This document shows, piece after piece, positions 1 to 64,000 of a stretch of 64,000 nt of DNA. Made by a program: the position numbers and the translations under genes. The notes beneath the pieces were generated by a model, which had not been told where the DNA came from, did no database searches, and saw only the letters and a list, made by a program, of their open reading frames with translations. The stretch spans positions 62,001-126,000 of the forward strand of contig DUMA01000004.1 of NCBI GenBank assembly GCA_012840135.1, read 5' to 3'. Source of the stretch: Thermoanaerobacterales bacterium (GTDB taxonomy: Bacteria > Bacillota > Thermosediminibacteria > Thermosediminibacterales > Tepidanaerobacteraceae). Position 1 is the first letter of the stretch; the number at the start of each line of letters is the position of its first letter.

Positions 1-2
1 AC

Positions 3-926
3 AACAAGACGGACAAGACCGAAGCCGCCAATGCTGTATCCCGCCTGATACAGCAAAACAAGGTCAGCGTTATCATAGGTTCCTACGGCAGCTCCCTTTC
101 CATGGCCGGCGGTCAGGTGGCAAAGGATGCAAAAGTTCCCGTGGTAGGATGCTCTCCCACAAACCCGCTGGTGACGTTAAATAACGACTATTACTTCAGG
201 GTATGCTTCATTGACCCATTCCAGGGCAAGGTCATGGCAAAATATGCCTTCAACACCCTTAAGGCAAAAAAGGCAGCCATAATCATGGACGTATCCAATG
301 ACTATTCGGTAGGTCTTTCCAATTACTTTAAACAGGCTTTTGTGGAACTTACGGGCGATAAGAATGCCATAGTGGCCGAAGCCAAGTACAAGACAGGCGA
401 CCAGGAGTTTACAGCTCAGCTTACTGGCATAAAGGATCTTAATCCCGACGTGATTTTCGCTCCGGGAAACTACGGCGAGTCAGCACTTCTCATAAAGCAA
501 GCAAGAGATCTCGGCATAAAGGCACCGTTCCTGGGCGGCGACACTTACGAAGCTCCAGAATTTATCCAGATAGGCGGCCAGGCGGTTGAAGGCGTCGCCT
601 TCAGCACCCATTACACGGCAGAGGCTCCAGTGACCGAAGTATCAAAGCAATTCCTGGATGCTTACAAGCAGAAGTACGGCAAGGATCCCACAGCCTTTGC
701 TGCTTTGGGCTTTGACGCATACCTTGTGGCAAGAGATGCCATCGAAAGGGCAGGTTCCGCAGAACCCCAGGCCATAAGGGACGCGCTGGCCAAGACCCAG
801 GACTTTAAAGGAGCCACTGGCATCATTACATTGGATGAAAACGGCGATGCCAACAAGAGCGCCGTCATCAAACAGGTCAAAGATGGAAAATTTGTCTATG
901 TAGAGACCATTCAGCCGGATAAATGA
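3..926 (+). CDS. livK: Branched-chain amino acid ABC transporter substrate-binding protein, partial (5' end outside window)
   Basis: The frame is open from the first bases of the window and ends at 926, so only about 307 C-terminal residues are present and the signal peptide is missing. The remaining sequence has the type I periplasmic-binding fold typical of LivK (Peripla_BP_6): VSVIIGSYGSSLS near the left edge, then GNYGESALLIKQARDLG and FKGATGIITLDENGDA near the C-terminus. As an extracytoplasmic lipoprotein it would deliver its ligand to the LivHMGF complex encoded directly downstream. Ligand identity (leucine, isoleucine, valine or another amide or organic acid) cannot be read from sequence. 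A strong terminator-like hairpin separates it from livH. Confidence 0.9.
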   Translation, partial: NKTDKTEAANAVSRLIQQNKVSVIIGSYGSSLSMAGGQVAKDAKVPVVGCSPTNPLVTLNNDYYFRVCFIDPFQGKVMAKYAFNTLKAKKAAIIMDVSNDYSVGLSNYFKQAFVELTGDKNAIVAEAKYKTGDQEFTAQLTGIKDLNPDVIFAPGNYGESALLIKQARDLGIKAPFLGGDTYEAPEFIQIGGQAVEGVAFSTHYTAEAPVTEVSKQFLDAYKQKYGKDPTAFAALGFDAYLVARDAIERAGSAEPQAIRDALAKTQDFKGATGIITLDENGDANKSAVIKQVKDGKFVYVETIQPDK

Positions 927-960
927 TTATGCAGCTCGGAGAGAGCGCGTGTTTTGCCAG

Positions 961-993
961 ATCTGTCCGGGATTTGCCCCCGGACAGATTTTT
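961..993 (+). terminator. Hairpin with T-run between livK and livH
   Basis: An 11-bp perfect stem (961-971 with 979-989, arms ATCTGTCCGGG and CCCGGACAGAT) with a 7-nt loop is followed by a T-run. It sits between livK and the ribosome binding site of livH and probably lowers read-through, so that the binding protein is made in excess over the permease. Confidence 0.8.
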
Positions 994-1027
994 AATGAGA
1001 AGGAATAGTCGAGAGGAGGGATTATTG

Positions 1028-1921
1028 TTGACTTTTGAACTTTTCCTGCAGCACCTTATAAACGGCATTTCCCTGGGAAGCCTTTACGCCCTGATAGCCA
1101 TCGGCTATACTATGGTGTACGGCATAGTGAGGCTGATTAATTTTGCCCATGGAGATATAATCATGCTGGCGGCATACTTTGTATTCTTCGGCGTGGGGCT
1201 GTTTCACATGCCCTGGTGGCTGTCAGCGCTGCTTTCCATAGTTCTCACCGCCCTTGTAGGCATGGGCATAGAGAAGGCGGCTTACAAGCCTCTGAGGGAT
1301 GCTCCCCGGATCTCCATTTTGATTTCAGCCATAGGGGTATCGTTTTTCTTGGAGAATTTCGGCATAGTAGTATTCGGAGGCAGGCCCCAGGCCTTCTATT
1401 CTCCGAAAGTTTTCCAGGGGGTTATCAAGCTGGGGAATGTCTCCATCATAAATCTAGGCATCATAATACCGGTGATTACTATAATACTTTTAATGGGGCT
1501 CGTCTATATCGTAAACAATACCAGGACGGGCATGGCCATGAGGGCATGTTCCAAAGACATCGACACGGCAAAGCTGATGGGAATCGATGTGGACCGCATT
1601 ATTTCCTTTACCTTCGGCCTGGGCTCGGCTCTGGCGGCGGTGGGAGGTATCATGTGGGGGTTGAAATATCCGCAACTACATCCCCTCATAGGCATCATGC
1701 CAGGATTAAAATGTTTCATAGCCGCCGTGGTGGGCGGTATCGGCAATATCCCGGGAGCCATGCTGGGAGGTTTCATCCTGGGAATCGGAGAAATTCTGCT
1801 GGTGGCGTTTTTGCCCGGCCTTTCAGGGTACAGGGATGCCTTTGCCTTCATTATTCTGATATTGATACTGCTCTTCAGACCTACCGGTATCCTGGGCGAA
1901 AAAGTGGCGGAGAAGGTGTAG
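1028..1921 (+). CDS. livH: Branched-chain amino acid ABC transporter permease LivH
   Basis: Hydrophobic inner-membrane permease of the LivH family, about 297 residues. The N-terminal LFLQHLINGISLGSLYALIA and the GYTMVYGIVRLINFAHGD motif are typical, and a C-terminal GGIGNIPGAMLGG segment marks the permease. The start is set at a TTG (1028; a second TTG is at 1025) because GAGGAGGG lies 7-8 bases upstream. The longer open frame back to 923 runs through the terminator hairpin and is not credible. The stop abuts the livM start, indicating translational coupling. Confidence 0.9.
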   Translation: MTFELFLQHLINGISLGSLYALIAIGYTMVYGIVRLINFAHGDIIMLAAYFVFFGVGLFHMPWWLSALLSIVLTALVGMGIEKAAYKPLRDAPRISILISAIGVSFFLENFGIVVFGGRPQAFYSPKVFQGVIKLGNVSIINLGIIIPVITIILLMGLVYIVNNTRTGMAMRACSKDIDTAKLMGIDVDRIISFTFGLGSALAAVGGIMWGLKYPQLHPLIGIMPGLKCFIAAVVGGIGNIPGAMLGGFILGIGEILLVAFLPGLSGYRDAFAFIILILILLFRPTGILGEKVAEKV

Positions 1922-2980
1922 ATGATGGGATTGAAAAGTATCAACAGAATATTTCTATCTATTGCTGCAATAGCGGTAGTTTTTGCATTTTTAATCTGGG
2001 CTCAGGGCAATCTTGACGCGTACAAGGTGAGGATCTTAAACCTGTGTGCCATAAATATAATCCTCACTTTGAGCCTGAATCTCACCAACGGATTTACGGG
2101 GCTGTTTTCCCTGGGCACCGCAGGTTTTATGGCGGTGGGAGCCTACGTCAGCGCGCTACTCACCATGTCCCCGGAAGTTAAGGCCATGAATTTTTTCATG
2201 GTCCCCATAAATCCTGCACTGGCTCATCTGAATGCACCTTTTATTGTGGCTCTCATACTGGCAGGCTTGATTTCGGCGCTGGTTGGATTCCTTATCGGGG
2301 CGCCGGTACTGAAATTAAAGGGTGACTACCTGGCCATTGCAACACTGGGATTCGGTGAAATAATCTCCGTAATCTTCACCAATACACAGACCATTACCAA
2401 CGGAGCTCTGGGCCTCAAGGGGATACCCCAGTATACCAATCTTTACTGGAGCTGGGGGACTGCCATAGTGGTGATCCTGGGGCTTATAACTCTTTTGAAT
2501 TCCAGTTACGGCAGGGCCTTTAAGGCCATCCGGGAGGACGAGATAGCTGCCCAGGCAATGGGTGTCAATCTCTTTTATCACAAGGTTCTCAGCTTTTCCC
2601 TAAGCGCCTTTATAGCCGGCATCGGCGGTGCCCTCCTGGCAAACCTTATATCCACCATTGATCCTACCATGTTCAGGTTCTTCCTCACCTATCAGATACT
2701 CCTAATGGTGGTGCTGGGAGGCATGGGGAGCATCACGGGCTCTTGTATTTCGGCATTTATAATGACGGTGATCATGGAGCTTTTAAGGGTGGTGGAATCT
2801 CCCATGAATCTGGGCTTCATAAACATCCCCGGCATACCCGGCATGAGGATGGTGGTATTTGCTGTGATCCTCATAGTGGTGGTGCTCTTCATGAGGCAGG
2901 GAATAATGGGAGAAAAGGAGATCACCTGGGATATGCTTTTGAGAAAGGGGGCGGGCCGTCATGAGTCTTCTGGAAGTTAA
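1922..2980 (+). CDS. livM: Branched-chain amino acid ABC transporter permease LivM
   Basis: Second membrane subunit of the importer, 352 residues with many membrane segments. It contains NLTNGFTGLFSLGTAGFMAV and LKGDYLAIATLGFGEI, both characteristic of LivM, and the GGMGSITGS loop shared with LivH. The ATG follows the livH stop with no gap, and the 3' end overlaps livG by 20 bases, so livHMGF is translated as a coupled unit. The cytoplasmic EAA-like loop (RAFKAIREDEIAAQAMG) should contact the ATPases. Confidence 0.9.
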   Translation: MMGLKSINRIFLSIAAIAVVFAFLIWAQGNLDAYKVRILNLCAINIILTLSLNLTNGFTGLFSLGTAGFMAVGAYVSALLTMSPEVKAMNFFMVPINPALAHLNAPFIVALILAGLISALVGFLIGAPVLKLKGDYLAIATLGFGEIISVIFTNTQTITNGALGLKGIPQYTNLYWSWGTAIVVILGLITLLNSSYGRAFKAIREDEIAAQAMGVNLFYHKVLSFSLSAFIAGIGGALLANLISTIDPTMFRFFLTYQILLMVVLGGMGSITGSCISAFIMTVIMELLRVVESPMNLGFINIPGIPGMRMVVFAVILIVVVLFMRQGIMGEKEITWDMLLRKGAGRHESSGS

Positions 2981-3723
2981 GAACATCACCATAAAATTCG
3001 GCGGCCTCACTGCAGTATCGGACTTTTCGCTCTCCCTTGAAAAAGGCGAAATAGTGGGGCTGATAGGGCCCAACGGAGCGGGAAAGACTACTGCCTTCAA
3101 TGCCATAACAGGCATCTACAGGCCCGTATCGGGCAGCGTACACTTCAATGGCACGGATATAACGGGCATGCTGCCGGATAAAATTACAAAACTGGGCATA
3201 GCCAGGACCTTCCAGAACATCCGGCTGTTTTCAAATCTTTCGGTGCTGGAAAATGTGCTGGTAGCCCATCATCTCAGGTTGAAATCTTCCTTTGCAGCGG
3301 CCATGATGCGCCTGCCGGGATATCTGCGGGAGGAAAATGCCATGAGGAAGGAGGCTCTGGAGCTCCTGGAGAGCGTCCGCTTGACGAAATTTGCAAATGA
3401 GAAAGCCGGTTCCCTGCCCTATGGTCAGCAGAGAAGGCTGGAAATAGCGCGGGCTCTGGCTACCCATCCCAGGATTCTTCTCCTGGACGAACCGGCGGCG
3501 GGCATGAATCCGAAAGAATCCCAGGAATTGATGGAATTTATAGGAGAAATAAGGGATGAATTCGACCTGAGCATTTTTATGATAGAACACCACATGCAGG
3601 TGGTCATGGGCGTATGCGAACGCATTCTGGTGCTGGACCACGGTGTCACCATCGCCGAAGGTAATCCCGCAGAGATCCAGGGCAATCAAAAGGTCATCGA
3701 GGCCTATCTGGGGGTGGAAATGG

Positions 3724-3731
<8 letters not shown>
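2961..3731 (+). CDS. livG: Branched-chain amino acid ABC transporter ATPase LivG
   Basis: Cytoplasmic ABC ATPase of 256 residues. Walker A is GPNGAGKTT (about residue 37). The LivG-type insert with ARTFQNIRLF follows, then the signature LPYGQQRRLEIARAL and Walker B LLLDEPAAGMNP, and the switch His is in MIEHHMQVV. It overlaps livM upstream and livF by 8 bases downstream (ATGCTTGA). It pairs with LivF to energise import through LivHM. Confidence 0.92.
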
Positions 3732-4428
<697 letters not shown>

Positions 4429-4431
4429 TTA

Positions 4432-5157
4432 TTGAGGAATCTGTTTGCCGGAACAGAAGGCAGTATAAAGCTGTTTTCCGCCATAATATATGTGGCTATT
4501 GTTGCAACGTTAAGGGCATGGCCTTATTTGATATGGTGCCTGATCTTATACTTTTTACTCTTGCTCATCTTGAGATTTCCGGGATATAAGAACATCCGGC
4601 AGCTGATACCTCCGTTATTGTTTATTGCAGCCATGAGTGCCGGTATCATGCTTATAGATTTGAAGGCGGGCAAGAGCATCGACAGGGGCCTTGTTATATT
4701 TTTGAGGGCTTTAAATGCCATATATGTATTGAATACTGTTATTTCCTCCATGACCCTTCAGGAATTACTATCTTCCATGCGTTCCCTTCGTTTGCCGGAG
4801 ATCATGGTAAACCTTGTGGGCTTTACCCTTCGCTACTCGGACATCCTGTCAAGGGAAATGAACAGGATGATGACGGCGAGAAAGGCCAGGGGTTATGTGC
4901 CGCACAAAAGCATGTGGCACTCGTCTACCATGAAGGTGCTGGGCCAGACGGTGGGAGTCCTTTTTATTCGTTCCTATGAAAGGAGCGAACGGGTTTACCA
5001 GGCAATGCTGGCAAGGGGCTACGGGGGCAGCGTCATACCTGTAGGAGGGCGCAAGAGATTGCAAAAGATGGATTATATTGTTGGCCTTTCAATCATCCTT
5101 ATACCTCTGACATTAAAGATGGCCGAGCTGGGGGTGCTATCATGGATTTTGCCGTAG
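4432..5157 (+). CDS. cbiQ: ECF transporter T component, CbiQ family (cobalt)
   Basis: Integral membrane protein of 241 residues with about five hydrophobic segments and two Ala-Arg-Gly motifs (ARKARGYV near residue 148 and AMLARGYGG near 190), the coupling helices by which T components grip the ECF ATPases. The start is TTG just after livF. The end overlaps cbiO by 16 bases. Pairing with a CbiO-like ATPase and nearby cbiM-cbiN supports a cobalt role, though the sequence alone does not exclude nickel. Confidence 0.85.
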   Translation: MRNLFAGTEGSIKLFSAIIYVAIVATLRAWPYLIWCLILYFLLLLILRFPGYKNIRQLIPPLLFIAAMSAGIMLIDLKAGKSIDRGLVIFLRALNAIYVLNTVISSMTLQELLSSMRSLRLPEIMVNLVGFTLRYSDILSREMNRMMTARKARGYVPHKSMWHSSTMKVLGQTVGVLFIRSYERSERVYQAMLARGYGGSVIPVGGRKRLQKMDYIVGLSIILIPLTLKMAELGVLSWILP

Positions 5158-5975
5158 AGATAGAGGACCTTGCCTTCAGGCACAAGGACGGCACTCAAGC
5201 CCTGAAGGGTGTAACCCTGAAGATAAAAAAGGGATCGAGGACGGCAATCCTCGGCCCCAACGGCGCCGGCAAATCCACTCTGCTCCTGCATTTAAACGGC
5301 ATTTACCTTCCCCAGCATGGAACCGTAAAGATTATGGGGTTAGAATCAAACCGGGAAAATGAAAAAAAGATACGACAGATGGTCGGGCTTGTGTTTCAGG
5401 ACCCCGATGACCAGGTTTTCTGCACCACGGTGTGGGAGGACGTGGCCTTCGGCCCTGTGAATTTCAACCTGCCGGATGATGAGGTACAAAGGCGGGCAAG
5501 ACAGGCCCTGAGGGCTGTAAAACTTGAAGGGCTGGAACAAAAGATGCCCTTTCATTTAAGCTACGGCCAGAGGAAAAGGGTAGCCATTGCAGGAGTGCTG
5601 GCATTAAAGCCGGCAATCCTTGTTCTTGATGAGCCCCATGCCTTTCTCGATCCTTCAGGCAAAGTTGAGCTTATAAAAATTCTGAATGGCATAAATGTCG
5701 AAGGCAACACAATTATTGTTGCCACCCATAACGTGGATTTTGCCTATGAGTGGGCCGATGATGTGGTGATAATAAAAGACGGCAGGGTGCTGGCTCAGGG
5801 AGGGCCAGACATCCTGGCAGATGAAAAGCTCATAAATGAATCTGAACTTGAATATCCTGTAATGGTAAAATTATTCCGCAAATTGCCGGAAATTGGATAT
5901 AATAATATACCCAGGTCCGTAGATGAGGCGGCGGAGTTCATAAGATACAAAATGAATAAATTAAAAAAGAATTGA
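5142..5975 (+). CDS. cbiO: ECF transporter ATPase, CbiO family (cobalt)
   Basis: ABC ATPase of 277 residues. Walker A is GPNGAGKST (about residue 38), the Q-loop is VGLVFQDPDDQVF, the signature is LSYGQRKRVAIAG and Walker B is ILVLDEPHAFLDP. The signature Gly is Tyr (LSYGQ), and the usual T-A-G after DEP reads H-A-F; both are unusual but leave the catalytic Glu. It overlaps cbiQ. Its stop lies inside the -35 element of the cbiM promoter, so cbiQO and cbiMN form two transcription units of one transporter. Confidence 0.88.
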   Translation: MDFAVEIEDLAFRHKDGTQALKGVTLKIKKGSRTAILGPNGAGKSTLLLHLNGIYLPQHGTVKIMGLESNRENEKKIRQMVGLVFQDPDDQVFCTTVWEDVAFGPVNFNLPDDEVQRRARQALRAVKLEGLEQKMPFHLSYGQRKRVAIAGVLALKPAILVLDEPHAFLDPSGKVELIKILNGINVEGNTIIVATHNVDFAYEWADDVVIIKDGRVLAQGGPDILADEKLINESELEYPVMVKLFRKLPEIGYNNIPRSVDEAAEFIRYKMNKLKKN

Positions 5976-6000
5976 CAAAAATTTCACAGCGCCTTATAAT
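5972..6000 (+). promoter_or_regulatory. Sigma-A type promoter for cbiMN
   Basis: TTGACA (5972-5977), a 17-base spacer, then TATAAT (5995-6000): a perfect consensus promoter overlapping the cbiO stop codon. It would start transcripts near 6007 with a leader of about 150 bases before cbiM. Confidence 0.85.
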
Positions 6001-6006
6001 ATTATC

Positions 6007-6159
6007 TGTATAAAGCAATGTTTATGTAAATTCCATATTTTAATGAACGAGAGGCATCATGAAGATGCCAAAAAGAGGCCATGAAGGTCTGGCGCAATAG
6101 CGCCTGTACTTTCATGGCCTTTTGTTTCACGGAATAATTTTAAGAAGGGGTTGAATTTC
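6007..6159 (+). promoter_or_regulatory. cbiM leader with two mini-ORFs, likely attenuator
   Basis: The leader between the promoter and cbiM holds a small hairpin (GGCATC/GATGCC, about 6053-6067) and then a strong terminator (6076-6127). Two overlapping mini-ORFs are readable: 6043-6084 (MNERHHEDAKKRP) and 6059-6100 (MKMPKRGHEGLAQ). The second is preceded by GAGAGG and stops within the terminator loop. No known cobalamin riboswitch box was recognised. This looks like an attenuation region controlling cobalt uptake, mechanism unknown. Confidence 0.5.
6076..6127 (+). terminator. Intrinsic terminator in the cbiM leader
   Basis: AGGCCATGAA (6076-6085) pairs with TTCATGGCCT (6111-6120), with an inner GGCGC-AATA-GCGCC stem, followed by TTTTGTTT. 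It lies upstream of the coding start and so can only act as a conditional terminator. Confidence 0.75.
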
Positions 6160-6843
6160 ATGCACATTCCCGACGGTTTTTTAGACGCAAAAACTATCAT
6201 CACCACCGCTGCCATTAGCGCGTACGCCATTAAAAACGATGTGGAAAAAGCCAGGAGAAGTCTAGGGGACAGGGGCATCCCAGTGCTGGGGGTGATGGCT
6301 GCCTTCATTTTTGCCGCCCAGATGGTGAACTTCCCGGTAATGGCCGGCACATCGGGACATCTGCTGGGAGCCGCACTGGCTACCATACTTCTGGGGCCAT
6401 ACAGTGCCGGGCTCATTATAGCCAGTGTTTTGATAGTGCAGAGCCTTTTTTTTCAGGACGGTGGCATTCTAGCTCTCGGTGCCAATATATTGAACATGGC
6501 TGTGGCATCACCCATGGCGGCATACTACATATACGTGGCATTAAAAAAGTATGCGCGATTCACCTGTGCTGATACGATAGCCACTTTTGCAGCATCATGG
6601 TTTTCCGTCATGGTGGCCGCCGTGTTTACCAGCCTTGAATTGGCCCTTTCCGGGACCGTTCCCCTCAAAACTGTGATTTTGCCCATGGCAATGGTTCACG
6701 CCGCCATAGGCATCGGCGAGGGATTGATAACAACCGTGGCAGTGGCGTATATCGGCAGGGTGCTCAACCTGAAGGCAGGTTTCGGCATAAAGAATAGTGC
6801 AGAGACTGCTATTGACGTGGATGGAGGAGGTAGAGCAAATTGA
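6160..6843 (+). CDS. cbiM: Cobalt ECF transporter substrate-binding component CbiM
   Basis: Membrane S component of 227 residues. The start is placed at the ATG giving MHIPDGFLD, because in CbiM/NikM proteins the N-terminal Met-His pair binds the metal; a TTG 9 bases upstream would bury it. The motifs NFPVMAGTSGHLLGAAL and QSLFFQDGGILALGANILNM are diagnostic of the family. It overlaps cbiN by 4 bases. Together with CbiN, CbiQ and CbiO it would import Co2+, needed in quantity for the corrinoid protein AcsCD encoded downstream. Confidence 0.9.
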   Translation: MHIPDGFLDAKTIITTAAISAYAIKNDVEKARRSLGDRGIPVLGVMAAFIFAAQMVNFPVMAGTSGHLLGAALATILLGPYSAGLIIASVLIVQSLFFQDGGILALGANILNMAVASPMAAYYIYVALKKYARFTCADTIATFAASWFSVMVAAVFTSLELALSGTVPLKTVILPMAMVHAAIGIGEGLITTVAVAYIGRVLNLKAGFGIKNSAETAIDVDGGGRAN

Positions 6844-7124
6844 GAAAATGGGGAGTAATTTTGCTGACAGCAGTCCTTGTGGCCTTAATACTTTCGCCCT
6901 TTGCGTCCACCCATCCCGATGGCCTGGAAAAAGTGGCAGAGAATCTGGCCTTCGCGGATAAAAGCGAAACTCTCATGGCCCGGTTCTCTCCCATGCCCGA
7001 TTATGCAGTTCGCGGCATTTCAGATGGGAAAATTTCTACTGCCATGGCAGGGGTTATAGGGACGGTTATTACATTTTTTGCGGTCTTTGGATTGATGAAA
7101 GCCCTGTCGCCAGGCAGGAGGTAA
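6840..7124 (+). CDS. cbiN: CbiN-like cobalt transport accessory (PDGLE domain protein)
   Basis: Small membrane protein of 94 residues with an N-terminal hydrophobic helix, the motif STHPDGLEKVAENLAF, a second helix (MAGVIGTVITFFAVFGLM) and a short tail. PDGLE proteins replace or are fused to CbiM/NikM partners and stabilise metal loading. The start is TTG overlapping the cbiM stop. It is the last gene before repeat copy A. Confidence 0.85.
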   Translation: MRKWGVILLTAVLVALILSPFASTHPDGLEKVAENLAFADKSETLMARFSPMPDYAVRGISDGKISTAMAGVIGTVITFFAVFGLMKALSPGRR

Positions 7125-7156
7125 ACAGGTTGAAACATTTACAATCCCGGTTTTCC

Positions 7157-7312
7157 GGGATTTCAGACCGTTGATAAACTCACTTGGCCCGCATGTATTA
7201 TGGAGCGGGACTAGTTTCGCTCAGCCGTCGGCAGCTCTGCTGCCGCAAACGGCGTGCGAGCGTGTCCGTAGCGAAATAATACATGCGGGCTTTGTCTATA
7301 AGCTGAAATCCC
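7157..7312 (-). repeat. Palindromic intergenic repeat, copy A
   Basis: Outer arms GGGATTTCAG (7157-7166) and CTGAAATCCC (7303-7312) enclose an inner inverted repeat: GCCCGCATGTATTAT (7187-7201) against ATAATACATGCGGGC (7276-7290). The core contains GGCAGCAGAGCTGCC-like sequence in reverse complement. It is clearly related, in opposite orientation, to copies B (24026-24210) and C (37361-37487). No open frame encodes a transposase. It lies between cbiN and the acs promoter. Confidence 0.85.
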
Positions 7313-7358
7313 GATAAAAATAGACAAAACAACCTTAAAAAATTTTTATTAAAAAATA

Positions 7359-7387
7359 TTGACAAAAAAATAACAAAGTATTATCAT
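7359..7387 (+). promoter_or_regulatory. Promoter of the acetyl-CoA pathway cluster
   Basis: TTGACA (7359-7364), a 17-base spacer and TATCAT (7382-7387) in a very A/T-rich stretch, the only good promoter seen upstream of the ferredoxin gene. The predicted start is near 7394, leaving a leader of about 60 bases. Confidence 0.7.
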
Positions 7388-7417
7388 CAAAAATAGATAT
7401 TGTGAAAAAAATAACAA
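7359..7417 (+). promoter_or_regulatory. Two tandem Rex-like operators
   Basis: TTGACAAAAAAATAACAA (7359-7376) and TTGTGAAAAAAATAACAA (7400-7417) match at 16 of 18 positions and start 41 bases apart. Each fits the layout of Rex sites (TTGTGAA or TTGTTAA, 4 bases, TTCACAA or TTAACAA) with one or a few mismatches. One covers the -35 box and the other the start of the transcript. Rex senses NADH/NAD+. The assignment is inference from pattern. Confidence 0.5.
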
Positions 7418-7453
7418 AAAAGAAATACAATATACACAAGGAAGTGATTTTAT

Positions 7454-7870
7454 ATGGTGAAGATTTCCTTTAACAAGGATTTATGCATGGGGTGCAAGAC
7501 ATGTGAACTTGCATGCGCGGCAGCCCACTCCAGGGTGAAAAGCATCATGGGCGCTATAAAAGAAAATAAAATTTCTCGTATAAGAATAAAAAAGGTAAGC
7601 GGAAAGATCAAACTTGAACAATGCATGTTATGTAAAAATCCAAAATGTATGGACAGTTGCCCTACAAAGTCTCTGTCAAAAGACGAAAATGGCACGGTTA
7701 AAGTTAATTATTTAACGTGTACCGGATGCGGACTTTGCAAGGAAGCATGTCCTTTCGGAGCCATAGTGCTGGAGCCGTTTCCCACACTGTGCGACAGATG
7801 CGAAAAAGCCCCAGAACCTCTTTGTGCCCGGGCCTGCCCGACAAAAGCTTTAAAAGTAAAAGCAGTATAG
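7454..7870 (+). CDS. CooF-like 4Fe-4S ferredoxin, electron carrier for CODH
   Basis: Soluble iron-sulfur protein of 138 residues with four cysteine clusters: CMGCKTCELAC near residue 11, CMLCKNPKCMDSCP near 57, CTGCGLCKEACP near 88 and CDRCEKAPEPLCARACP near 113. This is the layout of CooF/HycB-like dicluster proteins that carry electrons from CO dehydrogenase. It is the first gene after the acs promoter and lies 24 bases upstream of acsA, which supports the partnership. SD AAGGAAGTG precedes the ATG. Confidence 0.88.
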   Translation: MVKISFNKDLCMGCKTCELACAAAHSRVKSIMGAIKENKISRIRIKKVSGKIKLEQCMLCKNPKCMDSCPTKSLSKDENGTVKVNYLTCTGCGLCKEACPFGAIVLEPFPTLCDRCEKAPEPLCARACPTKALKVKAV

Positions 7871-7894
7871 ATTCCATGATAAAGGGTGATTTTG

Positions 7895-9787
7895 ATGCAG
7901 GATAATAGAAATTGCAATAGCTGTGAGCCGGTTTTAAACGCTCTCTTAAAAAAAGCAAAAGAAGATAAAGTCGAAACGGTCTGGGATAGAGCCCGGGCTA
8001 TGCAACCTCAGTGTGGCTTTGGGGAGATGGGAGTATGCTGCACTAACTGTTCGATGGGGCCATGCCGCATAGTGAAGATATCCCCCGATGGTCCTAAAAA
8101 AGGCATATGCGGTGCCACGGAAGATATCATAGCCGCCAGAAACCTTGCCAGGTCCATTGCCGCAGGTGCCGCGGCCCATTCAGACCATGGAAGGGATATG
8201 GCTGAAGCTTTGTTAGATTCCGTAGAACAAAAAAGACCGGTAAAAGATAAAGAAAAACTGAAGTTTCTGGCTGAAGAATGGGGAATTGAAACCTCCAATG
8301 GCGGCATCGAAGAGCTGGCCGCAAAAGTTGCAAAAACGGCTCTTGAAGAATTCGGAAAGCCTTTCGGCCATCTCCGGTTCATTGAGAGGGCCCCTAAAAA
8401 GAGGAAAGAAATATGGGAAAAATTGAATGTAATCCCCCGGGCCATCGACAGGGATGTGGTGGAAGTGCTGCATTCAACCCATATGGGATGTGATGCAGAT
8501 TACAGGAACATAATGAATTCAGCGGTGAGAGCTGCTCTGAGCGACGGCTGGGGAGGCTCCATGATAGGCACCGAACTTTCGGACATATTGTTCGGGACCC
8601 CGGTACCCCATGAAGTAGAAGCAAATCTGGGGGTGTTAAAAAAAGATTCTGTAAATATAGTCATTCACGGCCATGAACCCACGCTGTCGGAAGCCATGGT
8701 CATAGCGGTAAATGACCCTGAAATGTTGGAGATAGCAAAAAGTCAGGGAGCTGAAAGTATAAACCTTGTGGGCATGTGCTGCACGGGCAATGAGATTTCC
8801 ATGAGGCACAGCGTTCCCATGGCGGGCAATTTCTTTCAGCAGGAACTGGCTATAATAACAGGTGCAGTGGAAGCCATGGTAGTGGATGTACAGTGCATCA
8901 TGCCATCTTTAACTCAAGTTTCAAAATGTTACCATACAAAGCTTATAACCACATCTCGCAAAGCAAAAATACCCGGAGCCATACATATGGAATTTGATGA
9001 TAAAAAACCTGTAGAGTGCGCCAAAAGGATTGTTCAGGAAGCCATCTTGAATTTCAAAAACAGGACTGGCAATATACTTATCCCCGAAGAAAAGTCAAAG
9101 GGAAAAGTAGGTTACAGTTTGGAAGCTATTATCAAGATTTTAGATGGTGTGACGAACACCTTTGCGCATCCTTCAGGCACGGTAAAACCTCTTGCCGATG
9201 CCATTAAATCCGGAGTTGTGCGAGGTGCTGCGGCTATAGTAGGGTGCAACAACCATCGGGTGCCCTATGATGAATGTCATGTGGAGCTTGCCAAAGAACT
9301 TATAAAAAATGATGTGCTCGTAGTAACCACCGGATGCGGTGCCCATGCGTGCATAAAATCGGGACTCATGAGCGATGATACCGTAAAGCTTGCCGGGAAA
9401 GGCCTTGCCACCGCATGCAGTCTTTTGAAAATACCGCCGGTGCTCCACATGGGTTCCTGTGTTGATATAAGCAGGATATTAAAACTTGTTTCAATGGTGG
9501 CCAATTACATGGATGTGGATATAAAAGATCTTCCGGTAGCGGCTGCGGCCCCTGAATGGATGTCTGAGAAGGCGCTGTCCATCGGGACATATGCCGTGGC
9601 ATCAGGAATTTATGTGGTGCTGGGGGTGTCGCCGCAGATAACTGGTTCAGAAAATCTTACCAAGTATCTTACCTCCGATATGGAAAATGTGTATGGAGGA
9701 AAGTTCGATATAGAGCCCGATCCTGTAAAAGCTGCTCGAAAGATATTAAATCATATTGAAAACAAAAGGAAATTATTGCAAATTTAA
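7895..9787 (+). CDS. acsA: Carbon monoxide dehydrogenase catalytic subunit (AcsA/CooS)
   Basis: Nickel-iron CODH of about 630 residues, interconverting CO2 and CO. N-terminal cysteines (CNSC; CGFGEMGVCCTNCSMGPC) bind the D and B clusters. C-cluster ligands appear in HGHEPTLSE, GMCCTGNEISMRHS, GCNNHRVPYDECH, TGCGAHACIKSG and HMGSCVDISR. The ATG at 7895 has AAAGGG 8 bases upstream; a GTG at 7886 is the alternative. It is named acsA because it heads a cluster containing acsB-E; by sequence it is equally a CooS. It would work with AcsB through an internal CO channel. Confidence 0.95.
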   Translation: MQDNRNCNSCEPVLNALLKKAKEDKVETVWDRARAMQPQCGFGEMGVCCTNCSMGPCRIVKISPDGPKKGICGATEDIIAARNLARSIAAGAAAHSDHGRDMAEALLDSVEQKRPVKDKEKLKFLAEEWGIETSNGGIEELAAKVAKTALEEFGKPFGHLRFIERAPKKRKEIWEKLNVIPRAIDRDVVEVLHSTHMGCDADYRNIMNSAVRAALSDGWGGSMIGTELSDILFGTPVPHEVEANLGVLKKDSVNIVIHGHEPTLSEAMVIAVNDPEMLEIAKSQGAESINLVGMCCTGNEISMRHSVPMAGNFFQQELAIITGAVEAMVVDVQCIMPSLTQVSKCYHTKLITTSRKAKIPGAIHMEFDDKKPVECAKRIVQEAILNFKNRTGNILIPEEKSKGKVGYSLEAIIKILDGVTNTFAHPSGTVKPLADAIKSGVVRGAAAIVGCNNHRVPYDECHVELAKELIKNDVLVVTTGCGAHACIKSGLMSDDTVKLAGKGLATACSLLKIPPVLHMGSCVDISRILKLVSMVANYMDVDIKDLPVAAAAPEWMSEKALSIGTYAVASGIYVVLGVSPQITGSENLTKYLTSDMENVYGGKFDIEPDPVKAARKILNHIENKRKLLQI

Positions 9788-9915
9788 CAAATTACATCGT
9801 TATAGAACTTCTATTCATAGAAGGAAATCACCAGATTCAGAACATATTTTGCGGAATGATAAAAAAATCCTGAAGCTTGTTGGGTACCCCGGCATATATA
9901 AGAGGACGTGATCAT

Positions 9916-10698
9916 ATGAAAATCGCAATTACCGGCAAAGGCGGAGCAGGCAAGACTACTCTCGCTGGAATCCTGGCTAGGATTTATGCCGCCGATGGTT
10001 ATAAGGTGCTGGCTGTGGATGCGGACCCCGATTCTAATTTGGCGTCGGCATTGGGATTTCCCGAAGAGGTAATGGGAAAGATAGTTCCCATATCCGAGAT
10101 GAAAGATTTGATAGCTCAAAGGACTGAAGCGATACCCGGCCTCGTCGGGCAGATGTTTAAATTAAACCCCAGGGTAGAAGATATTCCGCAAAGATACTGT
10201 GTGGACCACAATGGCGTAAAGCTTTTGGTCATGGGTACGGTAAAACAGGGAGGCACAGGGTGCATATGCCCTGAACATGCTTTTTTAAAAGCCCTCATGA
10301 GTCATCTGCTACTTTGCACCAACGAAGTTTTGATAATGGACATGGAAGCCGGGATTGAACACCTGGGAAGAGCCACCGCTCAGGCAGTAGATGCCTTTGT
10401 GGTGGTGGTAGAGCCAGGCAGGAGGAGTATTCAGACTCTAAAATCTATAAAAAAACTTTCGGAAGATATCGGTGTAAACAAGGTCTTTGCAGTAGGCAAT
10501 AAAATAAAGACTCAGGAAGAAAAAGATTTTATTATAAATTTCTCAGGCGATGTACCGGTGCTGGGTTTTATGTCATATGACGAAAAAGTGGTTCAAGCTG
10601 ATATACTGGGTGTTTCTCCCTATGAAAAAAGTCAGGAAAAAATTCGGGAAGGAATGGCAATAAAAGAAAAATTGGAAAAGAGCCTGAGGGATTTGTAA
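9916..10698 (+). CDS. cooC: CODH nickel-insertion ATPase CooC
   Basis: P-loop NTPase of the MinD/ParA type, 260 residues. It has the deviant Walker A GKGGAGKTT near the N-terminus, DADPDSN, and the GTGCICPEHAF segment whose Cys-x-Cys pair binds Ni/Zn at the dimer interface. The start is the ATG giving MKIAITGKGG, preceded by AGAGGA; the open frame continues upstream without support. It matures the C-cluster of CODH and follows acsA after 128 bases. A second paralogue lies at 17225. Confidence 0.92.
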   Translation: MKIAITGKGGAGKTTLAGILARIYAADGYKVLAVDADPDSNLASALGFPEEVMGKIVPISEMKDLIAQRTEAIPGLVGQMFKLNPRVEDIPQRYCVDHNGVKLLVMGTVKQGGTGCICPEHAFLKALMSHLLLCTNEVLIMDMEAGIEHLGRATAQAVDAFVVVVEPGRRSIQTLKSIKKLSEDIGVNKVFAVGNKIKTQEEKDFIINFSGDVPVLGFMSYDEKVVQADILGVSPYEKSQEKIREGMAIKEKLEKSLRDL

Positions 10699-10723
10699 TA
10701 AAACGCTGCCATAACAAGTCTGA

Positions 10724-10765
10724 AAGTGAGCGCAAATAACGCTTCACTTATGAGAAAAGTGAATA
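10724..10765 (+). promoter_or_regulatory. fhs leader with alternative hairpins
   Basis: AAGTGAGCG (10724-10732) can pair with CGCTTCACTT (10740-10749), while the same CACTT can instead pair with AAAGTG just downstream (about 10756-10761). Two mutually exclusive folds lie directly before the fhs ribosome binding site. No T-run is present. Confidence 0.35.
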
Positions 10766-10798
10766 GGAATTAAAAATTACAAATGAGGGGGAAATTTT

Positions 10799-12478
10799 AT
10801 GAGCTTCAAAAGCGACATCGAAATTGCACAGGAGGCAAAGCCCGAACATATCCGGGATATTGCCGGTAAACTGGGTCTTACGGAAGATGATATCGAATAC
10901 TACGGCAAGTATAAGGCCAAGGTTGATTACAATCTGCTCAAAAAATATCAAGACAAAGAGGATGGGAAGCTCATCTTGACTACCGCCATAAACCCAACGC
11001 CTGCGGGGGAAGGCAAGACCACAACCACCGTGGGTCTGGGAGATGCCCTCGAAAAGCTCGGTAAAAAGGTAGCCATAGCCCTGAGAGAACCTTCGCTGGG
11101 ACCGGTCTTTGGAATAAAGGGCGGTGCGGCCGGTGGAGGATACGCCCAGGTGATCCCCATGGAAGACATAAATTTGCACTTTACCGGTGACTTCCACGCC
11201 ATCGGTGCAGCAAACAATCTTCTGGCGGCCATGATAGACAACCACATATATCAGGGCAATCAGCTGGGTATCGATCCCCGACGCATCACCTGGAAGAGAT
11301 GCGTGGACATGAATGACAGACAGCTCCGCTTCATAGTGGACGGCCTCGGAGGAAAGGCTAACGGGACACCCAGGGAGGATGGATACGACATAACCGTGGC
11401 ATCGGAGGTCATGGCCATATTCTGTCTGGCAAAGGATCTGGAAGACTTGAAAAACAGGCTGGCCAGAATAATCATAGGTTATACTTACGATGGCAGACCC
11501 GTTACGGCAGGAGATCTGAAAGCTCAGGGAGCCATGGCTGCACTGCTCAAGGACGCATTAAAGCCAAACCTGGTCCAGACACTGGAAGGCACACCGGCCT
11601 TTGTGCACGGGGGCCCCTTTGCCAATATCGCCCATGGGTGCAACAGCATTATAGCCACAAAGATGGCCTTGAAACTCGCAGATTTCGTGGTCACCGAGGC
11701 CGGTTTCGGCGCTGACTTGGGTGCCGAAAAATTCCTGGATATAAAATGCAGGACGGCTGGCATTAAACCCGATGCTGTAGTTATCGTGGCTACGGTAAGA
11801 GCCCTGAAATACAATGGCGGGGTTAAAAAAGAAGACCTGAACATGGAAAATCTTGAAGCATTAAAGAAAGGCATACCCAATCTTTTAAAGCATGTGGAGA
11901 ACATTACGGTAAAATTTGGTCTGCCGGCAGTGGTGGCCATCAACCGGTTCCCGATGGATACGGAAAAGGAGCTCAAGCTCATCGAAGAAGAATGCGGGCG
12001 CTACGGTGTGAAATCGGTGCTGTCTGAAGTCTGGGCCAAAGGCGGAAAAGGCGGTATTGAACTGGCAAAAGAAGTACTGCGCCTCATCGATGAGGGTAAA
12101 AACCATTATAAGCCAGTTTATAGTCTTGATGCGGGCATCGCAGAAAAAATAGAAACCATAGCCAGAGAAATATATGGTGCCGATGGTGTTGAGTTTTCAC
12201 CGGCCGCCACGAAAGAAATCAGGAACCTTGAAGAGTTGGGATTTGGGAATCTCCCGGTATGCATAGCAAAGACTCAGTATTCTCTCAGCGATGATCCTTC
12301 AAAACTTGGCAGACCGACTGGTTTCAAGATAAATGTGAGAAATGTAAAGCTTTCCGCAGGAGCGGGCTTTGTGGTGGCTCTCACCGGTGAGATAATGACC
12401 ATGCCGGGGCTTCCCAAAAAACCTGCGGCAGAAAACATCGATGTGGATGAAAACGGACGTATCAGCGGATTGTTCTAA
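10799..12478 (+). CDS. fhs: Formate-tetrahydrofolate ligase
   Basis: ATP-dependent ligase joining formate to THF, the first THF step of the methyl branch. Length 559 residues is normal. P-loop [18 protein letters not shown] lies near residue 63, followed by [20 protein letters not shown] and [14 protein letters not shown], all strongly conserved in the family. SD GAGGGGG precedes the ATG. Cytoplasmic; its product passes to FchA encoded next, 27 bases downstream. Confidence 0.97.
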
Positions 12479-12505
12479 GTTTCAACCCCGAAAAGAGGTG
12501 GGTAT

Positions 12506-13144
12506 ATGTTAATAAAAAAAACATGTGAAGAATTTATTGAATTGCTGGCATCCCGGGAACCGGTTCCCGGGGGCGGAGGAGCGGCTGCACTGGTAGGAGC
12601 CATTGGCATGGCTCTGGGGAATATGGTGGGAAACCTCACCGTGGGAAAAGAAAAGTACAAAGATGTGGAAAAAGAAGTTTATGAAATAATGGAAAAAGCC
12701 AGGAGCCTTCAGGACCATCTTCTGAAACTGGTGGATGAGGATGCGTTGGTTTTCAAAGATGTAGCTGAAGCTTATAAGATGCCAAAGGAAACTGAAGAAC
12801 AGAAAAAACAAAAAGAAGAAGCCATGCAAAAGGCCTTGAAAAAGGCATGCTCGGTGCCCCTCGACATTATGAAAACTGCCAGAAAAGCCCTTGTGCTGCA
12901 GAGAAGGCTGGCGGATATCGGTTCCAGGCTTGCCATCAGCGATGTAGGAGTTGGCACTTACTGCCTCAAAGCTGCAATATTGAGCGGAAGGCTCAATGTA
13001 ATAATAAACCTGAATGGCATAAAAGACGAGGAATTTGTAAAAAAAGCCTATGAAGACATGGATGAACTGGTGAGAAAAAGTATGGAAATAGCAGATGAAA
13101 CCAACAGGATAGTGGAAGAGCGGTTAAAAAAGACAAAGGCTTGA
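12506..13144 (+). CDS. fchA: Methenyltetrahydrofolate cyclohydrolase
   Basis: Protein of 212 residues of the FTCD-cyclodeaminase/cyclohydrolase family. N-terminal SREPVPGGGGAAALVGAIG is the folate-binding glycine loop, then GNMVGNLTVGKEKYKDVE; the rest is helical with KKACSVPLDIM and SDVGVGTYCLKAAI. It converts formyl-THF to methenyl-THF between Fhs and FolD. A separate cyclohydrolase explains why the FolD next door can lack the cyclohydrolase lysine. SD AAAGAGGTGG precedes the ATG. Confidence 0.93.
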   Translation: MLIKKTCEEFIELLASREPVPGGGGAAALVGAIGMALGNMVGNLTVGKEKYKDVEKEVYEIMEKARSLQDHLLKLVDEDALVFKDVAEAYKMPKETEEQKKQKEEAMQKALKKACSVPLDIMKTARKALVLQRRLADIGSRLAISDVGVGTYCLKAAILSGRLNVIINLNGIKDEEFVKKAYEDMDELVRKSMEIADETNRIVEERLKKTKA

Positions 13145-13214
13145 GAGCGTCGAATCTTGAACTTCTAAATAACTCCAGAGTTTTCCAAAACAAAAAGAAA
13201 AGGAGAATTCAGCC

Positions 13215-14069
13215 ATGGCAACTCTTTTAAAGGGCAAGGAAGTGGCAGAGTCCCTAAAACAAAAACTCAAGGAAGAAGTGGAAATGCTTTGTCAAAAGGG
13301 GATAACCCCAAGCCTTTCCATTGTGATAGTTGGCGACCGGGCGGATTCTGCCGCCTATATTAAGGGGGCTGTCAAAAGATGCAGTGAGATAGGCATCGAG
13401 TGCAATGTTAGAGAGCTTCCGAAAGACTTGGTCCAGGACAAATTTGTGGATGTCATACGCCAGCTAAATGACGATGAGAAAGTAAACGGCATTATGATAA
13501 TGAGGCCATTGCCCGGTCAGATTTCTGAAAATGTGGTTAAATATGAAATATTTCCAGCAAAAGATGTGGACTGTATGAGTCCCGTAAACATCAGTAAAGT
13601 AATGAGTGGCGAAGAAGGGGGATTTGCTCCATGCACGCCATCTGCGGTGATGGAAATACTACATCACTACGGCATAGACCCCAAAGGCAAGAGGACCACT
13701 ATCATAGGCAGGAGCATGGTGGTGGGAAGGCCTCTGGCCATGATGCTTCTGAAGGAAAATGCCACCATAACCGTATGCCATACGAAGACCTTAAACCTTG
13801 CCGAAGAATCACGCAGGGCGGAAATATTGATAGCAGCTGCAGGCAAGGCCAAAATGGTTAAAAGAAATATGGTAAAAGAAGGTGCGGTAGTCATCGATGT
13901 CGGTATAAATTTCGATGAAAACGGCAGGATGTGCGGAGATGTGGATTTTGATGAAGTAAGTCAGGTAGCCGGTATGATAACACCGGTGCCGGGAGGTGTA
14001 GGCGCGGTCACTTCCACCATTCTGGCAAAACACGTAATAGATGCATGTAAAATACAAAATGGGTTGTAG
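13215..14069 (+). CDS. folD: Methylenetetrahydrofolate dehydrogenase (FolD, probably monofunctional)
   Basis: FolD-family protein of 284 residues with the Rossmann GRSMVVGRPLAMML motif and C-terminal DVDFDEVSQVAGMITPVPGGVG. Bifunctional FolD has Tyr-x-x-x-Lys in its first motif; here the motif reads AYIKGAVKRC, so the +4 position is Ala and a Lys occurs only at +6. The usual KDVDGFHP reads KDVDCMSP. Together with the adjacent fchA, this suggests an NAD(P)-dependent dehydrogenase without cyclohydrolase activity. SD AAAGGAG is upstream. Confidence 0.92.
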   Translation: MATLLKGKEVAESLKQKLKEEVEMLCQKGITPSLSIVIVGDRADSAAYIKGAVKRCSEIGIECNVRELPKDLVQDKFVDVIRQLNDDEKVNGIMIMRPLPGQISENVVKYEIFPAKDVDCMSPVNISKVMSGEEGGFAPCTPSAVMEILHHYGIDPKGKRTTIIGRSMVVGRPLAMMLLKENATITVCHTKTLNLAEESRRAEILIAAAGKAKMVKRNMVKEGAVVIDVGINFDENGRMCGDVDFDEVSQVAGMITPVPGGVGAVTSTILAKHVIDACKIQNGL

Positions 14070-14241
14070 ATTTTTAAGATTATAAAATTAACATATCTTC
14101 GATTTATACCGGCCTGCAATGAGGTCCGGCCGAATTGCCGGTGTGACCCTGCGAAGCCGGGGATCGAACTTTAGAACATCCGGCTGAACGGTTAGGTGAC
14201 AGGTCATCAAAATCACCTGCAAGGAAAGGTGGAGTATAAAA
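14070..14241 (+). promoter_or_regulatory. Structured leader upstream of metV
   Basis: A 172-base gap within an otherwise tight operon. Stems seen: ACCGGC (14108-14113) with GCCGGT (14137-14142), AGCCGG (14155-14160) with CCGGCT (14180-14185), and AGGTGA (14194-14199) with TCACCT (14213-14218), the last just before the ribosome binding site. It matches no riboswitch class I can recall with confidence, including the THF riboswitch. Confidence 0.4.
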
Positions 14242-14889
14242 ATGGTAATTACACAGCCAAAACCGTTTTCAGAAATACTGAAGTTTTTAGATGGTAAAAA
14301 GAACATATTCATAACGGGCTGCAGCCTGTGCGCCACCTCCTGCATGACCGGCGGCGAAAAAGAGATTTTGGACATGAGCCAAAAGCTCCGGGAGGAAGGC
14401 AAGAAGGTCACGGGATATGCTGTGCTGGACCCATCTTGCAACAAACTTCAAGCCCGGGCCACCTTAAAAAAACAAAAACAGGCATTGGATTCATCAGATG
14501 CTATACTTTGCATGGCCTGCGGCGATGGAGTGCAGACTGTGGCCGGATTGGTTAATATCCCGGTATATCCCGCCAATGATACCATGTTCATAGGCGAAGT
14601 GGAGAGAATCGGCCATTTCAGTGAGGCATGCCGGGCCTGCGGCCGGTGCGAGCTGGGCTGGACCGCCGGCATCTGCCCCATAACCCGCTGCGCCAAGAGC
14701 CTTTTAAACGGTCCATGCGGCGGTTCAAGAGATGGCAAGTGCGAGGTCAATCCCGAAAATGACTGTGCATGGGTGCTTATATACAAAAGATTGAAGGAGT
14801 CAAATGAGCTCGGAAAGTTCATGGAGATAAAAAGCCCCAAAGATTACAGCAAAGCTGCAAATCCCAGGAGGGTAATAGTGGGCAAATAG
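14242..14889 (+). CDS. metV: Methylene-THF reductase partner MetV (zinc/iron-sulfur subunit)
   Basis: Cysteine-rich protein of 215 residues. The N-terminal half has a Rossmann-like fold with ITGCSLCATSCMTGGE; the C-terminal half has CRACGRCELGWTAGICPITRCAKS and GPCGGSRDGKCEV, the pattern of the MetV/MetF-associated Cys-rich domain. In acetogens MetV binds MetF and is needed for reduction of methylene-THF to methyl-THF, probably relaying electrons. Next gene is metF, 19 bases away. Confidence 0.9.
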   Translation: MVITQPKPFSEILKFLDGKKNIFITGCSLCATSCMTGGEKEILDMSQKLREEGKKVTGYAVLDPSCNKLQARATLKKQKQALDSSDAILCMACGDGVQTVAGLVNIPVYPANDTMFIGEVERIGHFSEACRACGRCELGWTAGICPITRCAKSLLNGPCGGSRDGKCEVNPENDCAWVLIYKRLKESNELGKFMEIKSPKDYSKAANPRRVIVGK

Positions 14890-14908
14890 TTGGATTGGAG
14901 GAAGAACT

Positions 14909-15793
14909 ATGGGTCTTAAGCAAAAGCTTGAAAGTGGCGGCTTTGCCGTCACCGCAGAAATGGCTCCACCCAAGGGGACGGATTTTAAAAGATTTAAAGA
15001 GTGTGCCCTGGCTGTCAAAGGAATGGTGGATGCTGTAAATGTCACCGATTTCCAGAGCGCTGTGGTAAGAGCTTCTTCTCTGGGTGCAGCCACAATTCTG
15101 CTGGAAGAAGGCCTTGAGCCGGTGATGCAGATAACCGGCAGGGATAGGAATCGAATTGCCATCCAGGGGGAGTTGCTGTCGGCCGGAGCCCTGGGAATTA
15201 AAAATGTGCTGGCCCTGACCGGAGACCATCCTTCCTTCGGTGACAACCCTCAGGCCAAGGGAGTTTTTGAGATGGATTCCGTCAATATCCTTCAGGTAGC
15301 CGAAATCCTCATGAGCGGCAAGGACCTGGCTGGAAACGACCTTTCCGGGGCACCGGATTTTTATCTGGGCGCCAGCGTCACGCCGGTTTACGATCCCATG
15401 GAACTTCAGTTGATGAAAATGAAGAAGAAAATTCAGGCTGGAGCCCGGTTCTTTCAAACCCAGGCAGTCTTTGATATAGAACTTTTTAAAAAATTTAAAG
15501 ACGCTATGGGGGATATAGACACCAAAATATTAGTAGGAATAATCCCATTAAAATCTCCAGGAATGGCCAATTACATGAACAAAAATGTGCCGGGAATATT
15601 CGTGCCCGATGAGATCATCGAAAGGCTAAGGAAATCTCAGGATAAAGTGAAGGAAGGCCTAAAAATCGCCGCTGAATTTATAAATGAATTAAGGCGGCAA
15701 GAACTGTGCGACGGTGTCCATATCATGGCTATAGGCGCCGAGGAAAATGTCCCGACACTTTTGGAGATGTGCGATCTGGAAAGTGCAGCATAA
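14909..15793 (+). CDS. metF: 5,10-Methylenetetrahydrofolate reductase
   Basis: Flavoprotein TIM barrel of 294 residues. TAEMAPPKGTD near the N-terminus carries the catalytic Glu, LTGDHPSFGD lies near residue 110, and ARFFQTQAVFD and VGIIPLKSPGMANYM follow. It makes methyl-THF, the methyl donor for AcsE. Clustered with metV it belongs to the MetFV type; no rnfC2 or electron-bifurcating hdrA-like gene is seen nearby, so the electron donor is unknown. SD GGAGGAAG precedes the ATG. Confidence 0.94.
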   Translation: MGLKQKLESGGFAVTAEMAPPKGTDFKRFKECALAVKGMVDAVNVTDFQSAVVRASSLGAATILLEEGLEPVMQITGRDRNRIAIQGELLSAGALGIKNVLALTGDHPSFGDNPQAKGVFEMDSVNILQVAEILMSGKDLAGNDLSGAPDFYLGASVTPVYDPMELQLMKMKKKIQAGARFFQTQAVFDIELFKKFKDAMGDIDTKILVGIIPLKSPGMANYMNKNVPGIFVPDEIIERLRKSQDKVKEGLKIAAEFINELRRQELCDGVHIMAIGAEENVPTLLEMCDLESAA

Positions 15794-15814
15794 AGTTTTG
15801 GCAGGAGGTTTACC

Positions 15815-17197
15815 ATGGCAAAAAAGATTGTGTTTATAGGAGCTGGGCCCGGCGGATATGTCGGGGCCATAAAAGCGGCCAAGCTCGGATGCGATGTCAC
15901 TGTAATAGAAAAAGACAGGGTCGGCGGTACATGCCTCAATCGAGGATGCATACCAACTAAAGCACTTCTTGCATCAAGCGATGTCCTCACAGCCATAAGA
16001 GAAGCGGAAGAATTTGGAATACATATCGATGGCAAAGTATCCCCCGACTTAAACTCCATTATGGCCAGAAAAGACAAGATAGTAGAAAGACTGGTAAAAG
16101 GTATAGAATTCTTATTTGAGAAAAATGGAGTGAAAATGATAAAGGGAATCGGCAGGATCTGCGGAAAAAATGAGGTAGCCGTTTTAAAAGATGATGGCTC
16201 CACCGAGACGCTTCAGGCCGATGCCATAGTTGTGGCTACCGGTTCCTCCCCTGCCCGGATCCCTATTTTCCCTTATGATGGCAAAAAGGTGATAACAAGC
16301 GATGAAGCCTTAAATTTGAAAGTATTACCTTCCAGCATGATAATAGTAGGGGCCGGCGTCATAGGATGTGAATTCGGCATGTTCTTTAAAAATCTTGGCA
16401 CCGACATCATCATGGTGGAAATGATGGACCACGCACTGCCTTTGGAGGACAAAGAAATAGGCCGTGAGATGGAGAAAGTGTTCAAGAGGAAGAAAATTAA
16501 ACTAATGCTCTCCGCCAGGATAGTGAAAGTCGAAACTGACGATGCAGGCGTCAAGGCTACCCTCGAAAATGGCGAACAGATCGAGGCAGAGATGATGCTG
16601 GTGGCTATCGGCAGAAAAGCCAATATTCAAGATCTGGGCCTGGAGGATATCGGAGTAAAAATTGAAAGTGGAAGAATACCAGTCGATGAATATATGAAGA
16701 CAAACATAGATAGCATCTATGCCATAGGTGATGTGGTGCCGGGTCCGCAATTGGCCCATCTTGCTTCTGCAGAAGGAGAGTGTGCGGTAGAAAATATCCT
16801 GGGGAATAAATGCCCTATGGATTATTCAGCAGTGCCCAGGGGCGTTTTTACTGACCCGGAAGTTTCCGGAGCAGGTTTAACCGAGGAAGAGGCCTTGGCA
16901 AAAGGCTTAAATATAAGAAAAGGTATTTTTGATTTCAGGGGCCTTGGAAAGGCTCAGGCTATGGGACAGTTGACGGGGAGGGTAAAAGTGATAGCCGATG
17001 AAAAGACCGGCAAAATCCTTGGTGCTTCAATTATAGGTCCCCATGCGACGGACCTAATCCAGGAACTGGCGGCAGGTATAAAATACGGTCTTACAGCAGA
17101 GCAACTGGGTAGGGTCGTCCATGCACATCCCACCCTGACCGAAGCAGTCATGGAGGCATTAAAGGACGTAAATGGTGATGCAATTCACAAAGTTTGA
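15815..17197 (+). CDS. lpdA: Dihydrolipoamide dehydrogenase
   Basis: FAD disulfide oxidoreductase of 460 residues. FAD-binding GAGPGGYVGAIKAAKLG at the N-terminus, redox-active disulfide GGTCLNRGCIPTKALL, NAD-binding VGAGVIGCEFGMFF, GDVVPGPQLAHLAS, and the C-terminal catalytic HAHPTLTEA are all intact. It reoxidises lipoyl-proteins with NAD+. Its place inside the acs cluster together with gcvH at 23645 suggests service to GcvH of the glycine cleavage system; gcvT and gcvP are not in the window. SD CAGGAGG is upstream. Confidence 0.95.
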   Translation: MAKKIVFIGAGPGGYVGAIKAAKLGCDVTVIEKDRVGGTCLNRGCIPTKALLASSDVLTAIREAEEFGIHIDGKVSPDLNSIMARKDKIVERLVKGIEFLFEKNGVKMIKGIGRICGKNEVAVLKDDGSTETLQADAIVVATGSSPARIPIFPYDGKKVITSDEALNLKVLPSSMIIVGAGVIGCEFGMFFKNLGTDIIMVEMMDHALPLEDKEIGREMEKVFKRKKIKLMLSARIVKVETDDAGVKATLENGEQIEAEMMLVAIGRKANIQDLGLEDIGVKIESGRIPVDEYMKTNIDSIYAIGDVVPGPQLAHLASAEGECAVENILGNKCPMDYSAVPRGVFTDPEVSGAGLTEEEALAKGLNIRKGIFDFRGLGKAQAMGQLTGRVKVIADEKTGKILGASIIGPHATDLIQELAAGIKYGLTAEQLGRVVHAHPTLTEAVMEALKDVNGDAIHKV

Positions 17198-17224
17198 GAG
17201 CAATAAACTATGGAGGCGGTCAAA

Positions 17225-18004
17225 ATGGCCTATACAATAGCGGTGGCGGGCAAGGGTGGCACCGGTAAAACCACCATTGCGGGATTTCTGGTGGATTACC
17301 TGGTAAAAAACAAAATGACTCCGGTGCTGGCTGTGGATGCCGATCCTAACGCTAATTTAAACCAGGTGCTGGGCATGGAAGTGGAGACCACGCTTGGTGA
17401 AATAAGGGAAGAGGTGAGCATAAAAAACCGGGATGGCAAACTTCCTGGCAACATGACAAAGGCGGAATACATCAACCTGAAACTTCAACAGGCGGTCATC
17501 GAAGGCCGCGGCTTTGACCTGCTGGTCATGGGAAGGCCCGAAGGAGTAGGATGTTACTGCTTTGCCAACGGCCTATTGAAAGAAGCCACCGACAGGCTAT
17601 CGGACAATTATAGATTTATGGTGATCGATAACGAGGCAGGCCTTGAACATCTAAGCCGCCGGACCACAAAAAAAGTAGACCTCATGTTTGCAGTGAGCGA
17701 GTGCTCCAAAAGGGGAATAGATGCAGCTGCAAGAGTAAAAGAACTTATAGAAGAACTTCATCTGGATGTTAAAAACCTTTACCTCATTGTAAACAGGGTT
17801 CCGGAAAGCGGTCTTACCGATGAAATAAAAAAAGCCATTGACGGTTACGGCCTTGAACTGGCTGGTACAGTGCCGTTAGACGGTAAAATCTTTGATTATG
17901 ACAACTTAGGCCTGCCGCTTGTCAAGATACCGGAAGATACACCTGCTTTAAAAGCGGTGAGGAGTATTTTTGATTCATTTTTAACGGCTGTGAAGGATTA
18001 TTAA
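17225..18004 (+). CDS. cooC: Second CooC-type nickel-insertion ATPase (ACS maturation)
   Basis: P-loop ATPase of 259 residues: AVAGKGGTGKTTIAGF at the N-terminus, DADPNANLN, and a Cys-x-Cys in GVGCYCFANGL. It is distinct from the first CooC and resembles AcsF/CooC2, placed directly before acsD-acsC. Likely role is nickel loading of the ACS A-cluster or CODH. The start is set at 17225 because GGAGGCGG lies just upstream; the ATG at 17210 has no ribosome binding site. Confidence 0.9.
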   Translation: MAYTIAVAGKGGTGKTTIAGFLVDYLVKNKMTPVLAVDADPNANLNQVLGMEVETTLGEIREEVSIKNRDGKLPGNMTKAEYINLKLQQAVIEGRGFDLLVMGRPEGVGCYCFANGLLKEATDRLSDNYRFMVIDNEAGLEHLSRRTTKKVDLMFAVSECSKRGIDAAARVKELIEELHLDVKNLYLIVNRVPESGLTDEIKKAIDGYGLELAGTVPLDGKIFDYDNLGLPLVKIPEDTPALKAVRSIFDSFLTAVKDY

Positions 18005-18051
18005 AATAATAGCAGCCCCGATTATAATTCTATGTTTTAGGAGGAATCCAT

Positions 18052-18990
18052 ATGCCTTATAAAAAGCCGTCGCAAAAGTTCGGCGGAAAAATCCGGGAAG
18101 TAACCATCGGGTCAGGTCTGAAGCTGGGAGGGGAATCTACACTGCCCTTTTACAGCTTCGACGGCGACACAGGAGCAAAACCAGCTATCGGCATGGAAAT
18201 ATGGGATATATTCCCCGAAAGCTGGCCCCAGAGTTTGAAAAATATTTTTGGGGAATATGCCCATGACCCGGTAAAATGGGCAAAGTATTGTATCGAAAAG
18301 AGCAATCCCGACTTTATTTGCATAAAACTGGAAGGTGCCAGTCCTGAAGGGAATAATAAGTCTCCCGAAGAATGTGCGGCGGTGGTGAAAAGACTTGCTG
18401 ACGAAATCACACTGCCTCTGGTCATCGCCGGCTGCGATTCCGATGAAAAAAATGCCAGTGTCTTCACCAAGGTAGCCGAAGCGGTGCCGGACAAAAACTA
18501 TGTTTTTCTTTCTGCAGTGGAAGCCAATTACAAAGAAGTAGGAGCCGCCGCTGGTATGGCATACGGAAACATAGTGTCGGCTGAATCTTCGGTAGACCTG
18601 AACCTGGCCAAACAGCTAAACATACTGATAACACAGCTGGGGGTAAAACCCGAAAGGATGGTCATGAATCCTGGATGCTCGGCAGTAGGATACGGTTTTG
18701 AGTATGTGGTCACCACCATGGACAGGATAAGGCTTGCCGCTCTCGACCAGAATGATGTCACGCTGCAGATGCCCATTATTAGTCCGGTCAGCTTTGAGAC
18801 CTGGAAGGTAAAGGAATCGGCGGCTACAGAAAATGATATGCCCGAGTGGGGAAATCAGGAGGCCAGAGGTATAGCTATGGAAGTAGCTACTGCCGCAGGA
18901 GTACTCGCCACAGGTTCCAATGCGGTCATTTTAAGACATCCCAGGTCTGTGGAAGTAATCCGCAATTTTATTGAGGAACTTACAGCATAA
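18052..18990 (+). CDS. acsD: Corrinoid iron-sulfur protein small subunit AcsD
   Basis: TIM-barrel protein of 312 residues, small subunit of the corrinoid/Fe-S protein that carries methyl-cobalamin from AcsE to ACS. The N-terminal VTIGSGLKLGGESTLPFYSF and the barrel motif VIAGCDSDEKN, followed by MNPGCSAVGYGFEYV, match AcsD/CdhD. SD TAGGAGG precedes the ATG. acsC follows within 14 bases. Corrinoid sits between this subunit and AcsC. Confidence 0.95.
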   Translation: MPYKKPSQKFGGKIREVTIGSGLKLGGESTLPFYSFDGDTGAKPAIGMEIWDIFPESWPQSLKNIFGEYAHDPVKWAKYCIEKSNPDFICIKLEGASPEGNNKSPEECAAVVKRLADEITLPLVIAGCDSDEKNASVFTKVAEAVPDKNYVFLSAVEANYKEVGAAAGMAYGNIVSAESSVDLNLAKQLNILITQLGVKPERMVMNPGCSAVGYGFEYVVTTMDRIRLAALDQNDVTLQMPIISPVSFETWKVKESAATENDMPEWGNQEARGIAMEVATAAGVLATGSNAVILRHPRSVEVIRNFIEELTA

Positions 18991-19004
18991 AAGGAGAGAT
19001 GAAC

Positions 19005-20366
19005 ATGGCTTTAAACGGCATGGAAATATACAAGATGCTACCCAAGAAAAATTGCAAGGAATGCGGTTTTCCCACATGTCTTGCCTTTGCCATGAAACTG
19101 GCCCAGGGAGGAACTCAGGCGGAAAAATGCCCTTATATGTCAGATGATGCCAGGGCCAAACTGGAAGAAGCCACAGCACCGCTCATGAAGACCGTAAAAT
19201 TCGGAACTGGAGACAGAATATACTCACTGGGAGGGGAAACGGTTCTTTTCAGGCATGAAAAGACCTTTGTGAACAAACCCAGGTTTGCAGTGATGTTTGA
19301 TGATGGTATGAACGAAGATGAGGTCACTAAAAAAATTAATAATATAAATTCCGTAAATTACACCAGAATCAGTGAAGAAATGTTTGTAGAAATTGCCGCC
19401 TTCAGATGTTCAACGGGTGACAAGCAAAAATTTATTTCCTTAATTAAAAAAGTTGTACAATCCTGCAGCAAAGTTATACCCATGATTATTACCGAGGATA
19501 CCGAAATAGCGTCTGCCGCTGCTGAAGAGTTTTCAAGCCTCGGTCCCATTCTTTACGGTGCCAATGAACAAAATTATGAGACTATGGTAAGTATAGCAAA
19601 GAAATACAACCTCCTTTTGGGAGTGAAAGCCCCGGATCAGGCAAATCTTTACGATCTTGTCCAAAAGATACAGAACTCAGGTTACAGGGAATTGCTTCTT
19701 GACGCCGGTGGCAGGAATTTGAAGACGGCCTTTGACGACGTGGTCAATATGAGGCGGACGGCGCTCCTTTCCCAGGACAGGACCTTCGGCTATCCATCGG
19801 TGGCTTTTGTCTGCGATATGACAAAAGACAAGATGATGGAGGTCGCTATGGCAACTCTATTTGTTGAAAAATACGCTTCCATCATAGTGCTGAACGATAT
19901 GGATTATTCCATGGCTCTGCCCCTCTTCGCTTTGAGACAGAATATTTATACCGATCCGCAGAGGCCCATGAGAATAGAACAGGGCATCTACAGGATCGGC
20001 CAGGCCGATGAGAAGTCTCCGCTTCTCGTAACGGTGGACTTCGCCCTCACCTATTTCATAGTTTCCGGCGAAGTTGAGAGGTCAAAGGTGCCAGCATGGA
20101 TCCTTATACCCGATGCAGGGGGATATTCAGTGCTTACCGCATGGGCTTCTGGCAAGTTCAATGCAAAGAGCATCGCAAAGGCAATAAAGGATTTTGAAGT
20201 AGAAGGCAAGCTGAAGACCAGGGAACTGATTATTCCAGGCAAAGTGGCAGTTTTAAAATCCGACATAGAAGATGAACTGTCGGGCTGGAAGGTCATAGTT
20301 GGAACCCGGGAAGCCGCTGCCCTGCCAGCCTTCCTGAAGGACTACCTGCAGGAAAGGGCATCTTAG
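19005..20366 (+). CDS. acsC: Corrinoid iron-sulfur protein large subunit AcsC
   Basis: Large subunit of 453 residues. An N-terminal [4Fe-4S] domain has LPKKNCKECGFPTCLAFAM and a further Cys in AEKCPYM; a TIM barrel follows, then a C-terminal corrinoid-binding domain ending in KVIVGTREAAALPAFL. The start is the ATG at 19005, 8 bases after AAGGAG; an in-frame ATG at 18999 touches the SD. The cluster supplies the low-potential electron for Co(II) to Co(I) reduction. Confidence 0.95.
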   Translation: MALNGMEIYKMLPKKNCKECGFPTCLAFAMKLAQGGTQAEKCPYMSDDARAKLEEATAPLMKTVKFGTGDRIYSLGGETVLFRHEKTFVNKPRFAVMFDDGMNEDEVTKKINNINSVNYTRISEEMFVEIAAFRCSTGDKQKFISLIKKVVQSCSKVIPMIITEDTEIASAAAEEFSSLGPILYGANEQNYETMVSIAKKYNLLLGVKAPDQANLYDLVQKIQNSGYRELLLDAGGRNLKTAFDDVVNMRRTALLSQDRTFGYPSVAFVCDMTKDKMMEVAMATLFVEKYASIIVLNDMDYSMALPLFALRQNIYTDPQRPMRIEQGIYRIGQADEKSPLLVTVDFALTYFIVSGEVERSKVPAWILIPDAGGYSVLTAWASGKFNAKSIAKAIKDFEVEGKLKTRELIIPGKVAVLKSDIEDELSGWKVIVGTREAAALPAFLKDYLQERAS

Positions 20367-20371
20367 GTGGT

Positions 20372-20431
20372 TGTGACGTGCCTTTGGCCGTCACGAACCA
20401 CAAAAGCCAGGGTTTTTACACCCGTATCAAT
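20372..20431 (+). repeat. acs intergenic leader repeat, copy 1 (before acsE)
   Basis: GTGGTTGTGACG (from 20368) pairs with CGTCACGAACCAC (20390-20402) with one bulge, and the loop closes by GCC-TTT-GGC. The shared core reads GTGCCTTTGGCCGTCACGAA, then CACAA, a TTTTTACACCCGTATCAA segment, and the acsE ribosome binding site. It is closely similar to sequences before acsB, gcvH and the gene at 26303. Confidence 0.8.
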
Positions 20432-20453
20432 TATATGTCAGGAGGAATAGCGT

Positions 20454-21239
20454 ATGGCCAGATTTTTGACCATAGGGGAACGGATTCACGTAATATCCCC
20501 AGTTATAAGAAAAGCTCTTCAAGAAAGGGACCCGAAGCCCATTATAGATAGGGCAAGGGAACAGGTGGAGGCGGGAGCCCATTACCTTGATGTCAACATA
20601 GGCCCTGCGGACAGGGACGGGGAGGAACTTATGCCATGGGTTGTCAAACTGCTGCAGCAGGAATTTCCCAATACTCCACTTTGCTTAGATACCGCTAACA
20701 CAAAGGCCCTGGAAGCAGGAATCAAAGTTTATGACCGTAAAGCCGGCAAGCCCATCATAAATTCGGCTGATGCCGGTTCAAGGATCGGTATGATTGATCT
20801 GGCGGCACAATACGATGCCATGGTTATAGGCCTTTGCGCTAAAGAAGGCATACCACGGGACAATGACGAGAGGATCCAGTACTGCACCGAAATCCTCGAC
20901 AGGGCGATGTCGGCAGGGCTTGACCCCGAAAACATTCTGTTTGATCCGCTTTTCGTTGTAGTAAAGGGAATGCAGGATAAACAGCAGGAAGTTCTGGAAG
21001 CACTGCGCCAGATTACCGAAATGGGCTTCAAGACCACCGGTGGCCTCAGCAATGTTTCCAATGGCTGTCCAAAGGAATTGAGGGGACTGATTGAAGCTAC
21101 GTTCTGCGCCATGGCCATTCAGTGCGGCCTGACTTCGGCCATCATTAACCCATGCAACAAGATGCTGATGGATATCATCAAGACTGCGGATGTGATAAAA
21201 GGCAGAAACCTCTACTGCGACTCATACCTGGAGTTATAG
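20454..21239 (+). CDS. acsE: Methyltetrahydrofolate:corrinoid iron-sulfur protein methyltransferase
   Basis: MeTr of 261 residues, a (beta/alpha)8 pterin-binding protein moving the methyl of methyl-THF to Co(I) of AcsCD. HYLDVNIGPADRDG contains the folate-binding Asp/Asn region, NSADAGSRIG, DPLFVVV and TTGGLSNVSNGCPKE follow, with the Asn important for N5 protonation in the last. SD GGAGG precedes the ATG. It is placed between acsC and acsB. Confidence 0.95.
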   Translation: MARFLTIGERIHVISPVIRKALQERDPKPIIDRAREQVEAGAHYLDVNIGPADRDGEELMPWVVKLLQQEFPNTPLCLDTANTKALEAGIKVYDRKAGKPIINSADAGSRIGMIDLAAQYDAMVIGLCAKEGIPRDNDERIQYCTEILDRAMSAGLDPENILFDPLFVVVKGMQDKQQEVLEALRQITEMGFKTTGGLSNVSNGCPKELRGLIEATFCAMAIQCGLTSAIINPCNKMLMDIIKTADVIKGRNLYCDSYLEL

Positions 21240-21282
21240 TTTATTGTTGCCCGAAAAGGAGGTGTGTCCCCTTACCTATTAT

Positions 21283-21345
21283 CGGTGCTTTTGGCCGTCC
21301 CGAACCACAAACGCCAGAGTCTTACACCAATATCAATAATAAATT
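21283..21345 (+). repeat. acs intergenic leader repeat, copy 2 (before acsB)
   Basis: GGTGCTTTTGGCCGTCCCGA, ACCACAAACGCC and TCTTACACCAATATCAATAA align with copies 1 and 3, ending just before the acsB ribosome binding site. The upstream arm that would complete the copy 1 hairpin is missing here. Confidence 0.75.
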
Positions 21346-21361
21346 TAAGGAGGAGTGTATC

Positions 21362-23485
21362 GTGAGCTTATTCGACATTATATTTACCGGGGCCGAACAG
21401 GCTCTGGCAGCCTGCAAGTCTGCTGTGGAAAAGACTATAGCGGAACTGGGAGATAACGAAAAGGTAGTTTTTCCGGGCACTGCCTACAGCCTACCCACCA
21501 TTTATGGAGCCACAGGCAAAAAGATAAATACCCTGGGAGATTTAAAGGGTGTCATCCCAATAATAGAAAGCCTCATAGTGAAGGAACAAAATCTGGAAAA
21601 AGCCCTGAATGCCGGTCTTGCCACCGCCGTAGCGGCGGAGGTTATAGAGGCCTGCAAGTATACAGGAGGTAAGGAGCCTTATTCGGAACCCTGCAGCGGG
21701 TTTGTTCCTGATACAGTGATCCGTTCCCTGGGAGTCCCTCTGGTGACCGGAGATATTCCCGGCGTGGCTGTAGTCATAGGTGAAGCACCATCCGGGGAAG
21801 AAGCTGCAAAGGTCATAAAAGGCTATCAGGCAAAAGGCCTTCTGGTTTTCCTGGTAGGCAAGGTCATAGACCAGGCAGTAGAGGCCAAAGTGAAGATGGG
21901 CCTGGAGCTTCGGGTCATACCTCTTGGGTATGATATTACTTCGGTCATCCATGTGGTGACTGTGGCCATAAGGGCCGGCTTGATCTTCGGAAACGTGCAG
22001 CCCGGAAATCTTGCTGAACTTCTCAAATACACAAAAGAAAGGGTGCCAGCCTTTGTAAACGCTCTGGGCCCCTTGAGCGAGCTTGTTGTGTCAGCCGGAG
22101 CCGGGGCCATAGCGTTAGGATTCCCTGTAATTACCGACCAGGATGTACAGGAAGTGCCCGGAAACCTCATTGTTCAGAAAGAATACGATAAAATGGTAGC
22201 GACATCGCTGGAAGCCAGGGGGATCAAAATAAAAATAACGGAAATACCTATTCCCGTAGGGTTTGCTGCAGCCTTCGAAGGGGAGAGGGTGAGAAAAGAC
22301 GACATGTTTGCCGAATTCGGTGGAGGCAGGACTACTGCCTGGGAACTTGTAAAGATGAGGGACCTGTCGGAGATTGAAGATCACAGGATTGAAGTTATAG
22401 GTCCCGACCTGGATACCCTGGAGCCCGAAGGCGGCAGGCTTCCCCTGGGGATACTGGTAGAAGTGGCCGGAAAGGGCATGCAGCAAGACTTTGAACCTGT
22501 CATGGAAAGAAGAATACATTATTTTGCCAATTACACCGAGGGTGTTATGCATCTGGGCCAGAGAGACATCATATGGATAAGGATCAGCAAATCCACCTTT
22601 GAGGCAGGTTTCAGATTGAAACATATCGGTGAAGTCCTCTATGCTAAAATACTGGATGAATTTGGCAGCATTGTGGATAAAGTTCAGGTTACTTTGATAA
22701 CCGATAAAGAAAATGTAGAAAAACTGCTGGATGAAATTGCAAGGCCCAGATATGAGGCAAGAGACGCCAGACTCGCAGGCCTTACCGATGAGAGTGTAGA
22801 TGCATTTTACTCCTGCCTGCTGTGCCAGTCCTTTGCACCTGCCCATGTGTGCATAGTAACTCCTGAAAGGCTGGGGCTCTGCGGTGCCGTGAGCTGGCTG
22901 GACGCCAAAGCCACTAAGGAATTGAACCCCACCGGCCCATGTCAGCCCATTGTGAAGGGAGAATGCAATGATGAGGTTAAAGGCAGCTGGGATTCCGTAA
23001 ATAAGGCCGTTTCGGAACTTTCCCATGGAGCCACCACCAGAGTCAATATTTACACCATCATGGAAGACCCCATGACATCATGCGGCTGTTTCGAATGCAT
23101 CTGCGGCATCATGCCCGAAGCCAACGGAGTTATCATAGTAAACAGAGAATACGCCGGAATGACGCCGCTTGGCATGACCTTTGGAGAATTGGCCTCCACT
23201 ACGGGAGGAGGCGTACAAACACCTGGATTCATGGGCCACGGCCGGCAGTTTATAACTAGCAAAAAGTTCTTATACGCCGATGGTGGCCTTGCCAGGGTAG
23301 TCTGGATGCCCAAAGAATTAAAAGAGGCTCTCAAAGAAAAGCTGGAACAGAGAGCCAAAGAAATAGGCATAGAAAACTTCTTCGACATGATAGCCGATGA
23401 GACAGTCGGCACCGATCCCGATGCGGTAGTTGAATTTTTGACGAAAGTCGGCCATCCGGCTTTGACCATGGACCCGATGCTGTAG
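21362..23485 (+). CDS. acsB: Acetyl-CoA synthase catalytic subunit AcsB
   Basis: ACS of about 707 residues, joining CO, methyl and CoA to acetyl-CoA. The A-cluster ligands are visible: SCLLCQSFAPAHVC and RLGLCGAVSW bind the [4Fe-4S], and SCGCFECICGIMPE contains the Cys-Gly-Cys motif of the distal nickel. The start is GTG at 21362 with AAGGAGGAG upstream; the open frame to 21152 overlaps acsE and crosses the repeat. Bacterial full-length type, with the N-terminal domain that contacts CODH. Confidence 0.96.
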   Translation: MSLFDIIFTGAEQALAACKSAVEKTIAELGDNEKVVFPGTAYSLPTIYGATGKKINTLGDLKGVIPIIESLIVKEQNLEKALNAGLATAVAAEVIEACKYTGGKEPYSEPCSGFVPDTVIRSLGVPLVTGDIPGVAVVIGEAPSGEEAAKVIKGYQAKGLLVFLVGKVIDQAVEAKVKMGLELRVIPLGYDITSVIHVVTVAIRAGLIFGNVQPGNLAELLKYTKERVPAFVNALGPLSELVVSAGAGAIALGFPVITDQDVQEVPGNLIVQKEYDKMVATSLEARGIKIKITEIPIPVGFAAAFEGERVRKDDMFAEFGGGRTTAWELVKMRDLSEIEDHRIEVIGPDLDTLEPEGGRLPLGILVEVAGKGMQQDFEPVMERRIHYFANYTEGVMHLGQRDIIWIRISKSTFEAGFRLKHIGEVLYAKILDEFGSIVDKVQVTLITDKENVEKLLDEIARPRYEARDARLAGLTDESVDAFYSCLLCQSFAPAHVCIVTPERLGLCGAVSWLDAKATKELNPTGPCQPIVKGECNDEVKGSWDSVNKAVSELSHGATTRVNIYTIMEDPMTSCGCFECICGIMPEANGVIIVNREYAGMTPLGMTFGELASTTGGGVQTPGFMGHGRQFITSKKFLYADGGLARVVWMPKELKEALKEKLEQRAKEIGIENFFDMIADETVGTDPDAVVEFLTKVGHPALTMDPML

Positions 23486-23496
23486 AGGAAAAGGCA

Positions 23497-23632
23497 TGGA
23501 TCCGTGCATGTCGCCCCTGCTTCGCTTGTTTCAAGCTTAAGAACGTCTTTGGCTTCACTCTACGGTGCCTTTGGCCGTCACGAATCACAAGCGACGAAGT
23601 TTTTACACCCGTATCAAATTTTAAATACGATA
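23497..23632 (+). repeat. acs intergenic leader repeat, copy 3 (before gcvH), longest form
   Basis: Begins GGATCCGTGCATGTCGCC and continues through CAAGCTTAAG to the shared core GGTGCCTTTGGCCGTCACGA (from about 23564), then CACAAGCGACGAAG and TTTTTACACCCGTATCAA. CTTCGCTTG (about 23520-23528) can pair with CAAGCGACGAAG. The full length aligns with copy 4 at 26164. Confidence 0.8.
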
Positions 23633-23644
23633 GGAGAGATGCAC

Positions 23645-24019
23645 ATGGAATTTCCATCTAATATCAAATATCATCCCGAACATACCTGGGCAAGGGTAGA
23701 AGGAGATACAGCCATCATCGGCATAACCGAATACGCTCAGGACCAGTTGGGTGAAATACTTTTTGTGGATCTGCCGGACAAGGGAAAGAAAATAAAACAG
23801 GGAGAAGTTTTCGGCAGCGTTGAATCCGCCAAGGTGGCATCGGATCTTTTTACACCGGTGAGCGGTGAAGTAATAGAAGTAAATACAGAGTTGAGCGATA
23901 GTCCCGAACTGGTTAACGAATCCCCCTATGAAAAGGGCTGGATGTTGAAGGTAAAAATGGATGATGTTAAAGAATTGGAAAAATTAATGGACAGCAGTTC
24001 TTACAAAAAGAGTTTATAG
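23645..24019 (+). CDS. gcvH: Glycine cleavage system H protein
   Basis: Lipoyl carrier of 124 residues. The lipoylation motif GSVESAKVASDLFTP holds the modified Lys near residue 63, and YHPEHTWARVEGD and ITEYAQDQLGEI are typical. It shuttles aminomethyl groups and electrons between GcvP, GcvT and LpdA. The ATG at 23645 is 8 bases after AGGAG; the one at 23639 is too close. It is last in the acsE-acsB-gcvH run and precedes repeat copy B. Confidence 0.95.
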   Translation: MEFPSNIKYHPEHTWARVEGDTAIIGITEYAQDQLGEILFVDLPDKGKKIKQGEVFGSVESAKVASDLFTPVSGEVIEVNTELSDSPELVNESPYEKGWMLKVKMDDVKELEKLMDSSSYKKSL

Positions 24020-24025
24020 TTTATG

Positions 24026-24210
24026 CAGGTCACTTTTGGAAAGTGGCTTCAGTTTTCAGACAAAGCCCGCATGATATTTGCTACGGATGCACTTGTGCCA
24101 TTTGTGGCAGCAGAGCCGCCGACAACCGGGCAAACCATGCCCGCTCCATAATGCATGCGGGTTAAATGGTTTGTAAGCGGTCTGAAGCCATTTTAATAAA
24201 AAGTGACCTG
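24026..24210 (+). repeat. Palindromic intergenic repeat, copy B
   Basis: Outer arms CAGGTCACTTTT (24026-24037) and AAAAGTGACCTG (24199-24210), then TGGCTTCAG (24044-24052) and CTGAAGCCA (24182-24190), surround inner arms AGCCCGCATG (24064-24073) and CATGCGGGTT (24154-24163). The core matches copies A and C. The outer arms pair with each other but differ from those of copy A. It probably also acts as a terminator for gcvH. Confidence 0.85.
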
Positions 24211-24240
24211 TAAAACATTTTTTATTGGGGCGGGGTGGCC

Positions 24241-26163
24241 ATGAGGAAATTTACCGTGTATTTTAAAACTCCGGGGAAAACTGTGGAAGTGGAAAAAGGT
24301 GCAAGTCTCATGGATGCGGCGCGGAAAGCCGGGGTGTTTGTAGATGCACCGTGCGGTGGCAAGGGTCATTGTGGCAAATGCAGGGTAAAAGTGCTCTCCG
24401 GAGAAAATCGGTACCGGCCTTCACACTTGCTCACCCAGGAAGAATTGAATCAGGGGATAAGGCTCGCCTGCCTTACAGAGGTAGAAGGCGACATGACGGT
24501 GGAACTGGTGCAAACCGATACTATAAATGATATAATAGTGGAAGATATCACCTCCAATTTCGATAACCATTCTAGAGTGAAAAGGGCCATTGAGGTACTG
24601 GAAAAATCGGGAATAAAAATTAAAAACAGTTTCGACACAATCAGAATCAAACTTAACGAGCCAACCCTGGATGACAATATTTCTGACTTTGACAGGATAT
24701 TGAAAGAGTTGGGATTCATAGTAAAGTCCGGTGAACTGTCATGCCCTGTGGAAGTGTTCAGAAAGATGCCCCGGATAATCCGGCAAGCCGGTTTTGATGT
24801 AGGCCTTGTGCTCCGTAAAGAACAAAAGGCGTATGAAATTCTGGATATTACAGCCCAAAAGGACAAGAAAATATACGGCCTCTGCGTGGATGTAGGTACC
24901 ACTACCGTAGCATCGTGCCTGGTAGATCTCTCCACCGGCAGGATAGAAGCATCGGCCAGCTGCGGAAATCTGCAGATGCAGTACGGAGGAGATGTCATTA
25001 GCAGAATCATTTATTCCACTGAGCCCGGAGGTCTTGAAAAACTACAAAAGGCAATAGTTTACGGCACCGTCAACAAATTGATAGAAAAGATGGTGCATAA
25101 ACTGGGTTGCAACCATGAAGACATAGTATGTTCGGCCATTGCCGGCAATACCACGATGGCTCATCTTTTCCTCGGTATACCTGTAGAGAATATAAGGCTC
25201 GAGCCCTACATACCGGTCTTCAAGAATTTCCCGGTGTTTAAAGCAAAAGATGTAGATCTTGGGATAAATCCCAATGCCACTGTTTATATGCTCCCCAATG
25301 TGGCAAGCTATGTGGGTGGAGATATAGTTTCAGGAGTCCTGGCATCGGGTCTCTGGAGTAGTGATGAAATCACCCTTTTTATGGACCTGGGCACTAACGG
25401 AGAACTGGTGCTGGGCAATAGGGAATGGATGGTGGCGTGCGCCTGTTCCGCGGGTCCGGCCTTCGAGGGAGGAGATATAAGCTGCGGCATGAGGGCGGCA
25501 CCGGGCGCCATCGATGAGGTCAGGGTTGATGCCAGAACCTTCGCACCCGCTATTAAGACCATCGGCAATACCAAGCCTTCTGGTATTTGCGGATCCGGCC
25601 TCATAGACCTCATAGCTGAGATGTTCCTTTCAGGAATTATCGATGGAAAGGGCAGAATAAAGCAAAACACCCGTAATCGTAGAATAAGGTTTAACCGTGC
25701 CGTCGGATGCTGGGAATATTTGCTGGTGTCCGGGAAAAACACATCCGACGGTAGGGATATAACGATAAATGAGATTGACATAGACAATTTCTTGAGGGCA
25801 AAAGGTGCCGTTTATTCCGGGATAAAGACAATGCTAAACAGTGTCGGCATTGACATGGGAGATATTGAAAAGGTCATAATCGCCGGAGGAATAGGCCAGA
25901 ATCTCGATATTGAGAGCTCCGTAAGAATAGGTTTGCTGCCCGATATAGACCGGGGCAAGTTCGAGTTTATAGGAAACAGCTCCTTAACAGGAGCCTATCT
26001 GTGCATAGTCAGCGAAGAAGCCCGACAAAAAGCCGGGCAGATAGCTGATATGATGACATATATTGAGCTTTCTGCCGACCCGGCATATATGGAAGAATTC
26101 GTCGGCGCCTGCTTCTTGCCCCATACCGATTTGAGATTGTTTCCCAGCGCAAGCGCCATATAG
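24241..26163 (+). CDS. acsV: Corrinoid activation protein AcsV (reductive activator of CFeSP)
   Basis: Protein of about 640 residues. An N-terminal ferredoxin domain with DAPCGGKGHCGKCRVKV and a fourth Cys in LACLTEV binds [2Fe-2S]. The large C-terminal ASKHA-type ATPase region has VDVGTTTVASCLVDL, AIAGNTTMAHLFLGI, FMDLGTNGELVLG and VIIAGGIGQNLDIE. Such proteins use ATP to drive reduction of inactive Co(II) corrinoid to Co(I). The start is ATG at 24241; GTG at 24235 is possible. Confidence 0.9.
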   Translation: MRKFTVYFKTPGKTVEVEKGASLMDAARKAGVFVDAPCGGKGHCGKCRVKVLSGENRYRPSHLLTQEELNQGIRLACLTEVEGDMTVELVQTDTINDIIVEDITSNFDNHSRVKRAIEVLEKSGIKIKNSFDTIRIKLNEPTLDDNISDFDRILKELGFIVKSGELSCPVEVFRKMPRIIRQAGFDVGLVLRKEQKAYEILDITAQKDKKIYGLCVDVGTTTVASCLVDLSTGRIEASASCGNLQMQYGGDVISRIIYSTEPGGLEKLQKAIVYGTVNKLIEKMVHKLGCNHEDIVCSAIAGNTTMAHLFLGIPVENIRLEPYIPVFKNFPVFKAKDVDLGINPNATVYMLPNVASYVGGDIVSGVLASGLWSSDEITLFMDLGTNGELVLGNREWMVACACSAGPAFEGGDISCGMRAAPGAIDEVRVDARTFAPAIKTIGNTKPSGICGSGLIDLIAEMFLSGIIDGKGRIKQNTRNRRIRFNRAVGCWEYLLVSGKNTSDGRDITINEIDIDNFLRAKGAVYSGIKTMLNSVGIDMGDIEKVIIAGGIGQNLDIESSVRIGLLPDIDRGKFEFIGNSSLTGAYLCIVSEEARQKAGQIADMMTYIELSADPAYMEEFVGACFLPHTDLRLFPSASAI

Positions 26164-26285
26164 ATCCCTGAATGCTCTACTTTATCTTTTGCATCAAGCT
26201 AAGGGACCAATCCTGGCTTTGCCATATGGAGGCTTTGGCCGTCTAACACCATCGACGAGTTTTTAAAAAGAATAGATCTATAGTT
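26164..26285 (+). repeat. acs intergenic leader repeat, copy 4 (degenerate)
   Basis: GATCCCTGAATGCTC, GCATCAAGCTAAGG, GGCTTTGGCCGTC and ATCGACGAGTTTTTA align in order with copy 3 over about 120 bases. More diverged than the others. It ends shortly before the ribosome binding site of the gene at 26303. Confidence 0.65.
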
Positions 26286-26302
26286 TGAGAGGAGGTTAAA
26301 TC

Positions 26303-26542
26303 ATGTGTGATCACAGCCATTCATCGGCAAGCGAGCCCCTGCAGGATAAGGATATCGAAACCCTGCGCATCCTTCTGGCCCATTGGATAGAGCACAATAA
26401 ATCCCATGAGGAAAATTTCAGGCAGTGGGCCCACAAATCCGAAAAACTCGGGAAGGCAAAGGTTTCGGAGATGATATCAAAAGCTGCGGACTCGCTTAAT
26501 GCCGCCAGCAGTTTTCTGCTCGAAGCAAAAAAATATATCTAG
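26303..26542 (+). CDS. Small uncharacterised protein in the acs cluster
   Basis: I do not recognise a function. The 79-residue protein has an N-terminal MCDHSHSSASEP, rich in Cys and His, then an amphipathic helical region (TLRILLAHWIEHNKSHEENF, then RQWAHKSEKLGKAKVSEMI) and a C-terminal helix. Cys2 and the scattered His residues could bind metal. It lies between acsV and cooT, 63 bases before the latter, with a clear SD (GAGGAGG). The context suggests a maturation or chaperone role for CODH/ACS, but this is only inference. Confidence 0.75.
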   Translation: MCDHSHSSASEPLQDKDIETLRILLAHWIEHNKSHEENFRQWAHKSEKLGKAKVSEMISKAADSLNAASSFLLEAKKYI

Positions 26543-26606
26543 ACAATCCTGGCCAAATGTTACAAAATAGTATTGATGGAACAACACTAAAGCAGAGGTG
26601 AGGAAT

Positions 26607-26810
26607 ATGTGCGAGTCTAAGGTTTTTCTCCTGGAAGACGGTAAAGAAAAGCCGGTGATGGAAAACGTTATTTACATTGAGCCCCAGGATGGCAAGGTGT
26701 TCATGTACGACCTCCTGGGCGAACAAAAAATAGTGGATGCGGTGATAAAAGAGGTTAAGCTTCTCGAGCACAAGATAATACTGGAAAACAGGAAAGATAA
26801 GAAATGGTAG
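26607..26810 (+). CDS. cooT: CooT-type nickel-binding protein
   Basis: A 67-residue protein beginning MCESKVFLLEDGKEKPV and continuing with VIYIEPQDGKVFMYDLLGEQ and a basic tail. This is the CooT pattern: a small SH3-like dimer in which Cys2 binds Ni(II). CooT takes part in nickel supply to CODH. The ATG at 26607 puts Cys at position 2 and follows GAGGTGAGG; the GTG at 26598 would hide it. It overlaps the next gene by 7 bases. Confidence 0.85.
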   Translation: MCESKVFLLEDGKEKPVMENVIYIEPQDGKVFMYDLLGEQKIVDAVIKEVKLLEHKIILENRKDKKW

Positions 26811-27214
26811 TGGCGGTAGTAGACGGCATGGGGGGAGGAATAGGCGCTCAGATCATTGCCCTTTTAAGGCAGGATCTGCCGCCGGATATTAAGATATATG
26901 CCCTGGGCACCAATTCTGCCGCCACCACAAATATGATGAAGGAAAAGGCCAATAGGGGAGCCACCGGGGAAAGCGCCATCGTCTACAGCATAAAAAAGGC
27001 CGATGTGGTGGTAGGCTCTGTGGGAATAGTCATACCCAATTCCATGATGGGTGAAATAACTCCAAAAATCGCTGAAGCCATAACATCCTGCAGCGCCAAA
27101 AAGATCCTTATACCCATCATGGATAACGAGGATATAACCCTGTTGGGCATTGAAAAAAAACCGCTATTTCTTTCCATCAAGGAAACCATCGAGAAGATAA
27201 AAGGAATGTTATAA
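26804..27214 (+). CDS. DUF3842 family protein
   Basis: A 136-residue protein with an N-terminal VAVVDGMGGGIGAQIIALL nucleotide-binding-like loop, then YALGTNSAATTNMMKEKANRG and ADVVVGSVGIVIPNSMMGEI. This is the DUF3842 family, found in anaerobic Clostridia; its function is unknown. It overlaps cooT, so it is translated with the nickel protein. Its stop codon touches the stop of the convergent gene at 27215 with no intergenic space. Confidence 0.8.
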   Translation: MVVAVVDGMGGGIGAQIIALLRQDLPPDIKIYALGTNSAATTNMMKEKANRGATGESAIVYSIKKADVVVGSVGIVIPNSMMGEITPKIAEAITSCSAKKILIPIMDNEDITLLGIEKKPLFLSIKETIEKIKGML

Positions 27215-30200
27215 TTATTCGTTGATATTTACGGTCCTTGTATTCTGGTCCCAGGTTACCTTTGCGCCCAGGACTTCGCTCACGAACCTCAGGGGAACCA
27301 TGGTCCTGCCGTTTTTGAACTCGGCTTTGGTGTCAAAGGTTACGTTCTTGCCGTTGACATTGGCTTTATTTTCTCCGATCCGCAGCTTGACAAGCATGGT
27401 ATTACCGGACTTATCTGTGCCCGATATAGTTACTGTTTTTGTCTTTTCATCCCAGCCGACCTTTGCCCCGAGGCTTTCGGATATGAATCTTACCGGCACC
27501 ATGGTGCGGCCGTCTTTATTGAGGTAAGGCTGCTGGTCCGGGAAGGAAATTTCTTTGCCGTTGACGTTCACAGTCATGTCTATGACGGTCAGATCGAAGG
27601 TAGAGGAAATCCCAGCGGCTTTGACGGCAAATTTCAGAGTCCCGGTGTTTGCAGCCTTGAATACAAGTTCTCTGGAATCGAAAGTGCCCGCCTTGCTGCT
27701 GGAAAGCTTCCATTCTACGTCATAGGGATAAGAGAGGAGAATCTTCTGTCCTGCAGGAGAAATGCCATAGATCTTCAGATTGGCGGCAAGACCTTTTTTT
27801 ACAGCCGGGGTTTCGGAAACTATTTTTTCTATGACCGGCTCCACCCTGTAGAAAACCTTGCCCTTTTCGACGCTGAATATGGTTACCGACGGTTCTTTTG
27901 CATTAATTCCTGGCAGTGAAACATAATGCACGCCATTTTCCATTCTGGCGCCGAAACGTTCGGCCCCGCCGTAAAGCACCCAGATGTTGAAGCCCTTATT
28001 TTTTACATAATCCGAAAGCAGCCTCTTCAACAGATTTCCTTCGAGGTAATCCGAAAAGGTCTCCGGGGCTCTATCCAGTGCTATAAATATGGTTCTGGAT
28101 TTTTGAAGGCCGTTCAGATCCTGCTGAAGCTTTATCCATTGATTGTAATCCGTAAGTCTCATGCTGCCTTTGGAGGAATCCAGGAATATGAAGAAGGCTT
28201 CCTTATCGGCAAATGTCTTATAGCCCTGCCCTGCTGCTTTCATATTCTTTGAGAAAGTATTTAGAGAGCTGCCGGCAGGCATTTTACTTCCAATGGATGC
28301 ATGGCCTGCTATAACATTTACTCTGGGCTTGTATCGATTGGCTAAAGATGCTGCGAGACTTGCCATTTTCTGGCTTTCGACGGTGGAACCTGGAGTCAGT
28401 CCTCCCATGGCGCTGAAGATAAGATTTCCTGTTTTTGAGGAATTGTTGGCTGCATCGAACCACTGGAATGGCGGCGGCAGAAGGGAGTTATCGTATTTTC
28501 CAGCCACCGCTGCCGCAAGATTATCAAGATAAATGGCGCCGGAATCGCCGTCGGTGGGGTCTATTTCCACCAGGTATATGCGTTTCAGGCTGAAGGGCTG
28601 CTTACCATCGGGAAGCTCGGCTTCTACCTTCTTCCACCCCTGCCAGTTGATATCCTTTGCAAAATCAATATTGTATTCTTTTCCGCCGGCATCTGTAACC
28701 GTGCCCCGGAGCCAGTGGCCGTGGGCCTGGCCGTAGACCATGAGGGAGAGCCCGACGGTCCCCTCGGGAAGGGGGAGGCCGCCGTTGCTGTAGTTTACAT
28801 AAGCTGCCCTGGTATTATCTTCGACGGGAAACTCGTAGGCAAGTTTTCCTGAAGATGTGCCGCTGCTTACCGGTTCCGGCTGTGTCACTATGGAGAAGAA
28901 ACCGCCGGTGGTGGTCGGATATGAAGAAAATTCCCTGCCACCGGGTTTTTCAAAGTCATCAAGGACCTTTTCGCCCACGCCCACCTGCACCAGGGCTCCG
29001 GCCTTCAAACCTGAAAAACTGGCGATGACGGCGCCGCTGCCGGAGTTTTCACCGGCTACAAATTCTCCATTGTTAAAGCTTCCGATATTGCCCATTACTT
29101 CCCATTTTACATCAAAAGGTTCGACAGGAGCCTTATATCCCTCCTTATCGGTTATGGTTACATCAAAGGCTTTTTTTGCACCATTGTTTATCTGAACTTT
29201 TCCTGGGCTAACCGAAAGTGCGACACCATCGGAGAGCACCTTTATCTCCTGGGCAACTTTGATGCTGCCAAATGTGGCCGTCACCTGGCCGTAACCGGAT
29301 TTTGCGGCGTAAAATACATTTTTGGAGAAAGTGCCGAGGTTGTTGGTAACGCTCCATTTTATGCTGCTTTCATCTATATCCACCGGGTTGAAATTTTTAT
29401 CGTAAGCCCGAACCTCGAAAGTCCTATGACTTCCCCTGGGGATGTTGAAGGAACTGGCCACAATCCTGAGACCGTAGACATTTCCAGCGGACGCTCTTGA
29501 AAAGATGCCTATACCATTGGCAATCAGTCTTTGTACGCCACCCGAAACGCTGTTTATCACCTGAGGCTGTTTTTCTCCCAGAGGGCGAACCACCATGGTG
29601 GAGGAGCCACCCCCATCGAGATTCAGGGCAAATGAAGCTCCGAGCTTCAACATGAGTTGAGCCATTTCTTTCTGGGTCATACCACGGCTTTCAGCCTGGC
29701 GACCGTCCACCACCACCAGAAACATGGTTTTTCTATCAGCGGAAAAGCCTACGGCAGTCCTGGGATTATTGCCCGGGATATCGTGGGCAAAGCTTTCAGG
29801 GATTACTCCATTTTCCACCAGGACGGCTCCGCCGCCCAGTGCCATCTTGAGATTCGATATGTCGGGAGTCATGTTAAGGTCCAGTTTTACGTTATCCCCT
29901 GCTTTGAAATGGTTTTTTATAAAACTTCCGCCGTCGCCACCGGCAGTCAGCACCAGACCGTCTTCGGGGATGTTGGCGGTCCTCCCATCAAAGATGCTTT
30001 CTATCCTGTTATTTTTTACGATGGCGAAAGTAAGGTCAGGGGCAGAAACGGCAATGGCGGGAGTGGTGGCTCCGAAATCTGGAGTGAAGATAAAGACCTT
30101 GCCGTAGGTGTCACCTATTTTGTTGATTCCTCCCACATCGAAAGTACTTCCGTCGGGGGCTTCAACCTTTCCGGAAAACTCCATGCGGAGAATCTCGGGC

Positions 30201-30658
30201 AATTTGTCCATGGTCAGCCCAAAAGCCGCCATGTCTTTGCGGTTGGATGGCGATGAAATCAGCCTGCCGTCTTTTACCTGTGCTCCTATGGGAGCGGAAG
30301 GTGTGGCCATGATGAAGAAATCGCCATTTATGCCTGCTACGGCATTGTCCTCCTGCACCATATTGCTGAGAGTATCCCTCTGCGACAGGCCCTTTTCCGG
30401 CAAAAGTGTATCGATGTCCACATTTTCCGAAGAAAGGTCGACCTTCAAAATGTGAATCTTTTGCCATCCCAGGGACGTGAAAAGGGTTTTACCCTCGTAA
30501 GTCACTCCCCCCGTCACGGGGAAACTCTGAGATTCCTCGTAAAGAGATACTTCCTGGGCAAAAGCCGGGAACGAACCCAGGACCAGAAGGACGGTCAGGA
30601 CAATAGTGACAAACCGGCTTCTCCAGGGGTTTAAAAAGCTCTTCCTCATATGTAACAT
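27215..30658 (-). CDS. Secreted phosphodiester glycosidase with copper amine oxidase-like C-terminal domains
   Basis: A 1147-residue exported protein. Signal peptide: basic N-terminus, then FVTIVLTVLLVLGSFPAFAQ. Residues about 95-390 form a NAGPA/phosphodiester glycosidase domain with AVAGINGDFFIMA and ALNLDGGGSSTMVV. A middle region has Ig-like bacterial repeats (VSPGKVQINNGAKKAFDVTI) and a sugar-binding-like segment. Two copper amine oxidase N-terminal-like repeats close the protein (GRTMVPVRFISESLGAKVGW and GRTMVPLRFVSEVLGAKVTW). It probably acts on cell-wall or exopolysaccharide phosphodiesters. ATG with GGAGGG 6 bases upstream. Confidence 0.85.
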   Translation of the reverse strand: MLHMRKSFLNPWRSRFVTIVLTVLLVLGSFPAFAQEVSLYEESQSFPVTGGVTYEGKTLFTSLGWQKIHILKVDLSSENVDIDTLLPEKGLSQRDTLSNMVQEDNAVAGINGDFFIMATPSAPIGAQVKDGRLISSPSNRKDMAAFGLTMDKLPEILRMEFSGKVEAPDGSTFDVGGINKIGDTYGKVFIFTPDFGATTPAIAVSAPDLTFAIVKNNRIESIFDGRTANIPEDGLVLTAGGDGGSFIKNHFKAGDNVKLDLNMTPDISNLKMALGGGAVLVENGVIPESFAHDIPGNNPRTAVGFSADRKTMFLVVVDGRQAESRGMTQKEMAQLMLKLGASFALNLDGGGSSTMVVRPLGEKQPQVINSVSGGVQRLIANGIGIFSRASAGNVYGLRIVASSFNIPRGSHRTFEVRAYDKNFNPVDIDESSIKWSVTNNLGTFSKNVFYAAKSGYGQVTATFGSIKVAQEIKVLSDGVALSVSPGKVQINNGAKKAFDVTITDKEGYKAPVEPFDVKWEVMGNIGSFNNGEFVAGENSGSGAVIASFSGLKAGALVQVGVGEKVLDDFEKPGGREFSSYPTTTGGFFSIVTQPEPVSSGTSSGKLAYEFPVEDNTRAAYVNYSNGGLPLPEGTVGLSLMVYGQAHGHWLRGTVTDAGGKEYNIDFAKDINWQGWKKVEAELPDGKQPFSLKRIYLVEIDPTDGDSGAIYLDNLAAAVAGKYDNSLLPPPFQWFDAANNSSKTGNLIFSAMGGLTPGSTVESQKMASLAASLANRYKPRVNVIAGHASIGSKMPAGSSLNTFSKNMKAAGQGYKTFADKEAFFIFLDSSKGSMRLTDYNQWIKLQQDLNGLQKSRTIFIALDRAPETFSDYLEGNLLKRLLSDYVKNKGFNIWVLYGGAERFGARMENGVHYVSLPGINAKEPSVTIFSVEKGKVFYRVEPVIEKIVSETPAVKKGLAANLKIYGISPAGQKILLSYPYDVEWKLSSSKAGTFDSRELVFKAANTGTLKFAVKAAGISSTFDLTVIDMTVNVNGKEISFPDQQPYLNKDGRTMVPVRFISESLGAKVGWDEKTKTVTISGTDKSGNTMLVKLRIGENKANVNGKNVTFDTKAEFKNGRTMVPLRFVSEVLGAKVTWDQNTRTVNINE

Positions 30659-31101
30659 CGATTTCCCTCCATTATGTGCGTCTGTTTTTAGAATCTATGG
30701 TTGAAAGCAGTAGCCGTGAAACAATGTACTGCAACAGTATAACGGTACCCCTCCTTTTTATTCGATCCCCCGGATAATTATACTATTCGCAGTAAAAAAC
30801 GCAAATCCTCCCTTCTGGTGATGAAAATTTCTGATTTTCTGCCCCAATAATTTAGACGAAAAAAATTAAAAAAAGTTTCGTGGGAATTTATGGTAATATA
30901 ATGATTGACATCTTCGATGCAACATCGCCGAAGCCTGTTTAGAAATAAATTTGCAACTTAGGGCAACAATTCAGGATATAAATTAATATAATTTGCCCGT
31001 TATATGATATAAAAAACAACATAAATGAAAATAAAGTATAGCATAATAATGTTTATTATGCTATAATATTTGATGTAATAATTATGGGGAGGAGACCTTA
31101 T
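30659..31101. other. Intergenic region between divergent genes
   Basis: 443 bases without a gene, A/T-rich toward gap. It contains a small hairpin, CTTCGATG-CAA-CATCGCCGAAG (about 30912-30933), next to a TTGACA (30905-30910), and the palindrome at 31037-31065. The promoter of the minus-strand glycosidase must lie at the left end but no clear boxes were found. Confidence 0.5.
31037..31067 (+). promoter_or_regulatory. Perfect palindrome overlapping the gap -10 box
   Basis: TATAGCATAATAA (31037-31049) and TTATTATGCTATA (31053-31065) are perfect inverted arms with a 3-base spacer. TATAAT (31062-31067) overlaps the right arm, so a dimeric repressor bound here would block gap transcription. Regulator unknown. 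Confidence 0.55.
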
Positions 31102-32163
31102 ATGAAATTAAAAATTGCTATAAATGGTTTTGGAAGAATAGGCAAGAATGCTCTCAGGATCTGGCTGGAGAACAAAAAAAATGAAATGGATGTGGTAGCG
31201 ATTAACAGCACCAGCGGGCCAAGGCCTCATGCGCATCTTTTCAAATACGATTCGATCTACGGCATTTTCCCGGGCAGCGTGGATGCTTCGAACGATGCCC
31301 TTATAGTAAACGGCAGGCCCATTCCGTTCTTTTCCGAGAAAAACCCCGAGAATCTCCCGTGGGCGGAACTGGGTGTTGACATAGTTATAGAAGCTACGGG
31401 AAAGTTGAAAAAGAAGGCCGATGCAATAAAACATATAAAGGCGGGAGCAAAGAGGGTGATAATTACGGCACCGGCGGATGAAGCCGATAAGACCCTGGTA
31501 ATGGGTGTCAATGAGGGTGATTTTTCACCGGAGAGAGATTACATAATCTCTGCTGCATCCTGCACCACCAACTGTCTCGCACCGGTGGTCAGGGTTCTAG
31601 AAGAAAACCTTGGCATCGTAAACGGTTCTTTAACCACCGTACATGCATATACTGCAGACCAGCGACTGGTAGACAAATCCCATAAAGATTTGAGGCGGGC
31701 CAGAAGCGCCGCCATGTCCATCATACCCACCACCACCGGAGCTGCAAAAGCCATAGGGCTGGTGATGCCCCACCTTTCGGGGAAGCTCAACGGGTGTGCC
31801 TTAAGAGTCCCCACTCCGGCCGTATCCATCGTCGACCTCGTAGCCAATGTGGCGAGACCTACTTCTGAAAAAGAGGTAAATAACATGTTCAAAGAGGCCT
31901 GCCAGGGAAGGTTAAAGGGAATCCTTGATTATACGGAGGAACCTCTAGTTTCCACCGATTTTCTGAAAAACCCGCATTCATCCATCATAGACGGGCTTTC
32001 CACCATGGTCATCGATGATAAGATAGTCAAAGTACTGGCATGGTACGACAACGAGTACGGCTATACCATGAGGGTTCTGGAACTGGCGCGCTACATATAT
32101 GAAGCCTGCAACGGGAAAAAAATGTACGCAGAGATGATTTCACGGTCGAAAAATGAAAGCTAA
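31102..32163 (+). CDS. gap: Glyceraldehyde-3-phosphate dehydrogenase, NADP-like cofactor site
   Basis: 353-residue GAPDH. Rossmann INGFGRIGKNALRIWLE at the N-terminus, catalytic Cys in SAASCTTNCLAPV, and the C-terminal WYDNEYGYTMRV are intact. The loop after beta-strand 2 reads AINSTSGPRPHAHLFKYDS; NAD-specific enzymes have Asp after this Asn, but here it is Ser, as in NADP-using GapB-type proteins. Thus NADP or dual use is likely. The ATG at 31102 follows GGGGAGGAG. Stands alone; no pgk or tpi adjacent. Confidence 0.92.
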   Translation: MKLKIAINGFGRIGKNALRIWLENKKNEMDVVAINSTSGPRPHAHLFKYDSIYGIFPGSVDASNDALIVNGRPIPFFSEKNPENLPWAELGVDIVIEATGKLKKKADAIKHIKAGAKRVIITAPADEADKTLVMGVNEGDFSPERDYIISAASCTTNCLAPVVRVLEENLGIVNGSLTTVHAYTADQRLVDKSHKDLRRARSAAMSIIPTTTGAAKAIGLVMPHLSGKLNGCALRVPTPAVSIVDLVANVARPTSEKEVNNMFKEACQGRLKGILDYTEEPLVSTDFLKNPHSSIIDGLSTMVIDDKIVKVLAWYDNEYGYTMRVLELARYIYEACNGKKMYAEMISRSKNES

Positions 32164-32168
32164 AAAAT

Positions 32169-32411
32169 TTATTCTTCCATCATGTAAATGCCCGAAACTG
32201 AAATATCTGCAAGGCTGGCGACTTCCAGGATCTGCTTTTTATTTTTTTCATCGGTCTTTATGCACGAGCCGCAACTCTTGCTTATGGACCGAGGGGTGGG
32301 AATGATTTTGTAAGCGAAATCGGGTATCCCGAAATTTTTAAGCGCCTTTTCCATGGCAAGAACATCATGAATGGAAGAAAAGGTGATGTATATGTTGTAT
32401 CCGGTGCTCAA
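32169..32411 (-). CDS. DUF3343 family protein (putative Se/S carrier-like)
   Basis: Small protein of about 80 residues, starting at a TTG preceded by GAGGTGA to give (M)STGYNIYITFSSIHDVLAME; a longer frame reaches 32486 but its extra N-terminus is not family-like. KIIPTPRSISKSCGSCIK contains the conserved Cys pair of DUF3343, a family often called putative Se/S carrier proteins. Function unproven. It converges on gap with 5 bases between stops. Confidence 0.75.
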   Translation of the reverse strand: MSTGYNIYITFSSIHDVLAMEKALKNFGIPDFAYKIIPTPRSISKSCGSCIKTDEKNKKQILEVASLADISVSGIYMMEE

Positions 32412-32557
32412 ATTCGTCACCTCATTATAAATGGTTAGTGCATATATTATATCACATTCTTTTTCCGGGGCAACGATTCTGACCATTGTTATTAACGGGA
32501 AATATTTAAGTATAAATTTGTTGAAAAAAAATATTTAGAATGAAGGACTTTTAAAAT

Positions 32558-32578
32558 AAATATCGAATATTGATATTT
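32558..32578. promoter_or_regulatory. Inverted repeat upstream of livK2
   Basis: AAATATC (32558-32564) and GATATTT (32572-32578) with a 7-base spacer, in an A/T-rich promoter region about 65 bases before the livK2 start. A possible operator; A/T bias makes chance occurrence likely. Confidence 0.3.
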
Positions 32579-32642
32579 GCGTAAATAAAAATATTATATT
32601 GATTCAGCCGATGAGCTGAAAAAAAACAGGGGGGATTTTGTC

Positions 32643-33959
32643 ATGAAAAAGTTTTTTTCTCTGATTCTTGTGCTGTTTCTTGTGGCAGGTTTAATCCTGG
32701 CTGGATGCGGCCAGCAAAAACAGGCCCAGGAACAGCCCGCACAACAAAATCAGGACACAAAGCAGGAGACCCAAACCGTTAAGATCGGCGCCATACTGCC
32801 GCTGTCCGGGTCGGCAGCCGCTACCGGCGTCAAACTGAAGTATGCCATCGAGACGGCCCAGGAAATCATTAACGGCGAACATCCGGAAATCAATATGGAA
32901 CTGGCCAAAAGCGCGGGCCTGCCCAATCTGAACGGGGCGAAGGTGGAATTCATCTTTGCGGACCATCAGGCTAACCCCGAAGTGGCCAAATCCGAAGCTG
33001 AAAGGCTCATCCAGAATGAAAAGGTAGTGGGCCTCATAGGGTGCTACCACAGCTCCGCCACCAAGCCTGCCAGCCAGGTGGCCGAGAGATTTCAGATACC
33101 TTTTGTAGCAGGATCTTCCAGTTCCGCAGCCCTGACCGAGAGGGGCCTGAAGTGGTTTACCAGAATAGCCCCGCACGATGGCATGGAAACGGTACTTTTC
33201 TTCGACTACTTGAAGTTTTTGAATGAAAAGTACAGTGCTGGCATCAAGAAAGTGGCCGTCGTGTACATCGACAACGAATACGGCGTCCACGCCTTTGAAA
33301 TGGTCAAGAAAACCATAGAGAATTACAAGGCCGACGGTTTTGAACTGGTGGCCGACATAAAATACCCTGCCAATGTTTCCAACGTCGACACCGAAGTCCA
33401 GAAGGTTAAGGCGGCCAAACCCGACGCCATATTCCACGCATCCTATATAGGCGACATGACCCAGTTTGTGAAAAAATATAAGGAATTGAACGTGGTGCCA
33501 AAAGTTGTGCTTTCTTACTGCGGAGGGTATCAGGATCCACAATTCGTGGTGAACCTGGGCAAAGACGCCGACTATTTCTCCGGGCCCAATGCCACAACGT
33601 CGGCCCTCTTCTCCAAGATGCCGGATCTAGAAAAAATAAATGAAATATACAAGGCCAAATCCGGTGTGGATATCGATGGGCCTACGCTGGAGGATTTCGC
33701 ATCGGCCATGGTCATTGCCGAAGCCATAAATAAGGCGGGAACTACCGAGCCGGCAAAGGTCCTTGAAGCCCTTAAAACCCAGGAGTTTGCCGCACCATAT
33801 TTTGTTTCGGGAAAGATTAAATTTGGAGATGACGGCCAGAACATTCACTCGGCCTCTGTCATGACACAGATACAAAATGGTATTTACGAAGCCGTGTGGC
33901 CTACGGATTATCAGACGAAAGAACCCATCCCCGCCTTCCCGGATTGGAGCAAGCGATAA
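32643..33959 (+). CDS. livK: Branched-chain amino acid type ABC transporter substrate-binding lipoprotein (second cluster)
   Basis: 438-residue type I binding protein. Lipoprotein signal LVLFLVAGLILAGCGQQ with lipobox LAGC, then a low-complexity Gln/Glu linker. Mature protein: VKIGAILPLSGSAAATGV, VVGLIGCYHSSATKPASQVA and a C-terminal GKIKFGDDGQNIHSA. The ligand may differ from that of the first cluster: the protein is much longer and diverged. SD AGGGGGG precedes the ATG, with an intrinsic terminator immediately after the gene. Confidence 0.9.
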   Translation: MKKFFSLILVLFLVAGLILAGCGQQKQAQEQPAQQNQDTKQETQTVKIGAILPLSGSAAATGVKLKYAIETAQEIINGEHPEINMELAKSAGLPNLNGAKVEFIFADHQANPEVAKSEAERLIQNEKVVGLIGCYHSSATKPASQVAERFQIPFVAGSSSSAALTERGLKWFTRIAPHDGMETVLFFDYLKFLNEKYSAGIKKVAVVYIDNEYGVHAFEMVKKTIENYKADGFELVADIKYPANVSNVDTEVQKVKAAKPDAIFHASYIGDMTQFVKKYKELNVVPKVVLSYCGGYQDPQFVVNLGKDADYFSGPNATTSALFSKMPDLEKINEIYKAKSGVDIDGPTLEDFASAMVIAEAINKAGTTEPAKVLEALKTQEFAAPYFVSGKIKFGDDGQNIHSASVMTQIQNGIYEAVWPTDYQTKEPIPAFPDWSKR

Positions 33960-33969
33960 TAAATGATAT

Positions 33970-34003
33970 AGGGGCTTGACAGCAGGTTGAGCCCCTTTGT
34001 TTG
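33970..34003 (+). terminator. Hairpin between livK2 and livH2
   Basis: AGGGGCT (33970-33976) and AGCCCCT (33990-33996) with a 13-base loop, then TTTGTTTGATTT. Same position as the hairpin in the first liv cluster, between binding protein and permease. Confidence 0.7.
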
Positions 34004-34109
34004 ATTTATTATTTTCTTCATTATTATTTAAAGCTCGGTCTCATACCATTAACTAAGACCGTGACGTGCCGGTTTGCTGATAAAAATCATAATGTTTAGG
34101 AGGTTAAAA

Positions 34110-34964
34110 ATGCTGCTACAGGTCATAGCAAGCGGTGTGCTCATGGGGTTCGTATACGCGCTGGTGGCCATAGGCCTCACCCTCATCTGGGGCGTGATGG
34201 ACATCATAAATTTTGCCCACGGCGAATTTTTGATGATTTCCATGTATACGGTCTTCTGGATGTACACCCTGCTGAAATTCGATCCCTTTGTATCGCTGCC
34301 GGTCGCCGCCCTTCTGATCTTTGTCATAAGCTACCTGACATATAAAATCATCATAAAGCGGGTCATCGATGCACCGGGGCTTACGGCTCTCCTTGCCACC
34401 TTCGGGCTCAGCCTTTTTATACGAAATCTGGCTCAGTTTCTGTGGTCGCCCGATTACCGCTTTGTCACCACATCCCTCGTGGCTGATAAAAAAATAACCA
34501 TGGGCCCGGTAATAATCGGCCTTCCCCAGATGGCTGCAGCCATGGGCAGCATCATCATGACCGTCCTTGTTTTTTATTTTATACAGAAGACCAAGACCGG
34601 CAGGGCCATACAGGCCACGGCTCTTGATAGGGATACGGCAAAACTCATGGGTATAGATACGGAAAAGGTTTACGCCATTACATTCGGCATTTCCGGAGCC
34701 TGCGTGGGAGTGGCCGGCGCCCTGATGGCCACTTTTTTCCCGGTATACCCAGAGTCGGGCGCCCTTTACAGCCTGCTGGCCTTTGTCATAGTGGCTCTGG
34801 GAGGCTTTGGAAATATAAAGGGGGCACTGTATGGAGGCATCATCATCGGTCTTGCGGAGGCGCTGGGAGGATTCGCCTTCGGTACCCAGTTTAAATACGC
34901 TGTGGTTTTCCTGATTTATCTTTTGGTAATTCAAGTAAGGCCAAAAGGGCTGTTCGGGTGGTGA
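34110..34964 (+). CDS. livH: Branched-chain amino acid ABC transporter permease LivH (second cluster)
   Basis: 284-residue membrane permease. LQVIASGVLMGFVYALVAIG and MDIINFAHGEFLM are LivH hallmarks, and VIVALGGFGNIKGALYGG lies near the C-terminus. The ATG at 34110 follows AGGAGG; the open frame from 34074 is upstream noise. livM starts 1 base after its stop. Confidence 0.9.
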   Translation: MLLQVIASGVLMGFVYALVAIGLTLIWGVMDIINFAHGEFLMISMYTVFWMYTLLKFDPFVSLPVAALLIFVISYLTYKIIIKRVIDAPGLTALLATFGLSLFIRNLAQFLWSPDYRFVTTSLVADKKITMGPVIIGLPQMAAAMGSIIMTVLVFYFIQKTKTGRAIQATALDRDTAKLMGIDTEKVYAITFGISGACVGVAGALMATFFPVYPESGALYSLLAFVIVALGGFGNIKGALYGGIIIGLAEALGGFAFGTQFKYAVVFLIYLLVIQVRPKGLFGW

Positions 34965-34965
34965 T

Positions 34966-35952
34966 ATGATGAAAAAAATGAAATTTCATCCGCTGCTTGT
35001 GATTTTTTTTGTCATCCTGATCCTCCCATTTATAAATGACAACATAAATTTTCATCACATAATGATAATGTTCTTGATATATGCGGGGCTGGGCGAAGCC
35101 TGGAACATAATAACGGGCTTTGCCGGCCAGACATCCTTCGGGCATGCCGCCTTTTTCGGCATAGGCGCCTATACCTCCACCGTGCTCTTTTACAGGATGC
35201 ATATAAGCCCGTGGGCGGGTATGATTCTGGGGATACTCCTTGCCACCCTGGTGGCTGCGGTAGTGAGCTATCCCTGCTTCAAGTTAAAGGGCCATTATTT
35301 TGCCATAGCCACCCTTGCCATCGCAGAAATAATAAAGCAGATATTTATAAGCTGGGAGTATGTGGAGGGAGCTACGGGCATATCGATTCCCGTGATGGAT
35401 GAAGGAATTTTGAACATGCAGTTTCATACCTCAAAAATACCCTATTTTCTGATAGCCTTTGCAATATTTTCCATAGCCGTGCTCACAGCACATTATATTG
35501 AACAAAACAAAATGGGTTTTTATCTTAAAGCTATTCGTGAAGGTGGGGACGCAGCCGAAGCCATAGGGATAGATACGGTCAAATACAAGCTCTTTGCCAT
35601 GATGATAAGTGCGGCTCTTTCGGCGGCTTTTGGGACTCTGTACGCGCAGTATATCCTCTACATCGATCCGTTTATGGTATTTACCATGGACGTTTCGATG
35701 AAGATCGTGCTCCTCACGGTGCTGGGAGGGCTTGGAAGCATATACGGGCCCATTATCGGAGCCGCCATTCTCATACCGCTGTCGGAATACACCCGGATAT
35801 TTCTCGGAGGAACCGGAAAGGGAGTGGATCTCATTATTTTCGGAGCGCTGATAGTGGCGGTGGCCTGTTTCGAGCCCGAGGGGATACTGGGTATTTTCAA
35901 AAAAGGGCAGAGGAAGAAAAGAGGTGTGGATTATGCCAGAGCCACTACTTGA
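34966..35952 (+). CDS. livM: Branched-chain amino acid ABC transporter permease LivM (second cluster)
   Basis: 328-residue permease with NIITGFAGQTSFGHAAFFGI, LKGHYFAIATLAIAEI and VLGGLGSIYGPIIGA, all LivM features, and about nine hydrophobic segments. The C-terminal tail is very basic (FKKGQRKKR). Its end overlaps the start of livG by 20 bases. Confidence 0.9.
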   Translation: MMKKMKFHPLLVIFFVILILPFINDNINFHHIMIMFLIYAGLGEAWNIITGFAGQTSFGHAAFFGIGAYTSTVLFYRMHISPWAGMILGILLATLVAAVVSYPCFKLKGHYFAIATLAIAEIIKQIFISWEYVEGATGISIPVMDEGILNMQFHTSKIPYFLIAFAIFSIAVLTAHYIEQNKMGFYLKAIREGGDAAEAIGIDTVKYKLFAMMISAALSAAFGTLYAQYILYIDPFMVFTMDVSMKIVLLTVLGGLGSIYGPIIGAAILIPLSEYTRIFLGGTGKGVDLIIFGALIVAVACFEPEGILGIFKKGQRKKRGVDYARATT

Positions 35953-36676
35953 TGTCCGCGGAATAACGATGAAATTCGGCAGCCTCGTGGCTAACGAAGA
36001 CGTGACTTTTGCGGTAAATGAGGGCGAGATAGTAAGCCTCATAGGCCCCAACGGTGCGGGCAAGACCACTCTTTTCAACTGCATCACGGGGTTTTATAAG
36101 CCCCACTCCGGGAGGGTGTTTTTCAACGGCATCGACATTACCGCAAAGCCGCCCCATTATTCCGCCAGATTGGGGCTGACCAGAACTTTTCAGATAGTAA
36201 AGCCCTTAAAGGAAATGACTGTCAAAGAAAACGTCATGACAGGAGCTTTTTTGAGGACGTCCGGCAAAAAACAGGCGGAACTTACGGCCATGGAAATCCT
36301 GGAGCTTACCCATCTGGCGGAAAAAAGCGACGTTCCTGCTGCAAGCCTCACCATTGCGGATAAAAAGCGCCTGGAGATAGCCCGGGCCTTGGCCACCAGG
36401 CCTAAAATGCTCATGCTGGACGAAGCCATGGCGGGACTCAACCAGACCGAAATAAAAGATGCCATGGAGCTTTGCCTAGGATTGAAGCGAAAAGGCATCA
36501 CCCTTCTGGTGGTGGAGCACATCATGGAAGCCATCATGCCCATTTCCGACAGGGTAGTGGTCTTAAACGCCGGCAAAAAAATAGCCGATGATGTACCCGA
36601 AAATGTCACGAGTAACGAAGAGGTCATCAAGGCGTACCTGGGGGAGAGATACAATGCTAAAAGTAAAAAATCTTAG
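35933..36676 (+). CDS. livG: Branched-chain amino acid ABC transporter ATPase LivG (second cluster)
   Basis: 247-residue ABC ATPase with intact Walker A GPNGAGKTT. The signature region reads SLTIADKKRLEIARAL in place of the usual S-G-G-Q core, and Walker B is LMLDEAMAGLNQ (DEA in place of DEP). Degenerate signatures are tolerated in some LivG proteins when LivF supplies a canonical one, as it does here. ATG at 35933 with AGAGGTG upstream. Confidence 0.88.
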   Translation: MPEPLLDVRGITMKFGSLVANEDVTFAVNEGEIVSLIGPNGAGKTTLFNCITGFYKPHSGRVFFNGIDITAKPPHYSARLGLTRTFQIVKPLKEMTVKENVMTGAFLRTSGKKQAELTAMEILELTHLAEKSDVPAASLTIADKKRLEIARALATRPKMLMLDEAMAGLNQTEIKDAMELCLGLKRKGITLLVVEHIMEAIMPISDRVVVLNAGKKIADDVPENVTSNEEVIKAYLGERYNAKSKKS

Positions 36677-37358
36677 CGTGGGATACGACAATGTGCCGGT
36701 AGTCTTTGATGCAAGTTTTGAAGTGAAAGAAGGAGAACTGGTATCCATAGTTGGCTCCAACGGCGCAGGAAAGACCACCATCCTTAAAACTTTATCGGGC
36801 CTTTTGAAACCTTTCTCAGGACAGATCGAGTTTCTGGGAAGGCGGACGGACAGAATGCCGGCCCATGAAATAGTAAAGTGCGGCATTGCCCACGTGCCGG
36901 AAGGTAGGCGGGTCTTCGGGAAGATGACGGTGCTGGACAACCTGCTCCTGGGGGCTCACACCCTTGAAAATCAGGATGAGATTGCAGGTAGGCTGAAAGA
37001 AGTATACGACATTTTCCCCCGCCTGAAGGAACGCGAATTCCAGAAAGCCGAAACTCTTTCCGGCGGAGAGCAGCAGATGCTGGCCATAGCCCGCGGGCTC
37101 ATGTCAAAGCCCAGGCTCCTCATGGTGGACGAGATGTCGCTGGGGCTTATGCCCATCCTGGTGGACAGGGTCATGGAGATATTGAAAGAAATCAGCAGGC
37201 AGGGTTTGACGGTGCTGCTGGTGGAACAGAAGGTCCAGGAGGCCCTGGAAATGGCCGACAGGGGATACGTGCTCCAGACCGGCCGCATAGTGGCCGAAGG
37301 CACCGGAAAAGAACTCCTGGAGAGCGACATGGTGAAAAAGGCATACATGGGAATGTAA
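36654..37358 (+). CDS. livF: Branched-chain amino acid ABC transporter ATPase LivF (second cluster)
   Basis: 234-residue ABC ATPase beginning MLKVKNLSVGYDN inside the end of livG. Walker A GSNGAGKTT, signature LSGGEQQMLAIARGL, Walker B LLMVDEMSLGLMP with Met in place of Pro. It completes a second KHMGF set. Palindromic repeat copy C follows the stop by 2 bases. Confidence 0.9.
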   Translation: MLKVKNLSVGYDNVPVVFDASFEVKEGELVSIVGSNGAGKTTILKTLSGLLKPFSGQIEFLGRRTDRMPAHEIVKCGIAHVPEGRRVFGKMTVLDNLLLGAHTLENQDEIAGRLKEVYDIFPRLKEREFQKAETLSGGEQQMLAIARGLMSKPRLLMVDEMSLGLMPILVDRVMEILKEISRQGLTVLLVEQKVQEALEMADRGYVLQTGRIVAEGTGKELLESDMVKKAYMGM

Positions 37359-37360
37359 AA

Positions 37361-37487
37361 AAAGCCCGCATGATATTTTGCTACGGCCACGCTCGCACGC
37401 CGTTTGCGGCAGCAGAGCTGCCAGCATCTGAGAAACTAGGCCCGCTCCATAATACATGCGGGCTAAGTTAGTTTGTTGGCGTCTGAA
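37361..37487 (+). repeat. Palindromic intergenic repeat, copy C
   Basis: Inner arms AGCCCGCATG (37363-37372) and CATGCGGGCT (37455-37464), with core GCACGCCGTTTGCGGCAGCA followed by GAGCTGCC, nearly identical to the reverse complement of copy A. The left outer arm is missing; the right side ends in GTCTGAA. It sits between convergent livF and the minus-strand amidohydrolase. Confidence 0.85.
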
Positions 37488-37507
37488 AAGCCCAGTTTGG
37501 GGCTTTA
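37487..37507 (-). terminator. Hairpin after the amidohydrolase gene
   Basis: AAAGCCC, a short loop, then GGGGCTTT, right beside repeat copy C and just past the 3' end of the minus-strand gene. On the minus strand the right arm ends in CTTTTC, a weak T-run. Confidence 0.45.
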
Positions 37508-37523
37508 ATTGTTATATACCACC

Positions 37524-38717
37524 CTAAGCCGTGGTGAAGGCATTTTTTATTTCTTTCAGAAGTTCGGGCCGTGACAGCACATCTATGGCCGTGCCAACCA
37601 TGCCTTTGACGGCCTTGTGAAGTCTTGATTTTGCTTCAGGGCCGTTGGCATGTTTTACAAATTCTCTTTCGTGCACCTCTACTTTTGGCCCTATGTCTAT
37701 ATAGCCGTATACAGTAGGCACCACATGACTCACATTGCCTATATCCGAGGAACCGGGGAACTCATCCGTTTCTTTAAAATTATCAAAGCCTGCAGCCCTG
37801 AGGTTATCTTCACCTATGCGGCGCAGGACCGGATTTATTACAAGGTCATCCAGAGGATTTTCAAAGCGGTTCACGGCAAGTTTCGCTCCTGTCATAAAGG
37901 CCGCTCCCCGGGCGCAGTTTATGATTCTTTCGCTCACTTTGTTCAGATAACTGCGGCGGCTTGCCCTGACGTAAAACCTGCAAGCGCAATTTTCAGGTAT
38001 GATATTCGGAGCGTCTCCCCCTCTGGTTATTATTCCATGGATGCGAACATCGGAAGTCACATGCTGCCTCAGGGCGTTTATCCCCGCAAAAGTGAGATTT
38101 ACCGCATCCAGGGCATTTATCCCTTCGTGAGGGAATGATGCGGCATGGGCAGCCTTTCCGGTGAATTCAAACTCCAGGGCATCCATGGCCAGAGCCGAAG
38201 TATTCAACAGATTGCTGTTTTCCAGATGTAGCTGAAAAGCCGCATCTATCGTATCAAAGGCCCCTTTTTCCACCATATTTACCTTGCATCCCAGGGTTTC
38301 TTCGGCAGGGGTGCCGAAGACCACTATTTTGCCCGGGAGTTTTTCTATGATTCTTGAAAGCACTAGACCAGCTCCCACGGAGGTAGCGGATATCCAGTTG
38401 TGGCCGCAGGCATGGGCGGGGCTTCCGTCATCGCCCATGCCGGGGAGGGCATCGTATTCGGCAAGAAAAGCGAAGGCAGGCCTATCATGCGTGCCGATTT
38501 CAGCCCTGAAGGCCGTAGGTATATTGAGGTAAGGAAAAACTACGTCAAATCCATATCTTGAGAGAAGACCTGCCAGAAATTTTGATGATTCGAATTCTTC
38601 TCCGCCCAGCTCCGGGTGATTAAATATGAAATCGCTTATCCCTTCTATTTCACCTACCATTTCATCTTCTATTTTAAAGGCCTCTTGTTTTAGTTTTTCG
38701 ATGTCCGGAACATCCAC
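37524..38717 (-). CDS. M20 family metallopeptidase/amidohydrolase
   Basis: 397-residue zinc hydrolase of the M20 aminoacylase/AbgB group. GDDGSPAHACGHNWIS, VFGTPAEETLGCKV (metal-binding and catalytic Glu) and FTGKAAHAASFPHEGINALD (dimerisation-domain start) are present. The start is GTG with GGGAGG upstream. The gene is downstream of a YfcC carrier and a PucR regulator on the same strand. Probably hydrolyses an N-acyl amino acid or peptide-like substrate taken up by the carrier; actual substrate unknown. Confidence 0.85.
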   Translation of the reverse strand: MDVPDIEKLKQEAFKIEDEMVGEIEGISDFIFNHPELGGEEFESSKFLAGLLSRYGFDVVFPYLNIPTAFRAEIGTHDRPAFAFLAEYDALPGMGDDGSPAHACGHNWISATSVGAGLVLSRIIEKLPGKIVVFGTPAEETLGCKVNMVEKGAFDTIDAAFQLHLENSNLLNTSALAMDALEFEFTGKAAHAASFPHEGINALDAVNLTFAGINALRQHVTSDVRIHGIITRGGDAPNIIPENCACRFYVRASRRSYLNKVSERIINCARGAAFMTGAKLAVNRFENPLDDLVINPVLRRIGEDNLRAAGFDNFKETDEFPGSSDIGNVSHVVPTVYGYIDIGPKVEVHEREFVKHANGPEAKSRLHKAVKGMVGTAIDVLSRPELLKEIKNAFTTA

Positions 38718-38808
38718 GATATTGCCTCCCTGTAATCAGTATTTAATACGAAACATAGATTTTATTATTGGTAAAAATAAGTGTCTGGTCCTAAAAATTT
38801 TTAAAAGA

Positions 38809-40209
38809 TTATGGTCCGTAATTTATCATTTGAGCAACAATCACCAGTATTGCTCCCGTTACAGTCCATATGATGGTTATGGGAAGAGCCCATCTAAACC
38901 ATTCTACAAACTTTATTTTTGCTGCTCCAAGGATGGAATAAACTTCAGGACTGGTAGGCTCCCACATATTGAGGATGCCGTCACCAAGCTGGTAGGCCAG
39001 CACCATGGTCTGCCTTGAAACGCCTACCAGGTCGCAGAGAGGGGTGAGGATGGGGATAAGTATGGCCGCTTTGGCTGTTCCCGAGGAAATGAGGAATTCC
39101 AGCAGATAAATAATTATGTACATAAGTATCGCAGCTCCGATTCCACCGAAGATGCCCACAGTATTTGACATCCCGTAAAGAATAGTGTCCGTTACGTTAC
39201 CTTTATTCAGAACTACCATGATCGCCCTGGCAAAACCTATGACCATGCATGGACCTATTATCTCCGATGCTGCCTTTTCTGTTTCCTCCGCCATGGTATT
39301 TAAAGATATACCTCCAACAAATCCTGACAAAATGCCCATGAGCAAGAATAGTGCCGAGATTTCCGCCATATACCATTCGTATTTTAAGACGCCATAGATG
39401 AGGCCTATCATCGCAGCAAGAATTATTATAAGTACTATAGCATGTCTTACGTTCATTTTGGTTTCGGGGCTTTCGGAATCCGATTTGCTTTTCCAGTAAT
39501 CCGTGGCTTCTTTTGAAATGGACAGATCGGGATTCTCCCTAACTTTTCTAGCGTATCTTAGAGTGAACCATACACCCTCTGCCACAAGGATTATACATGT
39601 TATCACCCTGAATCCGGTGCCGGAATATAAGGGAAGTTTTGCAAGGCTTTGGGACAATCCTACTGTAAAAGGATTGAAAAAAGCTCCGGCGAATCCGGCA
39701 TTTATGCCGATGAAAAGGACTGCGGCTCCCGTCATGGCGTCAAATCCCATTTTGACACAGAGGGGAACCAGCATGAAGACAAATGGATAAGCTTCTTCGT
39801 ACATGCCGAAGGTAGCACCGCATAGAGCAAAAAGCAACATCAGGCCAGTTAGCGCGATATATTCGCCGCCCTGGATGTGCTGAACCACGGAGGTAATGCC
39901 CGCATCCAGTGCACCGGTCTTTCGGACAATGGCGAAGGCACCTGAAACCAGCAAGATAAATGATATTACGTCCGCAGCTTCTACGATACCATCGTAAAAG
40001 GACATGAGGAAACTGAAGAGTCCTACGGGGGATGATTCCGCCGCTTTGTAAGTGCCGGGGACCACTACCTCCCTTCCTTCTTCATTTTCAACACGTTCAA
40101 AAGTTCCTGCCGGCAGCACCCATGTAGCTGCGGCTGCAAGGATGACAAGCACGGCCAGGATGACAAAAACATGAGGGATATTAAGCTTAAGCCCGACCTT
40201 TTCCTCCAT
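38809..40209 (-). CDS. YfcC family membrane carrier (DcuC/AbgT-like)
   Basis: 466-residue transporter with about 11-12 hydrophobic segments. LNIPHVFVILAVLVILAAAA then TWVLPAGTFERVENEEGREV at the N-terminus and YEEAYPFVFMLVPLC are typical of the YfcC family (C4-dicarboxylate anaerobic carrier superfamily). The ATG at 40209 is 9 bases after AAAGG; an ATG at 40218 touches the SD. Substrate unknown; the adjacent M20 hydrolase suggests peptides or acyl-amino acids. Confidence 0.82.
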   Translation of the reverse strand: MEEKVGLKLNIPHVFVILAVLVILAAAATWVLPAGTFERVENEEGREVVVPGTYKAAESSPVGLFSFLMSFYDGIVEAADVISFILLVSGAFAIVRKTGALDAGITSVVQHIQGGEYIALTGLMLLFALCGATFGMYEEAYPFVFMLVPLCVKMGFDAMTGAAVLFIGINAGFAGAFFNPFTVGLSQSLAKLPLYSGTGFRVITCIILVAEGVWFTLRYARKVRENPDLSISKEATDYWKSKSDSESPETKMNVRHAIVLIIILAAMIGLIYGVLKYEWYMAEISALFLLMGILSGFVGGISLNTMAEETEKAASEIIGPCMVIGFARAIMVVLNKGNVTDTILYGMSNTVGIFGGIGAAILMYIIIYLLEFLISSGTAKAAILIPILTPLCDLVGVSRQTMVLAYQLGDGILNMWEPTSPEVYSILGAAKIKFVEWFRWALPITIIWTVTGAILVIVAQMINYGP

Positions 40210-40265
40210 AAGAACCATCCTTTCATTTTATTAATTGACGGGAACCGAAGTTCCATCGTCAAAAT

Positions 40266-41426
40266 TTATTGCAAAAGTTTTTTTATGAGCATGGCCAGGT
40301 ATAATTCCATCCTATCTTTCCCGTTTTCCGCGTCAAAGCCTGTAATCTCTTTTATATTGGCAAGCCTGTAGCGAATCGTATGCCGATGTGCATAAAGGAT
40401 CTGCGCAGTACGGGTAATATTGCCGTTTTCAAGGTAAATCTCGAGAGTTTTCAGAAGTTCGGCTGAATGCTTTCTATCATATGCACAAAGTCCTCCCAGT
40501 ATTTCATCAAAATACGATCTTAGCACCTTTTCCGGTATTTCCAGCAGCAGCTTGAATATGCCCAGATCCTGATATGTCATAAAGTTTTTATCGGGAGAAA
40601 AACCTCTTTTAAAGAATTCCACCACTTTTTGGGCCTGCATCAGGCTAATTTTTGCTTCTGATATCTTACCTACCGCTTCGCCAATACCGAAATAAAATCT
40701 GGTGTTTTCCATATATCTTTTTAGATTGCTGGTAAGTTGCGAAAAGATGCGGGATGTCTGATTATGACCTGGAGAAAGGAAAATCAGCAATTCGTTTTGC
40801 ACAACGGATACAATATAGTTTATATTTTGTTGATTTAAGTAAAATTCCAGATTTCCTCGGACTCTTCCGGGGTTTATTTTGTTATTCTCTACATGCAAGA
40901 TGCTTACTACAAAAGGGTGATTCCAGTCAAAGCCCAATTCGTAGTACTTATGTTTTACTATCTCCTGGCAGGGGGGAGAATCTGACAGAATTTGTTTCAC
41001 CAGTTCATCGGCCATTCTTGCCCTGGTCTTCTGTTTCTCTTCTTCTTCAAAAAGCTTTTTTGACAGTGTTCTGGTGATCTCACTGAAAGAAACGGATGGT
41101 GGAAGACAGAGAAGGGGCAACCCCTTTTCGTTACAAATTTCAATAAATATATCGGGGATCTCATCTACATAAAAACCCACCTGCAGCGCCAGCGCTGCAA
41201 TTCTCTTGCTGGATAAATGATTTACCAGATAATGTATGTTTTTAATATTATGAAAATCAAAGCCGTAGGCTGTTGTGATTAAAAATTCACCTTCGTGGAG
41301 CCTGCTGAGTTCATCCAGAATCTCCAGGATATTCAGCCATTTTATCTGATTTGTAAGATTCTGATTACCGGCAAGAATTTTTACTTCTTTAAACTCTGGA
41401 AGGTTTAGCACTTCAGACACCATCAA
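40266..41426 (-). CDS. PucR family transcriptional regulator
   Basis: 386-residue regulator. N-terminal PucR-type sensory domain (VSEVLNLPEFKEVKILAG, then GEFLITTAYGFDF), a GGDEF-like/CdaR middle segment and a C-terminal HTH (ENGNITRTAQILYAHRHTIR then YRLANIKEITG). The start is TTG at 41426 or ATG at 41423, after GAAGGTGA. It is transcribed toward yfcC and the M20 gene and divergently from kamA, so it may control either. A palindrome lies in the divergent promoter region. Confidence 0.85.
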   Translation of the reverse strand: MMVSEVLNLPEFKEVKILAGNQNLTNQIKWLNILEILDELSRLHEGEFLITTAYGFDFHNIKNIHYLVNHLSSKRIAALALQVGFYVDEIPDIFIEICNEKGLPLLCLPPSVSFSEITRTLSKKLFEEEEKQKTRARMADELVKQILSDSPPCQEIVKHKYYELGFDWNHPFVVSILHVENNKINPGRVRGNLEFYLNQQNINYIVSVVQNELLIFLSPGHNQTSRIFSQLTSNLKRYMENTRFYFGIGEAVGKISEAKISLMQAQKVVEFFKRGFSPDKNFMTYQDLGIFKLLLEIPEKVLRSYFDEILGGLCAYDRKHSAELLKTLEIYLENGNITRTAQILYAHRHTIRYRLANIKEITGFDAENGKDRMELYLAMLIKKLLQ

Positions 41427-41490
41427 TGAGCATCACCTTCTTTTGTTAAGAATATATTCCACGTTCATCCATTTTATCCTGTTATAAATA

Positions 41491-41507
41491 TTATACAACA
41501 TGTATAA
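41491..41507. promoter_or_regulatory. Palindrome between pucR-like gene and kamA
   Basis: TTATACA (41491-41497) and TGTATAA (41501-41507), perfect arms with a 3-base spacer. On the minus strand it includes a TATAAT that could be the regulator's -10 box. Possible autoregulatory operator. Confidence 0.45.
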
Positions 41508-41674
41508 AAAAATCAAAAAAAATTGTATTCAGGGATAATTTATTTTATTTTTCCACTGCAGGAGTTTAATCATCCGTTTCGTATATAAACTCTGGCCAAA
41601 ATCTGGATAATAGTCTAATGATTACCGTTTTTCGTTTATATAGAATGAAAGAAAAGGTCGTGGGAGGCGGTTTC

Positions 41675-42913
41675 ATGAGGAATTATCGTGAAATACCCTT
41701 ATGGAAGGATGTTTCTGAAAAAGAGTGGAAAGATTGGAGATGGCAATTGGCTCACAGGATTACCGAACTTGAGGAATTGAAAAAGGTCATAGACCTGACG
41801 GAGGAGGAACAGGAAGGGATTAAAGAATGTCTTAAAACCCTCAGGATGGCCATTACACCGTATTATGCCACATTGATTGATCCCGAGAATACGGCTGACC
41901 CCGTAAGAAGACAGGCTGTACCAACTTCTCTGGAGCTTAAAAAATCCGAAAGCGATATAATCGACCCTCTCCATGAAGATATTGATTCTCCTGTGCCTGG
42001 AATTACCCACCGCTATCCCGATAGAGTTCTTTTTCTGGTGACGGACCAGTGCTCCATGTATTGCCGCCACTGTACCCGGCGGCGCTGGGCGGGCCAGACG
42101 GACCGCACCATGCCGAAAGAAAAGTTGGACGGAGCAATCGACTATGTAAGAAGCAATCCTAAAGTAAGAGATGTGCTTATTTCAGGCGGCGACGGCCTTC
42201 TTGTCTCTGATGAAATGCTGGAATATATCATAAAAAGTTTGAGAATGATTCCCCATGTGGAAATCATCCGTATTGGCACCAGAACACCTGTAGTTTTGCC
42301 TTATAGAATAACGCTCGAACTTGTCAAAATGCTTAAAAAATATCACCCCCTATGGATTAACACCCACTTCAACCATCCCAAAGAAATTACCGAAGAGTCA
42401 AAGAAAGCCTGTGAGATGCTGGCCGATGCCGGGATACCTCTGGGAAACCAGTCGGTATTGTTAAAAGGGATAAATGACTGTCCATTTATAATGAAAAAAT
42501 TGGTCCAGGAACTGGTGAAAATCAGAGTAAGACCTTATTACATCTATCAGTGCGACCTTTCGGTAGGGATAGAACACTTCAGGACATCAATAGGCAAGGG
42601 AATAGAAATAATAGAACATTTGAGAGGCCATACTTCAGGATTTGCAGTGCCCACCTTTGTGGTGGATGCCCCCGGCGGGGGAGGGAAGATCCCCATCATG
42701 CCGCAATACCTCATATCCTATTCCGACAGAAAGGTTATCATGAGAAACTACGAAGGCATTATATGTGCTTATACAGAGCCGGAAGATAACCGGAGCCGCT
42801 GTCAAAACTGCGGTATCTGCGGCAAAAAAGACCCCCAAGGAAAACCGAAATACGACGTCGGCCTTGCATCCCTTTACAGCGGTGAGCGTTTGAGCCTGGA
42901 ACCGGCTGATTGA
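41675..42913 (+). CDS. kamA: Lysine 2,3-aminomutase (KamA family)
   Basis: 412-residue radical SAM/PLP enzyme. The cluster motif is [16 protein letters not shown]; the PLP Lys lies in [27 protein letters not shown] and VVDAP retain the two Asp residues that bind the lysine substrate amino group in lysine 2,3-aminomutase, unlike glutamate aminomutases. A C-terminal CQNCGICGK binds zinc. It makes beta-lysine for lysine fermentation or for acetyl-beta-lysine osmolyte; no partner gene (kamDE or ablB) is adjacent. ATG at 41675 with GGGAGG upstream. Confidence 0.9.
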
Positions 42914-42922
42914 CAGGTTAAT

Positions 42923-42958
42923 GGGGCCGGGACCTCATTGAAGCCCGACCCCCAAAGA
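42923..42958 (+). terminator. Possible terminator after kamA
   Basis: GGGG-C-CGGG (42923-42931) pairs with CCCG-A-CCCC (42944-42952), with one internal mismatch. The following T content is weak, so this is tentative. Confidence 0.4.
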
Positions 42959-43430
42959 TTATTTTATTATCTCCGCGGCTTTATCCAGCAGGCTCTGAGG
43001 TGATATCCAAGGCTTTTGCAGACTTCAAATTGATAATGATATCTTTTTGGCTCTGGGACTCCGCCGGCATTTCCTGCGGTTTTGCCTTGCCCGACAATAT
43101 TTTTAAAGCCATCTCGGCGGTTTGCCGGCCCAATTTATAATAATCAAGGCCTATGGTGGCCGCCGTTCCCCGATACACACTGTCTTTTTCCGTAGACACC
43201 AGCAGGATTTTATTTTTTTGAGCCACCTGAATTACGGCTTCCAGTGCGGTGACAACTACGTTGTCAGAGGGAATATATATGGCATCAACCTTACCCACAA
43301 GGTATTTGACGGCCTGGTCCACCTCGCTGGTATTGGTGGCCACTGCTTCAACGATATTCAAGATCGCAATTTTTTGGTTCTTGAATTTGTCCAGAGTAAA
43401 TGTAATTAGTTTATTTTATTTCCAAATTCA
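42959..43430 (-). pseudogene. Truncated, frameshifted ABC substrate-binding protein (ABC_sub_bind family)
   Basis: Only the C-terminal part of a TrpX-like binding protein is left. NIVEAVATNTSEVDQAVKYL, VGKVDAIYIPSDNVVVTALE and TIGLDYYKLGRQTAEMALKI match the family. The frame runs to a premature stop at 42981, but the expected ending (SPQSLLDKAAEIIK) is read in another frame to a stop at 42959, showing a small indel near 43001-43008. Upstream, the N-terminal two thirds and signal peptide are missing; an in-frame stop lies near 43410. Partner permease and ATPase genes are absent. Confidence 0.82.
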
Positions 43431-43852
43431 TCGGGTGCTAGTTTTTCAGCGGGGCTGAAGCCTGCCGCACTACATCCCCCAGCCTAAGTCAGGCATGACC
43501 CGGCTCGCTAGAGCTTAAGATAAGAGCTATCTAAAGCCCGGACTTCGCCTTAGGGCTGGGGGGCGTCGGAAATACGTGGGACGTTATCTGTGTAGCCGCT
43601 CATACTTTCTGACCGTATTTCACTCAAATTGAACGTCTGAAAATTTGACTCACTTTATTTGACCATGCACATGAACCTTGAAAATACCCCTCAGAGGGGG
43701 AGGTTTAACGGATATGAAGGGAGAAAATGTAAGGGGTGATTGAATTTTGTAAAATAGCGATCTGTTTGAAATGCTTTGTGACAAGTATTTTGTATTTTAT
43801 TGAAGTTAAGGAAATACTAATCCTGAAAATAAAATTTCAGGAGGGATATGTC
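43431..43852. other. Non-coding stretch with a long-range palindrome
   Basis: About 420 bases without a convincing gene. CCCCCAGCCTAAG (about 43477-43489) can pair with CTTAGGGCTGGGGG (about 43549-43562), enclosing a G/C-rich segment with further stems, including AGAGCTTAAGATAAGAGCTA. Farther right, CCCCTCAGAGGGG forms a small hairpin near 43690. I could not assign it to a known RNA or insertion sequence end. Confidence 0.4.
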
Positions 43853-44056
43853 ATGGCCAAAATAAGAATGCTGAGGGGAAGGGAGAAAAACAAGCTCATT
43901 CCTCAAATGCAGAAGATGAGATTCAAAGGTAACCTGGTGGATGATGAGCGTCCAGAAAACTACGAGTTATCCGAAGAATTTGCCAGAAAAAATCCTCTTA
44001 AAACACCCCCCAACAACCTGACAGGTAAGAGAAAAGATACCGGGGAAAAAGATTGA
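43853..44056 (+). CDS. Small hypothetical protein
   Basis: 67 residues, highly charged: MAKIRMLRGREKNKLIPQ at the start, then RPENYELSEEFARKNPLK and a basic tail. No membrane helix, no cysteines and no family recognised. Credible as a gene because AGGAGGG lies upstream of the ATG and another small gene follows 21 bases later. The longer open frame from 43736 has no ribosome binding site. Confidence 0.6.
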   Translation: MAKIRMLRGREKNKLIPQMQKMRFKGNLVDDERPENYELSEEFARKNPLKTPPNNLTGKRKDTGEKD

Positions 44057-44077
44057 AAAATAAAAGGCGGGGATAAT

Positions 44078-44371
44078 ATGCTCAATTCCATTCGGGAGAC
44101 CCGTAGCGTAAAAGGGGGGCTCCACAGTATTATACTGGAAATACCTGAAGAAACATATGAGACATTTTATGAAAATATCAGTGAAGACAATGCGATGGAT
44201 ATTCTAAAGCAGTATCTTAACTACCGTCAGGACGACGGTGTGCCGCAAGATGTAAAAATACAGCACAACAGAAATGCACATACCATAAATATATATGCAA
44301 ACCTTCACTATCTGGGCAATGAAAAAAGTTCGCCGAAGTTCTACGGCGACGATGTCATTGACGGCAGATAA
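44078..44371 (+). CDS. Small hypothetical protein
   Basis: 97 residues, acidic and soluble; function not recognised. The N-terminal MLNSIRETRSVKGGLHSIIL leads to alternating helix and strand-like segments (EIPEETYETFYENISEDNAM; HTINIYANLHYLGNE). It follows the gene at 43853 with a GGCGGGG ribosome binding site and is followed by a strong bidirectional terminator, so the two small genes form one unit. Confidence 0.65.
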   Translation: MLNSIRETRSVKGGLHSIILEIPEETYETFYENISEDNAMDILKQYLNYRQDDGVPQDVKIQHNRNAHTINIYANLHYLGNEKSSPKFYGDDVIDGR

Positions 44372-44382
44372 ACAATAATTTT

Positions 44383-44426
44383 ACGGCGCGGGGTTTTTGC
44401 TTTTCGCAAAGAACCACGCGCCGTTT
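44383..44426. terminator. Bidirectional terminator between convergent genes
   Basis: ACGGCGCGGGGTTTTTGC, loop TTTTC, then GCAAAGAACCACGCGCCGT with small mismatches, followed by TTTT on the plus strand. It lies between the gene ending at 44371 and the minus-strand gene ending at 44446. Confidence 0.75.
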
Positions 44427-44445
44427 TGATACAGATGATATTTTA

Positions 44446-45306
44446 CTATCTTGCTTCCGGAATCTCAATGATGTTGTCTATTTTATAGTTTCCGTATTGA
44501 TTCTTTTCCTGAATGGGGACAAATTTGAAGACCCGGCTTTGTCCCCAACGGTCTTTCATGACAACTGCCACCCAGTCGCCGCGCTGGGATTCGAAAATAT
44601 CTACAGCGGTAACCGTACCGTAAGGTATTACAGAAGCTATCCCGTCAATCCCCAATTTTTCTCTGTAGGATTTTGAAAGATATTTTGCAGCCAGTTCGTA
44701 GTTGCCTTTCATTCTGGCCGAAAGGAGCGCTTTTGCGGTGACTATCCTCTCATCATATCTTCCAGGATTTTCATAACCTCCGCCATTTCCTCCTCTTATA
44801 TAAGTCCTGGCATAACCCACCCTCAAAAACCGTGAATAATCGGCAGACCATCGATAAGTGTAAGTTTCATAGTAATATCGACCGTCAAATCCGATATTTG
44901 TAATATCAAAGGAATATTTATTGATTTTTACGGCATTGCCACTGCCGGAAAAAATTCGGTAGGCTTTCTTTCCCGAGAAAGTGTAAATGTCCAAATACTT
45001 TTCTCCTCTGGCGCTGGAGGATATTATACCCGCATCAAGCTTTCCGTCGCCGGTAAAATCCTTAACGGTCACATCGGAGCCGACTATGGAATCCGATTGC
45101 AGGCGGTTTTTCAGATAATCGGCGAGCATTGAACTCAGCTGCGTTGGTGTTATGGAACCCGCCTTTTTATTACTCTGCATTATGCTCGATATGACCTGGG
45201 ATTTGATATTGTCCTGCGCATCTTTCTGGGCTGCGGCTGCAAAACCTGAAGATACTGCACCTAAGACCATTATAAAGGTCAATACTAAACTTAACTTCTT
45301 TAACAT
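44446..45306 (-). CDS. Secreted hypothetical protein
   Basis: 286 residues with a clear signal peptide (KKLSLVLTFIMVLGAVSSGF then AAAA). The mature part has VKDFTGDGKLDAGIISSS, an EF-hand or FG-GAP-like calcium-binding loop, an aromatic-rich section (RYYYETYTYRWSADYSRFLR) and a C-terminal VFKFVPIQEKNQYG segment. No enzyme family recognised. Probably cell-surface or forespore exported. Confidence 0.7.
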   Translation of the reverse strand: MLKKLSLVLTFIMVLGAVSSGFAAAAQKDAQDNIKSQVISSIMQSNKKAGSITPTQLSSMLADYLKNRLQSDSIVGSDVTVKDFTGDGKLDAGIISSSARGEKYLDIYTFSGKKAYRIFSGSGNAVKINKYSFDITNIGFDGRYYYETYTYRWSADYSRFLRVGYARTYIRGGNGGGYENPGRYDERIVTAKALLSARMKGNYELAAKYLSKSYREKLGIDGIASVIPYGTVTAVDIFESQRGDWVAVVMKDRWGQSRVFKFVPIQEKNQYGNYKIDNIIEIPEAR

Positions 45307-45465
45307 GTTTTAAGCCCCCTTTAAAGTTAGTAAATGCTCGTATAAATTATGTTAACACATATGGATAAGGCAGGCGACGGACACTTTCAGGAAACAAAGG
45401 CAGAAGTTAACGGAATTATTATTTTTTTCCTTAAATATTCTACAGTGAAGGAAACACCAGCGTCC

Positions 45466-45494
45466 TTGTTCGAAATTAGAGAAAGGATTATAAT
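45466..45494 (+). promoter_or_regulatory. Promoter of birA
   Basis: TTGTTC (45466-45471), 17-base spacer, TATAAT (45489-45494), 26 bases before the birA start. Confidence 0.6.
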
Positions 45495-45520
45495 GATGAT
45501 ATAAAAAGGAGAGGATAATC

Positions 45521-46534
45521 ATGCCTGGACAAAAAAATATCGAAATAGTCCGCGAAAGGAAAAACCCTGACATGCTCCTCATGATGATGCTGGCTGCAAA
45601 GAGCGGTTATGTTTCTGGAGAGGAGTTGAGCCGCAAATTCGGTGTAAGCCGTTCGGCCATCTGGAAACAGATAAACCACCTGCGGGAATTGGGATATGAA
45701 TTGGAATCATCGACGCGCCTTGGATACCGCATTTTAAAATCTCCGGACCTGCTGTTCCCAGAGGAAATCTGGTCAAAAGCGGATCTTTCGTTTCTTGGCG
45801 ACAGGATCTATTATTATTCCACCATCGGTTCCACTAACAGCGAGGCAAAAAGAATAGCACAGGAAGGTGCTCCGCACGGCACTCTCATAATCGCCGAGGA
45901 ACAGACAAAAGGCAAAGGGCGCATGGGGAGGTCATGGACATCGCCCAGGGGAACGGGCATATGGATTTCCATTATAATGAAACCGCAAATGATGCCTTCA
46001 GAAGCTCCGAAACTTACCATACTGACTGCAGTTGCGGTAGCGGAGGCTATAAATGAAGAAACGAATATAAATGCAGTAATTAAATGGCCCAATGATATAC
46101 TTATCCAGGGCAAAAAGGTTTGCGGCATACTCACCGAAATGAGTGCGGAGTTGGATATCGTGAATTATGTGGTGATAGGGGTGGGAATTAATGTAAATAA
46201 CGATACCTTCCCCGAAGAAGTAAAAGACAGGGCCATTTCCTTAAAAATTGCTAAAGGAAAAACCGTGGACCGTCTGAGGGTGCTGGCGTGTTTTTTGGAA
46301 AAGCTGGAAAAACATTACGCAATTGCCATGTCGCAGGGATTTGAAGCCGTATTTGACAGGTGGAGAAAGCTCTGCTGCAATCTGGGGAAGCCTGTAGAGA
46401 TTGTAACAAAAAATGGTTTTTTTTCCGGTGTAGCAATCGATATAGATGAACACGGAGCGCTGATAGTTAAGAAAGACGACGGGAATTTTGAGAAATTATT
46501 CAGCGGCGATGTATCGCTGAAGCAAATAGAATAA
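45521..46534 (+). CDS. birA: Bifunctional biotin-[acetyl-CoA-carboxylase] ligase and repressor
   Basis: 337 residues. N-terminal winged HTH (SGEELSRKFGVSRSAIWKQI) and central catalytic domain with STNSEAKRIA, GKGRMGRSWTSPRGTG (biotin/ATP loop), IKWPNDILIQGKKVCGIL and a C-terminal SH3-like domain (GVAIDIDEHGALIV). It attaches biotin to carboxylases via biotinyl-AMP; the HTH implies repressor function. No biotin synthesis genes are nearby. SD AAAGGAGAGG. Confidence 0.93.
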   Translation: MPGQKNIEIVRERKNPDMLLMMMLAAKSGYVSGEELSRKFGVSRSAIWKQINHLRELGYELESSTRLGYRILKSPDLLFPEEIWSKADLSFLGDRIYYYSTIGSTNSEAKRIAQEGAPHGTLIIAEEQTKGKGRMGRSWTSPRGTGIWISIIMKPQMMPSEAPKLTILTAVAVAEAINEETNINAVIKWPNDILIQGKKVCGILTEMSAELDIVNYVVIGVGINVNNDTFPEEVKDRAISLKIAKGKTVDRLRVLACFLEKLEKHYAIAMSQGFEAVFDRWRKLCCNLGKPVEIVTKNGFFSGVAIDIDEHGALIVKKDDGNFEKLFSGDVSLKQIE

Positions 46535-46674
46535 AACACCTCTCTTGGGTGAAAAATAAAAGGAGAAAACTGTTTATTCAGCGTTTACAATAAGAAGATG
46601 CAGCATTGTTTTAAATGAAACGGTTATCAAGTATCTCGTGGAGCAAATGCTCCAGCAGTGAGGGAGGTGTTTTT

Positions 46675-46875
46675 TTGGAAAGAGAAAAGCAAATTGAAGA
46701 AATCATAGATTTTGTCAGCCGCCATAAAAGTTCCCATGCCAGCCGTACGGTCTGCGCGAGGATTCTAGGGGATAGTTTTATGGGCATAAACGACGATGCC
46801 ATTGATGAACTCAGGGCAAGGCTGCCGAGAGCGGACAACGACGAGCTGGAAGCATGCTATTATATAATTAAATAG
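46675..46875 (+). CDS. Small hypothetical protein
   Basis: 66 residues from a TTG start with GGGAGGTG 7 bases upstream: (M)EREKQIEEIIDFVSRHKS, HASRTVCARILGDSFMGI and RADNDELEACYYIIK. Mostly helical with two Cys. Function unknown; no family recognised. It lies between birA and dapB. Confidence 0.55.
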   Translation: MEREKQIEEIIDFVSRHKSSHASRTVCARILGDSFMGINDDAIDELRARLPRADNDELEACYYIIK

Positions 46876-47052
46876 TGTTTTGGGTGTAAAAAATCGTTTT
46901 ATGCAGCCAGACATCCTGGCATTTACGTTCAGCAAGACATTCTGTCGCTTTCCTTTGCTCCGCAGGTTGCGGTAATTATGCCTTGCCGCCGGCCGGTTGC
47001 ATCCGTGCATGCCGCTATAATATATGCTGATGGTTCTGCAAGCGATAAAAAA

Positions 47053-47080
47053 TATCCGGCACTTACCGGATTTTTTTTAT
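47053..47080 (+). terminator. Intrinsic terminator upstream of dapB
   Basis: ATCCGG, loop CACTTA, CCGGAT and eight or more T. It ends transcription from the left. The 46876-47052 stretch before it shows only G/C-rich inverted sequence with no gene. Confidence 0.75.
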
Positions 47081-47165
47081 TTATGTTAAAATTTTTTAAT
47101 GAAGGAGGAACATTTTACTTTTTATAGAATAATATATGCTTAAATAGTTTTTGGAGGGATACAAG

Positions 47166-47921
47166 ATGCTGGAATTGATAATCAGCGGGGCAAAAGGTAA
47201 GATGGGAAGGAATATTGCGGAGCTTGCAAGGGGTCGGAACGATTTAAAGGTGATAGCGGGAGTCGATATTACACCGGGGGAAGGAGACTTTCCTATATAT
47301 GACAGTATTTTCAAGATCAATGAAAAGGCCCACGTTATCGTAGATTTTTCCAATCCCAGGGGGCTTGGCGATTTATGCCAATATGCCCGGGAAAGACAGA
47401 TACCTTTAGTAGTAGGTACTACCGGGTTTGGCGATGAACATAAAAAAATGCTGCAGGAAACTTCTAAAAGCATCCCGGTCTTTGTTTCTCATAACATGTC
47501 TTTAGGAGTTTTCCTGCTGGTGACTCTGGCAAGGCAGGCCGCAAGAGTTTTGGACGACTGCGATATCGAGATAGTCGAAAGGCACCATAACCAGAAGATA
47601 GATGCTCCCAGCGGTACGGCTCTGATGATTGCCGACGCTATTAAAGAAGTGCGGCAGGATGCTGAATATGTTTTTGGCCGGGCGGAAAAGAACAGAAAGC
47701 GCCAAAAAAACGAAATAGGCATACATTCTATCAGGGCCGGCAACCTGGTGGGCGAACACACAGTGATTTTCGGCGGAGAAGATGAAACCATAGAGCTATC
47801 CCACACGTTGACATCAAGAAGGGTGCTGGCTGCGGGCGCCTTGAGGGCAGCCAAGTTCATCGCGGTCCAATCTCCCGGCTATTATACTATGGCCGATTTG
47901 GTTGAAAGCATGACACTTTGA
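47166..47921 (+). CDS. dapB: 4-Hydroxy-tetrahydrodipicolinate reductase
   Basis: 251-residue enzyme of lysine/diaminopimelate synthesis. N-terminal ELIISGAKGKMGRNIAEL nucleotide loop, VVGTTGFGDE, SHNMSLGVFLL and the active-site VERHHNQKIDAPSGTAL motif are canonical. The start is the ATG at 47166, as GGAGG lies just upstream; the TTG at 47151 would overlap the SD. Stands alone, without other dap genes, in this window. Confidence 0.95.
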   Translation: MLELIISGAKGKMGRNIAELARGRNDLKVIAGVDITPGEGDFPIYDSIFKINEKAHVIVDFSNPRGLGDLCQYARERQIPLVVGTTGFGDEHKKMLQETSKSIPVFVSHNMSLGVFLLVTLARQAARVLDDCDIEIVERHHNQKIDAPSGTALMIADAIKEVRQDAEYVFGRAEKNRKRQKNEIGIHSIRAGNLVGEHTVIFGGEDETIELSHTLTSRRVLAAGALRAAKFIAVQSPGYYTMADLVESMTL

Positions 47922-47922
47922 A

Positions 47923-47958
47923 AAACTATGAAAGTCGGGTTGACCGCCCGGCTATAGT
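47923..47958. terminator. Bidirectional terminator between dapB and the zinc-ribbon gene
   Basis: AAAACTAT and ATAGTTTT form the outer arms, with an inner G/C-rich part (CGGG/CCCG). The right arm includes the last codons of the minus-strand gene. Confidence 0.65.
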
Positions 47959-48311
47959 TTTGTACCGCAATGGGGGCAGAAATTATATCCGGGATTGACG
48001 TAGCTTCCGCAGTTGGGGCAAAAACCGCTGGGGGATCCCAGCTTCTTTAACCTGTTAAAGTCTATGTCGCGACCTCGCAAGAGTTCTTCAGCATATTCCC
48101 TTTCCACTTCAAAAAAGCTTCCGCAGCATCTCAATCTCAAAAAATATTTCCGGTCCCATTTGAAGAGCGGAATGAAAAAGAAATGGAAATAGGTATACGA
48201 TTCCATGAGTTCGGCTCTCGACAGCCTACCGCATTCGGGACAAATTATGTTGTCAAATTCTCTAACCAATCTGTCTTTGTTCTGTATGCCGAAAATACCT
48301 ATAAAAAACAT
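47952..48311 (-). CDS. Zinc-ribbon protein
   Basis: 119 residues. An N-terminal zinc finger, IICPECGRLSRAELM, is followed by a FHFFFIPLFKWDRKYFLRL segment and RCCGSFFEVE. A C-terminal zinc ribbon reads FCPNCGSYVNPGYNFCPHCG. It resembles small zinc-ribbon domain proteins of Firmicutes with unknown role. The ATG at 48311 follows AGGAGG; the longer frame to 48380 lacks a site. Confidence 0.8.
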   Translation of the reverse strand: MFFIGIFGIQNKDRLVREFDNIICPECGRLSRAELMESYTYFHFFFIPLFKWDRKYFLRLRCCGSFFEVEREYAEELLRGRDIDFNRLKKLGSPSGFCPNCGSYVNPGYNFCPHCGTKL

Positions 48312-48477
48312 ACTTATCCTCCTGCGACATGTTTGTTGATTTTTATTATAATATATTTGTGATGAAAAATGAAGAAACAAATAAACTAACTATTTTAACT
48401 TTTGTTTTGAATTATTTCCAAAACTCTGGTAAGATAAAATGTATAATGGTTTTGAATAATATCAAAGGAAGATGACC

Positions 48478-49608
48478 ATGGCAAAAGTAGCTGTTTTTAA
48501 GTGTGAAGACTATAACGCCGGGGAGATACTGAAAAAGCTTAAATTGGCGTGCAAAATGTTAAATGTGGATTTTTCCGGCAAAGAGAGGATTTTACTGAAG
48601 CCAAACCTCCTCATGCGAAAAAAGCCCGAAGATGCCGTTACCACCCATCCTGAAGTAGTGGAGGCTACGGTAGAATTACTCAAAGAATCGGGTCTGGATG
48701 CGGTATTGGCGGATAGTCCCGGAGGGACCTATACGAAAAAAAGGCTCGAGGGCATATATGCCAGCACCGGCATGAAGGGTGTATGCGATAGAACAGGGGC
48801 TCTTTTGAATTATGACACGTCGTGGTACGAACTCAATTTTGAACAGGGGCGCATGTTAAAACGAATACCTTTTATTTCCCCTCTGAGAGAATGCGATGGT
48901 CTCATTTCCCTTGCCAAGCTCAAGACCCACGGCATGGCAGTCTATACCGGAGCGGTAAAGAACCTTTTCGGCCTTATCCCCGGAGGCCAAAAGATCGAAC
49001 TTCATTTTAAAATGCAGCAACTGGACCGCTTCATGGACATGCTCCTCGACATATATCTGGCATCAAGACCCATGCTTTCAGTCATAGATGGAATCGTGGC
49101 CATGGAGGGCAGCGGACCATCGGCCGGTGTTCCCAGGAAACTGGGCGTGCTCATAGTATCGCAGGATGGAATTGCGGCTGATTTTGTGGCATCAAAAATA
49201 ATCGGCTTAAAAATAAACGATTTTCCGCTTTTGAAGTGTGCTGTAAACCGGGGACTTTTCCGAGAAGACGAAGTGGAAATAGTTGGAGACAAACTGGAAG
49301 AAATAATGGTAAAAGATTTTAAATTTCCCGGGAAAAAAGATGTGTTGTTTTTAAAAGGGCTGTTACCGGCCTGGTTTGAAAACTATATTAAAGGGTGGCT
49401 CACACCCAAACCTGTTTTTATACATAAAAAATGCATCGGATGCAGGGAATGTTTCAATACCTGCCCGGCTCATGCCATAATGATGTTAAACAAAAAACCC
49501 GTAGTGGATTTGGACAGGTGCATAAGATGTTTCTGCTGCCATGAACTCTGTCCGGAAAAAGCTATAAATATCGATAGAGCTTTTATTTTTAAAACCATTC
49601 TAAAATAA
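48478..49608 (+). CDS. DUF362 domain 4Fe-4S protein
   Basis: 376 residues. N-terminal DUF362 domain with LLKPNLLMRKKPEDAVTTHP and SLAKLKTHGMAVYTGAVKN, and two C-terminal ferredoxin motifs, CIGCRECFNTCPAHAIM and CIRCFCCHELCPEKAI. Such proteins are common in anaerobes and probably take part in electron transfer or cofactor maturation, role unproven. ATG at 48478 is 8 bases after AAAGGA. Confidence 0.85.
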   Translation: MAKVAVFKCEDYNAGEILKKLKLACKMLNVDFSGKERILLKPNLLMRKKPEDAVTTHPEVVEATVELLKESGLDAVLADSPGGTYTKKRLEGIYASTGMKGVCDRTGALLNYDTSWYELNFEQGRMLKRIPFISPLRECDGLISLAKLKTHGMAVYTGAVKNLFGLIPGGQKIELHFKMQQLDRFMDMLLDIYLASRPMLSVIDGIVAMEGSGPSAGVPRKLGVLIVSQDGIAADFVASKIIGLKINDFPLLKCAVNRGLFREDEVEIVGDKLEEIMVKDFKFPGKKDVLFLKGLLPAWFENYIKGWLTPKPVFIHKKCIGCRECFNTCPAHAIMMLNKKPVVDLDRCIRCFCCHELCPEKAINIDRAFIFKTILK

Positions 49609-49645
49609 TAAATCAACTTTTTACAGATAACGGGGGTTTAAAAAG

Positions 49646-51226
49646 TTGAGAGTCAAAAGAAGTGGAATTTATAATACTTTGATGAATTGGAGGGATTTCA
49701 GGCAGAAAATCATCGCCGAAGGCCTTGTCGTTGGCATTTTTGCGGGAGCCATCGCCGCCCTGTACAGGTTTGTCATAAAAGAAGCCGATATTTTTCGAGA
49801 ACAAATATATCTCATATTGCGGTCCACAGGTTATACTGCGATTATTGTCTGGTTTGTATTTCTGCTGGTGGTGGCCTACATTCTCGGCATCATAGTTAAA
49901 AAAGAACCGTCGGTGAGCGGCAGCGGAATTCCTCAGGTCAAGGGTGTATTATCCGGTCAGATGCGCATGAAATGGCTCAGGGTCATCATATATAAATTTG
50001 TTGGCGGCATCATCGCTCTGGGTGCGGGTCTTTCTCTGGGCCGGGAAGGACCGTCGGTTCAGTTGGGAGCCGCAGCGGGGCAGGGCGTAAGCAGGATGCT
50101 TGGAAGACTTAAAGTAGAAGAAAAGTACCTTATCACCTGCGGTGCCAGCGCAGGGCTGTCTGCAGCTTTTAGCGCCCCTCTAGCAGGAGCCATGTTTGCC
50201 CTGGAGGAACTGCACAAGAACTTCTCACCGCTGGTGCTGGTGCCTGCTATGGTAGCATCAATGATCGCAGGTTTCATCTCCCATCAGTTTTTTGGACAGG
50301 TACCGGTATTTAATTTTGGGAGGCTCAATCCCCTGCCGTTAAAATATTACTTTTATGTGCTCATATTGGGAATAATAACCGGGGCCTTCGGGGTGGCCTT
50401 TAACCTGACCCTGGTAAAAACTCAGGAAGGTTTTAAAAAACTCCAGTTCGTAATGCCCGAATTAAAACCGGCCATTCCTATAACCGTGGCAGGTATACTG
50501 GGGTTTATCCTGCCGCAGGTGCTTGGGGGAGGCAATGCCCTGATAAATTCCCTGGATAGAATGAAATACTCCGCGGGTTTTATAATGATATTGCTGGCTG
50601 TGAAATTTTTATTCACGATGGTAAGTTACGGTTCGGGCGTTCCCGGGGGTATTTTCTTGCCTCTATTGGTCATAGGAGCATTGACCGGTAATCTCTATGG
50701 CGCCTTAATAGTAAATGTATTGCACCTAAACCCCGCCTATGTAAATAATTTTATTGTCCTGGCCATGGCAGGTTATTTTTCCGCCATAGTAAAGGCCCCT
50801 ATCACCGGTGGCATACTCATAACCGAAATGACCGGGTCTTTTGTTCACCTGCTGGCCTTGACCCTTGTCTCCATAACATCATATCTTACGGCGGACCTAT
50901 TAAAAGGTGAGCCCGTTTATGATATTTTGTTGGAAAGGATGCTGGCCGGGAACAAATCCGAAAAAAATATCCCAGGTGCAGGGAGGAAAATTCTTATGGA
51001 GATACCGGTTTGCGTGGGTTCCGAACTGGACGGGAAAAAGATTAAGGATGTGGAATGGGACCCTCACTGTCTGCTGGTAGGCATAAACAGGGGGACTTCA
51101 GAGATCATACCCAGGGGCAATACCAGGATATATCCGGGAGATTATCTTGTGGTGCTTGCCGATGAGGGCAGGGCTGTAACCATAAGGAAAAAATTGTTGG
51201 ATATGACTGAAATTACTGAGAAGTAA
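49646..51226 (+). CDS. ClC family chloride transporter with TrkA-C domain
   Basis: 526 residues. Selectivity motifs GSGIPQVKG, GREGPSVQLGAAAG (with the external gating Glu) and GSGVPGGIFLP are present, the central Tyr falls in PVYDILLERM, and a C-terminal TrkA-C-like domain (GSELDGKKIKDVEWDPHCLL) follows. At the position of the internal proton glutamate of E. coli ClC (Glu203) the sequence appears to have Gln (FFGQVPVFNFG), which could weaken proton coupling. Start TTG; ATG at 49682 is an alternative. Confidence 0.85.
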   Translation: MRVKRSGIYNTLMNWRDFRQKIIAEGLVVGIFAGAIAALYRFVIKEADIFREQIYLILRSTGYTAIIVWFVFLLVVAYILGIIVKKEPSVSGSGIPQVKGVLSGQMRMKWLRVIIYKFVGGIIALGAGLSLGREGPSVQLGAAAGQGVSRMLGRLKVEEKYLITCGASAGLSAAFSAPLAGAMFALEELHKNFSPLVLVPAMVASMIAGFISHQFFGQVPVFNFGRLNPLPLKYYFYVLILGIITGAFGVAFNLTLVKTQEGFKKLQFVMPELKPAIPITVAGILGFILPQVLGGGNALINSLDRMKYSAGFIMILLAVKFLFTMVSYGSGVPGGIFLPLLVIGALTGNLYGALIVNVLHLNPAYVNNFIVLAMAGYFSAIVKAPITGGILITEMTGSFVHLLALTLVSITSYLTADLLKGEPVYDILLERMLAGNKSEKNIPGAGRKILMEIPVCVGSELDGKKIKDVEWDPHCLLVGINRGTSEIIPRGNTRIYPGDYLVVLADEGRAVTIRKKLLDMTEITEK

Positions 51227-51362
51227 CACCGGAACCGGATTTCAGCGGTTGTGTAAAAACCTGATGGAAGGGTATCGGATAATACGGGTAAGCACTTAAA
51301 TTTGCCAGAGAGCTGGGCTAAGGCTGGCGGAATGAAATAAGGTTTTGTAAAGGGGTGTACAA

Positions 51363-53699
51363 ATGTACCGCCCATTTCTTTTTGCAGCTGTATTTTTTTT
51401 GTCCGGGGTCGGGGCAGGGAGTTTTATAAGAAATCTGTGGGTTTTTCTATCTTTAGCTTTGCTTTGCCTGATAATCTTATTTTTAATAAAGGAAAAGAGG
51501 ACAAGGGCCGCTTTTGTTGGGCTATTGATCTTTTTTACCGGTGCCCTTTATTATAATTTAAGGGCCGGTAGTATAGCGGGCACCATCGTAAAGTATGCCG
51601 GAAAACAGCAGAGCGTAATAGGAATGGTCAACGATTCTCCTACCATAGAATCCGACAGGATAAGATATGATATAAAGGCTTTATACATAATAGAAAACAA
51701 TATATACAAAAAGGTCTCGGGAAGAATATTTTTGTCCGTGCCCCGGGATGAAAAAAACCGCAGGGTGTTCCGATACGGGGACGTGGTGAAGTTTTCGGGA
51801 AAACTCAAGCTGCCGCAGGAAAAGCGCAACCCCGGCGGCATGGATTACAGGGCAAGCCTTCTGCAAAAGGGCATTTCCACCACCATGTTTTCCCGGGAAA
51901 TAAAATTTATCGGCCCGTATTCCGTAAATCCCTTTATAAGGGCAGCCTATACTTTGAGGGAAAGCATTTCGGCGTTCTATGAAAAAAATCTTTCCCCGGA
52001 CCTTTCCTCGCTGCTTGTGGGCATCGTTCTGGGCTTAAAAGGCAATATTTCAGGCCAAACCCTGAGGGCCTTTTCAGATTCAGGTACACTACATTTGCTG
52101 GCTGCATCAGGCATGAATACTGCCATAATCTATGGTGTACTTCAAAGCATTTTTGATTTCTTCTATGTTCCCCGAATTTTTTCCTTTTTGGCAGGTTCGG
52201 CAGCCATAATATTTTATTCCTTCATGGCGGGCCTGTCCCCTTCGGTGTCAAGGGCTGCTGCCATGATTGTAATATTGATGTTGGGCAGGGTGGTGGGGAG
52301 GGACAACGATGCTTTAAATTCCCTGGGGTTTGCGGCGGTAATGTTGCTTTTAATAAACCCTTTGAATCTTTTTTCCGTGGGCTTTCAGCTCTCCTTTGCC
52401 GCTACCCTGGGAATCATCCTTTTTTACAAAACCTTCAGGAAACTTTTTTTTAGCTTTCCGCATTTCATAAGGGACTCCCTTGCGGTAGTGATTTGTGCTC
52501 AGATTATGGTGTGGCCTATTGCGGCCTATTATTTTCATCGGATCTCACTAATAGGTTTCATTTCAAATCTGTTTATAGTTCCTCTCGCAGGTCTTGTACT
52601 GATAGGCGGCGTAATTTCGGGACTGGCGGGTATCATCTTTCCACCGTTGGGAGCGGTGCTTGTCAAATTAACCGGCTTTCTGCTTGCCGTCACGGAACAA
52701 GCTGTGGTTATAAGCTCCGGTTTTCCCATGTCAACCTTGGTGGTGCCGGAATTGTCTCTTCTAATTATTGCCATGTATTTTATGCTGCTGGCTGTTGTTT
52801 TTGATATCATTCCAGTGCCTTTTGCTGCAGCGCCGCGAGTAAAAAAAGCTTCAGTGGCAGCTCTGGCAGCGATGCTTTTATTACTGATACTGTACAGGAA
52901 TCCCGGCATCGAGGTGACCTTCGTGGATGTGGGCCAGGGAGACTGCATATTCATTAGAACAAAAAATGGCGGCACGGTATTGATAGATGGCGGGGGAATG
53001 CCTGGCTACTATACCGGAAATTTTGATGTGGGGTCGGCTATCGTGGAGCCCTTTTTGTACGGCAGGGGTGTTGACCATATTGATGTGGTGATTTTCAGCC
53101 ACTTTGACGATGACCACGCCAGGGGATTATTGACGGTTTTAAAGGATATGAAGGTATTTGCGGTGATGTACGGCAAACCTTCAGATTCTATCCTTTACAA
53201 AAACATGCTGGAAATTGCTCGAAGTAAAAAGATAAAGTTGATTCAGGCATCCCGCGGCGATAGATTCTATATGGGGGATACGGTCTTTGAAGTATTGAAC
53301 CCTTCCCGGGACAGTGCTTTTGCCAATGATAATGACAATTCCATAGTTTTAAAAATGACGTACGGCGGTATGAGTTTTTTGTTCACGGGAGACCTGGGGT
53401 TTGAAGGCGAAAGAGGGCTTTTGGAATCGGGGCTCGATGTAAGGGCACAAGTATTAAAGGCGGGCCATCACGGCAGCGCCACATCCACATCGGAGGAGTT
53501 TCTTTCAAAGGTAAATCCTTCCTTTGCGGTGATCTCCGCCGGCATTGACAACAGCTTCGGCCACCCTTCTCAAAAGGTCTTGGACCTGTTTTTGCAAAAT
53601 GGTATAAAAATTTATCGCACTGACCTTCAGGGAGCGATAACCTTTAAAATACAAAAGAATAATGTTAAAATATTTACATCAATTCCCGGGGAGCCGTGA
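51363..53699 (+). CDS. comEC: DNA internalisation-related competence protein ComEC/Rec2
   Basis: 778-residue membrane protein with three parts: N-terminal DUF4131-type region, a central competence domain with many helices (LHLLAASGMNTAIIYGVL, FSVGFQLSFAATLG), and a C-terminal metallo-beta-lactamase domain (FVDVGQGDCIFI, FSHFDDDHARGLL, LKAGHHGSATSTS). It forms the channel for single-stranded DNA uptake. It is followed 6 bases later by holA, the usual order in Firmicutes. Confidence 0.93.
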   Translation: MYRPFLFAAVFFLSGVGAGSFIRNLWVFLSLALLCLIILFLIKEKRTRAAFVGLLIFFTGALYYNLRAGSIAGTIVKYAGKQQSVIGMVNDSPTIESDRIRYDIKALYIIENNIYKKVSGRIFLSVPRDEKNRRVFRYGDVVKFSGKLKLPQEKRNPGGMDYRASLLQKGISTTMFSREIKFIGPYSVNPFIRAAYTLRESISAFYEKNLSPDLSSLLVGIVLGLKGNISGQTLRAFSDSGTLHLLAASGMNTAIIYGVLQSIFDFFYVPRIFSFLAGSAAIIFYSFMAGLSPSVSRAAAMIVILMLGRVVGRDNDALNSLGFAAVMLLLINPLNLFSVGFQLSFAATLGIILFYKTFRKLFFSFPHFIRDSLAVVICAQIMVWPIAAYYFHRISLIGFISNLFIVPLAGLVLIGGVISGLAGIIFPPLGAVLVKLTGFLLAVTEQAVVISSGFPMSTLVVPELSLLIIAMYFMLLAVVFDIIPVPFAAAPRVKKASVAALAAMLLLLILYRNPGIEVTFVDVGQGDCIFIRTKNGGTVLIDGGGMPGYYTGNFDVGSAIVEPFLYGRGVDHIDVVIFSHFDDDHARGLLTVLKDMKVFAVMYGKPSDSILYKNMLEIARSKKIKLIQASRGDRFYMGDTVFEVLNPSRDSAFANDNDNSIVLKMTYGGMSFLFTGDLGFEGERGLLESGLDVRAQVLKAGHHGSATSTSEEFLSKVNPSFAVISAGIDNSFGHPSQKVLDLFLQNGIKIYRTDLQGAITFKIQKNNVKIFTSIPGEP

Positions 53700-53705
53700 T
53701 AATAC

Positions 53706-54677
53706 ATGGAAAACCTGCAGCTATTTTTTGGTGAAGAAAAACTGCTGATAAAAGAAGAAATAGAAAAAATAAAAACCGAAATGATTCCCGCACATCTTGA
53801 AGCCGTCAACTTTATAGTTTTTGACGGCAAGACCGCATCCGAAGATGAGATTATAAATGCCATTACCACGGTGCCGATGTTGCAGGATAAAAAGCTTGTG
53901 GTTGTGTACGACGCCCGTTTTTTTGAGAGCGCAAGAAGCGAGAAAGAAGGGCAGGAAGATGACAGAAAGGATGATTTTGCCAGAGCCTTGCAGGAAGTGC
54001 CTTCCTATACCCGGCTCATTTTTACCTGCGAAAAAGTGGATAAGAGGAAAAAAATCTTTAAATTGATCCAGAAGGAAGGCGTTGTACGGGAGTTTTCGGC
54101 GCCATCCCTCAAGGATAAAGCCATATGGGTGCAAAAGAGGGCGGAATTTTACGGCAAGAAGATGGATCTAACCGCAGCATATTTCATGGCCCAGTACACA
54201 AGGGACCTGTTTCAGACCGATGCGGAACTTAAAAAGGTGACGGCCTTTGTGGGTGAAAAACAGACCATAAAACAAAATGAAATTCAGCCCATTTTTTCAA
54301 AATCCCTGGAAAACAACATTTTTGATTTAATGGATTACATAGGTTTGAAAAAACCGAATCTTGCTATCGGTATTTTGAATGATTTGCTTTTGCAGGGTGA
54401 AAAGGGTATCGTGATCCTTTTCATGATTTCAAAACACATCATGGATTTGATCTCGGTAAAATCCCTGCAGGATTTGGATTTTCAGGAATTAAAGCAAAGG
54501 CTGAATCTTCATCCCTTTGTCTTAAAAAAAGCTATGGAACAGGCAAAAAATTTTTCACTGGAGGAATTGAGGCAGGCTTTGAGATTATGTCAACAACTGG
54601 ACCTGGATATAAAGAGGGGAAAAATTGATGACAGAAAGGGTATAGAACTGCTCATCACAAAGATAGCAAAAAAATAA
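53706..54677 (+). CDS. holA: DNA polymerase III subunit delta
   Basis: 323 residues. N-terminal FFGEEKLLIKEEIEKI, VPMLQDKKLVVVYDARFF, then FTCEKVDKRKKIFKLIQKEG and a C-terminal collar domain with a typical LRLCQQLDLDIKRGK ending. It loads the sliding clamp as part of the DnaX complex. ATG 6 bases after comEC. A strong hairpin follows. Confidence 0.9.
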   Translation: MENLQLFFGEEKLLIKEEIEKIKTEMIPAHLEAVNFIVFDGKTASEDEIINAITTVPMLQDKKLVVVYDARFFESARSEKEGQEDDRKDDFARALQEVPSYTRLIFTCEKVDKRKKIFKLIQKEGVVREFSAPSLKDKAIWVQKRAEFYGKKMDLTAAYFMAQYTRDLFQTDAELKKVTAFVGEKQTIKQNEIQPIFSKSLENNIFDLMDYIGLKKPNLAIGILNDLLLQGEKGIVILFMISKHIMDLISVKSLQDLDFQELKQRLNLHPFVLKKAMEQAKNFSLEELRQALRLCQQLDLDIKRGKIDDRKGIELLITKIAKK

Positions 54678-54681
54678 GGGA

Positions 54682-54715
54682 GGTCACTTTCCCGGCGGGA
54701 AAAGTGACCCCTTTG
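54682..54715. terminator. Bidirectional terminator between holA and the repeat protein
   Basis: GGTCACTTT (54682-54690) and AAAGTGACC (54701-54709) with CCCGGCGGGA between, followed by CCTTTGTTT. It ends both convergent genes. Confidence 0.75.
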
Positions 54716-54716
54716 T

Positions 54717-55373
54717 TTACTGATACCTGGGAGGTTGTTGCTGTCTGGCCGGAGCCACCGGCTGGGCCGTATGCTGGCCGAATTCCTGATTATAGGCTGA
54801 TGTCCTGTACTGCTGTTGCTGACCTTTGGCCGGAGCCACCTGCTGAGCCGTATGCTGGCCAAACTCCTGGTTGTATGCTGAAGTTCTGTATTGTTCCTGG
54901 GGTTTTGCCGGTGCTACGGTCTGGGCCGTATGCTGACCAAATTCCTGATTGTAGGCCGCCATTCTCGCCTGTGGAGTGCCGGTCGAAATGGGCTGCCCTA
55001 TTTGAGGCTGGTACTGGCTCCATGCCTGCTGCCCAGCGTAGACAGGCTGGCCGGCCTTTTTCTGAGCTTCGGTTTGAGCCACCTGTGCTGTAATATCCCG
55101 GCTGACCGAGGTTAACTGCTGCAATTGCCGCGCAAGATCATTGCACATCCGTTGCATCATATTGAGCTGCTCGGTGGCTTTCTGTTCGGCTTGCTGCAAC
55201 TGTTGTAGCCTTTGAACAGTGGTAGATTCGGAAGAAGATAATTGTGAAAGTTGCATGGCGTTGTTCTGTTCAGCGCGGGAGAGCTGGTTTACCACCTGGT
55301 TGAAATTGTTAAGGTTTTGCTGGAACTGCTGAATCTGCCGCTGTAATTCCATTACCTTATCCAAGTCAACCAC
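54717..55373 (-). CDS. Glutamine-rich coiled-coil protein with three C-terminal repeats
   Basis: 218 residues. The first half is a long Gln/Asn-rich coiled coil (LDKVMELQRQIQQFQQNLNN and so on to about residue 110). The second half has three near-identical units, each with YNQEFGQHTAQ, separated by V-APAK linkers and RTSA. One Cys only. The repeated EFGxxTAQ pattern recalls spore proteins of the gamma-SASP type, but I cannot confirm a match. It sits among sporulation-era genes. Start with GGAGGTGG upstream of the ATG. Confidence 0.75.
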   Translation of the reverse strand: MVDLDKVMELQRQIQQFQQNLNNFNQVVNQLSRAEQNNAMQLSQLSSSESTTVQRLQQLQQAEQKATEQLNMMQRMCNDLARQLQQLTSVSRDITAQVAQTEAQKKAGQPVYAGQQAWSQYQPQIGQPISTGTPQARMAAYNQEFGQHTAQTVAPAKPQEQYRTSAYNQEFGQHTAQQVAPAKGQQQQYRTSAYNQEFGQHTAQPVAPARQQQPPRYQ

Positions 55374-55446
55374 CTCCAGGTATTATTGAGATTAGATATT
55401 CTAATCCCGTTTTTATTTTTTCTCAAAGTAATTAATATTAAACTGG

Positions 55447-55476
55447 AAAAAAAATCGCGTAAGCGGCGGCTTACGC
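55447..55476 (-). terminator. Terminator of rpsT
   Basis: GCGTAAGC (55457-55464) and GCTTACGC (55469-55476) with a 4-base loop, and on the minus strand a run of eight T. Confidence 0.8.
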
Positions 55477-55479
55477 TGA

Positions 55480-55758
55480 TTAACTTACTGCTGCTGTATT
55501 GGATTGAGACATCCTTTTGTAGAGGCTTGATTTTTTACGGGCAGCGGCATTTTTGTGTATAACGCCTTTGGAAGCGGCCTTGTCGATGGCTTTTATGGCA
55601 TTGACCAGGCTGGTTTTAATATTTTCAGGGTCGGCTGATTTTAAAGCCTCAATGAATTTTTTAATGGCAAATCTCATTTGAGATTTAACCAGATTATTCC
55701 TGAGCGTCCTGACTCTGGCCTGGCGAGCTTTCTTCTTGGCCGATGCAGTATTTGCCAA
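55480..55758 (-). CDS. rpsT: 30S ribosomal protein S20
   Basis: 92-residue basic protein. The N-terminal ANTASAKKKARQARVRTLRN and C-terminal DKAASKGVIHKNAAARKKS are the S20 signature; it binds 16S rRNA. The start is TTG after GGGGGTGAAATG. Divergent from the membrane protein and gpr genes, as in many Firmicutes. Confidence 0.95.
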   Translation of the reverse strand: MANTASAKKKARQARVRTLRNNLVKSQMRFAIKKFIEALKSADPENIKTSLVNAIKAIDKAASKGVIHKNAAARKKSSLYKRMSQSNTAAVS

Positions 55759-55901
55759 AACATTTCACCCCCTTAAAATGCTAAGCATAATTTTATCATT
55801 TCGATTATTAAATTGCAAGGGACAAAAAGATTTCCATCCTGTATATTATGAAAATCTTAAGGTTAATATAATAAAAGAATACAAATTGGAGGTGATAATT
55901 T

Positions 55902-56228
55902 ATGATAGGTATGATAATTAGGTTTATCGTTTCAGCACTGGTTTTGATGCTGATAAGTTTTATCCTGCCCGGATTCAAAGTGGCAGGCTTTACCGGAGCC
56001 CTGATTGCGGCCATCGTCATAGCCATACTGGGCTTTATTGTTGAAAGTCTTTTGGGCAACAAGATTTCACCTCAAAACCGGGGAATAGTAGGTTTTATAA
56101 CGGCGGCAGTGGTCATATACTTCGCCCAGTTCCTGGTTCCTGCCATGAACGTCACCTGGTGGGGGGCTCTGCTTGCTTCCCTTGTGATAGGTATTATCGA
56201 TGCCTTCGTGCCTACCGAGCTTCGTTGA
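55902..56228 (+). CDS. Phage holin superfamily IV-type membrane protein
   Basis: 108 residues with four hydrophobic helices: IRFIVSALVLMLISFILPGF, FTGALIAAIVIAILGFIVES, GFITAAVVIYFAQFLVPAM and WWGALLASLVIGIIDAFVP. This matches the 4-TMS phage holin family often annotated in Firmicutes next to gpr. It has no phage neighbours here, and its true role is unclear. The gpr ribosome binding site overlaps its stop codon. Confidence 0.8.
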   Translation: MIGMIIRFIVSALVLMLISFILPGFKVAGFTGALIAAIVIAILGFIVESLLGNKISPQNRGIVGFITAAVVIYFAQFLVPAMNVTWWGALLASLVIGIIDAFVPTELR

Positions 56229-56241
56229 GGAGGGGTAGATT

Positions 56242-57216
56242 ATAGACAAAAACATTCGCACCGATCTCGCCATCGAAGCAAGGGAGCTTACGGGCGGCAA
56301 GGAACTGTCCGGTGTGCAGGTGGATACTGAAAAATCCGATGAAATGACCATAAGCAGGGTCCGGATAGAAAATGAGACAGGAGCCCGGGCTATGGGTAAA
56401 CCTGTAGGTTATTACGTCACGCTGGAAGTGCCCCGCCTCAAGGAAAAAGACCCAACGCTCACCGAAGAAGTCAGTAAAAATATGGCCGAAGAAATAAAAA
56501 AAATGATAGATTTGCCTGCCGATGCCACCATACTTGTCATAGGCCTGGGCAACTGGAATGTAACTCCCGATTCTCTAGGGCCAAAGGTCGTTGGCAGACT
56601 GATTATTACAAGGCATTTGATGGAAGTCATGCCCGATAAATTTAACGCGGAAAATGGTTTCCGCCCTGTCTGCGCACTGGCGCCGGGAGTTCTAGGAATA
56701 ACCGGCATAGAAACCGGTGAAGTAATCAAGGGTCTGGTGGAAAAAATCAAACCACAGCTTGTAATTGCCATTGATGCACTGGCAGCAAGAAGCATGGAAC
56801 GCATCAGCACCACCATACAGATAGCCGATACCGGCGTTTATCCGGGTTCCGGGGTGGGCAACCGCCGTATGGGCATTACCGAAGACACCATTGGGGTCAA
56901 AGTTATTGCCATAGGAGTGCCCACAGTGGTGGATGCGGCTACCATGGCCAATGACACTCTGGACATGTTGATAGGCCAGTTTACCCGGCAGGCAAAACCG
57001 GGCAGCGATTTTTACAGACTGTTGCAGACTCTTGATAAGGATGAAAAGTACAGACTTATCCAGGAGGTCCTGTCTCCTTTTGTGGGACAACTGGTAGTGA
57101 CTCCAAAGGAGATAGATTCCCTGATTGACAATACTGCCAGGACGTTGGCCGGAGGCTTAAACCTGGCTCTGCATCCCGGCATAAGTTATGAGGAGGTGAG
57201 TACATTTCTCCAGTAG
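56242..57216 (+). CDS. gpr: Spore germination protease Gpr, non-canonical ATA start
   Basis: Aspartic-type endoprotease (324 residues) that degrades SASPs during germination. Conserved DKNIRTDLAIEAREL at the N-terminus (propeptide region), VIGLGNWNVTPDSLGPKV, LAPGVLGITGIETGE and IAIDALAARSMERISTT are intact. The family N-terminus is only reached from an ATA (56242) or ATT (56239) codon: TAG precedes at 56236, and the first ordinary start (GTG at 56314) would remove the propeptide. AGGAGGGG ends 6 bases before the ATA. Confidence 0.88.
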   Translation: MDKNIRTDLAIEARELTGGKELSGVQVDTEKSDEMTISRVRIENETGARAMGKPVGYYVTLEVPRLKEKDPTLTEEVSKNMAEEIKKMIDLPADATILVIGLGNWNVTPDSLGPKVVGRLIITRHLMEVMPDKFNAENGFRPVCALAPGVLGITGIETGEVIKGLVEKIKPQLVIAIDALAARSMERISTTIQIADTGVYPGSGVGNRRMGITEDTIGVKVIAIGVPTVVDAATMANDTLDMLIGQFTRQAKPGSDFYRLLQTLDKDEKYRLIQEVLSPFVGQLVVTPKEIDSLIDNTARTLAGGLNLALHPGISYEEVSTFLQ

Positions 57217-57218
57217 AA

Positions 57219-57246
57219 ATGAGGCAAAAAAGCCTCATTTTTTTTG
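57219..57246 (+). terminator. Terminator of gpr
   Basis: ATGAGGC, six A, GCCTCAT, then a run of eight T. A strong intrinsic terminator 2 bases after the gpr stop. Confidence 0.9.
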
Positions 57247-57284
57247 TGTACAGTGAATATGTTTTATGGGAGGAAGTGATAGAC

Positions 57285-58472
57285 TTGATAAGATTTAAAG
57301 TGATAAAAATTAAAAGATGTGTGCCGCTTATAATCTGCATTTTGATATTGGGCCTGGCTGCCTTCGCAATAAAAATCGGTTTTTCCCCAAAAACGGTTCC
57401 GGTTTTCGGCATTTCGAACGGAAAAAGCATTGATATTAGCATAAATATTGTACAAAAGCTTAGTGATGCAGCCCTCAGGAAGTTTATATGCTTGAGTTTA
57501 CCCGTATTAAATGCTGCGGATGATGAACGTTTTCCCATGGTAAATTATACATATCTAGCAAAAACTGTTTTTCGCATGATGACAAATGTGGATTTAGACA
57601 GCCCGAAAAGTCTTTTTTCAATGCAGGTTCCCCTTATAAATCTTGCCAGCACTGAAATGGTTTCGACGCCGGGGGTGGAACTGCCTCCGGAAAGTCCTCC
57701 GGCAGTGGAAAATGAACACGAACCTTCCAAAAATCCGCCTGAAGCTCCAGAACCCGATACATCCGCCGGAGTAGAAAAAATCGTGCCCATGAAGGGGAAA
57801 CCGCTGGTTCTGATATACCATACCCATACCACAGAATCATACATGCCTTCAAAAAACTATAACTACAACCCGAGAGACAAGGCATACCATACAAATGACC
57901 TTAAATTCAGCGTAGCAAGAGTCGGAGATGTAATGGCTGAAGAACTGAATAAAATGGGCATCCCAACTTTACATAACAAGACCGTGCATGATGTGCCCAC
58001 GTACATGACATCGTATGCCAACTCGGCAAAAACCGTGGAACAGATTCTTAAAGTAAATCCTTCAATTAAAATTATAATAGACCTGCACCGAGACGCTCCG
58101 ATGGCAGACCCTCAGAAATCAAGGGAATTGACAACGGTAAAAATCGATGGCAAGACCTATTCAAGGATAATGCTGGTCATCGGCAGCGACAAGGTGTTTC
58201 CTCACCCGCACTGGAAGGAAAATTATCAGTTCGGCGTTCTTGTCAACAATAAGCTTGAAGAACTTTATCCCGGGATTTCAAGAGAAATAGATTTAAGGGA
58301 ACAGAGATTTAACCAGCACCTTTCCAAAAAGGCTATTTTGGTGGAAATAGGCAGCCACGGGAATACCATGGAGGAATCCATAGAATCGGCAAAAGCATTC
58401 ACACGGGCGCTTTCGGAAGTGATAAAAAGCCTGACGCTGTTGAATGAAAATGAGAACAATGGTCAACAATAA
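57285..58472 (+). CDS. spoIIP: Stage II sporulation protein P
   Basis: 395-residue peptidoglycan amidase/endopeptidase of engulfment. N-terminal anchor helix (VPLIICILILGLAAFAIKIG), Pro/Glu-rich linker, then the catalytic domain: LIYHTHTTESYMPS and IIIDLHRDAPM supply metal ligands, ILVEIGSHGNTMEES the catalytic Glu. The start is the TTG at 57285; the open frame to 57219 starts inside the gpr terminator. Works with SpoIID and SpoIIM at the septal membrane. Adjacent to gpr as in Bacillus. Confidence 0.9.
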   Translation: MIRFKVIKIKRCVPLIICILILGLAAFAIKIGFSPKTVPVFGISNGKSIDISINIVQKLSDAALRKFICLSLPVLNAADDERFPMVNYTYLAKTVFRMMTNVDLDSPKSLFSMQVPLINLASTEMVSTPGVELPPESPPAVENEHEPSKNPPEAPEPDTSAGVEKIVPMKGKPLVLIYHTHTTESYMPSKNYNYNPRDKAYHTNDLKFSVARVGDVMAEELNKMGIPTLHNKTVHDVPTYMTSYANSAKTVEQILKVNPSIKIIIDLHRDAPMADPQKSRELTTVKIDGKTYSRIMLVIGSDKVFPHPHWKENYQFGVLVNNKLEELYPGISREIDLREQRFNQHLSKKAILVEIGSHGNTMEESIESAKAFTRALSEVIKSLTLLNENENNGQQ

Positions 58473-58598
58473 TGTTGCGACGTTTCCAAGATTTGCAGGC
58501 TTGTATCGCTGTCATATAAATCTCCGGGATGCTGCAAACGTCGATATGCAAGATGTTCCTAACCAACGCTGTTAATACTCGCATAAAAGGAGATTATC

Positions 58599-58946
58599 GT
58601 GATTTATAAAGATTTATTAACTTTAATAATAATATTTCTTATTGTTTTAGCCCTAGGACTCAGGATAGCCGAAGAAGGCGTGTACTCCACCATGGGCCTT
58701 GATAAAAAGCCCGCAAGTTTTGATTTTGCATTTAATGTCAGGGACAGAACTTATGACCTTTCCATCTTAGGCAGGCACTGGCAATTTACCGGCATATTGA
58801 AAATAACAGATTTCTATGCCGACAGGAAAAAAATAAATATTAAATTTTTAGGAAAGGATATTGAATTTCATCCCTTGATAAACCTCGGGTTAAAGTTTAA
58901 GAGCGGGGTAAACCTTGATAAAAAATCCGCCGAAATGTATAATTGA
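58599..58946 (+). CDS. Small membrane-anchored protein in the yqxA position
   Basis: 115 residues from GTG, with one N-terminal helix ([20 protein letters not shown]), then a soluble part ([39 protein letters not shown]). No family recognised with certainty. It occupies the place of yqxA (DUF3679) between spoIIP and lepA in Bacillus; equivalence is by position, not by sequence. SD AAAGGAG. Confidence 0.65.
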
Positions 58947-58981
58947 ATGTAAAAAGGGCTGAAGAAAATGAGGTGGAGCAA

Positions 58982-60784
58982 ATGACTATACCCCGCGAGC
59001 GAATCAGGAATTTCTGCATAATAGCCCATATTGACCACGGAAAATCAACCCTGGCCGATAGGCTTCTGGAATATACCGGAACCATCCCGCCCCGCGAGAT
59101 GGAAGACCAGGTCCTGGACAAGATGGAACTGGAGAAGGAAAGGGGTATCACCATAAAAGCCCAGGCCGTCAGGATGATATATCATGCCGACGACGGGAAC
59201 GATTATCTTTTAAACCTGATAGATACACCGGGACATGTGGATTTTAACTATGAAGTTTCAAGAAGCCTGGCTGCCTGCGAAGGTGCTTTGCTGGTGGTAG
59301 ATGCCAGCCAGGGCATAGAAGCCCAGACCCTGGCCAACACTTATCTTGCATTGGAACATAATCTGGAGATAGTGCCGGTAATAAATAAGATTGACCTGCC
59401 CAGCGCCGATCCCGAAGAAACCAAAAGAGAAATAGAAGAGGTCATAGGCCTTTCTACCGAAGAGGCTGTTTTGACTTCAGCCAAGGAAGGAACCGGGGTA
59501 AAGGACGTGCTGGAAGCTATTGTTAAACGTATCCCTCCTCCAAAAGGTCGAGTTGAGGATCCGTTGAGGGCTCTCATATTCGATTCCTTTTACGACTCGT
59601 ACAAGGGAGCCGTGGCCTTTGTGCGCGTCATGGAAGGAGAAGTATTTCCCAAAAAGGTCATTAAAATGATGTCGACGGGCAAGACCTTTGAAGTTACCGA
59701 AGTGGGCGTTTTCAAGCCGGACATGGTCTCCATCGATAGCTTGAAGGCCGGGGAAGTAGGATATGTGGTGGCCAGCATAAAAAATGTTACCGACACCCGG
59801 GTGGGCGATACCATCACCGATGCGGAAAGGCCTGCGGAAAAACCGCTACCCGGTTATAAAAAAGCGGTACCCATGGTATTTTGCGGCATGTACCCTGCTG
59901 AAGGCGAGGATTACGAGAATTTGAAGGATGCCCTGGGTAAACTGCAGTTGAATGATGCAGCTCTGTTTTTTGAACCCGAAACTTCAGCGGCCCTTGGATT
60001 CGGATTCCGATGCGGTTTTCTGGGGCTGCTGCACATGGATGTGATACAGGAGCGCCTTGAACGGGAATATAATCTGAACCTTATCACCACAGCTCCCAGC
60101 GTCATTTACAAGGTTACCAGGACCAGCGGAGAGCAAATTAGCGTGGACAACCCCACCAATTTTCCAAATCCTACGGAAATAGATTATATTGAGGAACCTT
60201 ATGTAGAGGCGTCCATCATGCTTCCCACCGAATATGTGGGTACGATCATGGAACTTTGCCAGGACAAGCGCGGAACCTTTAAGGATATGCAGTATATTAA
60301 TGAAAAGAGGGTAATATTAAAATATGACATGCCTCTTTCAGAGATTATTTACGACTTTTTTGACCAGCTCAAATCCAGATCCAGAGGCTACGCATCCCTG
60401 GATTACGAGCTTTCGGGCTATAAAAAATCCGAACTCGTAAAACTGGATATCCTTATAAACGGAGAAGTGGTGGATGCCCTCTCTTTTATAGTTCACAAAG
60501 ATAAGGCTTACAGCCGCGGCCGGCAGATGGTGGAAAAGCTGAAAGAGGTAATTCCCCGCCACCTCTTCGAGATACCCATACAGGCCGCTATAGGAGGAAA
60601 GATCATAGCCCGGGAGACGGTAAGCGCCCTGAGGAAAAACGTCCTTGCAAAATGCTACGGCGGTGATGTTACCAGAAAGAAAAAACTCCTGGAAAAACAA
60701 AAAGAAGGCAAAAAGAGGATGCGCCAGCTGGGCAATGTGGAACTGCCCCAGGAGGCCTTCATGGCAGTATTAAAAATGGAGTAG
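58982..60784 (+). CDS. lepA: Elongation factor 4
   Basis: 600-residue ribosomal GTPase that back-translocates. G1 [15 protein letters not shown]2 region [12 protein letters not shown]3 [12 protein letters not shown]4 NKIDLP are all present, and the LepA-specific C-terminal domain has [20 protein letters not shown]. The ATG at 58982 has GAGGTGGAG upstream; the open frame to 58943 overlaps the previous gene. hemW follows 4 bases later. Confidence 0.96.
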
Positions 60785-60788
60785 CAAG

Positions 60789-61922
60789 ATGAAAGAATTT
60801 TCACTGTATATCCACATTCCCTTTTGCGTCAAAAAATGCAATTACTGTGACTTCAATTCATATGCTGCACCGGAACTGATACCTTCATACGTGGAAGCCC
60901 TGCAACAAGAAATCTCTTTTTATAATAATAGATATGTGAGCCGTCAGGTAAAGACCATATATATAGGTGGCGGCACACCTACCCTTCTGAACGAAAAAGA
61001 TCTGAAGTCATTGATAAAATGCATCAGGCAAAACTTCAAAATAAAATCAGGCGCCGAGTTTACCATAGAAGCCAATCCCGGCACTTTAAACCTGGAAAAA
61101 CTTTTACTTTTAAAAGATCTGGGAGTATCCAGGTTGAGCCTGGGGCTTCAAGCTTTCCAGGAAAAGCTGTTAAAACTCATGGGCAGGATTCATTCGGCAA
61201 AGGAGTTTGAAGAAAGCTTCAGGACCGCCAGGCAAGCGGGTTTTGACAATATTAATGTGGATGTGATATTTGGACTTCCGGAGCAGACTGTTTCGGACTT
61301 TATGGAAACCATAGAATATGTGGCCGGCCTTTCACCTGAACATATATCCTGCTATTCGCTGACGGTGGAAGAAGGCACCGTATTTCACAAATGGCAAAAA
61401 CAGGGCTTGCTGAAACTTCCGGTTGAGGATGAAGAACGGGCCATGTACCATAAAGCTGCGGAATATCTAAAACGACGAGGGTTTGTCCACTATGAAATAT
61501 CAAATTTTGCAAAACCGGGCAGGATGTGTCGGCACAACGTGGCCTGCTGGGAATATGAGGATTATCTTGGCCTCGGGGCGGGGGCCCATTCCTTCATGGA
61601 CGGCTTCAGGTTTTATAACCACCTCTCCCCGCAGGAGTATATAATATGTCTGGCACAAAAAAAGCTTCCGTCGGCGGAGACGGAACATATAAATGTGCGG
61701 GACCAGCAGGCTGAATTCTGCTTTTTGGGGCTAAGGCTGATAGATGGATTGGATAAAGAAGCTTTTAAAGAGCGTTTCGGAAAGGATATTCATCAAATTT
61801 ACGGCGCTGCCATCGAAAAACTTTCAGCTTCAGGATTGATTGAAGAAAATGATAGGCATTTGAAGCTCACTTCACGGGGGCTGGATCTAGCCAATGAAGT
61901 ATTTATAGAATTTTTGCCTTAA
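60789..61922 (+). CDS. hemW: Radical SAM heme chaperone HemW
   Basis: 377 residues. Radical SAM motif IPFCVKKCNYCDFNSYA (CxxxCxxC with Phe following), IYIGGGTPTLL, TIEANPGTL, VSRLSLGLQAFQ and the C-terminal GLGAGAHSFMDG match HemW (previously called HemN-like). It inserts heme rather than oxidising coproporphyrinogen. The gene order lepA-hemW-hrcA is standard in Firmicutes. Confidence 0.92.
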   Translation: MKEFSLYIHIPFCVKKCNYCDFNSYAAPELIPSYVEALQQEISFYNNRYVSRQVKTIYIGGGTPTLLNEKDLKSLIKCIRQNFKIKSGAEFTIEANPGTLNLEKLLLLKDLGVSRLSLGLQAFQEKLLKLMGRIHSAKEFEESFRTARQAGFDNINVDVIFGLPEQTVSDFMETIEYVAGLSPEHISCYSLTVEEGTVFHKWQKQGLLKLPVEDEERAMYHKAAEYLKRRGFVHYEISNFAKPGRMCRHNVACWEYEDYLGLGAGAHSFMDGFRFYNHLSPQEYIICLAQKKLPSAETEHINVRDQQAEFCFLGLRLIDGLDKEAFKERFGKDIHQIYGAAIEKLSASGLIEENDRHLKLTSRGLDLANEVFIEFLP

Positions 61923-61927
61923 TCTTC

Positions 61928-61956
61928 TTGACAAAAAAAAACCGAAGTGATATTTT
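61928..61956 (+). promoter_or_regulatory. Promoter of the hrcA operon
   Basis: TTGACA (61928-61933), 17-base spacer, TATTTT (61951-61956), directly upstream of the CIRCE element. Confidence 0.75.
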
Positions 61957-61969
61957 TTTAATTAGAATT

Positions 61970-61996
61970 TTAGCACTCTCAGGGCAAGAGTGCTAA
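61970..61996 (+). promoter_or_regulatory. CIRCE operator
   Basis: TTAGCACTC (61970-61978), 9-base spacer, GAGTGCTAA (61988-61996): a perfect match to the HrcA binding site consensus. Controls hrcA and the chaperonin and chaperone genes downstream. Confidence 0.97.
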
Positions 61997-62013
61997 AAAG
62001 AGGTGAAGTTTAT

Positions 62014-63045
62014 ATGCTAGATGAAAGGAAAATGAAGATACTTTCAGCTATCATAGATGACTATATCGCCACGGCAGAACCCATTGGCTCCAGGACCATA
62101 GCTCGAAAATATCACATCGGAATAAGTCCCGCCACTATCCGCAACGAAATGGCGGACCTGGAAGAACTGGGATATCTGTCCCAGCCTCATACATCGGCTG
62201 GGCGCATACCATCCAACAAGGGGTACAGGTTTTATGTGGATTTTCTGATGCCTGCAAGGAAGCTGGAGGAATATGAGCAATCATTTATTAAAAGGCTTCT
62301 CAAAAAGCGTGCTAAAGAACTGGAGGACTTGATCGAAGAGGCGGGAAAGGTCATATCCAAACTTACCAGCTATACGGCCATCATTCTGGGGCCTCAGCTT
62401 GAATCCAGCAGATTGAAACATGTACAGATAATACGGCTGGAGGAAAAGAAAGGTCTCATGATCATAGTGACCAGTTATTGCACCGTTACGCATCACATAA
62501 TAGAGATACCTCAAAATTTGACCGATTCGGATCTGCAAAGAATATCAAATGCGTTGAACAGCAATCTATCTGGAAAGGCCCTGGAAGAGATAACTCCGGA
62601 AATTATGAATTCCATAAAAGATGATATGATAGAATATGACAGTGTTTTAAATGTATTGCTGGATTTGCTGATGGAAAATCTTGATGATACAAAAGAGAGC
62701 AATAAGGTTTATTCCACGGGAAGTTCAAAGATGCTGGAGTTTCCGGAATTTAGAGATGTGGAAAGGGCCAGAAATTTCCTGGCTCTGATGGAGCAGCATG
62801 ACCTGATTACGAAAGCTCTCAAGAATTATTGCAAACCCAACAGCATAACAGTGACTATAGGCAATGAAAATCCCTGGAACGAATTTCAGGATCTGAGCAT
62901 TGTCACCACAGGCTTTTTTGTTGAAAACAAAAATCTGGGCATTTGCGGCATTATCGGTCCCACCCGCATGGAATACTCCAGAGTTTTCTCCATACTTGAA
63001 AAAGTTTCTGACTATCTCAGCAAAGCCATTGCATCATTATTATAA
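62014..63045 (+). CDS. hrcA: Heat-inducible transcription repressor HrcA
   Basis: 343 residues. Winged helix at the N-terminus (IDDYIATAEPIGSRTIARKY, then ISPATIRNEMADLEELGYL with HTSAGRIPSNKGYRFYVDFL), followed by the GAF-like domain and C-terminal GICGIIGPTRMEYSRV. It represses through the CIRCE immediately upstream. The ATG at 62014 follows AGAGGTGAAG; the GTG at 61990 lies inside the CIRCE. Confidence 0.95.
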   Translation: MLDERKMKILSAIIDDYIATAEPIGSRTIARKYHIGISPATIRNEMADLEELGYLSQPHTSAGRIPSNKGYRFYVDFLMPARKLEEYEQSFIKRLLKKRAKELEDLIEEAGKVISKLTSYTAIILGPQLESSRLKHVQIIRLEEKKGLMIIVTSYCTVTHHIIEIPQNLTDSDLQRISNALNSNLSGKALEEITPEIMNSIKDDMIEYDSVLNVLLDLLMENLDDTKESNKVYSTGSSKMLEFPEFRDVERARNFLALMEQHDLITKALKNYCKPNSITVTIGNENPWNEFQDLSIVTTGFFVENKNLGICGIIGPTRMEYSRVFSILEKVSDYLSKAIASLL

Positions 63046-63121
63046 GATACAGCGGCTTTAAACCTCGACCCACTGGGCGGGGTTTTATTCCGCATCTGTT
63101 TATTTCAAGGAGGTTTTGATA

Positions 63122-64000
63122 TTGACATTTAAAGATAACAGCGCTCAGGAAGTTGATGAAAAACTGGCAGCTCTAATTACCAATTCCAATGCCATAAGAG
63201 CCGTTGCATCGGCCGTGGAAGGCACTATCGGTCCCAAAGGTCTGGATATAATGCTGGTGGACCGCTTTGGAGAAGTTACCATTACCAACGATGGTGTGAC
63301 GATCCTGAAACAGATGGATGTAAACCATCCGGCCGCCAAAATGCTCATCAACATTGCAAAAGCCCAGCAGGAAGAAGTTGGAGACGGAACCACTACAGCT
63401 ACCATTATGGCAGGAACCATGGTTTCCGAAGGCGTAAATCAGATTTTGAAAGGCGTGCCTGTAGCCCGTGTCATAGAGGGCGTAAAATACGGTGTGAATA
63501 AAGCTCGTGAAATTCTAAGCGCCAACATCATTCCCGTAAAAGATATAAATGACCCGGCTTTGAAGAATATAGCCCTCATAGCGGGAAGGGAACATGAGGA
63601 CATAGCGGAACTTGTCACAAAGGCGGCAAAACTTATCGGGGAGGAAAAGCTGAGGGAAAAGAACTTTAAATTGAAGGATATTGTAATGTCCAGAGCGGGA
63701 GCAGAAAATGAAGTTTTCATGGGTATAATAATCGATAAGGAAAAGATGAACAAACAGATGCCCGAGGCTATAAATGATGTAAAGGTGCTTTTGATAGACG
63801 ATGCTCTGGAACCCGAAGAAATTGCCCCCGAAGCCCTCAGGACGGAAGCGGGGTTTGCGCGTTATCTGGAACTCAAGCAGGAGTTCAAGGAGAACATTAA
63901 GAAAATAATAGATTTGAATATAAATCTAATACTGGTGGATAAGAATGTGAGCGATGAAGCCGAAGAACTTTTGACCGATGCGGGCATAATAGTTCTGGAA
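63122..64000 (+). CDS. Archaeal-like (group III) chaperonin, partial (3' end outside window)
   Basis: Open from a TTG at 63122 (AAGGAGG 8 bases upstream) to the window edge, 293 residues, no stop. [39 protein letters not shown] and [18 protein letters not shown] match thermosome/CCT-type equatorial and ATP-binding motifs, not GroEL. It is therefore a group III chaperonin, reported in some thermophilic Firmicutes within the dnaK operon. It follows hrcA after 76 bases, so it should be heat-regulated by HrcA/CIRCE. ATP-driven folding chamber, cytoplasmic. Confidence 0.93.

What the first reader, a model, noticed from the sequence alone, without database searches (positions are those of the whole stretch)
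20368..26285. A repeated structured leader precedes acsE, acsB, gcvH and a small acs-cluster gene
Seen: near 20372, 21283, 23497 and 26164 the gaps between acs genes share a core (TGCCTTTGGCCGTCACGAA, CACAA, TTTTTACACCCGTATCAA) ending just before the next ribosome binding site. Copies 3 and 4 align over about 120 bases. Copy 1 forms a 12-bp hairpin and copy 3 can pair CTTCGCTTG with CAAGCGACGAAG. Inference: a cis RNA element used serially in one operon, for example as processing, stabilising or translation-control site that sets subunit ratios, or a small repeat that spread within the operon.
Basis: partly seen in the sequence, partly recalled or inferred. Interest (0 to 1): 0.72.

Follow-up and report, generated by a model that had tools for sequence, protein, structure and literature searches.

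The report
Mobile hairpin repeats invading acs operon
The "repeated leader" between the acetyl-CoA-pathway genes is a set of decayed copies of a small transposon-like DNA hairpin found at some 40 places in this genome, so it is an ordinary mobile repeat, although it is unusually concentrated in this one operon.

Summary
The repeats are real. Copies 1-3 match a profile trained only on non-acs copies at E 3e-20 to 5e-14; copy 4 is a weak, decayed member (E 0.004). They are not an acs-specific leader. The same element occurs about 40 times across the genome and in sister genera of Tepidanaerobacteraceae. Full-length copies are about 260 bp, non-coding and palindromic. Their ends are inverted repeats (GATTYNGGTGTAAAAA), and 7 independent insertions have exact 6-bp target duplications: a MITE. 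An IS1182-like insertion sequence with the same ends lies in this genome, its transposase broken by a stop. In relatives the acs gaps are mostly short and empty (acsC-acsE is 36 nt in the congener and keeps the same ribosome-binding site), so the element was inserted into existing gaps. All four acs copies have lost the left end; only copy 1 folds better than shuffles. The insertion shared with the congener (copy 4) is 65-69% identical, below third-codon identity of the neighbours. Both strands fold equally, so nothing points to selection on the RNA. Left over: significant clustering in the acs operon (about 0.001-0.01) and invasion of the same operon by two other repeat families. An ERIC-like RNA-processing effect is possible but untested.

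The parts
20367..20430 (+). Copy 1, acsC-acsE gap: internally deleted MITE, short left-arm remnant (GTGGTTGTGACG) plus intact right end
   Evidence: R1 57.4 bits, E 6.7e-17; 12-bp hairpin z -2.3; congener gap is 36 nt without it, same SD
21254..21336 (+). Copy 2, acsE-acsB gap: subtype with AAAAGGAGGTGTGTCCCCTTACC interior (as at L043), left terminus missing
   Evidence: R1 48 bits, E 5.5e-14; L110/L111 carry other remnants in the same gap
23493..23617 (+). Copy 3, acsB-gcvH gap: right half of the element (query positions 137-261), left half missing
   Evidence: blastn 88% over 125 nt; R1 68.2 bits, E 2.7e-20
26170..26272 (+). Copy 4, acsV-orf79 gap: heavily decayed right half; orthologous insertion well preserved in congener G001
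   Evidence: R1 13.2 bits, E 0.004; G001 copy at model 144-260, E 3.9e-26; 65-69% identity to it
14106..14218 (-). Fifth copy in the same operon, folD-metV gap, opposite orientation; relatives have 12-31 nt there
46876..47014 (+). Further degenerate copy in the window
   Evidence: blastn 69%, E 1.7e-5
24042..24210 (+). Unrelated palindromic repeat (family B, about 20 genome copies) in the gcvH-acsV gap, inserted into a hairpin conserved in relatives

Best explanation
The four 'leaders' are decayed insertions of one MITE family: a non-coding palindromic element of about 260 bp with GATTYNGGTGTAAAAA inverted ends and 6-bp target duplications, present in Tepidanaerobacteraceae. A DDE transposase related to the IS1182 family probably moved it in trans. 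Copies landed in the only permissive sites of the operon, between a stop codon and the next Shine-Dalgarno sequence, then lost their left ends and drifted. Shown: dispersal, inverted ends, target duplications, element-free orthologous gaps, arm co-variation across copies, and an IS with matching ends in the same genome. Inferred: that this IS type moved the family, and that the acs copies now have little or no function beyond being transcribed spacers.
For: About 40 copies genome-wide (42 blastn hits; 47 profile hits, 34 at E<0.01); present in 7 other genomes of the family, one weak hit outside it. Exact 6-bp duplications at L020 AATATT, L021 AAAGAT, L022 AAAATT, L035 AAATTT, L060 AAGGTT, L066 AAATTT, L069 ATTTTT. 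Element-free orthologous sites outside acs and in acs. Hairpin arms co-vary: 56 doubly changed cells against 22.8 in shuffles. Both strands fold equally, summed MFE -1922 and -1948, so no strand preference. An IS with the same ends and a PF13751 / IS1182-like transposase in G004 and, with one stop, in this genome. Strong acs copies are closest to non-acs copies. Orientation relative to co-directional neighbours is about 17:12.
Against: Four same-strand copies in 5.9 kb is more clustering than uniform insertion gives (about 0.0008-0.01), and two other repeat families also sit in this operon. The two-ended IS copy in this genome shows a 9-bp, not 6-bp, flanking repeat, and only the outer ~16 bp match the MITE. 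About half of the two-ended copies have no exact duplication.
Confidence: 0.93

Rival explanations
1. The copies began as MITEs but have been co-opted: transcribed hairpins in the polycistronic acs mRNA act as RNase or stabilising sites that tune subunit ratios, as ERIC and NEMIS or SRPS stem-loops do.
For: All four copies lie between co-directional acs genes just before an SD; clustering beyond chance; copy 1 has a stable hairpin right after the acsC stop. ERIC transcripts alter stability of upstream genes (PMC2229807); SRPS stem-loops set operon stoichiometry in clostridia (PMC8219983).
Against: Three of four copies do not fold better than shuffles; most relatives run the same operon without them; the shared copy 4 drifts faster than third codon positions; no strand preference of fold.
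Confidence: 0.08
2. An acs-specific ancestral cis RNA leader (riboswitch- or processing-type) used serially in the operon.
For: Repetition in four gaps of the operon before the ribosome-binding sites.
Against: About 40 unrelated genomic sites; absent from most acs gaps of congener and family; no Rfam match.
Confidence: 0.01
3. Local duplication or gene conversion copied one insertion along the operon.
For: Copies 1 and 3 share the exact end TTTTTACACCCGTATCAA.
Against: Copies 1, 2 and 3 are each closer to copies outside acs (0.89-0.91) than to each other (0.79-0.87); they retain different parts of the element and different subtypes.
Confidence: 0.03

Closest known systems
ERIC / IRU and NEMIS / Correia elements (bacterial MITE-like palindromic repeats)
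   Same: Non-coding palindromic dispersed repeats in intergenic, transcribed positions; described in PMC2229807
   Different: No direct sequence comparison made; different inverted ends and a different host phylum; 6-bp target duplications here; no RNA effect shown
IS1182-family insertion sequences (parent candidate)
   Same: The transposase of the IS with matching ends has NF033551 as best hit and a PF13751 domain
   Different: 132 bits, below the curated 270-bit cut-off; an IS1182 member captured in Paracoccus made 4-bp duplications (PMC3281130), here 6 bp for MITEs and 9 bp at one IS
SRPS stem-loops of clostridial operons
   Same: Stem-loops between genes of a polycistronic mRNA (PMC8219983)
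   Different: No processing data; three of the four acs copies lack significant folding

Membership tests
MITE | Short non-coding element with terminal inverted repeats | tested here: met
   About 260 bp, ends GATTYNGGTGTAAAAA in inverted orientation
MITE | Target-site duplication | tested here: met
   Exact 6 bp at 7 independent insertions; absent or imperfect at the others
MITE | Many dispersed copies | tested here: met
   About 40 sites in 3.18 Mb
MITE | Element-free orthologous sites | tested here: met
   acsC-acsE, folD-metV and three non-acs sites
MITE | Ends shared with an autonomous element that can mobilise it | tested here: inconclusive
   IS with matching ends found, but its transposase has one stop here and is split in G004; outer ~16 bp only
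MITE | Observed transposition | not testable with these tools
   Needs a bench assay
IS1182 family (candidate parent) | NF033551 score at or above curated cut-off 270 | tested here: not met
   132 bits as full-length read-through; still the best hit. Called IS1182-like, not a member
IS1182 family (candidate parent) | DDE_Tnp_1_6 transposase domain | tested here: met
   PF13751 59 bits, cut-off 25
Rfam RNA family | Match to any curated family | tested here: not met
   None, window at gathering or region at E<=1
Selective RNA processing element (SRPS) | Stable stem-loop in the gap with processed 5' or 3' ends | tested here: inconclusive
   Folding: only copy 1 is significant. Processing not testable here

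The most novel reading that the evidence does not exclude
The acs operon of this lineage is a hot spot where three unrelated palindromic repeat families have been inserted and kept in the gaps, because their transcribed hairpins adjust the stoichiometry of the Wood-Ljungdahl enzymes: repeated domestication of MITEs as RNA-processing sites.
Probability: 0.06. Interest if true: 0.62.

Novelty: new member of a known kind. Interest (0 to 1): 0.27.

Why it matters
It removes a tempting but wrong regulatory reading of the acs operon and identifies a MITE family in Tepidanaerobacteraceae that I did not find described in the few papers searched, with ends, target duplication and a candidate parent IS. 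The clustering of three repeat families in one central-metabolism operon is a concrete question for RNA-seq in these acetogens and syntrophs.

Tried and rejected
RNA-level selection: tested by folding both strands of 16 full-length copies; equally stable, so rejected. The RNAalifold G-U excess over A-C was ignored because it appears on both strands. Outward promoter in the right end: one 9-of-12 match at copy 3, and the region as a whole is not above shuffles. C29:28814-33396, two ends 4.6 kb apart, holds no transposase, only genes that look like a 5-oxoprolinase-type cluster. G009:C64:13157-14247, ends 1.1 kb apart, also has no transposase. Local duplication rejected.

Full report
What is there. 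The window lies on contig C22 of a 3.18-Mb genome; database relatives of its acsB are Tepidanaerobacteraceae. The genes are folD, metV, metF, an lpdA-like gene, cooC, acsD, acsC (ends 20366), acsE (20454-21239), acsB (21362-23485), gcvH (23645-24019), acsV (24241-26163) and three small ORFs. FolD, acsC, acsE, acsB, gcvH and acsV have NCBIfam matches; the others are named from their translations.

Genome-wide distribution. The core occurs at C18, C19, C43, C5 and other contigs. One copy on C18, between genes I read as fabF and rnc, is complete at 261 bp. Blastn with it gives 42 hits in this genome. Among 60 relatives it hits 7 genomes of the same family and, weakly, one outside it. A sequence-only profile R1, trained on 17 copies outside acs (A1; R1), gives 47 hits, 34 of them at E<0.01, and recovers copies 3, 1, 2 and, weakly, 4.

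Anatomy. Two-ended copies begin GATTYNGGTGTAAAAA and end with its inverse. With those boundaries, 7 independent insertions have exact 6-bp direct repeats, all A+T-rich. The whole element is an extended hairpin. On 7 full-length copies 29 of 85 pairs show changes on both sides, the covariation score is 0.311 against 0.178 in shuffles, and it collapses when partners are slid. Because the structure was derived from these rows, part of the excess over slid versions is expected. Both strands of 16 copies fold equally well, which points to a DNA palindrome and not to an RNA on one strand.

Insertion history in acs. acsC-acsE is 87 nt here and 36 nt in the congener G001, with the same ribosome-binding site; it is 18-56 nt in several others, and 108-176 nt with unrelated sequence in a few. 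folD-metV is 172 nt here and 12-31 nt elsewhere. acsB-gcvH carries the element only here; G009 and G004 carry another repeat there, and G001 yet another sequence. acsE-acsB has remnants here, in G009 and in G004, while G001 has a different insert. acsV-orf79 has the element here, in G001 and in G009. Three non-acs insertions also have element-free orthologous sites in relatives.

State of the acs copies. All four have lost the left terminus: copy 1 keeps a 12-base piece of the left arm, copy 2 is a subtype with a different interior, copy 3 starts at position 137 of 261, and copy 4 is decayed. Only copy 1 folds better than shuffles. The orthologous copy 4 is 65-69% identical to the congener, below third-codon identity of acsV, orf79, acsB and acsE, 71-76%. 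That is what unconstrained sequence looks like; it is one pair of species, so weak selection is not excluded.

Parent. An element in G004 with the same ends on both sides encodes a PF13751 transposase split by another IS. A homologue (83%) with one in-frame stop lies at C5:5658-6815 of this genome between the same ends, and a fragment on C18 has one such end. The best NCBIfam hit is IS1182, below cut-off. I therefore call it IS1182-like and the probable mover. The 9-bp flanking repeat at the C5 copy does not match the 6 bp of the MITEs, and the shared stretch is about 16 bp, so this link is inferred.

Clustering. Under uniform insertion, at least 4 copies within 5.9 kb has a probability of about 0.0008 for 34 copies and 0.01 for 60. 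Intergenic-only insertion, and the fact that the region was picked because of the repeats, make the true figure less extreme. Strong acs copies are nearest to copies outside acs, so this is repeated insertion. Two other repeat families also occupy gaps of this operon, one here and one in G009 and G004. Tolerance of inserts between stop codon and Shine-Dalgarno, and an accessible, highly transcribed operon, are the simplest reasons; neither was tested. The gene-context count used a crude ORF caller that wrongly extends some ORFs over the element, so it supports only the absence of a strict orientation rule.

Verdict. The element is a MITE by every sequence test that could be run, except proof of a working transposase and of movement.

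Noticed in passing
window 24042-24210; also 7162-7307 and 37361-37487: A second palindromic repeat family (about 21 hits in this genome, few in relatives) sits in the gcvH-acsV gap and twice more in the window.
   Followed up: partly
gcvH-acsV gap: L109, L110, L111, L112, L119; split in window around 24024-24220: A hairpin CAAGCCACTT...AAGTGGCTTG is invariant in five relatives from three genera; in the window the family-B repeat lies inside it. This is a better candidate for a conserved acs RNA element than the finding itself.
   Followed up: partly
L110 7482-7786 and L111 (acsB-gcvH gap): A third repeat family of about 300 bp, multi-copy in G009, G004 and G001, occupies the acsB-gcvH gap of the sister genus.
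   Followed up: partly
window 20361-20378: The acsC stop codon TAG runs directly into the left-arm remnant of copy 1 and could itself be MITE sequence (TTAGGTGGTTGTGACG against TTTTAGGTGATTATGA in L020).
   Followed up: no
L035, and G009:C52:63033-63102, C65:12050-12119, C67:60330-60409: Short derivatives of about 70-80 bp with both ends but almost no interior.
   Followed up: no
L111 acsV-orf79 gap: Contains GGAACCGTCCCCGACTCA-type sequence that resembles REP/RAYT-type repeats seen in Firmicutes (resemblance from memory).
   Followed up: no
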